The notes under the pieces: model-generated
The model's database searches: none
What the model saw: only the letters and a program-made list of their open reading frames with translations
What the model was told of the DNA's origin: nothing
Program-made: the position numbers and the translations under genes
Assembly (NCBI GenBank): GCA_903821875.1
Contig: CAIJMU010000016.1
Coordinates: 1-36,960 of the forward strand
Source of the DNA: an uncultured Spirochaetota bacterium
GTDB taxonomy: Bacteria; Spirochaetota; Spirochaetia; Treponematales; Rectinemataceae
DNA length: 36,960 nt
Direction of reading: 5' to 3'
In this document: positions 1-36,960 of the stretch, piece after piece
Layout: each line of letters starts with the position of its first letter
Position numbering within the stretch: the first letter of the stretch is position 1

Positions 1-1180
1 CGATGGTATAGCTCGCGGGATTGGAACCTGAGTTTGTGCCACTGTCAAGGTTGTAGGTGATGGCGTAGGAGATGCCGGTCCACTTGGAATATACAGTAAG
101 ACTTGCTCTGACCGTAGTGGTAGCCAGGAACTGGCTGCCGCCGCCATTGATTGCGGTGAACCATCCGCCAAAGCTGTAGCCAGTCTTGGCCGGGTCGCTC
201 GGCAGCGCGGAGACAGTCGTGGATGGACTAGTGACAGTTGAGCTTGCCGGGCTGGCCGCCGTCGTCGCCGACTGACTGTCGTAGGTCACCGTGTGGCTTA
301 TCGCGACCCACTTGGCGTAGAGCGTCGAAGCGGCTGTCACCTTGTCGGTCGCGAAGTCCCAGGAAGTGCTGCAGGCCGCTTCCTTATACCATCCACCAAA
401 GCTGTAGCCGGTCTGTGTTGACGGCGTCGGCGTGCTCACTAGTGCGCCAGAAGCGATGGCAGCCGATGCTACGGCGCTGCCTCCCTGGCAGTCGAAGGAG
501 ACGGTGTAGCTGGTCGTGGTGGTATCGCCACCGCCACCGTCACCGCCACCATCACCGTCAATGGCCGTCCACTTGGCGTAGACAGTAATATCCGCGCTGA
601 CTGTAGTAGTTGCCAAGAACTGGCTGCCGTCGCCGCTGGTCGCCGTAAACCATCCGCCAAAACTGTAGCCGGTCTTTGACGGGTCGCTCGGCAGGGTGGC
701 GACTGTCGTGGTCGGACCGGTCACGGTCGTGGTGGCAGGGCTGGCCGCCGATGTTGCCGACTGGCTGTCGTAGGCAACCGTGTGACTCTGGCCTTGTTTG
801 ATAATAAGTATGATGGTCTTTGTCGTGGAAGTTCCGTTGCTGGCGATCGTTGCGGTCAGGGTCACCTGAGTGTCTGCGGGTGGCTGAATCACGGTCACCT
901 TGCCGTTCGATGCGATTGAAAGCAACTCAGGGTGGTTGGAAATCCAGGTGATGACACTCCCTGATGCTCCTTTGATCGGGAGTGTGAAATCCTTCGTGGT
1001 AGTCTCGCTGGTGTCGGCAGCCGCGAATTCAAAGCTCGTAGCGGCAAGCTCGGTGCGATCACTCGAGACCAGGAGCATCGGCTGCGGCATGTAGGGCGAG
1101 CGGCAGGCAACCAGCAAGAGAAGGAAAAAGCTGGCCAGCGTCAGCTGCAGTACCGTTGTGGGTCGTGCGAGTGCATTCAT
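1..1180 (-). CDS. InlB B-repeat surface lipoprotein (3' end outside window)
   Basis: The reading frame is open from an ATG at 1180 to the left edge (about 393 codons seen, no stop). The start has a good ribosome site (AGGAG, then ACAAC, then ATG). Residues 1-26 form a lipoprotein signal with lipobox LLVAC, so Cys26 would be lipidated. Residues about 35-125 look like an atypical bacterial Ig-like domain (a 'TWISNHPELLSIASNGKV' type strand pattern). Three complete InlB B-type (Flg_new family) repeats and the start of a fourth follow, each with the GYSFGGW(F/Y) and YAKW signatures. A Gly/Asp-rich linker sits between repeats one and two. The role is probably a surface-exposed adhesin or scaffold. 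The gene lies 24 bp downstream of the barrel-like gene on the same strand, so the two are probably co-transcribed. Family assignment is firm; function is inference. Confidence 0.85.
   Translation of the reverse strand, partial: MNALARPTTVLQLTLASFFLLLLVACRSPYMPQPMLLVSSDRTELAATSFEFAAADTSETTTKDFTLPIKGASGSVITWISNHPELLSIASNGKVTVIQPPADTQVTLTATIASNGTSTTKTIILIIKQGQSHTVAYDSQSATSAASPATTTVTGPTTTVATLPSDPSKTGYSFGGWFTATSGDGSQFLATTTVSADITVYAKWTAIDGDGGGDGGGGDTTTTSYTVSFDCQGGSAVASAAIASGALVSTPTPSTQTGYSFGGWYKEAACSTSWDFATDKVTAASTLYAKWVAISHTVTYDSQSATTAASPASSTVTSPSTTVSALPSDPAKTGYSFGGWFTAINGGGSQFLATTTVRASLTVYSKWTGISYAITYNLDSGTNSGSNPASYTI
71..298 (-). repeat. Intragenic InlB-repeat copy A2
   Basis: This segment encodes the third InlB-type repeat, from SHTVTYDSQSAT to YSKWTGI. 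It closely matches the copy at 561-787 in both protein and DNA, while the repeat between them is divergent. The A-B-A order suggests duplication of a two-repeat unit. Confidence 0.7.
561..787 (-). repeat. Intragenic InlB-repeat copy A1
   Basis: This segment encodes the first InlB-type repeat, from SHTVAYDSQSAT to YAKWTAI. It is the partner of the 71-298 copy and shares the LPSDP(S/A)KTGYSFGGWFTA core. Confidence 0.7.
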
Positions 1181-1204
1181 GTTGTCTCCTATTCCCTGTT
1201 TCAG

Positions 1205-1822
1205 CTAGCGCGCCGGAACTGCGGACTTGTGAGGGTTGCTCTGGAACAGCAGGTAGCGGAGCCCGACCTCGACGTCGATGGTCCACATCGAGGTCCGGAA
1301 CCCATTGAGGATTCCTATTCCGTATGAAGGGGTAATGCCGGAATAGAATTCATAGCTGTCGAAGAAGACCTTTCGAGTTTCGACGACTGCCCGCATTCCC
1401 GCCGCAAAGGCCCTGTAGGGGCTTGCGCCGAAACTGCTGGTCCAGCCGAAGTACGCTCCGGGACCAAGGTGCCAGGAGAAGCCGGAATTGCCAAATGCGA
1501 ACTCGAGTGGAAGCCAGTCAACCGAGGAGACCACGTCGATGACCTGATCCCAATAGCCGATGTGGACCTTTACCGGGAACCGGTCAAGAAGGACTGTAAG
1601 GCCCGGCACCGCGCCTGGGCCATTGCTGCCAATGCCGGCGTTAAAATAGGGACCTATACCGAAGCGGGGGATGGCTTCCCCCCTGCCCTGCGCGGAGACA
1701 GCACCACATATGCCAGCTAGTACGAGGAAAAAGAGGAGACTCCGGGAATTTATCCGGACCCCCCTCATCCTTCCTTTGTCGCTCAGGTTATGCGCTATCC
1801 ACAGCAGTTTCTCTTGTCTCAT
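1205..1822 (-). CDS. Secreted, probable outer-membrane beta-barrel protein of unknown family
   Basis: I do not recognise the family. From the ATG at 1822 (AAGGAG, then CAACC, then ATG) the product is 205 residues. A second ATG at 1768 gives 187 residues and begins exactly at a classic signal peptide: basic MRGVRINSR, a hydrophobic LLFFLVLAGICGA core and a VSA cleavage site. The choice between the two is open: the ribosome site favours 1822, the signal peptide favours 1768. The mature part is rich in alternating aromatic and Gly residues (GIGPYFNAGIG, FSWHLGPGAYFGW, VGLRYLLF), as in small outer-membrane barrels. It precedes the InlB-repeat lipoprotein by 24 bp on the same strand, suggesting an envelope pair. 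No Cys lipobox is present. Confidence 0.7.
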   Translation of the reverse strand: MRQEKLLWIAHNLSDKGRMRGVRINSRSLLFFLVLAGICGAVSAQGRGEAIPRFGIGPYFNAGIGSNGPGAVPGLTVLLDRFPVKVHIGYWDQVIDVVSSVDWLPLEFAFGNSGFSWHLGPGAYFGWTSSFGASPYRAFAAGMRAVVETRKVFFDSYEFYSGITPSYGIGILNGFRTSMWTIDVEVGLRYLLFQSNPHKSAVPAR

Positions 1823-1848
1823 GGTTGCTCCTTGCAGGGCGGTTCGAT

Positions 1849-1877
1849 AAAATAAGCTTGAAATGCCGGGGTCGCAA
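1849..1877 (-). promoter_or_regulatory. Possible sigma-70-type promoter for the barrel/lipoprotein pair
   Basis: On the minus strand TTGCGA (1872-1877) is separated by 17 bp from TATTTT (1849-1854). Each matches four of six consensus bases. The start codon at 1822 lies 27 bp beyond. Weak, judged from sequence only. Confidence 0.3.
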
Positions 1878-2020
1878 CGCAGATACGTAAACCCGCACAT
1901 GAACTACCTGCCGGAGGTAATGAACGTCAGTGGAAAAGGTGGCTCAACGCCCTGCGCTTGCCCAAGTTAGCTGACTCTATCGATAGGCCGCTCTCGCCCG
2001 GATGCCTATTGACATTGCTC

Positions 2021-2051
2021 GAAGGCGAAAGCACCAGGCTGCTTCGCCTTC
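2021..2051. other. Inverted repeat upstream of the AAA-ATPase-like gene
   Basis: GAAGGCGAA (2021-2029) and TTCGCCTTC (2043-2051) are perfect 9-bp arms around a 13-bp spacer. There is no T-tract, so it is not a clear terminator. The rest of the 1823-2105 gap shows no gene. Confidence 0.35.
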
Positions 2052-2105
2052 CGCTCGGAACGCAGCTGCGTTGACGCCCCAGACCAAAAAACCTAAAATG
2101 CCCAG

Positions 2106-3725
2106 GTGAGCCCCCTGAAATTACCCATCGGCATCCAGAGCTTTGTGACCATGCGCAGCGAAGGCTACGTGTATATCGACAAGACGCCTTTCATTGCCCA
2201 GATGGCCAGCATGGGGAAGCCCTATTTCCTGTCCCGGCCCCGGCGCTTTGGAAAAAGCCTCCTCGTCGACACGATGGCGCAGGCTTTTTCCGGCAGGCGG
2301 GAGCTCTTCAGTGGCCTGTATCTGGACAGCCCTGAGTCTGGGTGGGACTGGTCGAAGACCCATCCGGTCATCAAGCTCAGCTTCGGTACGGGGAGCTATA
2401 AAAATGTGGACGAGTTGCGGCAGAGCCTTGCCTTTCAACTGGCCTCTAAAGCTAAAAAACTGGAGTTGCCGCCCCTTGAGGAGACCCTGCCGTCCTTGAC
2501 TCTCCGGGAATTGATAGAAGCTGCCTTCGAAAAGCACAAGGCTACTGTCGTGGTCCTGATCGACGAATACGACAAACCGATACTGGATGCCCTGCCTGAC
2601 ACCGAGCTTTCGACCCTCATGCGCACGGAGCTGCGGAGCTTCTACGGCATCCTCAAGGACGCCGATGAGTTCTTGCGCTTTGTTTTCCTCACCGGAGTCA
2701 GCAAGTTCAGCAAGGCCGGCGTCTTCAGCGGTCTGAACCAGCTCAACGACCTGACCCTCAACGATTACTTTGGCCCGATTTGCGGCTACACCCAGACTGA
2801 TGTGGACTCCATCTTCGCACCAATGCTAACCAAATTCAGCCCTGAAACCGTGCGCAGTTGGTACAATGGTTACAACTGGGGTGCCGAGGGCGTCTACAAT
2901 CCCTTTGACATACTTCAGCTGTGCTACCATCAACGACTTCACCCCTGGTGGTTCGAGACAGGCACGCCGAGCTTCCTGATCAAGATGATGAAGGAGCAGC
3001 CCCGGAGCCTGCCGGAACTGGACACATTGCAGATCGGTGCGGAGCTTTCCGACAGCTTCGAGCCCGAGACCATGAGCCTGCCGGTCATGCTGTTCCAGAC
3101 CGGCTATCTGACCATCAAAGAAGTCATCGACGATCCGGTGGAAGGCACCCGGTACCGCCTGGGCTTTCCAAATCTCGAAGTCCGCTCGGCCTTTTCCAGG
3201 CTCAGCCTGGATACATCCACCGGTGACAACAGCAATCCCACCACCAACCGCAACCGCTTGCGGGACATACTCGATGCAGGAGACAGCGAAGGCCTTCGCG
3301 AGCTTTTTACCGCCTTTTTCGCCTCCATTCCCCTGGATAATTACCGCAAGAACACTATTTCCAGTTATGAAGGCTTTTACGCCAGCGTGGTCTACGCCTA
3401 TTTTGCCAGCCTGGGACTGACGGTGATCCCCGAGGATGTGATGAACCGGGGGCGCATCGACCTCTCGGTGATCGGTCCCAAGGGCATCTGGATCTTCGAG
3501 TTCAAGGTGAAGGGGCTGGACAAGAGTGGCAACGAGGCTCCTCTTGCCCAGATTTTGCGGAAGAACTACGCCGCAAAATACCGCGGGCGGAAAGATGCCA
3601 CCGGTACGGTGCTGCCCCTGTACCAGATCGGGATCATCTTTGATGAAGTCGAACGCAACGTGGTGGGCTGGGATGTGGCAGATGCATCAGGCCGGATGCT
3701 GCCGCTTGCCTCCTCCACGACTTGA
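2106..3725 (+). CDS. AAA-ATPase-like protein with C-terminal PD-(D/E)XK nuclease domain
   Basis: This 539-residue protein matches the AAA-ATPase_like/DUF1703 architecture, a family very common in treponemes and Bacteroidetes. The N-terminus carries LPIGIQSF and a Walker A variant SRPRRFGKS with Lys50. Walker B is VVVLIDEYDKP with Asp153-Glu154. The C-terminus has a PD-(D/E)XK-like core: Asp452 in GRIDLSV and Glu465-x-Lys467 in IFEFKV, followed by a conserved QI-x3-YA-x2-Y helix. The start is GTG with no good ribosome site; Met16 is an alternative. Members are suspected to be mobile or defence-linked nucleases, but their substrate is not established. It sits just upstream of a toxin-antitoxin pair, which fits an accessory island. 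Confidence 0.88.
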   Translation: MSPLKLPIGIQSFVTMRSEGYVYIDKTPFIAQMASMGKPYFLSRPRRFGKSLLVDTMAQAFSGRRELFSGLYLDSPESGWDWSKTHPVIKLSFGTGSYKNVDELRQSLAFQLASKAKKLELPPLEETLPSLTLRELIEAAFEKHKATVVVLIDEYDKPILDALPDTELSTLMRTELRSFYGILKDADEFLRFVFLTGVSKFSKAGVFSGLNQLNDLTLNDYFGPICGYTQTDVDSIFAPMLTKFSPETVRSWYNGYNWGAEGVYNPFDILQLCYHQRLHPWWFETGTPSFLIKMMKEQPRSLPELDTLQIGAELSDSFEPETMSLPVMLFQTGYLTIKEVIDDPVEGTRYRLGFPNLEVRSAFSRLSLDTSTGDNSNPTTNRNRLRDILDAGDSEGLRELFTAFFASIPLDNYRKNTISSYEGFYASVVYAYFASLGLTVIPEDVMNRGRIDLSVIGPKGIWIFEFKVKGLDKSGNEAPLAQILRKNYAAKYRGRKDATGTVLPLYQIGIIFDEVERNVVGWDVADASGRMLPLASSTT

Positions 3726-3750
3726 CTATCCTTGTTGGTCACATTTAGAT
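3722..3750 (+). promoter_or_regulatory. Possible promoter for the Phd/VapC-type pair
   Basis: TTGACT (3722-3727) overlaps the stop codon region of the upstream gene. It is followed after 17 bp by TTAGAT (3745-3750), or after 18 bp by TAGATT. The ATG at 3758 lies about where transcription would begin, so the transcript might be leaderless. Not certain. Confidence 0.35.
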
Positions 3751-3757
3751 TGGAGAC

Positions 3758-3982
3758 ATGAGCACCGTCACAATCCACGAGGCGAAGGCTACCCTCTCAA
3801 AGCTGATCGAGAATGCCCTATCCGGTGAGGAGGTCATCATCGCCCGCCGCAACAAGGCCTTGGTGAGGCTTGTCGCCCTCGAACAGCCTGCTTCCCGGCG
3901 TACGATAGGTGCGGCGAAGGGGAAGATCAGGATGGGCCAAGATTTCGATGAGCTTCCCCCTGGATTCGAGGACTATGTCTGA
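3758..3982 (+). CDS. Phd/YefM-type antitoxin
   Basis: This 74-residue protein has the Phd/YefM N-terminal DNA-binding pattern: TIHEAKATLSKLIENALSGE, then EEVIIARRNKALVRLVAL. The C-terminal tail (GQDFDELPPGFEDY) is the usual toxin-wrapping segment. The stop codon overlaps the start of the next gene (TGATG), so translation is coupled. GGAG lies a few bases before the ATG. In this family the antitoxin blocks the PIN ribonuclease and represses its own promoter. Family call is firm; the specific partner is inferred from position. Confidence 0.9.
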   Translation: MSTVTIHEAKATLSKLIENALSGEEVIIARRNKALVRLVALEQPASRRTIGAAKGKIRMGQDFDELPPGFEDYV

Positions 3983-4371
3983 TGCGGATCCTGCTCGACA
4001 CGAAGGTCTTTCTCTGGATACTCACCGATGATGTTCGCCTCAGCGCTTCTGCCCGTCGATTGTATCTCGACGACTCGAACCAGCTCTTTCTGAGCATGGC
4101 CAGCCTCTGGGAAATGTTCATTAAAATTGGTACGGGAAAGCTCGAGATATCCGACCGAGACCCGGTCGGATATCTCCGGGCGCAGCTTGTTGAAAACGCA
4201 ATAGCGTTCTTGCCGATAACCTATGAGCAAGTCTCGGGATTGCCTGGACTACCGAAGCTCCATACGGATCCCTTCGATCGCCTCATCATCGCGCAGGCGC
4301 TTCATGAAGGACTGCCGATGCTTTCTTCGGATGCTATTTTTGCCGATTACGGTGTCCGTAACCTATTCTGA
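3982..4371 (+). CDS. VapC-type PIN-domain ribonuclease toxin
   Basis: This 129-residue protein follows the PIN toxin plan: Asp6 in LLDTKVFLW, Glu44 in SLWEM, Asp99 in DPFDRLIIAQA and Asp117 in SSDAIFADYG. All four metal-binding acidic residues expected for Mg-dependent RNA cleavage are present. Most relatives have LLDTHVFLW; here the His is Lys8, a small deviation outside the acidic quartet. It overlaps its antitoxin by one base. Residues 55-65 (EISDRDPVGYL) are encoded by a perfect inverted repeat (listed separately), unusual within a coding region. Likely intact. Confidence 0.9.
   Translation: MRILLDTKVFLWILTDDVRLSASARRLYLDDSNQLFLSMASLWEMFIKIGTGKLEISDRDPVGYLRAQLVENAIAFLPITYEQVSGLPGLPKLHTDPFDRLIIAQALHEGLPMLSSDAIFADYGVRNLF
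4144..4176. repeat. Perfect 13-bp inverted repeat inside the toxin gene
   Basis: GAGATATCCGACC (4144-4156) and its exact reverse complement GGTCGGATATCTC (4164-4176) flank a 7-bp spacer. The mRNA would form a strong hairpin in mid-gene. No T-tract follows. Confidence 0.85.
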
Positions 4372-4380
4372 GCTAGCCCC

Positions 4381-4419
4381 GGAATCCTGTGGATTCCTCG
4401 AAATGGCGTCACCGTGACG
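4381..4419. promoter_or_regulatory. Two small inverted repeats upstream of araBA
   Basis: GGAATCC-tgt-GGATTCC (4381-4397) and CGTCAC-c-GTGACG (4407-4419) lie between the toxin stop and araB. The second could be an operator half-site pair and the first an end-of-gene hairpin. No T-tract or clear promoter is visible, so this is speculative. Confidence 0.3.
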
Positions 4420-4477
4420 AGCGCCCAAAACGACAAGGAAACCTGCCACCGGGAACGGTCGAGCGGGGGGAGGTACT

Positions 4478-6181
4478 ATGAAAGCTAAAGGAAGGGATTT
4501 TGTGCTCGGCGTGGACTATGGGACCGATTCGGCCCGTGCTGTCATCGTCGATGCCGCTGATGGAAGCTTCGTGGGAAGCGGGGTGAGCGCCTATCGCCGC
4601 TGGGCGGAGGGCACATACTGTGATCCTTCCACCAACAGGTTTCGCCAGCACCCCCTCGACTATATCGAAAGCCTCGAAGCCTCGGTCAGGGCGGCCCTTG
4701 TCGAGGCGGGATCTGAAATAGCAAGCCGGATCCGGGGGCTTTCCATCGACACGACAGGCTCGACGCCCTGCTTTGCTGACGCTTCGGGGAAGCCCCTCTC
4801 CCTGACAGCGGCCTTTGCCGAGGAACCGGACGCGATGTTCATCCTCTGGAAGGACCATACGGGACTTGATGAGGCGGCGCGGATCAACACCCTGGCCCGC
4901 TCCTGGGGTGGGGTGGATTTCACGCGTTATGAGGGGGGCATCTATTCCTCCGAGTGGTTCTGGGCCAAGGCCCTCCACGTGGTGTCGACCAACGCGTCAG
5001 TCGCCTCCACGGCTCGGACCATCGTCGAGCACTGTGACTGGATGCCCGCCCTCCTGACAGGATCGACCGATCCCGCCGCGTGGAAACGCAGCCGTTGCGC
5101 AGCAGGCCACAAGGCCCTCTGGCACGAATCCTGGGGCGGCTATCCTGACAAGGCCTTTATCGCCCTCCTCCATCCCCGACTCGCCGAACTCCTTCCCTCC
5201 CTCGGCACTGAAACCTGGACAGCTGAAACCGGGTTCGGAAAGCTTTGCTCCGAATGGGCTGGGCGACTCGGCCTGCCTGCCGGAATATCAGTAGGAGTTG
5301 GTTCCTTCGACGCCCACGTCGGTGCCATCGGTGGCGGGGTTGCGCCTGGAACCCTCCTCAAGATCATGGGTACTAGTACCTGCGACATCATGCTCGGTCC
5401 CCTCCCAGCCTCTCCTGGAGCGGAAAAAACAGTGCGAGGTATCTGTGGCCAGGTGGATGGCTCGGTGATGTCGGGGATGATCGGCTACGAGGCCGGCCAG
5501 TCCGCCTTCGGAGATGTCTTTGCCTGGTTCCGCGACCTCCTGTCCTGGCCGCTCAGGGCCATACCGAGCATCGTCCCCAAGGGGAACGCTCGTGGCTCCC
5601 TGGACATCTCGCGGCGCGCCCTCGAGGATGTCATCCTCCCGGCCCTCGAGGCGGCTGCCCTCGGGATCGACCCCGCGAAATCGGGCATAATTGCTCTTGA
5701 TTGGCTCAATGGCCGGAGGACTCCCGACGCTGACCAGGGGCTCAAGGGGGCACTGACCGGTCTCACCCTCGGAACCGACGCGCCTGCGATCTACCGCGCC
5801 TTGGTTGAGGCTGCCGCCTTCGGTTCCCGAGCCATTGTCGAGCGGATGCGTGAGGAGGGGCTGGTCATCGAGCGCGTTGCGGCCGTCGGGGGGGTCGCAA
5901 AAAAGAGCCCTCTCGTGATGCAGATCAGCGCAGACGTCCTCGGCCTCGAGATCTCCGTACAGGAGGGTGACCAGTCGGTTGCCCTCGGTGCGGCCATGCT
6001 TGCCTCGGTGGTCGCCGGCCTCTACGACAGGCTTCCTGCTGCCCAGGCGGCCATGGGTGCGCGCGTGGAGAAGGTATGGAAACCAGACCCAATTAAACAC
6101 GCTGTCTATGACCGGCTCTATGCCGAATACAGGGCCCTCGGCGCCTTTGTCGAGACTGCCACGAAAGGTGCGAAATCATGA
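4478..6181 (+). CDS. araB: Ribulokinase
   Basis: This 567-residue FGGY-family kinase should phosphorylate L-ribulose to L-ribulose 5-phosphate in the cytoplasm. The N-terminal phosphate-binding segment is [18 protein letters not shown], and [11 protein letters not shown] follows near residue 90. The C-terminal half has the ribulokinase-typical [13 protein letters not shown] and [13 protein letters not shown] segments plus the [10 protein letters not shown] ATPase-fold strand. Length matches the usual 550-570. A strong GGGGAGG precedes the ATG. The stop overlaps the araA start (ATGATG), so the two are coupled. No araD, for the next step, is in view; it must be elsewhere if the pathway is complete. 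Confidence 0.96.
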
Positions 6182-7692
6182 TGGATCTTAAGCAGTATGA
6201 CATCTGGTTTGTCACGGGGAGCCAGGATCTTTATGGCCCCGAAACCTTAGCAAAGGTAGCCGAGCATTCCCAGGCGATGGCGGCGGGACTGGGTGTGGCC
6301 CTCCCCTGCAATCTCGTCTGGAAGCCGGTGATGAAGGGAAGCGATGCGATTCTTGCCTTGGCCCGCGAGGCTAACGCCGACCCGCGCTGCGCCGGAATCG
6401 TGACCTGGATGCATACCTTCAGCCCATCCAAGATGTGGATCGCCGGGCTCCTTGAACTCAGGCGGCCCCTCTGCCATCTTCATACCCAGTACAATCGTGA
6501 CATTCCCTGGGCCTCGATCGACATGGACTTCATGAACCTGAACCAGTCGGCCCATGGTGACCGTGAGCACGGCTTTATCGGAGCACGCCTTCGCCTGCCC
6601 CGAAAGGTCATTGTCGGGCATTGGCAGGATCCGGCCCTCGTCGAAAGGCTCGGTGGCTGGATGCGTTCGGCGGCAGCTGTCGCCGACGGGAAAAAGCTCC
6701 GCGTTGCGCGCTTTGGCGACAATATGCGCGAGGTGGCTGTCACCGAGGGCGACAAGGTCGAGGCGCAGCTGCGCTTTGGCTGGTCGGTCAATGGCTGGGG
6801 TATAGGGGAGCTCGCCCGCGCGGTTTCGGAGGTCTCCGAGGCGGAAGTAGATCGGCTAACGCGGGTCTACGCGGATGAGTACGAGATTGCGGCTGCGGCA
6901 GGCGGGGGCGAGGGCGCACAACGGGTGCGCGAACAGGCACGCATCGAGCTCGGCCTCCGCTCCTTCCTTTCTGGCGCAGGGGGCTCGCCCTTCGGTGCAT
7001 TTACCACGACCTTCGAGGATCTCCACGGCCTGGCCCAGTTACCGGGCCTCGCAGTCCAGCGGCTCATGGCCGATGGCTACGGCTTCGGCGCCGAGGGCGA
7101 CTGGAAGACTGCAGCCCTCGTTCGCGCGATGAAGGTGATGGCCGCGGGCTTACCCGGTGGTACGAGCTTCATGGAAGACTACACCTACCACTTCGGGCCA
7201 GCGGGAGAGAGCGGAGCCTCGATCGTCCTGGGCGCGCACATGCTCGAGGTCTGTCCGAGCGTTGCTGCAGGCAAGCCCCGTCTCGAAGTGCATCCCCTGG
7301 GCATCGGAGGCAAGGCCGATCCTGCCCGCCTCGTCTTCGAGGGTGACTCGGGTCCCGCCCTCAACGCGACCCTGATCGACCTCGGCGATCGCTTCCGCAT
7401 GATCGCCAACGAGGTGGACGCTGTAGCCGCTCCCGCCCCCATGCCCCGCCTCCCCGTGGCGCGTGTCCTGTGGAAGCCGCGCCCGGACCTCGAGCGCGCA
7501 GCCGAAGCCTGGATCATCGCCGGCGGTGCCCATCACACGGGCTATTCCCGCGTAGTCAAGACCGAGTGGCTCCGCGACTGGGCCGAGATGGCTGGAATCG
7601 AGTTCCTCTTGATCGATGCCAAGACTGACCCGACCGAGCTACGGAAGGAAATCCGCTGGAACGAGGCAGCCTGGCGCCTCGAGAGGCGCTAG
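6178..7692 (+). CDS. araA: L-arabinose isomerase
   Basis: This 504-residue protein should interconvert L-arabinose and L-ribulose. It carries the family's long conserved block [22 protein letters not shown] and [15 protein letters not shown]. The catalytic residues align with the E. coli enzyme: Glu306, Glu333 ([10 protein letters not shown]) and His354 ([11 protein letters not shown], displaced four residues by a short GESGAS insertion). A C-terminal AHHTGYS motif supplies the last metal ligand. Translation starts in the ATGATG overlap with araB. It converges with the URO-D-like gene 14 bp downstream; a small GC hairpin at its end has no clear T-tract. Confidence 0.97.
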
Positions 7693-7706
7693 GCCGCGCG
7701 CCCTAT

Positions 7707-8735
7707 CTAGGCGTTGGTATGCTCGCGGGCGTAGGCAATCATGGCCCGAAGGTTTTCCGGTGGCGTGAGGGGGGAGACTTCGCAGCCGGCTCCGACGATA
7801 TAGTTGGCGCCGGCTGCTTCGTGGCAGCTCCTGCAGGCCTCGTAGACCGTGTCGGGAGAGCCCTCGAGCAAATCAGTTATAGTCGAGACATTCCCGCAGA
7901 GGGTCCTTCCCTCTCCGATGCCGCCGCGCGCCTCGGAGAATTTAGCTGCGAAGTCGATCTCGTAGATATCCACGGGAAGCGTCTTCATCTGGTCGAAGAG
8001 GGAGGTCGTGTTGCCGCACATGTGGAGGCGGGTGAGGATCTCGGGATGCTTGGCCTTGATGGCCGACAGGACGCGCTCCTGTCGCTTTACTAGGAATTCC
8101 CGGTAGAGAGGCGGGCCGATGAGGCTGGCTGCAGCGTCGCTCATGCCGATGGTGTCCACGCCTGCGGCAATCTGTGCGAAGGCGTACTGGATGGCCGTTT
8201 CGGCGGTGAAGTCCAGGAGGTCGCGAACGAAGGCCGGGTCGTCGATGAAGTCCACCATGACATTGTTGAGGCCGCGCAGTTCGGCACCGAGGGCCAGGGG
8301 GCCCTCCACCCAGCCGACGATGGACATGCCCTTGCCGGCCTTTTCCCTCATGATTGTGATGGCATTGATCCGGTCGAACATGCGCCCGGGTTTCCAGGGA
8401 TCGGGAACCTTCCAGCCCTTGAGCTTGAGCTTGTCGGTGAGGGCCGCCCGTGACTCGTTGATCGCCGGCCCCTGATCGGAAAACCAGTCGACGCTGCCCT
8501 CGCCATCGATGTCGATGACCTCGCGGGCGGGGTCCGAGCAGGTAAGGAGGCAGTCGAGGCCAAAGTCCTCCGCCACGCGGAGCTGGGCCTCGGCCATCTT
8601 CCTTCCGTCCTTGGTGTAGTCGATGAACTCCATGCCCGCGTGCTTGGCCGCAAACATCATCACCATGGGCTGGGCGGGCAGCCTGTCGACGGGCCTGCCC
8701 TCCAGGGCGGCGTGGATTCGTTCTATTGAGGTCAT
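7707..8735 (-). CDS. URO-D superfamily protein, MtaA/MtbA-like
   Basis: This 342-residue protein has the URO-D superfamily fold signature (N-terminal TSIERIHAALEGRPVDRLP) rather than haem-pathway specificity. Metal ligands of the methylcobamide:CoM methyltransferase type are visible: His238-x-Cys240 (LHMCGN) and Cys318 (GAGCEV), giving the H-x-C-xn-C pattern of MtbA-like enzymes. Cys280 (TLCGN) is extra. The start overlaps the stop of the upstream URO-D-like gene (ATGA). It is the last gene of a sugar ABC importer operon. No corrinoid protein or CoM pathway gene lies nearby, so methyl transfer is an inference. True uroporphyrinogen decarboxylase is unlikely. Confidence 0.85.
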   Translation of the reverse strand: MTSIERIHAALEGRPVDRLPAQPMVMMFAAKHAGMEFIDYTKDGRKMAEAQLRVAEDFGLDCLLTCSDPAREVIDIDGEGSVDWFSDQGPAINESRAALTDKLKLKGWKVPDPWKPGRMFDRINAITIMREKAGKGMSIVGWVEGPLALGAELRGLNNVMVDFIDDPAFVRDLLDFTAETAIQYAFAQIAAGVDTIGMSDAAASLIGPPLYREFLVKRQERVLSAIKAKHPEILTRLHMCGNTTSLFDQMKTLPVDIYEIDFAAKFSEARGGIGEGRTLCGNVSTITDLLEGSPDTVYEACRSCHEAAGANYIVGAGCEVSPLTPPENLRAMIAYAREHTNA

Positions 8736-9973
8736 GACTTCACCATCCTGTTGCTATGCTCAGCGACCGCGTCGAACATCGCAATTATGTTCTCTGGCGC
8801 GACATTGGCCATGATGTTGTGGATCTGCTGGAAAACGTAGCCTGAGCCTGCCATGAGGAGGGGTAGTCGTTCAAGGACGTGGCGCCTCACCTCGGCCGCT
8901 GTGCCCCTGGACAGGACTGACTGGGTGTCGCAACCGCCGCCCCAGAGGGTGATGCCCGTGCCGAAATCACGCTTGAGCCCCGCGACTTCCATGCCCGCGC
9001 AGTTGGTCTGAACTGGGTTGATCGAGTCGAGCCCCACGTCGATGAAGTCGCCGAGTATCGCCCTGACCCCGCCGCAGCAGTGGAGTTGGGTCCTGACGGG
9101 AGCGAGCTTTTTGGCCTCGCCCCACAGCCTCCGCTCACGCTCCTTGAAGTACTGTCGATACATGACGGGGGACATCTGGAGGCCGGTTTGCATGCCGAAG
9201 TCGTCTCCGAAAAGAACGATGTCCACCTGCTTTCCGAAGGCGCCGAGGTATGTGCGCAGGGAGGCCAGGTGGGACTCAAGGAGGGCGTCGAGGAGGCGGT
9301 TCACCGCCTCGGGCTCGGTGCCCATGAGCACCATGAAGTTCTCGGTGCCGCAGAGATATTGTGATAATTCATAGAAACTGCCGCCGAAGAGAAAGATGAT
9401 CGCACGGTCGGTGGAGGCGCGGAGAGCCCTGGCTCCTGCCGCGAGCTCCGCGATGCCCACGCGCCCAAGATTGGGCGGCGTCGCGGTAGACCACTGCACC
9501 GAGGCGATGGCCTGGTCGAGGGCGGAGAGGTTTTCGGGAATGCCCTCGGAGTAGGGCCAGTAAACCTGCTCAAAGTAGAGGGATCCCTTCTTCTGTACCC
9601 CCGCCTTCCTGCCCTCGGCGTTGTAGAGCCACCAATCCCCGCCATCCTGGCGGAGATCTGCCCAGGCTGGTACGAGGCAGGGAGTGCCGTCGGGGAGGAC
9701 CCACTCCTTCCAGTCGGCGTCGCCGAGGGAAAAGCCTCTGCCCAGCTCGACGGTGTCGATACCGAAGCGGTCGAGCACGTCAGTGTCGACGACCGCAAGC
9801 TGCTGCACGACGTCATAGACGCGGATGGGCTTCTCGGGGAGGCCGAGGGCCTTGCGAAGCCTGGCGTAGCCAATGGCCATGATGCCGCTCGATCGGTGGC
9901 CGCCGAAATCCACGGGGACGCGGTCCACGGTTCCGTGGTCGAGTGCGGCCAACACCCTTTCCCTGCTGGTCAT
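8732..9973 (-). CDS. URO-D superfamily protein of the sugar-operon type
   Basis: This 413-residue protein begins like its neighbour (MTSRERVLAALDHGTVDRVPVDFGG) but is longer and only distantly similar. Candidate metal ligands are His298-x-Cys300 (LHCCGG), Cys348 (GGGCDTQ) and His385 (FQQIHNIMANVAPENI). AAGGA precedes the ATG by about six bases. It sits between the ABC permease genes and the second URO-D-like gene, overlapping the latter by four bases. Proteins of this group often accompany carbohydrate transporters in anaerobes, which suggests a role in handling a substituted (perhaps methylated) sugar. The reaction cannot be read from the sequence. Confidence 0.83.
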   Translation of the reverse strand: MTSRERVLAALDHGTVDRVPVDFGGHRSSGIMAIGYARLRKALGLPEKPIRVYDVVQQLAVVDTDVLDRFGIDTVELGRGFSLGDADWKEWVLPDGTPCLVPAWADLRQDGGDWWLYNAEGRKAGVQKKGSLYFEQVYWPYSEGIPENLSALDQAIASVQWSTATPPNLGRVGIAELAAGARALRASTDRAIIFLFGGSFYELSQYLCGTENFMVLMGTEPEAVNRLLDALLESHLASLRTYLGAFGKQVDIVLFGDDFGMQTGLQMSPVMYRQYFKERERRLWGEAKKLAPVRTQLHCCGGVRAILGDFIDVGLDSINPVQTNCAGMEVAGLKRDFGTGITLWGGGCDTQSVLSRGTAAEVRRHVLERLPLLMAGSGYVFQQIHNIMANVAPENIIAMFDAVAEHSNRMVKS

Positions 9974-9995
9974 AGTTGTGTCCTTTCGTTCCGGG

Positions 9996-10826
9996 TCACT
10001 GGTCGGCCGAGGCCATGACCATGCCCGAGATGAAGTAGCGCCTGAGGAAGACGAAGAGTGCGATTGTCGGTATCGAGACCATGAAGACCACGGTCATGAG
10101 GAGGGGAATTGACGAGCCACCGAAGCCCATCATGCTGGCGACTGCGACCATGACGGGGCGTATGGATTCTCTGCGGGTGAGCACCATGCCGAAGAGGAGG
10201 TCGTTCCAGATCCAGGTCGCCTGGAAGAGGGCAACGACTGCAATCGGCGCCTTGGAGTTGGGCACGAAGATGCGGAACAGGGTCTGGATGGGGCCGCAGC
10301 CGTCGAGCTTGGCCGCTTCCTCGATCTCCCTCGGTATTGTGGTGTAGAAGCCCCTGAACACGAAAAGCGCGAAGGGTATGCAGATGGCCGAGTAGACGAG
10401 CATCATGCCGATCCTCGTGTCGTAGAGACCGAGGGAATTGTAAAGTTTATAGATGGGTATGAGGTACATCTGGAAGGGGAAGATAGTCCCCGAGTATATG
10501 ATGAGGAAGAGGGCAAAATTGAAACGGGGCTTGAGCCGGACTATGCTGTAGCCCGCCATCGAGGCGCAGAGGATGGCTACAACAGCACCGACAGTGGAAT
10601 ACAAAAGCGAGGACAGTACATGGTCCTGGACCTTGTACTGGGCGGCAGCCGCCTTGAGGTTGACCAGGAAGCCGAAGGCCTTGGGCAGGGCATAGAATTT
10701 CGAGGAGACGTAGTCCTGCGGCGTCTTGAGGGAAATGAACAGTGTTGTTACGACTGGCAGGAGCCAGGCGAGGGCCAGAAGGGTTATCGCGACGTAGACC
10801 GCTGTGCGGGCGAGTGTCTTTCTCAT
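9996..10826 (-). CDS. Sugar ABC transporter permease (MalG/CUT1 type)
   Basis: The chosen ATG at 10826 gives 276 residues starting MRKTLARTAVYVAITLLALAW, with GAGG just upstream. A longer upstream reading frame overlaps the other permease and is rejected. About six membrane helices are expected. The EAA loop that docks the ATPase is TTIPREIEEAAKLDGCGP near residues 170-190. The C-terminus ends RRYFISGMVMASADQ, typical of MalG-like permeases (the usual ending is GLTAGAVKG or similar). It is seven bases downstream of the MalF-like gene. No ABC ATPase is in the operon, so a shared MsmK/UgpC-type ATPase must be supplied from elsewhere. Confidence 0.94.
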   Translation of the reverse strand: MRKTLARTAVYVAITLLALAWLLPVVTTLFISLKTPQDYVSSKFYALPKAFGFLVNLKAAAAQYKVQDHVLSSLLYSTVGAVVAILCASMAGYSIVRLKPRFNFALFLIIYSGTIFPFQMYLIPIYKLYNSLGLYDTRIGMMLVYSAICIPFALFVFRGFYTTIPREIEEAAKLDGCGPIQTLFRIFVPNSKAPIAVVALFQATWIWNDLLFGMVLTRRESIRPVMVAVASMMGFGGSSIPLLMTVVFMVSIPTIALFVFLRRYFISGMVMASADQ

Positions 10827-10833
10827 GGCTGCC

Positions 10834-11724
10834 TCAATAGTACAGAAGGTCTTTTTTCCACATGTTCTTGATGTAGAAAACAGACACCAGGATGACCAGG
10901 ATCGACAGCAGCACCGAGATGGCCGCGCCATAGCCCATGTTGAACATCGTGAAGGTCTCGCGGAACATCGTGATGGCGAGGGTCTCCGAGGAGCGGTACG
11001 GCCCTCCCCTGGTCATCACGTAGATGATGTCGAAGGTCTTGAAGGAGTTGACCATCGCCATGGTGATGACGACGGTGGTGACCGGCTGGAGCATCGGGAA
11101 GGTGACGTGCCTGAAGATCTGCCACTTGCTGGCGCCATCTAGTATCGAAGCCTCCACCGGATCGCGGGGGATGGTCGAGAGTCCGGCAAGGAAGAGGACC
11201 ATGCTCGTGCCGAGCTGCTGCCAGACCCAGGCGAAGAGCATGGCGACAGTGTTGAGGGGCACGGAGGTCAGCCAGCTGAGCTTGAACTTCGGTATGAACA
11301 GGGCTATGAGGCCGTTGAGGACGCCGAGGTCCCGCGAGAACATGTTCGACCAGATGGCGCCGGTGGCTACGAAGGATATCGTCAGTGGTATGAAGAATAT
11401 CGACTTGAAGAGATTGCCGAGGCGGAGGCCCCGGAGGAAGTTGGCTATGATGAGCCCGCCGAGCACGGGGAAGGCCAGGGTCGCAACGACCCAGACCAGG
11501 GTGTTGAGGAAAGAACGGGCAAAATTGGGGTCCGCGAAAAAAGCAAGGTAGTTCTTCAGGCCAACGAAGATCTCCTTCGAGATCCCGTCCCACTGGAAGA
11601 AACTATAGTAGAGATTCTGGGCCATGGGCAGGAGCAGCAGTCCCACGACAAGGGCGAAGGCGGGGAGTATCAAGAGGTAGCTCAGGGCCTGATGATGTTT
11701 TTTGGTCCGCGGCGATGCGCGCAC
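10834..11724 (-). CDS. Sugar ABC transporter permease (MalF/CUT1 type)
   Basis: This 296-residue inner-membrane protein begins MRASPRTKKHHQALSYLLILP and has the usual first helix followed by LYYSFFQWDG. The EAA motif SIPRDPVEASILDGASKWQ lies near residues 195-215 and is followed by FRHVTFPMLQPV. It forms the heteromeric pore with the MalG-like partner seven bases downstream. The start is preceded by AGGAG. A strong stem-loop lies between it and the binding-protein gene, so permease expression is probably lower than that of the binding protein. Confidence 0.94.
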   Translation of the reverse strand: MRASPRTKKHHQALSYLLILPAFALVVGLLLLPMAQNLYYSFFQWDGISKEIFVGLKNYLAFFADPNFARSFLNTLVWVVATLAFPVLGGLIIANFLRGLRLGNLFKSIFFIPLTISFVATGAIWSNMFSRDLGVLNGLIALFIPKFKLSWLTSVPLNTVAMLFAWVWQQLGTSMVLFLAGLSTIPRDPVEASILDGASKWQIFRHVTFPMLQPVTTVVITMAMVNSFKTFDIIYVMTRGGPYRSSETLAITMFRETFTMFNMGYGAAISVLLSILVILVSVFYIKNMWKKDLLYY

Positions 11725-11769
11725 TCGAGGCTCCTTATAATTGTGACGTGTCGCATTCAGTGCCGGAAA

Positions 11770-11800
11770 AAGGCCGCGCGGGAGTTTCCCGCGCGGCCTT
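11770..11800 (-). terminator. Stem-loop between binding protein and permeases
   Basis: Perfect 13-bp arms AAGGCCGCGCGGG and CCCGCGCGGCCTT flank a 5-base loop. On the minus strand the stem runs into TTTTT. It follows the binding-protein stop but precedes the permeases, as with the malE-malF attenuating hairpin. It probably acts as a partial terminator and mRNA stabiliser. Confidence 0.8.
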
Positions 11801-11813
11801 GAGTGAGGGCTGC

Positions 11814-13064
11814 TTACTTGTGCGTAGACCAGTAGTCGGTGGCGACCTTGTCGAGGTCCTTGAGGACCTGGTCGAGCTTGGATGGATCGAGGATGAACTC
11901 GGCGAACTTGTCGACGGCGGTTTCACAGATCGGAGTCGGGGTCGCTTCCCAGTAGCGGTTGAGGATCTGGTACTTGTCCTTGACGAGCATGGCCGCGAGG
12001 TCAGCCTTGACCTTGGGAAGGAAGCTGGTGTCGGCTGTCTGGGTCGGCGGGAACTGGTTGAGGGCCTTGGGCAATACAGCGGAGCCCACGGGGCCCATCA
12101 TGTAGTCGACAACCTTCTTCGCGTTGGCGAGGCCGGGTGCGTTCTTGGCGACGACGATGGGGGCAGCTTCCATGATTGCGACCTTGCCGACCTTGGCGTT
12201 CGGCGGGGGCATTACGAAGAAGCCACAATCGGCATCGGCAACGCCGTTGCTGGTGAGGGTCGTGTAGTACCAGGAGCCGATGGGAACCATGCCGACCTCG
12301 CCCTGCTGGAAGAGGCGGGGAGTGTCGGAGAAGAGGTCTGTAGAGGGATCGGTGAAGTAGCCCTTGTTGATGAGGTCAGCCCAGACGGTGAAGGCGGTCT
12401 TGACCCTGGGGTCCGTGTACTTGGCCTTGCCGGCGCAGAGGTCGACATAGAGCTTGGGATCCTGGCGGGCGACCATCTCCTCGAACATGATGAAGGTCGG
12501 CCAGCGTCCCTGGACGCTCTGGGCCATCGGAGTCACTCCACCGGCCTTGAGGGCGTCACAGACCTTGAGGAACTCGGCCCAGGTCTTGGGCTCGGAGAGT
12601 CCAAGCTTCTTGAAAGTGGACTTGTTGTACCAGACGCCCCAGTACTCGACAGAGTAGGGAAGGCCATAGACCTTGCCGTTGAAGGTAAAGGCCTGGCGGA
12701 TTCCGTCAGAGAAATCCTTCTTGTGCTTGTCCCAGAGGTCAGTGAGGTCGGCGGCTAATCCCTGGTCAATGAGGTCCTTCATCCGGTAGGTGGACCACCA
12801 GGTGAAGAGCTCAGGAGCCTGCTTGGTGGGAAGGGCGGCTCGCACGGTGGACATGAAGACATCGGTCGAGGGATTGGGGGTCTGGGTGATGCCGACGCCG
12901 ACCGCCTTCTGGGTCTCGACGCCCAAGGCTTCGTAGAAGGGCCGGTAATCGGGGTTGCCGCCCTTGTCGTGCATCAGGTTGACAGTCGTCTGCGCGGCGA
13001 GTCCGGTGCTAGCTCCCAAGAGAAGCAAGCCTACCAGGGTCGCTGACAGTTTCGCAATTCTCAT
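11814..13064 (-). CDS. Sugar ABC transporter periplasmic binding protein
   Basis: This 416-residue family-1 solute-binding protein starts at 13064, where AGGAGG is six bases before the ATG; an ATG three bases upstream is too close. The signal peptide is MRIAKLSATLVGLLLLGASTGLAAQ with an Ala-x-Ala-type cleavage site and no lipobox, so the protein should be free in a periplasm. The mature part shows the usual hinge and binding segments (WWSTYRMKDLIDQG, NGKVYGLPYSVEYWGVWYNKS, TWAEFLKVCDALKAGG). The ligand is unknown. It is first in the operon, has its own promoter opposite the LacI-type gene, and is followed by a partial terminator, so it should be the most abundant product. Confidence 0.94.
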   Translation of the reverse strand: MRIAKLSATLVGLLLLGASTGLAAQTTVNLMHDKGGNPDYRPFYEALGVETQKAVGVGITQTPNPSTDVFMSTVRAALPTKQAPELFTWWSTYRMKDLIDQGLAADLTDLWDKHKKDFSDGIRQAFTFNGKVYGLPYSVEYWGVWYNKSTFKKLGLSEPKTWAEFLKVCDALKAGGVTPMAQSVQGRWPTFIMFEEMVARQDPKLYVDLCAGKAKYTDPRVKTAFTVWADLINKGYFTDPSTDLFSDTPRLFQQGEVGMVPIGSWYYTTLTSNGVADADCGFFVMPPPNAKVGKVAIMEAAPIVVAKNAPGLANAKKVVDYMMGPVGSAVLPKALNQFPPTQTADTSFLPKVKADLAAMLVKDKYQILNRYWEATPTPICETAVDKFAEFILDPSKLDQVLKDLDKVATDYWSTHK

Positions 13065-13110
13065 CATAATCCTCCTCGGTGTTGGAAATGGACGCAGGCC
13101 CATAATTGAA

Positions 13111-13139
13111 GTGATAGGGGAGGGAGCAATATCTGTCAA
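13111..13139 (-). promoter_or_regulatory. Promoter of the importer/URO-D operon
   Basis: On the minus strand a perfect TTGACA (13134-13139) is followed after 17 bp by TATCAC (13111-13116). The start codon at 13064 lies 47 bp downstream. The strong -35 and ideal spacing make this the likely regulated promoter of the binding-protein operon. Confidence 0.65.
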
Positions 13140-13162
13140 GGAATAATAAAAAAACACAAATA

Positions 13163-13173
13163 TTTCAGTGAAA
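13163..13173. promoter_or_regulatory. Possible LacI-type operator
   Basis: TTTCA-g-TGAAA is a perfect 5-bp-arm palindrome in the divergent gap, 24 bp upstream of the leftward -35. A looser AT-rich repeat (ATTAA...TTAAT) lies at about 13174-13188. LacI-family operators are usually longer with a CG centre, so this is tentative. Confidence 0.3.
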
Positions 13174-13208
13174 AATTAATCTATTTAATCGGATGTTTCA
13201 ATTCTTTG

Positions 13209-13238
13209 TTGACCTGCCAGGAAAACTCCTCCTATGAT
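13209..13238 (+). promoter_or_regulatory. Promoter of the LacI-type regulator operon
   Basis: TTGACC (13209-13214) and TATGAT (13233-13238) are 18 bp apart. The ATG at 13247 begins only eight bases after the -10, and no good ribosome site is present. This implies a leaderless or nearly leaderless transcript. Confidence 0.55.
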
Positions 13239-13246
13239 GTTGGACA

Positions 13247-14269
13247 ATGGCCAAGGAAATCAAGCTGAGTGACATCGCCGAGCGCGCCGGCGTTTCGGTC
13301 GCGACTGTGTCCATGGTCCTCTCTGGCAAGGGAAAAATATCTTCCTTGATGAGCGACAAGGTTATAGCGATTGCCGAGCAGCTCAACTACAGGCGGCCAG
13401 GGATTGTGATCGACCGGCGTCTGGACTTCCGCTATGTGACTATTCTTCACAGTGAGTCCGACCGGTTCAGTTGGAATTTCAGTTATGATTTAATTACAGG
13501 ACTCGAGATTCTTTTAGTAGAAAAGGGCTACTACCCCCTCGTCATCCACATGAACGACCGCTGGCAGGCAGAGACCATTGTCGCTGAGATCCGCGCCAAC
13601 CGTTCGGGAGCCATCTTCGCCGTGGATTACACCGATGTGAGGGTGGTGCCCAAGCTCGAGCGTCTCGAAGTACCCCTTATCGTGGTGAATAACGGCAGTT
13701 TCCAGGACCGCTTCAGCTCTGTGCTCGCCGATGACATCCAGGGTGCCTGCGAGGGCGCCTCCCATCTCATAGCCGCGGGTCACCGCTCGATCGCCTACGC
13801 CGAATACGAGCGCCCCAAGATGCCACTGGTAGTGAACGAGCGCAGGCACGGCTTCAGGAAGGCCATGGACGAGGCTGGCCTCCCGGTGACGGAAGACCTC
13901 TATATCATTAGCCGGCTCGAGGAACCCGAGGAGCTCGAAAAGAAGATCGCCGCGCTGTTCAAGGGGCCCGGGCGCCCCACAGCCATCCTTGCCCACGACG
14001 ACTACTGCGCGGCCTGCATCATCGGCTCCCTAGGCAGGCTCGGACTCAGCGTTCCCCGAGACGTATCCATCGTGGCTCCCGGCGATGTCCTTGACTATTC
14101 CCAGCCCTTCCTCCCGCGCATCTCGACGATGAGGATCGATACGGAGCTCATGACCCGCATGGCCGTGGAGATCATGCTGGAGAGTATTACGAGGCAAAAG
14201 CGGGAAGCGCTGGTGATTAAGACCAAGTTGCGGTATATGGATCGGGGTTCGATCAGGAAGATCAGATAG
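13247..14269 (+). CDS. LacI-family transcriptional regulator
   Basis: This 340-residue protein has the LacI helix-turn-helix and hinge at the N-terminus (IKLSDIAERAGVSVATVSMVLSGKG, residues about 5-29). A periplasmic-binding-protein-like effector domain follows (SDKVIAIAEQLNYRRPG at its start; RHGFRKAMDEAGLP, AILAHDDYCA and LSVPRDVSIVAPGD further on). It probably binds the sugar, or a pathway intermediate, taken up by the divergent transporter and represses both directions. It is the first gene of the rightward operon; the histidine-box gene follows 12 bp later. The start codon is very close to the predicted promoter. Confidence 0.95.
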   Translation: MAKEIKLSDIAERAGVSVATVSMVLSGKGKISSLMSDKVIAIAEQLNYRRPGIVIDRRLDFRYVTILHSESDRFSWNFSYDLITGLEILLVEKGYYPLVIHMNDRWQAETIVAEIRANRSGAIFAVDYTDVRVVPKLERLEVPLIVVNNGSFQDRFSSVLADDIQGACEGASHLIAAGHRSIAYAEYERPKMPLVVNERRHGFRKAMDEAGLPVTEDLYIISRLEEPEELEKKIAALFKGPGRPTAILAHDDYCAACIIGSLGRLGLSVPRDVSIVAPGDVLDYSQPFLPRISTMRIDTELMTRMAVEIMLESITRQKREALVIKTKLRYMDRGSIRKIR

Positions 14270-14281
14270 GAGGTTAGGGTC

Positions 14282-15316
14282 ATGGGAGAGACATCGAAGA
14301 CCATTCAGGGCGGATCAGGGGAAGAGGTCTGGGGCGAGCGCGATGCGCGGGGTGAGTGGAAGCCCGATTCCCTGCCGGTGCCGAGCCCGCTGTTCACCTG
14401 GCCCTGGCGACCGGTGAAGATCCTGAAGTACCTCTTCGCGCCCGTGGGCCTCCTGTGGCCCTACAACCTCATCGTGGCGCTGCTGGCAGTGGGTTCCTGG
14501 CTCTGGTTCACGCCGAGCCTCGACCGGACGGTCACCTTCGCCCCCGGCTGGATAGCCGAAATCTACCTTCGCAACGCTGTCCTTCTCCTGGTCATCGCCG
14601 GGGGGCTGCACCTCAGGCTCTATGTGATGAAGGGACAGGGGACGAAGTTCAAGTACACCGACAAGTGGATGGCCAGGGACGACGCGCGCTTCCTGTTCCG
14701 GAACCAGACCTGGGACAATATCTTCTGGAATTTCGTCAGCGGCTGCACCATCTGGACTGCCTGGGAGGCGGTGACCCTCTGGCTCTACGCCAACAAGCTG
14801 ATCCCCTACGTGAGCATCCAGGAGCACCCTGTCTACTTCGTCCTCATGATGCTCTTCGTCCTCTTCGCCAGGCAGGTGCATTTCTACTTCGTGCACCGCC
14901 TCAGCCACTGGAAGCCCCTTTATGATATCTCCCACTATCTCCACCACAAGAACATCAACATCGGGCCCTGGTCGGGCATGGCCATGCACCCCGTCGAACA
15001 CCTCCTCTACCTTTCCGGAGTCGTTATCAATTGGATCATTCCCTCGCACCCCATCCATGCGATCTACCACCTCATGCACGCAGGTGTCACGCCCGCCCTC
15101 GGGCACACCGGCTTCCACAAATTCGCAGGCAAGGGGAAAAGCGAGCGCGGGATGTCCGCTGACAACTACTTCCACTACCTCCACCACCGGAGGTTTACGG
15201 TCAACTTCGGTGTCGAGGTCGTCCCCCTGGACAAGTGGTTCGGGAGCTTCTACGACGGCTCGCCGGAAGCCGACGCTGCGCTGGCGGCCAAGCGGGGAAA
15301 TCCGAAGCTTCCATGA
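14282..15316 (+). CDS. Membrane histidine-box protein, fatty-acid hydroxylase/sterol desaturase superfamily
   Basis: This 344-residue membrane protein has hydrophobic segments near 55-76, 97-110, 147-170, 184-203 and 242-255. It carries the superfamily's histidine boxes: His205-x3-His209 (HRLSH), His218-x2-His221-His222 (HYLHH), His236/His240, His275-x3-His279 (HTGFH) and His298-x2-His301-His302 (HYLHHRRF). In known relatives these bind a di-iron centre that uses O2 to hydroxylate or desaturate lipids, or, in alkylglycerol monooxygenase, to cleave ether bonds. AGGAGGT precedes the ATG. It is coupled by ATGA overlap to the aldo-keto reductase. A membrane oxygenase in a sugar operon is unusual; its substrate is unknown. 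Confidence 0.9.
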   Translation: MGETSKTIQGGSGEEVWGERDARGEWKPDSLPVPSPLFTWPWRPVKILKYLFAPVGLLWPYNLIVALLAVGSWLWFTPSLDRTVTFAPGWIAEIYLRNAVLLLVIAGGLHLRLYVMKGQGTKFKYTDKWMARDDARFLFRNQTWDNIFWNFVSGCTIWTAWEAVTLWLYANKLIPYVSIQEHPVYFVLMMLFVLFARQVHFYFVHRLSHWKPLYDISHYLHHKNINIGPWSGMAMHPVEHLLYLSGVVINWIIPSHPIHAIYHLMHAGVTPALGHTGFHKFAGKGKSERGMSADNYFHYLHHRRFTVNFGVEVVPLDKWFGSFYDGSPEADAALAAKRGNPKLP

Positions 15317-16410
15317 CAGACAGTGTTCCCAAGGTAATTTCGGCTCTGGCAGCGGCCGCTATCCAGCCCGGTGCCAGCTTTGAGTCGGGCCGCCTTGTCC
15401 TGCCCCCGGTGATCTTCGGCATCAGCGCCTTGGGCAACCTGTACCGGGCCCTGCCTGTCGCTGAAAAGCGCGCGATAGTCGCGGCATGCCTGCGCCATAC
15501 CAGGGGCAGGGCAGTCTTCGATGGTGCTGGAAAATACGGAGCGGGGCTCGCCTTGGAGGAATTGGGTCATTCTCTGCGCATAGAGAATGTCGCCCCCGAC
15601 GCAGTGCTGCTCAGCAACAAGCTCGGCTGGCGCCGCGCGCCTCTGGTAGGAGCCGAACCGACCTTCGAAGCGGGGGTCTGGAAGGAGCTCAAGCACGATG
15701 CGGTGCAGGACATTTCAGAGGAGGGCATCCTTCGCTGCCGTGAGGAGGGGGACCGTCTCCTGGCTTCGCCCTACCGTGCCGAGCTCCTATCGGTCCACGA
15801 TCCCGACGAATTCATAAGCGCGGCTGGTCCCGATCCGGCAGCCCGGGCCGCGAGGCTCGAGGCTGTCATCGCGGCCTACTCCCAGCTAGCCTCCCTTCGT
15901 TCCTCTGGAGAGGTCAAGGCTATCGGCATTGGCGCGAAGGACTGGCGGGTGGCTCGCGAGGTCGCACAACGCGTGAAGCTCGACTATGTCATGCTCGCCT
16001 GCTCGCTGACGGTGCTGCGGCATCCGCGGGAGTTGCTGGACTGGATCGCCGCACTGTCCCGCGAAGGGGTGGCGGTCATCGACTCCGCGCTTTTCCACGG
16101 CGGCTTCTTGACGGGGGGCGACTACTTCGACTACCGGAAGATCGAACCGCAGGATCCCGCGGACAGGAAGCTCCTGGCCTGGAGGGAAGCCTACGCCGCA
16201 GCCTGCGCGCGGGCCGGAGTCACAACCGCCCACGCTGCTGTCGCCTTCGCGCGCCTCGTTCCGGGAGTTACGAGCGTAGCCCTCAACACCTCCGACCCTG
16301 CCCGGGTCGGGGAAAATGTCGCGATGGGAATGGAGAGCGTTCCGGATGCACTCTGGAAGGACCTCGCCGGGGCTGGGCTGATAGATAGCAAATTGGAGTT
16401 CCTGCCATGA
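15313..16410 (+). CDS. Aldo-keto reductase (D-threo-aldose 1-dehydrogenase/L-fucose dehydrogenase-like)
   Basis: This 365-residue protein starts at the ATG overlapping the previous stop (ATGA); a longer frame into the upstream gene is rejected. The AKR catalytic tetrad is visible: Asp70 and Tyr75 (FDGAGKYGAG), Lys103 (SNKLGW) and His162 (SVHDPDEF). The GLALEELG segment after the Tyr and the overall plan resemble aldose 1-dehydrogenases that oxidise L-fucose or related sugars to the 1,5-lactone with NAD(P). This fits the lactonase-like gene that follows with another ATGA overlap. Exact sugar is inferred. Confidence 0.86.
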   Translation: MTDSVPKVISALAAAAIQPGASFESGRLVLPPVIFGISALGNLYRALPVAEKRAIVAACLRHTRGRAVFDGAGKYGAGLALEELGHSLRIENVAPDAVLLSNKLGWRRAPLVGAEPTFEAGVWKELKHDAVQDISEEGILRCREEGDRLLASPYRAELLSVHDPDEFISAAGPDPAARAARLEAVIAAYSQLASLRSSGEVKAIGIGAKDWRVAREVAQRVKLDYVMLACSLTVLRHPRELLDWIAALSREGVAVIDSALFHGGFLTGGDYFDYRKIEPQDPADRKLLAWREAYAAACARAGVTTAHAAVAFARLVPGVTSVALNTSDPARVGENVAMGMESVPDALWKDLAGAGLIDSKLEFLP

Positions 16411-17258
16411 AAACAACTATGATCATCGACGCACACCACCACCTCTGGCGCTACTCGTCCGAGGAATATCCCTGGATAGGGGAGGGCGACCTGGCCCTTC
16501 GCCGGGATTTCGGGCTGCCTGAACTCCACGCGGAGCTCGACGCGGCAGGCGTGTCCGGCACGATAGCGGTGCAGGCGCGACAGAGCCTTGAGGAGACGCG
16601 TTGGCTGCTCGAACTCGCCGCTGACTCCGGACGGATATTCGGCGTCGTCGGCTGGGCTCCCATCGCCGAGCCCGGGATCGGCGATCTCCTCGACAGCCTG
16701 GGCGAACCGCGGCTCGTGGCTCTCCGACACGTTGTGCAGGATGAAGCCGATCCCGAGTTTCTCCTCCGACCGGACTTCGCCCGCGGCCTTGCTGCCCTGC
16801 CCTCCCGCTGCATCGCCTACGATCTCCTTATAAAGCCCGCTCAGCTTCCGATGGCCATCGCCTGCATCGATGCCCACCCAATGCTGCGCTTTGTGCTAGA
16901 TCACGCGGCGAAGCCGGATTTCAGCGGGGGGGCCCCCGCCTTCGAGTCCTGGGCCCGTGACATGCGCGCCTTGGCGAAACGGCCCAATGCCTACTGCAAG
17001 CTCTCCGGCCTCGCCCTCGAGTCTGGTCCTCTCTGGTCGGTCGAGATGCTCCAGCCTGTCTTCAACCTCCTCCTCGAGAGCTTCGGCCCCTCGCGGCTTT
17101 TGTTCGGGAGCGACTGGCCTGTCTGTCTCCTGGCTACGAGCTACCTTCAGTGGCTTGAAGCGTTCCGGGTTCTCATAGAAACGTTGAGCGAAACAGAAAA
17201 GGCATCTGTCCTCGGGCAGAGTGCCATCAAGGCCTATCGTCTGGAGGACCTTCGATGA
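16407..17258 (+). CDS. Amidohydrolase-2 family lactonase (L-fuconolactonase-like)
   Basis: This 283-residue TIM-barrel hydrolase belongs to the COG3618 group that includes L-fuconolactone and L-rhamnono-lactone hydrolases. The metal motif is His10-x-His12 (DAHHHLWRY). Further ligands are His166 (FVLDHAAKPD) and Asp236 (LLFGSDWPVC). The expected step is opening of the sugar lactone made by the preceding dehydrogenase to the aldonate. Start and stop overlap the neighbouring genes by four bases each, so it is tightly coupled. A dehydratase for the aldonate is not in this window, so the pathway either continues elsewhere or differs. Confidence 0.88.
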   Translation: MKTTMIIDAHHHLWRYSSEEYPWIGEGDLALRRDFGLPELHAELDAAGVSGTIAVQARQSLEETRWLLELAADSGRIFGVVGWAPIAEPGIGDLLDSLGEPRLVALRHVVQDEADPEFLLRPDFARGLAALPSRCIAYDLLIKPAQLPMAIACIDAHPMLRFVLDHAAKPDFSGGAPAFESWARDMRALAKRPNAYCKLSGLALESGPLWSVEMLQPVFNLLLESFGPSRLLFGSDWPVCLLATSYLQWLEAFRVLIETLSETEKASVLGQSAIKAYRLEDLR

Positions 17259-18283
17259 AAGCGTTCCGTATAGACGCTCCCCGGCAGGGAGGGATCGTCG
17301 ATGTACCTGTGGTCCAACCGGGCCCGGGGGAGCTCAGGCTCGCTGTCTCCTGGCTCGGACTATGCGGCTCAGACCTCTCCACCTGGAGGGGCGCCAACGC
17401 CCTCGCGGCCTACCCGCGCATCCCGGGACATGAGGTCGCGGGAGTGGTGGAGGCCCTCGGCCCAGGCCTGGAGGGATGGAAGCCCGGGGATGAAGCCCTC
17501 GTCGTACCCTACACGGCCTGTGGTTCCTGCAGCGCCTGCAAGGCAGGTCGTCCTAATTGTTGCCGAAATAACCAGACCCTGGGAGTCCAGCGCGACGGGG
17601 CGCTCGCAGCCTCCATCGTCGTCCCTGCCGGAAAACTCCTGCGGGTTCCGGGGCTCGGGCTGCGGGAACTCGCCCTTGTGGAGCCACTGTCGGTGGGCTT
17701 CCACGCAGCCTCGCGGGCCCGGATTGTCGCAGGCGAGACGGTCGTCGTGCTTGGTGCCGGTGGCGTCGGCATCGGCGCTGTAGCGGGAGCCGCTGCGCGG
17801 GGAGCGCGGGTTGTCGTCGTCGATGTCGACCAGCGCAAGCTCGAACTCGCCAGGCGCCTGGGAGCGGCGGATACCATGGATGGCCGTCGCACCGACCTCG
17901 TCGAAGCCCTCTCGGCCCTCGACGGCGGCGAGGGTCCTCCTGTCCTCATCGAGGCGGCCGGCCAGGCTGCAACTTTCCGCGCCTGCGTCGAGGCAGCTGC
18001 TTTTGCGGGCCGCGTCGTATATATAGGCTACGCCAAGGAGCCGGTGAGCTACGAGACGCGGCGCTTCGTGCAGAAGGAACTAGATATACGGGGTTCGCGC
18101 AACGCGCTGCGTGAGGACTTCGAGGCGGCGGCAGCCTGGCTTTTGGCCGACAGCTCACGGGCGGAGCTTCTGGTGACCCGCACCCTCCCCTTTGCCGAGG
18201 CTGCACGGGCCTTTTCCGAATGGGATGCCGAGCCGGGGGCTGTCACGAAGATACTGATCGACTGCGCTGGCGGGGGGGAATAG
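17255..18283 (+). CDS. Zinc-dependent medium-chain alcohol/sugar dehydrogenase
   Basis: This 342-residue MDR-family enzyme has the catalytic zinc site around Cys37 (GLCGSD) and His59-Glu60 (PGHEVAG). The structural zinc cluster is Cys89, Cys92, Cys95 and Cys103, and the NAD(P) motif GAGGVG spans residues 167-172. It resembles L-threonine/sorbitol/galactitol-type dehydrogenases and probably oxidises a hydroxyl on a sugar or sugar acid. The ATG overlaps the stop of the lactonase-like gene. It ends the rightward operon 17 bp from a convergent toxin gene, with no clear terminator between. Confidence 0.92.
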   Translation: MKAFRIDAPRQGGIVDVPVVQPGPGELRLAVSWLGLCGSDLSTWRGANALAAYPRIPGHEVAGVVEALGPGLEGWKPGDEALVVPYTACGSCSACKAGRPNCCRNNQTLGVQRDGALAASIVVPAGKLLRVPGLGLRELALVEPLSVGFHAASRARIVAGETVVVLGAGGVGIGAVAGAAARGARVVVVDVDQRKLELARRLGAADTMDGRRTDLVEALSALDGGEGPPVLIEAAGQAATFRACVEAAAFAGRVVYIGYAKEPVSYETRRFVQKELDIRGSRNALREDFEAAAAWLLADSSRAELLVTRTLPFAEAARAFSEWDAEPGAVTKILIDCAGGGE

Positions 18284-18300
18284 GGGCGCCTTGGAACCAG

Positions 18301-18759
18301 TTACGAGGATGTCCCAGCCTTCGTCCCGCTCGTAGAGGGCATCGACTCCGGCACCTGGAATTCAAGCAGGGACAAGCCCGGGATATCCTTGAAGTCACGG
18401 ATATTCGAAGTCAACAAGGAAAGATTGTGCTGGATCGCCTGGGCGGCTAGCCAGAGATCCATGATCCTGTAGTCGGATTGCTTGCCGGCCTTTCGGAGCG
18501 ATGCGCACATCCGACCATGGATCGCCCCCGTTCCATCATCGATGATGAGCAGAGGTTTTTTCTTGAGGGCATCAACCGATTTTTGTCGGGCTTGCCGGAT
18601 TCCCTCGTCTGTAGCCATTTCGACGCCGAATTGAAGCTCGGAAATCGTCACTGGAGATAGAAACACATCGTCGCTTCCTGTAAAGCGCGCTATGTCTGAA
18701 GGCCCCACTCTGCCTCGCTCGACCTCGATCCAGAGACAGGTATCGATCAGCCAAGCCAT
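18301..18759 (-). CDS. VapC-family PIN toxin
   Basis: This 152-residue PIN-domain protein has Asp6 (WLIDTCLW), Glu41 (VTISELQFG), Asp101 (IMDLWLAAQA) and a C-terminal LLTSNIRDFKDIPGL segment with Asp122, as expected of VapC ribonucleases of the FitB/VapC branch. The start lies inside the antitoxin gene (13-bp overlap). The last 20 residues (PESMPSTSGTKAGTSS) are an unstructured extension beyond the usual end. It is a different branch from the toxin at 3982, so the two pairs are not recent copies. Confidence 0.9.
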   Translation of the reverse strand: MAWLIDTCLWIEVERGRVGPSDIARFTGSDDVFLSPVTISELQFGVEMATDEGIRQARQKSVDALKKKPLLIIDDGTGAIHGRMCASLRKAGKQSDYRIMDLWLAAQAIQHNLSLLTSNIRDFKDIPGLSLLEFQVPESMPSTSGTKAGTSS

Positions 18760-19007
18760 GGGTCTCTCGGTTCTTGGCGAAACCCTGCCATGCGAGAATC
18801 GCTGAGCCAGTTTGTCGCTGCTGTTTCGGGAAGAGTGCCGTGGAGGTCTCCGAATACATCGGCAGCGCTTGCGCCAATAGCTTCGGGCAGCAACTTGATA
18901 ACGCGCTTGCGATTGCGGACCAAGTGCACTTCTTCTCCCTTATATTCTATCCTGTTAAGGACTTCCTTCATGTTGCGGGCAAATTCGGTGACTGTCATTA
19001 CTATCAT
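18747..19007 (-). CDS. Phd/YefM-like antitoxin
   Basis: From the ATG at 19007 (GGAGG five bases upstream) the product is 86 residues: MIVMTVTEFARNMKEVLNRIEYKGEEVHLVRNRKRVIKLLPE, the Phd/YefM DNA-binding plan. The tail (NWLSDSRMAGFRQEPRDPWLG) is the toxin-binding part. An upstream TTG at 19019 would add four residues but lies inside the operator palindrome and ribosome site. The 3' end overlaps the VapC gene by 13 bp, coupling translation. It should repress its own promoter through the adjacent palindrome. Confidence 0.9.
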   Translation of the reverse strand: MIVMTVTEFARNMKEVLNRIEYKGEEVHLVRNRKRVIKLLPEAIGASAADVFGDLHGTLPETAATNWLSDSRMAGFRQEPRDPWLG

Positions 19008-19008
19008 T

Positions 19009-19043
19009 CTAGCCTCCAATCAGATTATCTGATTGGAGGCTAG
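19009..19043. promoter_or_regulatory. Large perfect palindrome, probable autoregulatory operator
   Basis: CTAGCCTCCAATCAGA (19009-19024) and its exact reverse complement TCTGATTGGAGGCTAG (19028-19043) flank a 3-bp centre. It ends one base before the antitoxin ATG, and its proximal arm contains the GGAGG ribosome site. Binding, or folding of the transcript, would block translation and transcription. Confidence 0.8.
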
Positions 19044-19144
19044 CGATGTCAAGAAGTGGGAGTGCTATGACCCTTGGATGGTCGAGCCTTGCGCCAGGAA
19101 AGGCTGGACAAAAGCATTACCGTACAGAGTACCTCAAGGTCGGC

Positions 19145-19467
19145 CAGTCATCCTCCGGCCATCCAGCGTGCGACCGGCTCAACCCGGATCCGCGCTCCCT
19201 CGGCCTCGATAAACTCGCCTTCGCCTTCCTCGACCAAGAGGAGGGACTCCCCTGCTGACAGCCAGGGTTCTGCCTGGACGAATGACGCGGTGAGGGTCTG
19301 GCCGGGGTTGGCCAGGATATGGCGGGCGAGGTTTTCCACCACTGCTTGAACGGCCGCGAAGGGAAGGCCCCGAGCAGGCGGTCGGCGAGGTAGCGACGGG
19401 TGCCCTCGACACGCGTGATGCGGCACTGGTTTTCTTAGATGAGAGGAACCAAGGACTCGATTGGCAT
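19145..19467 (-). pseudogene. Decayed gene remnant of unknown family
   Basis: A start with a good ribosome site (AAAGGTGATAT, then ATG at 19467) reads MPIESLVPLI and then hits TAA. The frame continues as ENQCRITRVEGTRRYLADRLLGAFP. In another frame it continues as VVENLARHILANPGQTLTASF and EGEFIEAEGARIRVEPVARW up to about 19145. At least one stop and one frameshift break it. I do not recognise the parent protein. The 5' part is duplicated at 23674-23862. The rest of 19044-19648 shows no intact gene. Confidence 0.55.
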
Positions 19468-19494
19468 ATATCACCTTTGAAAGGGATGACAATG
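19351..19494 (-). repeat. Dispersed repeat, copy 1 (downstream of the SUMF1-like lipoprotein gene)
   Basis: The stretch 19372-19494 aligns without gaps to 23767-23889 over 123 bp with about 14 mismatches. Similarity extends to the CGGCCGCGAA at 19351. It covers the ribosome site and the first ~32 codons of the decayed gene. Confidence 0.8.
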
Positions 19495-19648
19495 GATGTT
19501 TTATCACTTTGCAAGGGGTCTTCGGGGGCAGGCGCTTGGACTGCGCGCGGACTGTCGAGTGGTATTGGCGGGAGGAAATAGGATGAAGTGCAGCGTCGAG
19601 TAACATCAAGGCGTGCAAATTTGAGTAGGGCTGTCCGCCCAAGCGAAA

Positions 19649-19682
19649 AATAGCCCGGCCGGGCTAAACCGGCCGGGCTATT
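19649..19682 (-). terminator. Rho-independent terminator of the SUMF1-like lipoprotein gene
   Basis: Perfect 14-bp arms AATAGCCCGGCCGG and CCGGCCGGGCTATT surround a 6-base loop. On the minus strand the stem is followed by a T-run. It begins 13 bp after the stop codon. Confidence 0.9.
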
Positions 19683-19695
19683 ACTTACGTGTCTA

Positions 19696-22600
19696 TCAGG
19701 GTGCCTTGCGCACCATGTGGAAGCCGATATCGATGTCGTTGCTATTTTGGTTCGAGTACGCGCCCCCATAAACCTTCTGACCCGCGCTCTGCCGGACGCC
19801 GGAACCGAGGAAGCGGAGATATCCGAAGGGGTTCTGGTAGCTTGTGGTGTCGTTGAGGTTCTGGGAGACACCTCCACCGCGCACGACGAAGGGAGTGACC
19901 TGGTAGCTGTCGATGGGCTGCTTGGTTGGGCCTTGCGGATCGACTAGGGGCGTGGACTGGGTGTAAGCATCCGTCGGGTAGGCGGCGTAGTAATCACTGC
20001 ACCACTCACGGGCGTTACCGAAGAGGTCATAGACCCCGTAGGCAGTGGGTTGCCTTCCTGTTTTCACTGGCTTGACGAGGAAGGTTGAGGTTGGATGGCC
20101 GCTAGTGGGTTCTGCATACCAGGCATAGGTCGCTACTGTTGCTACAAAGGTATTGTATCCCGCGCTGTCAATAGCACTACCTGGCGGGGTGCCCCAGGGG
20201 AAATCAGTTGTGGTAACGGTGCCAGGAGCCGCGTTGGTACTCGCCACGTCGCTTCGCGCCAGGAACTCGAACTCAGCCTCGGTGGGCAGGCGATAGCCGC
20301 TCTTGGTAAAGTCGCTTGTCATTGTCGAGGTGGACTGAGAGATCGTGTACACCTTGTCGAAGCCATCGCGTGCGGATAGCTCGTTGCAGAACTCCATCGC
20401 CTTGAAGATATTCACGCGGACTGGTTCATAGCCAGTCACCGAATCGGGAGTGGCGACATAGGCGTTATTCTTGGCGAACAAGCTGTCATTGTAGAGCCTC
20501 TGGGTAATCTCGGTTTCCGAAATAAGGAAAGGCGATACCTTGACCCAATGCACGGGCGTTGCGGACTTCATGTCGCTCAATGCTGCTTCTGCGCTGGCGC
20601 TGCCCATCTGGAAGGTGCCACCTGGTACAGGCAGCATGGTGAGTTCACTGCCACTGGAGACCCATGTGTGGTGAACAAGCACATTTAAATTGGAATAGGT
20701 ATCCAGATCTGCCGTCCAGACCTTGCTGTTGCTCGTGAAGGTTACATGGACCGCGGCTTGGACGTCAGTGGTCTCAGGCCGGGTCAGATGGATTGTCTTT
20801 CCATCCGTATCGACACTGATATAGTCTGCGGAGGTATGGGTCTTATCAGCGAGCTTCGTAGTCTTATCCACTGAATAGGTGAGCGTTACCTTGCTGATGT
20901 CCACGCTTGTTGGCAGGGTGCCCATACTACTTGATGTACTCCCAAGCTGGGATCCGCCTGTAGGGGCGACGAAGTCATCGTAGGCTGTCAAGACATTGCT
21001 ACTGGAGCCCGTTCCCGAGTTGTTGCCTCGAGTAACGTTCTTACCCGTCGGATTCGTCGCCGTCACGCCGGTTTTGAATATGAAGTCGGATGGATCGAGC
21101 AGGAACCAGCACCACATGATCCGTTCCCAGTCCGGGTCCTTGGCGAAGGTGATATTGAATGACTTATTGGCGAAATCGGTGGAATTGATGGCTGAATAGT
21201 CCGCGATATTTTTACCAGGCGCGGCGATCTTGGCAGTAAGGGTCATGGATTGGTCAGACCATCCCCCCTGGATATTGACAGTTTTCCCATCGGCATTGAG
21301 TGTGGCAGGTACGGGCGAATACGAAGCGGTAAGTTCCCACTTATAGCTAGATCCATATTCCCCTGAGACTGGAAGTTTGAATTCCGAGGCCGCTTTGAGC
21401 AACTTTTCGCCGTTATTTCCAGCGGAAAGGTTGGCACGGTCCACTGCTGACAGGGTGAATGCCTCGACCGTAAGCGCAGTCTTGTCTGCGGTGAATTTCT
21501 CGTAGGCAGTGGCCGCCCTTGCGATGATCGTAATATTCCAGGTCTTCGATACCGACTTGCCGTTTTTAGTAACCGTTGCCTTGATCCAGGAAACCTGGTC
21601 CTTGATGGTCTGGGAAGCGCCAACGTTGAACGTGCTTTGTGTGGTCGAGCCTGGAACCGGCATGTCTTTCGGGTAGAGCGACAGTACCGGCATCATGTTG
21701 GTGGTCGGTGCTGGCTCGACAGTCCATACTAGGACGCTGCCGTCAATAGTTCCATCGAGGGGGGAGCGCGAGAAACTGCTCTTGGCCGTAGTAGCGGTTT
21801 CGCCGCTGGTGAAAGCCAAGGAGGAGGTTCCGAGGACGGTCGAAGCCGCGAGGATGTCGGCATCGGTGATCTTGCTAATTGTGAGTGTCCAGGCCTTGGT
21901 CTGGCTTGTCGCCCCAGTCTTGGACACGGTGGCTGTAAGCGTCACTGCCTGGTCAGAGCCAGTCGCGACGAAGCTCGCGGTCCCGTCGCTGCCGAAATTC
22001 AGGGCAGTGGCAGGGCTGGCGCTCCAGGCGATGCTCACGCCATTGGCCAGTGGACTTGCAACCGGGGTTACCGTGAATGAGGAGACGAGGGCCGTGAGTG
22101 GCTCTCCGCTCGCGGGCTTGACCATGCAGGAAGCGAGGGCTGCGGCCAGCTCGGTAGATGCGGCGTTGGCCGCGCCCTTCACCTTGACCGAAACCGAGCC
22201 GGTGGCAGTCTGGGGCGTGGTTCCATCGACCTTGGTGACCACCGCATCGAGGGCCACTACCGTATCAACAGCCGGTGCAATCACAGTACATATATTCGTA
22301 ACTGGATCTATTGTAAGGATATCTGTTTTCGTGCTGGTCCAGGCAATGGTTGTACCGCGGTCACCCGCTGTTGGAAGCGTGAAGTTGCCGGTGATGCCAG
22401 CGGGACTGCCCGAGGTTGTTGCGGTAGAAAGCGCGGCCGTCACGATTTCGGGGATTGCCGCAGCATCATTCGTCACAGCTACCAGGGGGGTGACCGGAGG
22501 AATGGTAATCGTGATGGGATCCGGCTGTTTGGTCGGCTCGATGCTGGTCGCTGAAGTTGTCGCCGTGGCTCCCTTTTTTTTCTTGACCGTCGGCGTAAGG

Positions 22601-23277
22601 GTAGCTGTTGAGGCTGCGCTTCCCGTTGCTGGCGTAGTCACACTCACCTTGCCGCTGGAATCGATGGTGACACCCGTACCTGTTGAGGTCCAGGTGATTT
22701 CTGTACCGTAACTGCCGGAGAGCGGTAGGGAAAAACCCGCGGTGACTGCGGTTGCGCTATCCTTGCCGGAGAAGTCAAGTAGGTTGCCAGTCACTGCGGC
22801 AGCGACAAGGTTGGCCATGGCTGCATCCGAAGTTGGCGTGGCCACCGTGAAACTGAAATCCTTGGCAGCCCCATTCCCATCGACGGTCGCCTCGGTTCCT
22901 CGTGCCGCAACCGGCGTAGCCGTTGCGGTCAAAGTCGCCGTGGTATCTGCCGGAATGGGGTCCGGTATCCTTATAAATACCTGCCCCGACACCGGGTCGA
23001 TCTTGGTGACGAAGGGAGAGACTGAGGACCAGGAAAGCTTGAAAGCCTTGTCCTTGGTCTCAAGGGGTGCATAAAAGGAGCCTGATACGGCAGTCAGCGC
23101 GCCTCCACCGTCCTTGAAGTCGAACATGTCGAGGGTGAGTGCGTCATCCAGTGCTTGCTGAGCCTTTGTCCGGACATCAGTCGTACCGCCAGAGGGGACA
23201 GCCGGAGTGCAGGAAAGGGCAAGAAGAAGAGCGAGAGAGGCCAAGGGCAACAACGCCAGGGAATTGGTTTTAGGCAT
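19696..23277 (-). CDS. Large lipoprotein: Ig-like stalk plus SUMF1/FGE-like C-terminal domain
   Basis: The start at 23277 (GGAGG, then TTCCC, then ATG) gives 1193 residues. The signal is MPKTNSLALLPLASLALLLA with lipobox LLALSC, so Cys23 is lipidated. Residues about 24-880 hold at least four atypical Ig-like domains, with recurring 'ITWTSTGTGVTIDSSGKVSV' strands and a KKKKGAT linker. Residues about 881-1193 form a formylglycine-generating-enzyme-like fold (PVPGGTFQMGS, ISETEITQRLYN, RLPTEAEFEFLARS, GNAREWCSDYY, VVRGGG, GFHMVRK). No FGE catalytic Cys pair is evident, so it is more likely a binding or structural version. The N-terminal ~380 residues are paralogous to the next lipoprotein upstream. 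Probably surface exposed. Confidence 0.92.
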   Translation of the reverse strand: MPKTNSLALLPLASLALLLALSCTPAVPSGGTTDVRTKAQQALDDALTLDMFDFKDGGGALTAVSGSFYAPLETKDKAFKLSWSSVSPFVTKIDPVSGQVFIRIPDPIPADTTATLTATATPVAARGTEATVDGNGAAKDFSFTVATPTSDAAMANLVAAAVTGNLLDFSGKDSATAVTAGFSLPLSGSYGTEITWTSTGTGVTIDSSGKVSVTTPATGSAASTATLTPTVKKKKGATATTSATSIEPTKQPDPITITIPPVTPLVAVTNDAAAIPEIVTAALSTATTSGSPAGITGNFTLPTAGDRGTTIAWTSTKTDILTIDPVTNICTVIAPAVDTVVALDAVVTKVDGTTPQTATGSVSVKVKGAANAASTELAAALASCMVKPASGEPLTALVSSFTVTPVASPLANGVSIAWSASPATALNFGSDGTASFVATGSDQAVTLTATVSKTGATSQTKAWTLTISKITDADILAASTVLGTSSLAFTSGETATTAKSSFSRSPLDGTIDGSVLVWTVEPAPTTNMMPVLSLYPKDMPVPGSTTQSTFNVGASQTIKDQVSWIKATVTKNGKSVSKTWNITIIARAATAYEKFTADKTALTVEAFTLSAVDRANLSAGNNGEKLLKAASEFKLPVSGEYGSSYKWELTASYSPVPATLNADGKTVNIQGGWSDQSMTLTAKIAAPGKNIADYSAINSTDFANKSFNITFAKDPDWERIMWCWFLLDPSDFIFKTGVTATNPTGKNVTRGNNSGTGSSSNVLTAYDDFVAPTGGSQLGSTSSSMGTLPTSVDISKVTLTYSVDKTTKLADKTHTSADYISVDTDGKTIHLTRPETTDVQAAVHVTFTSNSKVWTADLDTYSNLNVLVHHTWVSSGSELTMLPVPGGTFQMGSASAEAALSDMKSATPVHWVKVSPFLISETEITQRLYNDSLFAKNNAYVATPDSVTGYEPVRVNIFKAMEFCNELSARDGFDKVYTISQSTSTMTSDFTKSGYRLPTEAEFEFLARSDVASTNAAPGTVTTTDFPWGTPPGSAIDSAGYNTFVATVATYAWYAEPTSGHPTSTFLVKPVKTGRQPTAYGVYDLFGNAREWCSDYYAAYPTDAYTQSTPLVDPQGPTKQPIDSYQVTPFVVRGGGVSQNLNDTTSYQNPFGYLRFLGSGVRQSAGQKVYGGAYSNQNSNDIDIGFHMVRKAP

Positions 23278-23282
23278 GGGAA

Positions 23283-23375
23283 CCTCCGGGCAGCATCGTA
23301 TAACAAGCTCCAGCACTGTGTGGGGGGGGGGAAACCCTCATTCCAGCCGATGCTTCCGTCAGGGAAATCAGACTC
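23283..23375 (-). promoter_or_regulatory. Conserved leader/promoter region with C10 tract
   Basis: This leader is clearly related to that at 27147-27235. Shared parts, reading toward the gene, are TTTCCCTG-x-CG, AAGCATCGGC, GGAATGAGGGTTTCCCC, TATACGAT and GGAGG. TATACGAT (23295-23302) sits 25 bases from the ATG in both copies and is the best -10 candidate. A run of ten G:C pairs lies just upstream of it. No consensus -35 is seen. Confidence 0.55.
23322..23331. repeat. 10-bp G:C homopolymer upstream of the SUMF1-like lipoprotein gene
   Basis: Ten consecutive G on the plus strand (C10 on the coding strand), 45-54 bases before the start codon. The paralogous leader has only five G at the same place. 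Such tracts are prone to slippage. Confidence 0.9.
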
Positions 23376-23458
23376 CGACCATCCTGCGGGCAAAAGCCGC
23401 TGTCCAGCATGCCGAAGGGGGGGCATTCCCCTCCGGCGAAGCTTCAGAGAGATCGCGC

Positions 23459-23747
23459 TCATGACAAAGTAGGACCTATTCTCGATGGGCGAGCGCAGAG
23501 GGTCGATAGCCCGGTATCGAACGCGTAGTATGTATTAGTCGTGTCGTGGAAGGGCCCTGACTTCCAGCCGAATCGGCCTATTTCGAAAAACGCATAGGCC
23601 GAGCGAAGCTTGGCGATATACTTAATAATTGTGTCTTGTTCTATCGGCGGACTGAATGCCGCGAGGCTTCGGGTCATGGACGCGACGCTGAGGTGGCCCC
23701 CCGAGCCGGGATTTCCCGCTTTGCCTGAACCCAACCACCACCTTGAT
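23459..23747. other. Intergenic stretch with decayed coding-like sequence and a hairpin
   Basis: No intact gene is seen. A minus-strand frame reads EQDTIIKYIAKLRSAYAFFE and then IGRFGWKSGPFHDTTNTYYA, ending in a stop near 23459. It looks like the tail of some protein but has no credible start. TCGGCCTAT (23573-23581) and ATAGGCCGA (23594-23602) form a perfect 9-bp hairpin within it. Confidence 0.4.
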
Positions 23748-23862
23748 CGGCCGCGAAAGAAGGTCCGAGCAGGCAGTTGACGAGGCAGCAACGCGTGCCC
23801 CCGACACGCGTGATACTGCTCTGGTTTTCATGGATGAGAGGAACAAAGGACTCGATTGGCAT
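23674..23862 (-). pseudogene. Decayed gene remnant, second copy
   Basis: A 62-codon frame starts at 23862 behind the same AAAGGTGATAT ribosome site and reads MPIESFVPLIHENQSSITRV before diverging from copy 1. Differences between copies fall at all codon positions and change many residues, which argues against selection. Family unknown; a real short peptide is possible but less likely. Confidence 0.5.
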
Positions 23863-23889
23863 ATATCACCTTTGAAAGGGATGATAATG
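23748..23889 (-). repeat. Dispersed repeat, copy 2 (downstream of the propeller lipoprotein gene)
   Basis: Partner of 19351-19494: 123 bp align without gaps at roughly 89% identity by my count. Both copies lie shortly beyond the terminator of a large lipoprotein gene in the same orientation. Confidence 0.8.
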
Positions 23890-23961
23890 CAGGATTTTTC
23901 CCTTTACATGGGGATGTTGCGGGGGGCTGGCCGCGGTGACCCACCCCTCTGGTGTGCAAAA

Positions 23962-23997
23962 AAGAACCCGGGAGGAGAAAATCCTTCCCGGGTTCTT
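23962..23997 (-). terminator. Rho-independent terminator of the propeller lipoprotein gene
   Basis: Arms AAGAACCCGGGA (23962-23973) and TCCCGGGTTCTT (23986-23997) pair perfectly, with three more pairs near the loop. On the minus strand TTTT follows. It begins about 17 bp after the stop. Confidence 0.9.
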
Positions 23998-24014
23998 TCG
24001 CCGTCTATGTGTTC

Positions 24015-27000
24015 TTAGGGCGCAATCACACGCCGTATGACAGAGCTGGTTGTATCGGTCACGTAGACCGCAGGACTACCCGAGACGGTTTCGCCAAGGG
24101 CGATAGCGCCTGGATTGAAATACGCTGCGGAGCCGGCACCACCGGTGACTGCGGTGACATTGTACATGCCTCCAGCCAGGCGGTTCCAGGCCAGGGTCGT
24201 CGGGTTGTACCTGAAGACGCAATTCGAGGCATATGCGTTGGAGTAGCTTGTGCTTTTGGGAGTCGCCACGTTCGCGTTCGCAAGGAAGTACAGGTTGGTC
24301 CCGTCATTGGCGAGTCCGTAGTAACCGCTGGTTGTTGCGCGCCACAGGTCGGCTGTCGCATCGCGGCGCAGGTAGCCCATGTCACCGGTCGCGTTGCTAT
24401 TGCTGGCGTTGGCCGGATCGATCGAAAAGAGGTTGCTGCCAGCAGTCGCATAGAGCTTGCCGCCCATGAAGGTCATCGAGTTGACGAAGGATAAGGCGCT
24501 GGAATAGGTCCAGGAACTATCATAGTTGGTCTTTGATGCGGATGGTGCGAGCACCCCTATGAAACCGGTATACGTGTAGTCCTGCGTACTCCTGGCTGAC
24601 CATTGAGCTATATACAGTTTGGTTCCGTCATTGGTCATGGCCTGGGCCGAGACTCCGCCATACATGGTTATGGCCGATGCGATCGCATAGCTGTTCGAGG
24701 GATCGATGGAATAGATGCGGTAGTTGGGCGAACTCGAGCTGTACACATACACATAGAGCTTGCCTGCCATGAAAGTCATCGCCTGGACTTCGGAGAAATA
24801 CGTCGCGGCGGCCGTGCTGGTGAGCACGGTCGTCACGGTGGGAGTGGCGCCCTGCGTGACCTTCCTGATGGCCTGGAAGTAGGAACTCGAGCCACTCTTG
24901 TAATACTCGGCCACGTACAGGCAGGAGTTGGCGCTGTCATAGGCTATGGCATTCGGAATCTGGAAGCTCGCGCTCGTCCCGGATCCATCGGCGACTCCCT
25001 TGGTCCCGACCGTGCCCGCGACGGTCGAAGCGGTCCAGGTTGGCTGCCACTGGGCATAGAGCGTGACGTCAGCGGTGGTGCCGCCCGACGGAAAGCCATT
25101 CTCGGTCGCGCCGTTCACGCCGCTGCCATCGGCCTTGGTGTTCCATCCACCCCATTCCTGGGTCGCCGAAGGAGGCGTGAAGGTCGAAACGGAGGCACCG
25201 ACATAGCCATACGCATAGGAGGGATTGAATCCTTGCTTGGCCATCGCCGCGCCGCTGCCGCCGTTGGCATCGAAGGTGATGAGGTAGCCCCACTGCGCAT
25301 AGGCAATGGGGACAGCGCTTGCATAGACTTGCGTGCCGGCCTGGTAGTAACTGCTGGTGCTGCTGGCCGCAGAGCTCGCGCTCCAACCCAGGAAGGTCTT
25401 GCCCGTAGGAGCCGTGAAGGTGGAGGTCGGCAGGGTTGCCTGCGTCCCGCTCACGACAATCGAAGCCATGGTACCTGTGCCGGTGTTGGCATTGAAGGCC
25501 ACCGTAGAGCCCCACTGCGCGTAAAGCGCCATGTTGGAGCTGAGTCCGGCCGAGATTGTAGCGCCGGCAGCATAGGCGGTGCCCGTCCCGTCGGCAACCG
25601 TGTTCCATCCTCCAAAGGTTTTACCTGAAGGTGCAGTGAAGGTGTTGGTGGAAAGGGTAAGGGCCACGGCAATGACAGCCGTCTGGGAAGCCATGGTTCC
25701 CGATCCGGTATTCGAGTTGAAGCTGACCGTGTAGATGACCGGGAAAACCCACTGCGCGTAGAGGGTCAAGTTGGCTGTCACACCGGTGATCGTCGCTCCT
25801 GCGGTGTATGCGGTACCTGTTCCCGCAGCGACCGTGTTCCAGCCACTTAAGACCTTGCCGGTCGGAGCGATGTATGTGTTGGTGGAAAGCGTCGCCGAGG
25901 CGGCCGAAGCCACGGTCTGCGCGGTCATCGTGCCCGTCCCCGTGTTGGCGTCGAAGGTGATGGTGTAGTTAGTTCCAGTAGATGCGCTGCCCCCCTTCAC
26001 CTTGACCGTGACCGTGCCCTTCGTGGGCGTTGTGCTGGTGGTGCCGGGCTTGGTTACATCGGCCGTGAGCGTCACTGTCGTATCTACCGCCTTGGGGCTA
26101 ACCGCTACGGTACAGGCTGTCGGGGTCTGGGCAACCGTACAGACAGTGGCATCGGAGGAGGTCCATGTAAGGGTGGTGCCCCGATCGCCTAGGACGGGCA
26201 GGGCGAAGCCGTCAGTGATGGCGCTGAGATTGCCTGATGCGGGGGTTGCCGCGAGGGCGCTTGCCACGATATCCGGCAGGGCGTCTAGGTCCTTGGTGAC
26301 CGCAATGTCGGGAGTGACGGGAGGGATGCTGATGGAGATCGCCGCCGGTTGCGTCGTGGGGCTGACGGTCGTCGCACCCTTCTTCTTCTTGACGGTGGGA
26401 GTGAGCGTCGCTGTCGACGCTGCGCTTCCGCTGGGGGTGGTGACTGTCACCTTGCCGGTGCTCTGGTCAAAGGTCACGCCGTCGCCGGTCACTGCCCAGG
26501 TGATTTCAGAGTCGAAGCTGCCCGTCTTCGGCAGCTTGAAACTTCCTGTGACGGCGCTTGCGCTGTCAGCGCCGGAAAAGTCGAGCAGATTGCCGCTGAC
26601 AGCGGTGGCGACTGCGTCCGCCATGGCCTGATCCGTGAGGTCAGAGGCTACGGTAAAATTGAAGTCCTTGGTGGCGCCGTCCGTGGTAGCGGTGGCGTCA
26701 ACCCTGCTGGCCTTGGCTGGAGTGGCCGTCACTGACAGTGTGAGCGTCGAATTAGCGGGGACTGGGTCTGGAAGATTCAGGAAGACCTGTCCTGAGACGG
26801 GATCGATCTTGCTTATGAAGGTGGAACTCGAGGACCAGCTCAGCTTCCATGCCTTATCGGCTGTCATCGTCGGAGCGACGAAAGAAGAGGTCAATGACGT
26901 AGGTGCCTGACCCGCGGCTACTCCCGGAAAGCTGAATTGGCTTAAATCCAGCGCGTCGAGCGACTTCTGGGCAGTGGTGCGTGTATCAGGAGTGCCTGGA

Positions 27001-27089
27001 TCCACCGCCGGCGTGCAGCCTAGACTCAGGGCACTGATAAGCAATGAAAGCAAGCTTATTGAAAGTAGCCTGCTATATTTCCCACGCAT
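24015..27089 (-). CDS. Large lipoprotein: Ig-like stalk, InlB repeats, propeller-like C-terminus
   Basis: This 1024-residue protein starts at 27089 (AGGAGG, then ACAAC, then ATG). The signal MRGKYSRLLSISLLSLLISA ends in lipobox ALSLGC, so Cys25 is lipidated. Residues about 26-385 are Ig-like domains paralogous to those of the SUMF1-like lipoprotein (same CTPAV start, KKKKGAT linker and IPPVTP segment). Four InlB B-type repeats follow (each with a FxxNTGTGTM-like start, GWNT and YAQW). The last ~320 residues resemble an NHL/SMP-30-like propeller: TVAGTVGTKGVADGSG, IPNAIAYDSANSCLYVAEY, GKLYVYVYSS and a final VYVTDTTSSVIRRV. It is probably a surface ligand-binding or adhesion protein. Confidence 0.92.
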   Translation of the reverse strand: MRGKYSRLLSISLLSLLISALSLGCTPAVDPGTPDTRTTAQKSLDALDLSQFSFPGVAAGQAPTSLTSSFVAPTMTADKAWKLSWSSSSTFISKIDPVSGQVFLNLPDPVPANSTLTLSVTATPAKASRVDATATTDGATKDFNFTVASDLTDQAMADAVATAVSGNLLDFSGADSASAVTGSFKLPKTGSFDSEITWAVTGDGVTFDQSTGKVTVTTPSGSAASTATLTPTVKKKKGATTVSPTTQPAAISISIPPVTPDIAVTKDLDALPDIVASALAATPASGNLSAITDGFALPVLGDRGTTLTWTSSDATVCTVAQTPTACTVAVSPKAVDTTVTLTADVTKPGTTSTTPTKGTVTVKVKGGSASTGTNYTITFDANTGTGTMTAQTVASAASATLSTNTYIAPTGKVLSGWNTVAAGTGTAYTAGATITGVTANLTLYAQWVFPVIYTVSFNSNTGSGTMASQTAVIAVALTLSTNTFTAPSGKTFGGWNTVADGTGTAYAAGATISAGLSSNMALYAQWGSTVAFNANTGTGTMASIVVSGTQATLPTSTFTAPTGKTFLGWSASSAASSTSSYYQAGTQVYASAVPIAYAQWGYLITFDANGGSGAAMAKQGFNPSYAYGYVGASVSTFTPPSATQEWGGWNTKADGSGVNGATENGFPSGGTTADVTLYAQWQPTWTASTVAGTVGTKGVADGSGTSASFQIPNAIAYDSANSCLYVAEYYKSGSSSYFQAIRKVTQGATPTVTTVLTSTAAATYFSEVQAMTFMAGKLYVYVYSSSSPNYRIYSIDPSNSYAIASAITMYGGVSAQAMTNDGTKLYIAQWSARSTQDYTYTGFIGVLAPSASKTNYDSSWTYSSALSFVNSMTFMGGKLYATAGSNLFSIDPANASNSNATGDMGYLRRDATADLWRATTSGYYGLANDGTNLYFLANANVATPKSTSYSNAYASNCVFRYNPTTLAWNRLAGGMYNVTAVTGGAGSAAYFNPGAIALGETVSGSPAVYVTDTTSSVIRRVIAP

Positions 27090-27116
27090 GTTGTCCTCCT
27101 ACGAACAATACCCGCT

Positions 27117-27143
27117 CTAAGAAGGATCCTGGTTTTTAGTCAT
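27117..27143 (-). other. Eight-codon relict start upstream of the propeller lipoprotein gene
   Basis: Behind GGAGG and five bases, an ATG at 27143 reads MTKNQDPS and stops. Its first bases (ATG-ACT-AAA-AAC-CAG) match the true start of the SUMF1-like paralogue (ATG-CCT-AAA-ACC-AAT), and its distance to the conserved TATACGAT is identical (25 bases). It is either a dead ancestral start or a short regulatory upstream ORF. Confidence 0.6.
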
Positions 27144-27146
27144 GTG

Positions 27147-27235
27147 ACCCTCCGGTGATCATCGTATATCGAGCCACAAGGCTGCGGAGGAGGGGGAAAC
27201 CCTCATTCCTGCCGATGCTTTCGGCAGGGAAATTT
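27147..27235 (-). promoter_or_regulatory. Conserved leader/promoter region of the propeller lipoprotein gene
   Basis: Homologous to 23283-23375. It contains a perfect hairpin, CCTGCCGA-5-TCGGCAGG (27208-27228), which is imperfect in the paralogue, then GAATGAGGGTTTCCCCC, TATACGAT (27161-27168) and GGAGG. It could be promoter plus activator site or a structured RNA; I cannot match it to a known riboswitch. The remaining 27236-27429 shows nothing certain. Confidence 0.5.
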
Positions 27236-27429
27236 GGGAGCCAATGCTCGGCTCCGCCTCTCACAGGATGGGCGAAATAAGCCTATCCAAGGCCGATGAA
27301 CTTGAAAACGATACTTTATCTCCTCGGTTTTCAGCTTGCATGCACTGTCGTTTCGTGATACCCCATGTGCTACTCTATTCCACTCTGCCGGTATGGAGCC
27401 AAGCAGCTCGCCGGGAAAAAGGCCACAGG

Positions 27430-28082
27430 ATGTCAGGAGCACTACGATTCCTCTCTTCCTCCATAGGCAAGAAACTGCTCATGGCCCTCACGGGCTGCTT
27501 CCTTATCAGTTTCTTGACCTTCCACCTCACGATGAACCTCTTCCTTTTTGCGGGTTCAAACGGAGCGTTCTCGAGCTACGCGGAGTTCCTCGGGACCTAT
27601 CCTGTCGTGCGGCCGATCGAATGGATCCTCTTTGGGGGTTTTATTCTCCATTTCCTCCTCGGCGGTTTTGTGTGGTTCATGAACCGCATGGCGCGGCCGA
27701 AGGCCTATGCGGTCAAGGGGACTTCCAAGACCATCAAGCTCGCCTCAAGGTTGCCCATCTACACCGGTAGCGCCATCCTCGCCTTCCTGGTCTGGCACAT
27801 CATCCAATTCTTCATAGCGAGCCGCTTCGCAGGAGAGACGGTGGACATGTTCCCGCTTGTTGTCGCCGCCTTCAGCCAGCCCCTGATCATCGTCCTCTAT
27901 GAGGTCCTCTTCATCATCCTGGGCTTCCACCTCAAGCACGGCTTCCAGGCCCTCTTCCAGAGCCTGGGGCTCAGGACGCCGAAGTATCGCGGCTTTATCG
28001 ATGCGGTGGGCGTCCTTGTCTGGCTCGTCATCCCCGCGGGCTTTGCCTCGATCCCCCTCGTCATGTACTTCGGAGGCATCAA

Positions 28083-28086
<4 letters not shown>
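27430..28086 (+). CDS. sdhC: Succinate dehydrogenase/fumarate reductase cytochrome b558 subunit
   Basis: The ATG at 27430 gives 218 residues beginning [22 protein letters not shown], the usual start of the single-gene b558-type membrane anchor. A 62-codon upstream extension is not conserved-looking and is rejected; the ribosome site is weak. Five membrane helices are expected, with haem-ligand candidates His32, His74, His123 and His167/His170 ([15 protein letters not shown]). It anchors the A and B subunits and passes electrons to or from quinone through two haems. The stop overlaps the flavoprotein start (ATGA). Confidence 0.93.
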
Positions 28087-29996
<1,910 letters not shown>

Positions 29997-30007
29997 GGGG
30001 CCGGAAC

Positions 30008-30751
30008 ATGGACTTCAAACTCAGGGTCTGGAGACAGAAAAACCGCGGCGACAAGGGCCGCTTTGAAACCTACGAGGCCAAGGGCATTTCCTCGGAGGCC
30101 TCGGTGCTCGAGATGCTCGATGTCGTGAATCGGGGACTGGTTGCCGTCGGCAAGGATGCCATCGCCTTCGACCACGATTGCCGTGAGGGCATCTGCGGCA
30201 GCTGTGGCATCGTCATCAACGGCGGTGTGCACGGTCCCTTCGAGCACAACACCACCTGCGAACTCCGCATGCGGCGCTTCAGCGACGGGGATACCATCAC
30301 AATTGAACCCTTCCGCGTCAGGGCCTTCCCGATCATAAAGGACCTCGTCGTGGACCGCACCGCCTTCGACCGCATCATGCAGGCTGGCGGCTACGTCACG
30401 GTGAAGACCGGACAGGCGCCCGAAGCCAACAACATCGCAGTTCCCAAGAAGATAGCGGACGAGGCCATGGACGCTGCCCAGTGCGTCGGCTGCGGAGCCT
30501 GCGCGGCTACCTGCCCCAACGGCAGTGCCATGCTTTTCGTGGCCGCCAAGGTCTCCCAGCTCGCGCTCCTTCCCCAGGGCAAGGCCGAGCGGAAGGAACG
30601 CGTGCTTTCCATGGTCGCCCAGATGGACAAGGAAGGCTTCGGCGCCTGCTCGAACAGCTATGCCTGTGAGGCCAAGTGCCCAAAGAGCGTGTCGGTGTCG
30701 CATATCGCGCGGATGAACCGCGAATTCCTCCGCGCCGGTTTCGGATCATGA
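30008..30751 (+). CDS. sdhB: Succinate dehydrogenase/fumarate reductase iron-sulfur subunit
   Basis: The start at 30008 (GGGG upstream) gives 247 residues. The [2Fe-2S] ligands are Cys58, Cys63, Cys66 and Cys84 ([12 protein letters not shown] ... NTTC). The C-terminal ferredoxin half has Cys159, Cys162, Cys165 and Cys169 ([13 protein letters not shown]), then Cys214, Cys220 and Cys224 for the [3Fe-4S]/[4Fe-4S] clusters. It is 11 bp after sdhA and 10 bp before sucC, so the five genes sdhCAB-sucCD form one transcription unit that links succinyl-CoA, succinate and fumarate. Confidence 0.96.
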
Positions 30752-30761
30752 GGGGTCAGTC

Positions 30762-31925
30762 ATGAAGATACACGAGTACCAGGGCAAGGAACTCTTTGCG
30801 AAGTACGGAGTTCCGGTGCCAAAAGGCGGCTCGGCCTTCGATGTGGAGAGTGCCGTAAAGGTCGCCGAGTCCATCGGAAGCTGGCCTGTGGTCGTGAAGG
30901 CGCAGATCCACGCGGGCGGCCGCGGCAAGGGTGGAGGCGTCAAGCTCGCCAAGAACATCGATGAGGCGAGGGCGCACATCAAGGATATCCTCGGCATGAC
31001 CCTCGTGACCAAGCAGACCGGTCCCAAGGGGCGCCTTGTCAAGCGCCTCCTCGTGGAGGCGGGCTGCAACATCGAGCGGGAGCTCTACCTCGGCATCCTG
31101 CCCGACCGCGAGACGGGCATGCACCTGATCATGGCCAGCGCGGCTGGCGGCATGGAGATCGAGGAAGTCGCCGAGCACAGCCCCGAGAAGATCGTCAAGG
31201 TCTACGTAGACCCTTCTTCGGGACTGCTGGACTTCCAGGCCCGCGAAGTGGCTGTCGGCCTCGGGCTACCAGCTGCCGCCACAAGGCAGTTCCTCACAAT
31301 GCTGAAGAACCTCTTCCGTCTCTACCTCGATTACGACGCTTCCATGGTCGAGATCAATCCCCTCGTACTGACTGCCGACAACCAGGTGCTCGCGCTCGAC
31401 GCCAAGATCGATGTCGATTCCAACTCCCTGTACCGGCACCCCGATATTCTCGAATATCGGGATGTCGAGGAGGAGGATCCCCACGAGGTCGAGGCCTTCA
31501 AGTACGACCTGGCCTACATCAAGCTTGACGGCGGCAACGTGGGCAACCTCGTCAACGGGGCGGGCCTCGCCATGGCCACGATGGACGCCATCAAGGCAGC
31601 GGGGGCGGTTCCGGCCAACTTCCTTGACGTCGGCGGTGGCGCCAACGCCGAGAAGATCGCCAACGCATTCCGCATCCTTTTGTCCGACTCCAATATCAAG
31701 GGAATACTGATCAACATTTTCGGAGGAATCCTCCGCTGCGACACCCTGGCCAATGGCGTCGTGCAGGCAGCCAAGGCGACAGAGCTCTCCGTGCCCCTGG
31801 TGGTCCGCATGGAAGGCACCAATGTCGAGGAGGGCCGGCGCATCCTGGCGGAATCCGGCCTCAAGATGACCACGGCCACCACCCTGACCGATGCCGCGCA
31901 GAAGATTGCCGCGGCCGTCAAGTAA
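30762..31925 (+). CDS. sucC: Succinyl-CoA synthetase beta subunit
   Basis: This 387-residue ATP-grasp protein has the family N-terminus [20 protein letters not shown]. The nucleotide-binding segment [20 protein letters not shown] and the C-terminal [16 protein letters not shown] block follow. The length equals that of the E. coli subunit (388). With SucD it interconverts succinyl-CoA plus ADP/GDP and succinate plus nucleoside triphosphate. GAGGGG lies six bases before the ATG. Its place right after sdhB suggests a succinate-centred branch. Confidence 0.97.
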
Positions 31926-31943
31926 GATGAGAGGGAAGCAACT

Positions 31944-32816
31944 ATGAGCATCTTCACCAAGGAACCCGTGCGCCTCATCGTCCAGGGCATCACCGGCAAG
32001 GACGGATTTTTCCACACGCAGAAGTGCGCCGAATACGGCACCAATGTAGCCGGCGGCGTCACCCCCGGGAAGGGCGGCGAAAAGGCCGGCGACTGGCCAA
32101 TCTACAACTCCGTGCGCGAAGCCCGGACAGCCACCAAAGCCAATGCCACAATGATATTCGTGCCGCCGGCCTTCGCCGCTGACGCTATCATGGAAGCCGC
32201 CGAGGCAGGCATCGAACTGATCGTGTGTATCACCGAGGGCATCCCGATCATGGATATGATGCGGGCCAAGCGCTTCCTTGCCGACAAGAAGAGCCGCCTC
32301 ATCGGTCCCAATTGCCCTGGTATCATTACCCCCGGTGAGTACAAGATCGGCATCCAGCCGGGCTTTATTCACACCCCCGGTGGCCCCATCGGCGTCGTCT
32401 CGCGTTCAGGCACCCTCACCTATGAGTCGGTCTATGCCCTAACCCAGGCGGGCTATGGCCAGACCACCTGCGTCGGTATCGGCGGCGACCCCGTCAACGG
32501 CACAAACTTCATAGACTGCCTCGAGGCCTTCAACGCCGACGCGAAAACTACCGGCATCGTGATGGTCGGCGAAATCGGCGGCAACAACGAGGAAAAGGCC
32601 GCAGCCTACATCAAGGCGAACATAAAGAAACCAGTAATTGGTTTTATCGCGGGAATCACTGCCCCGCCCGGCCGTCGCATGGGCCACGCAGGCGCCATCG
32701 TGAGCGGCAACTCAGGCACGGGGCAGGGCAAGCTCACGGCATTCCGGGAGAATGGTATAGTCGTCTGCGAAAACCTCGGGGAGCTGGGGGCGATAGCGAA
32801 GAGGACTTTCGGGTAG
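31944..32816 (+). CDS. sucD: Succinyl-CoA synthetase alpha subunit
   Basis: This 290-residue subunit has the CoA-binding Rossmann part ([14 protein letters not shown]) and the conserved [12 protein letters not shown]. The phosphohistidine is His248 in [12 protein letters not shown]. It partners the SucC subunit 18 bp upstream; AGAGGGAAG precedes the ATG. The downstream gap of 82 bp holds no clear terminator. Confidence 0.97.
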
Positions 32817-32898
32817 CAGGAATATGCTCTGCTGATGGGGGGCGGTTCCTTTGGCCCGATCCAAGTGGGGAATCCCTTTGCGTCTTAGGAGCTCCTCC

Positions 32899-34017
32899 AT
32901 GAAGGATGTCTACGAAAGCCTCGCCCTCTTTCTCGACCGACTGCCAGCCGGTTATCCGGCTGCGCCCGGCGGCGTGGAGCTCAGGATACTCAGGAAGCTT
33001 TTCACAGAGGAAGAGGCTGCCCTCTTCATGCATCTCAGCCTCCTTGCGGAGCGGGCGAGGGTCCTGGCTTTCAGGGCCAGGATGCAAGAGGCAGAGGTTT
33101 CCACCTTCCTCGGCAGGATGGCCCGGAAGGGGCTGATCTCAGTGCACAAGGAAAGGGATGGCAGCGACAGCTTTTCGGTGAACCAGTACGTTGTCGGCTT
33201 CATGGAGGAGCAGGTCGACCGCTTCGACCGCGAGCTGGCAGAGCTTGCCGAAGAGTACAACCCGACCTTCTTCAGGGAGGGACCCTGGAAAGCCGTCCCC
33301 CAGATGCGGACAATACCAATTGGTATAAATATCCCCCTGGAATACGCCGTCATGCCCTACGAGAGGGCCGAGGATATCGTTCGCGCGCACGGCCGCTTCG
33401 CTGTCAGGAACTGCGTCTGTCGCCAGGAGCACGCGCTCCTGGGCGAGGGCTGCGGGAAGCCCCTCGACATGTGTCTGTCCTTCGATGAGGGGGCCGACGC
33501 GTCCATAGCTTCCGGCCGGGCGCGCGCCATCTCGATGGAGGAGGCACTCGACATATTCAAGCGGGCCGACGAGGCAGGCCTGGTCCTCCAGCCATCCAAC
33601 TCCCGGGACCCTATCTTCATCTGCGCCTGCTGTGGATGCTGCTGCGGTGTGCTCCGCGGAATCAGGCAGTTCGACAAGCCGGCCGACCTCGTGGCCAATG
33701 CCTTCATAGTTAGTCACGATGCGGATTCCTGCACTGTCTGCGGGATCTGCCTCGAGCGCTGCCAGATGGATGCCATCACCCTGGTCGGCGGGGCAATCTC
33801 CCTGAACGCAGACCGCTGCATAGGCTGCAGCCTCTGCGTCAGCACTTGCGCACCCGGGGCCTTGAAACTGCGCCGGAAGGCAGCGGCCCCTGCCATTCCC
33901 AGGGATACTGTGAGCAATTACCTCAAGCTGGCTTCCGCGAGGAGCTGGCTCGGGATGCTCCGCATGGCGGGCATGGTCGTCAAGTCGAAGGTGGACCGCT
34001 TCCTTTCGAGGCTTTAA
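32899..34017 (+). CDS. Cysteine-rich 4Fe-4S protein with possible N-terminal winged helix
   Basis: The ATG at 32899 (AGGAG seven bases upstream) gives 372 residues; a TTG at 32851 is less likely. Residues about 25-95 look like a winged-helix domain (ILRKLFTEEEAALFMHL ... EVSTFLGRMARKGLI). A central region has Cys172, Cys174, Cys185 and Cys192 (NCVCRQEHAL ... GKPLDMCLSF), then a dense CACCGCCCG run at residues 242-250. The C-terminus is a two-cluster ferredoxin (Cys278-Cys288 and Cys307-Cys317). Related proteins occur in anaerobes without a proven role. Plausible jobs are electron transfer or an iron-sulfur redox sensor. Confidence 0.8.
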   Translation: MKDVYESLALFLDRLPAGYPAAPGGVELRILRKLFTEEEAALFMHLSLLAERARVLAFRARMQEAEVSTFLGRMARKGLISVHKERDGSDSFSVNQYVVGFMEEQVDRFDRELAELAEEYNPTFFREGPWKAVPQMRTIPIGINIPLEYAVMPYERAEDIVRAHGRFAVRNCVCRQEHALLGEGCGKPLDMCLSFDEGADASIASGRARAISMEEALDIFKRADEAGLVLQPSNSRDPIFICACCGCCCGVLRGIRQFDKPADLVANAFIVSHDADSCTVCGICLERCQMDAITLVGGAISLNADRCIGCSLCVSTCAPGALKLRRKAAAPAIPRDTVSNYLKLASARSWLGMLRMAGMVVKSKVDRFLSRL

Positions 34018-34087
34018 TGCCCTGCCGCGTGGCCTTCCACTATGCCCAAGGGAGCATCAGAGTACATACTGTCCATAGGGGGAAGTC

Positions 34088-34522
34088 ATGCGGGTTAGCC
34101 TTGTTTATATTCCGGCGGGAGACGCACGGGCGATCGCCTCCATGGCAAAGGCCATGGCGAGGGCCTTCGAGGCGAAGGGCCATGAAGTCGAGGTCCTCGA
34201 GGGCGCACGGGGAGTATCCCCCCGCTTCAGTGCCGCCGATTACCTGGTCCTGGGGGTCGAGGGCCTGGGTTTCCGAGGCAAGCTTCCTCCCCGGCTGGCC
34301 GAGCTCCTCGCCCAGTCAGGCGGAATGACGGGAAAGCGCGGCATGGCCTTTGTACGGAAACGTGGCTTCTTTAGCCAGAAGACCCTCGCGCTGCTCATGA
34401 AATCCATGGAAGCCCAGGGCATGAACGTCAATTATGGGGAATTGCTCGCATCAACGGCGGAGGCAGAGGTTGCTGGCCGGGCAGCGCCTGTGGAGAGGCC
34501 GGAAAGGCCTATCTCCAGCTGA
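34088..34522 (+). CDS. Small flavodoxin-like protein
   Basis: This 144-residue protein begins MRVSLVYIPAGDARAIASMAKAMARAFEAKGHEVEVLEG, resembling the first strand-loop-helix of a flavodoxin, though the phosphate loop is atypical (PAGDARA in place of S/T-rich). YLVLGVEGLGFRGKLPP occupies the second flavin-loop position. GGGGGAAG precedes the ATG. It follows the Fe-S protein by 70 bp on the same strand and may be a redox partner. The 3' end overlaps the broken nitroreductase on the other strand by 14 bp. Confidence 0.65.
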   Translation: MRVSLVYIPAGDARAIASMAKAMARAFEAKGHEVEVLEGARGVSPRFSAADYLVLGVEGLGFRGKLPPRLAELLAQSGGMTGKRGMAFVRKRGFFSQKTLALLMKSMEAQGMNVNYGELLASTAEAEVAGRAAPVERPERPISS

Positions 34523-35032
34523 CCTGCAGGGCATTCCGGTCGGGGAGCCGCTGGTAGCGATAGGTCGGCACTCCGACCATAAGCCCTCCTGTGACGCATG
34601 ACTTTTCCGGGATGGCCAGTATGTCGAGGAGGGGAGTGTAGCAGGAACTCGTGCAGGACTCCACGAAACCGGTCCAGCAGCTTCCAAGGCCGAGGCTCGG
34701 TGCGAGGAGCTCGGCATAGGCCAGGGCGAAGTGGCTGTTGTCCCTGCCCCGCGGCAGGAAGGCCTTGAGACTCGTTGCGAGGATGAGGCAGGGGGCGCCG
34801 CGGAGGATCGTGTCCAGGCCGAGTTCGCGGTGCCGCCTGACCGTGCGGTGTAGCAGGCTGCCGAGGGGGCACCTGAGCCTATGAGGCCTTCCATCCTCGC
34901 GATGGTCGCTGCGGTGATTGCGTCCAGGGTCGCCGGGTCGTCGATGACGAGGTAGGAAACCCGCTGCATGTTGCTGCCCGTCGGCGCGAGGCGACCGTGC
35001 TTCCCAGTGTGATGTTTTTTAGGCTGGACTGC
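34509..35032 (-). pseudogene. Nitroreductase-family gene, truncated and frameshifted
   Basis: One minus-strand frame reads RLAPTGSNMQRVSYLVIDDP (about 34999 downward) and continues TLDAITAATIARMEGLIG. Near 34861-34880, around a C5 run, the match jumps frame and continues LRGAPCLILATSLKAFLP, RDNSHFALAYAELLAPSLGLG and SCWTGFVES to a stop at 34509-34511. Both parts are typical FMN-dependent nitroreductase. The N-terminal RRSxRxF segment is missing and a stop precedes at about 35033. It is probably a pseudogene; a sequencing indel could explain the shift but not the missing start. Confidence 0.75.
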
Positions 35033-35211
35033 CTAGACCATGGTGTTTTTGCCGCCTTTGCGCAGGGCAGAACGCGAAACCGGAAGATTGTAGAATTGTT
35101 TAAATCATAATTATTGCGATAATTGCCCTGTCGCGATATGCGAGGGCAGTACCATCCCCTGATTGACTGTCCATGGCATTTTTCGATTTCCCTGACATCG
35201 CCGAGGGGAAT

Positions 35212-35238
35212 TTGACAGACCCTTTTCTGGCCTATAGA
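35212..35238 (+). promoter_or_regulatory. Promoter of the diguanylate cyclase gene
   Basis: TTGACA (35212-35217) and TATAGA (35233-35238) are good hexamers but only 15 bp apart. The ATG at 35249 is ten bases after the -10, leaving a leader of only a few bases. The rest of the 35033-35211 gap shows no gene. Confidence 0.5.
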
Positions 35239-35248
35239 CTTAGGCCTC

Positions 35249-36385
35249 ATGGAAAACCTCCTTCGGGTCCAGACCGAGGCCTTCACCGTCTTTGTCATCG
35301 TCATACTCTGGTTTTCAGGCAACCGGCGCAGCTCGACGGAGAGCGTGGCGGGCTTCCTTGTGTTCAGGCTTTTCCTCGCCTCGACCGCAGCGATGCTCGT
35401 GATCGACGCAGTGAGCTGGCAGCTCGACGGCGTGCCGGGGAACGCTGCCCGCCTTGCCCTCCACATCGATATCGTTCTGTACTATGCCTTGCATTCGGTT
35501 CCCGCAGCGCTTTTCATCCTCTACTCCGATTTCCAGGTATTCATGGACGACGCCCGAGTCAGGAAGATTTCCCGGTGGCTCCTGCCCGTCCTCGCCCTGA
35601 TGGCACTTGTCGCGATTTCCTCCCCCTTTACGGGCCTTTTGTACGTCCTGGACGAGGGGAACCATTATGCGAGGGGCAGCGCCTACCTCTACTTCGTCGC
35701 CATCGAGTACAGCCTCATCGCAATTGGACTCGGCCTTGTCATCGTCAACCGTCGCAGGGTGAAGAGCCGGGTCTTCCTCACACTCCTCGCCTTTCCTCTT
35801 CCGATGGTTGCGGCCGGCATCGTCCAGATGCTTGTTTTCGGATTGACCCTCCTATGGCCGTCCACTGCGCTCTTTCTCCTGATGTCGAGCCTCAACATCG
35901 AGAACAGGCGCTCGAAGACCGACCACCTTACGGGAGCCGCGAACCGGAGGAGCCTCGACGAGGAACTCGAGCGAAGGCTCGAGCAGAGCAAGCCAGGGAA
36001 CCCGCTCTGCGGCCTTCTTTTGGACCTCGACGACTTTAAAAGCATCAACGACCGCTTCGGTCACGAGGCCGGTGACCGCGCCCTCGAGGCGGCTGCCGCG
36101 ATCCTCTTGGCCTCGGTCCGTGCGGACGACCTTGTGGCGCGCTTCGGTGGCGATGAATTCGTGGTGCTCTTCGAGGGGAAGGGCCCTGTGGGAGTGGAAT
36201 CACTGGTCGCGCGCATCGAGGATGGCTTCCGGCGCCATTCGGAGCGGCAAGGCCAGCCCTACCGGCTTGCGGCCAGCATCGGCAGGGCCTGCCGCGACCG
36301 GACGGAAGAGGTCGATGCGGCATCCTTCCTGGCCGCCCTTGACGCGGACATGTATGCGAGAAAGCGGCTCAGGAAGGGCGCTTGA
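35249..36385 (+). CDS. Membrane-bound GGDEF diguanylate cyclase
   Basis: This 378-residue protein has a hydrophobic N-terminal half with about six or seven membrane segments (residues about 10-22, 38-54, 72-92, 110-128, 145-166, 177-198, 203-214), probably a sensor. The catalytic domain starts at DHLTGAANRRSLDEEL (residue 225). The active motif GGDEF is at 300-304, with the substrate/metal Asp in LLLDLDDFKSIND. An inhibitory I-site RxxD (Arg291, Asp294) lies exactly five residues before GGDEF, so c-di-GMP feedback is likely intact. No EAL domain is present. It converges directly on threonine synthase with no gap. Confidence 0.95.
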   Translation: MENLLRVQTEAFTVFVIVILWFSGNRRSSTESVAGFLVFRLFLASTAAMLVIDAVSWQLDGVPGNAARLALHIDIVLYYALHSVPAALFILYSDFQVFMDDARVRKISRWLLPVLALMALVAISSPFTGLLYVLDEGNHYARGSAYLYFVAIEYSLIAIGLGLVIVNRRRVKSRVFLTLLAFPLPMVAAGIVQMLVFGLTLLWPSTALFLLMSSLNIENRRSKTDHLTGAANRRSLDEELERRLEQSKPGNPLCGLLLDLDDFKSINDRFGHEAGDRALEAAAAILLASVRADDLVARFGGDEFVVLFEGKGPVGVESLVARIEDGFRRHSERQGQPYRLAASIGRACRDRTEEVDAASFLAALDADMYARKRLRKGA

Positions 36386-36960
36386 TCAGCTGTCCTGGAG
36401 CCAGAGGTCTATCGCCGAAGGGATGTCCGCGGGAGACAGGCTCCGCTTGTGTCGTTCAACCTTTGACTCCAGGCCGGTGAGCAGCGGGGGCAGCGAGAGA
36501 CCCGCCTTCGCGGCTACGCGGGCGAGGGTAGCGAACTCACTTTCAGTGCTGCCATCGGCTGCCTCGGCGCCGATTGCCCTTGCCACCGTGCCCGCGAATT
36601 TGAAGGGGCTCGCGGTCGCGGTGATGACGGTCGGGTTGATGGTGCCCAGGGCGCGAAGGGCCGCTGCGGCTGTCGCGGTGTGGGGGTCGAGGAGGTAGCC
36701 GCTCTCGGAGAAGACGCGGCCGATCTCCTGGGAGGCTGCTTCGTCATCGACGGCGTAGCCCCGGAAATCGGCGAAGGCCGCGCGTTCGGCGGCGGTCAGG
36801 GAATAGCGGCCTTCGCTTGCGAGGCTGGACATCAGAACGGCAGTGCGTTGTGCGTCGCAGCCCGTAGCCTCGAAGAGGAGGCGCTCTACGTTGCTCGACA
36901 CCAGGATGTCCATGGATGGGCTCGTGGTGATGTGGAAGGCCCTGTTGCGGTCGTAGCTTC
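36386..36960 (-). CDS. thrC: Threonine synthase, C-terminal part (5' end outside window)
   Basis: The frame is open to the right edge, giving the last ~190 residues. The segment SYDRNRAFHITTSPSMDILVSSNVERLLFEATG matches the PLP-enzyme threonine synthase just after its lid region (family form: TxSPSMDILxSSNxER). LDPHTATAAAAL and TVITATASPFKF follow, as usual near the C-terminus. The enzyme makes L-threonine from O-phosphohomoserine. The PLP lysine is outside the window. The stop abuts the diguanylate cyclase stop. Confidence 0.93.
   Translation of the reverse strand, partial: SYDRNRAFHITTSPSMDILVSSNVERLLFEATGCDAQRTAVLMSSLASEGRYSLTAAERAAFADFRGYAVDDEAASQEIGRVFSESGYLLDPHTATAAAALRALGTINPTVITATASPFKFAGTVARAIGAEAADGSTESEFATLARVAAKAGLSLPPLLTGLESKVERHKRSLSPADIPSAIDLWLQDS

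Follow-up and report, generated by a model that had tools for sequence, protein, structure and literature searches.

The window, a stretch of 36,960 nucleotides from the draft genome of an uncultured Spirochaetota bacterium, carries two neighbouring lipoprotein genes that are paralogous to each other (Table 1). The 1193-aa protein has a signal peptide with Cys23, aBig_2 domains and a C-terminal FGE-sulfatase domain (Pfam), and Cys23, at the lipobox position, is invariant across ten paralogues. About ten paralogues of this lipoprotein family were found in the one genome, and a block is common to both window leaders, which bears out the duplicated lipoprotein leader described in an earlier interpretation of the locus (hereafter the sequence-only reading). 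When an N-terminal profile was searched against 294 genomes of the order, the whole profile matched in the source genome only; the 293 other genomes held no full-length family relative, the other matches covering single parts of the profile, and a protein search of genome contigs returned no relative. The family appears to be lineage-specific, so far known from one species only. A 149-nt repeat (86% identical, with no clearly conserved reading frame) stands 3' of each window lipoprotein gene (19370-19518 and 23765-23913), and because it follows both genes, the duplicated unit seems to have comprised leader, gene and 3' module. A diversity-generating retroelement, prompted by the FGE-type C-terminus, was dropped, as the one repeat nearby falls outside the gene.

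The host had been taken for a spirochaete, and this agrees with the presence of FlaA in the genome, the FlaA family being absent from all 14 control genomes. Succinyl-CoA ligase subunits are encoded elsewhere in the window (30762-32816). The first of them matches one MAG at 89% and otherwise mainly sulfate-reducing Deltaproteobacteria (~62-68% identity), suggesting, since these are mainly its nearest relatives, that the ligase was horizontally transferred into the source spirochaete.

Table 1. Features of the two lipoprotein genes and their leaders in the window
Feature	Position	Strand	Basis
1193-aa lipoprotein gene, downstream of the tract	19696-23277	-	Translation, Pfam
Shine-Dalgarno CGGAGG of the 1193-aa gene	23283-23288	-	Sequence
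TATACGAT, probable -10 element	23295-23302	-	Common to the paralogue leader; -10-like hexamer equally far from the box in five leaders
C10 homopolymer (G10 on +)	23322-23331	-	Coding strand of the 1193-aa lipoprotein gene
Conserved box GAGGGTTTCC, probable regulator-binding site	23330-23339	-	In 5/8 other paralogue leaders, exact or with one mismatch
Strong intrinsic terminator ending the upstream paralogue gene	23958-23995	-	Fold -28.8 kcal/mol, z -6.1, T6 tail
Paralogous 1024-aa lipoprotein gene, neighbour of the 1193-aa gene	24015-27089	-	
TATACGAT of the paralogue leader	27161-27168	-	
C5 of the paralogue leader, then TCCTCC	27192-27196	-	
GAGGGTTTCC box of the paralogue leader	27195-27204	-	

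On the coding strand, the leader of the 1193-aa gene reads, spaced by element, GAGGGTTTCC-CCCCCCCC-ACACAGTGCTGGAGCTTGT-TATACGAT-GCTGCC-CGGAGG-TTCCC-ATG. C10 is the sole homopolymer of at least 9 in the whole window. Its two leading Cs also form the end of GAGGGTTTCC, and 19 bases separate it from the downstream TATACGAT; the sequence-only reading was thus right to place a 10-bp homopolymer between two conserved blocks, about 20 bases upstream of the second, and its count of only five Cs in the paralogous leader also holds. C10 overlaps the -35 position at its upstream margin, and the predicted transcription start lies ~30 bases downstream of it. The paralogue leader reads GAGGGTTTCC-CCC-TCCTCC..., and its CCCCCTCCTCC occupies the same spacer as C10. 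The distance from the box to TATACGAT is 37 in the tract-bearing leader and 36 in the paralogue with its interrupted C-rich stretch, and the long tract is found in only one of the ten paralogues. An uninterrupted C-rich spacer and an expanded repeat would suit these leaders to much the same degree; the most economical history is a C-rich spacer whose T interruptions were lost or never present, with expansion a possible alternative. In the paralogue, an 8-codon mini-ORF (MTKNQDPS*, 27117-27143, minus strand) that has a ribosome site of its own now begins at the ancestral start codon; the real start lies 27 bases past the ancestral one and has a second ribosome site.

The box was defined on the two window genes and tested in the leaders of the other eight paralogues, up to 150 bases from the start. 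It was found exactly in three of the eight and within one mismatch in five, several of these leaders being duplication pairs, so that the counts are not independent (order-1 resamples average 0.004 exact and 0.08 within one mismatch, and 0/4000 reached the observed counts). The sequence flanking the box is near chance, with 15-40% gapless identity between most leader groups; similarity above this level persists immediately upstream of the box only in the recent window pair (72%) and in the C106 and C51 comparisons (42-47%). Judged from these comparisons, the GAGGGTTTCC box is under constraint, because it has been kept where most of the DNA beside it has drifted to identities near chance. Its consensus is (G/A)AGGGTTTC(C/T), at ~ -50 to -41. 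In five leaders a -10-like hexamer starts 36-38 bases after the box start, at positions 37-39 if the first base of the box is counted as 1, with 22 of 30 hexamer positions matching (a fraction of 5e-5 of shuffles reach 22, for leaders that are related by descent); the element is TATAAT in one paralogue and TATACGAT in the tract-bearing copy. The distance from box to start codon is 62, 63 and 64 in three leaders (by script) and 61 in a fourth, counted by eye to the ancestral start codon of the paralogue. In the box-bearing C80 and C147 leaders the first box is not followed at the standard distance by a TATAAT-like hexamer; this spacing is found only between a second, looser box and CATAGT/CACAGT. 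In these two leaders (G000:C80 and G000:C147; L108 ~3897-3990, L109 ~3529-3620) the boxes are in tandem ~25 bases apart, GAGGGTTTCC being followed by GGGGTATGCC or GAGGGTATTC, and in C147 the second box, GAGGG-TATTC-CCCTC, is nearly palindromic. Searching the whole genome for the box together with TATNNT gave the two C51 leaders and two further sites, and no others. Across the other genomes of the taxonomic family the box pattern gave scattered matches only, and the leader DNA had no match in 29 other genomes of that family.

No recognisable -35 was seen in the leader, and no sigma-70 consensus match was found on the minus strand between the two window genes. The upstream gene is ended by a strong terminator, and the tract-bearing gene therefore needs its own promoter. 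From the -10-like element, the box in five of eight other leaders, the fixed distances and the terminator upstream, we infer that the leader is probably a promoter region, as the sequence-only reading had held, and that a regulator would bind the box. The reading that we favour, with a probability of about 0.6, is that C10 forms the C-rich spacer within a promoter (box plus -10-like element) used by this lineage-specific lipoprotein family. Most likely, the regulator would bind the box and help RNA polymerase at the -10. The spacer of the tract-bearing copy is now an uninterrupted C10, able in principle to slip. The departures in the C80 and C147 leaders, the pairing of leaders by duplication and the few sites returned for the box with TATNNT weigh against this reading. 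The promoter is probably functional at present, since the current tract length lies within the spacing range of the family. A one-base change would keep the spacing in this range of 36-38; larger changes would exceed it, so that slippage could plausibly modulate transcription.

The whole genome (4.68 Mb, draft, 193 contigs) contains 13 G/C runs of at least 10, and the closest genome compared, of the same genus, also contains 13 in 3.8 Mb. Simulations trained on 174 kb of the source genome gave 31-36 such runs at order 0-1 and ~5-6 at order 2 and 4 (the order-3 simulation, which was noisy, gave none), and ~0.04-0.28 runs are expected per window. The runs are dispersed, with several inside apparent housekeeping ORFs (MiaB-like, HMG-CoA-reductase-like and permease-like, names taken from reading the translations), one in a proline-rich lipoprotein and others intergenic. 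Two of the 13 lie in or before lipoprotein genes, and the concentration at surface genes that is usual in phase variation, though not defining, was not seen. Taken alone, the C10 run is nothing unusual for this genome; the conserved block around it exceeds chance by far. Judged by length, two other runs are better candidates for slippage than the C10 of the window: one of 15 close to the 5' end of a long open frame (G000:C76:2838-2852) and one of 12 immediately ahead of a 220-aa frame (G000:C87:4897-4908).

These counts bear on the idea of a contingency locus, in which fast slippage of C10 shifts the distance from the box-bound regulator to the -10, raises or lowers transcription by this shift and so switches the lipoprotein on and off, which we consider rather unlikely. 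Promoter phase variation calls for a long homopolymer within or next to a promoter, and C10 has this position in the putative promoter, between the conserved box and the -10-like element and before a lipoprotein gene. There are precedents in T. pallidum tpr and tp0126 (PMC7864442) and in meningococcal nadA (PMC2791445), and the 13 observed runs exceed the 5-6 of the order-2 and order-4 models. Against it stand the long tract in one paralogue out of ten, the paralogue spacing of 36 versus 37 despite an interrupted tract, and the ordinariness of runs of such length in the genome and its sister, also in apparent housekeeping genes. The presence of MutS in the genome makes a high overall rate of slippage less likely; it is no proof against slippage, because T. 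pallidum also carries MutS. The sequence-only proposal of promoter phase variation is supported in its setting (a duplicated leader, a probable promoter, a tract in the spacer and a spirochaete host) and not in its varying or switching, given the near-equal paralogue spacing, the lack of another long tract in the family and the ordinary runs.

A neutral origin, in which C10 arose by chance in a C-rich spacer that tolerates it, plays no part in regulation, and the box acts otherwise (in RNA or as a recombination site, for example), would agree with the near-chance run frequency and with the TCCTCC that the paralogue tolerates in the same place. We regard it as quite unlikely, as it leaves the fixed distances from the box to the -10-like hexamer and to the start codon unexplained, and the leader matches no Rfam family (even a permissive search gave just three weak matches near the genes, all below the gathering score). 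The true tract length could differ from ten through an artefact of the draft assembly of 193 contigs, homopolymers being error-prone in some assemblies, but this is very improbable with a paralogue spacer almost equally long and other runs of at least 10 sitting in ORFs that remain intact. Translational switching from an upstream ATG in GAATGAGGG, which by the computed frames is in frame with the lipoprotein at C9 or C12 and not at C10, is hardly credible, because this ATG lacks a good ribosome site, lies over the box and ahead of the predicted transcript start and does not occur in the C51 and C106 leaders, and the main ATG has a good ribosome site of its own.

With C10 read as a promoter spacer, the locus appears to hold a real, lineage-specific promoter module whose spacer may be slippage-prone in one copy. 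A more elaborate scheme, in which one family member gained stochastic switching through a slipping C10 and a shared regulator runs the ~ten lipoproteins through GAGGGTTTCC, is quite doubtful. If the tract slips, promoter-spacing phase variation would extend to a spirochaete beyond the described treponeme loci, and the locus would show how a single copy of a gene family acquires a switch. Even without slippage, the box would provide a route to the regulator behind a large family of lipoproteins.

The promoters of T. pallidum tpr and tp0126 are similar in that a G/C homopolymer of ~7-11 lies in the promoter region of an envelope-protein gene of a spirochaete. For tprL, 7-11 G were measured and reporter activity depends on tract length (PMC7864442). 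Tract variation and a reporter effect were thus measured there, whereas the present tract is a candidate and lies further upstream, beside a conserved box; the gene downstream of C10, with its aBig_2 and FGE-sulfatase domains, is not a Tpr. In N. meningitidis opc, as described in PMC7864442, a poly-C at the -35 position is proposed to act through regulator binding. The likeness is the poly-C in the promoter, at the -35 position; variation and expression effects are documented for opc in that description, and we claim no sequence relationship. In meningococcal nadA, the operators of a known repressor (NadR) flank the repeat tract, and the spacing of distal elements matters (PMC2791445). There, as in the layout proposed here, a repeat tract sets the distance from a regulator site to the promoter, although NadR is a known regulator and the protein binding our box is putative. 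As a resemblance in design only, the layout here appears closer to that of nadA than to the T. pallidum promoters.
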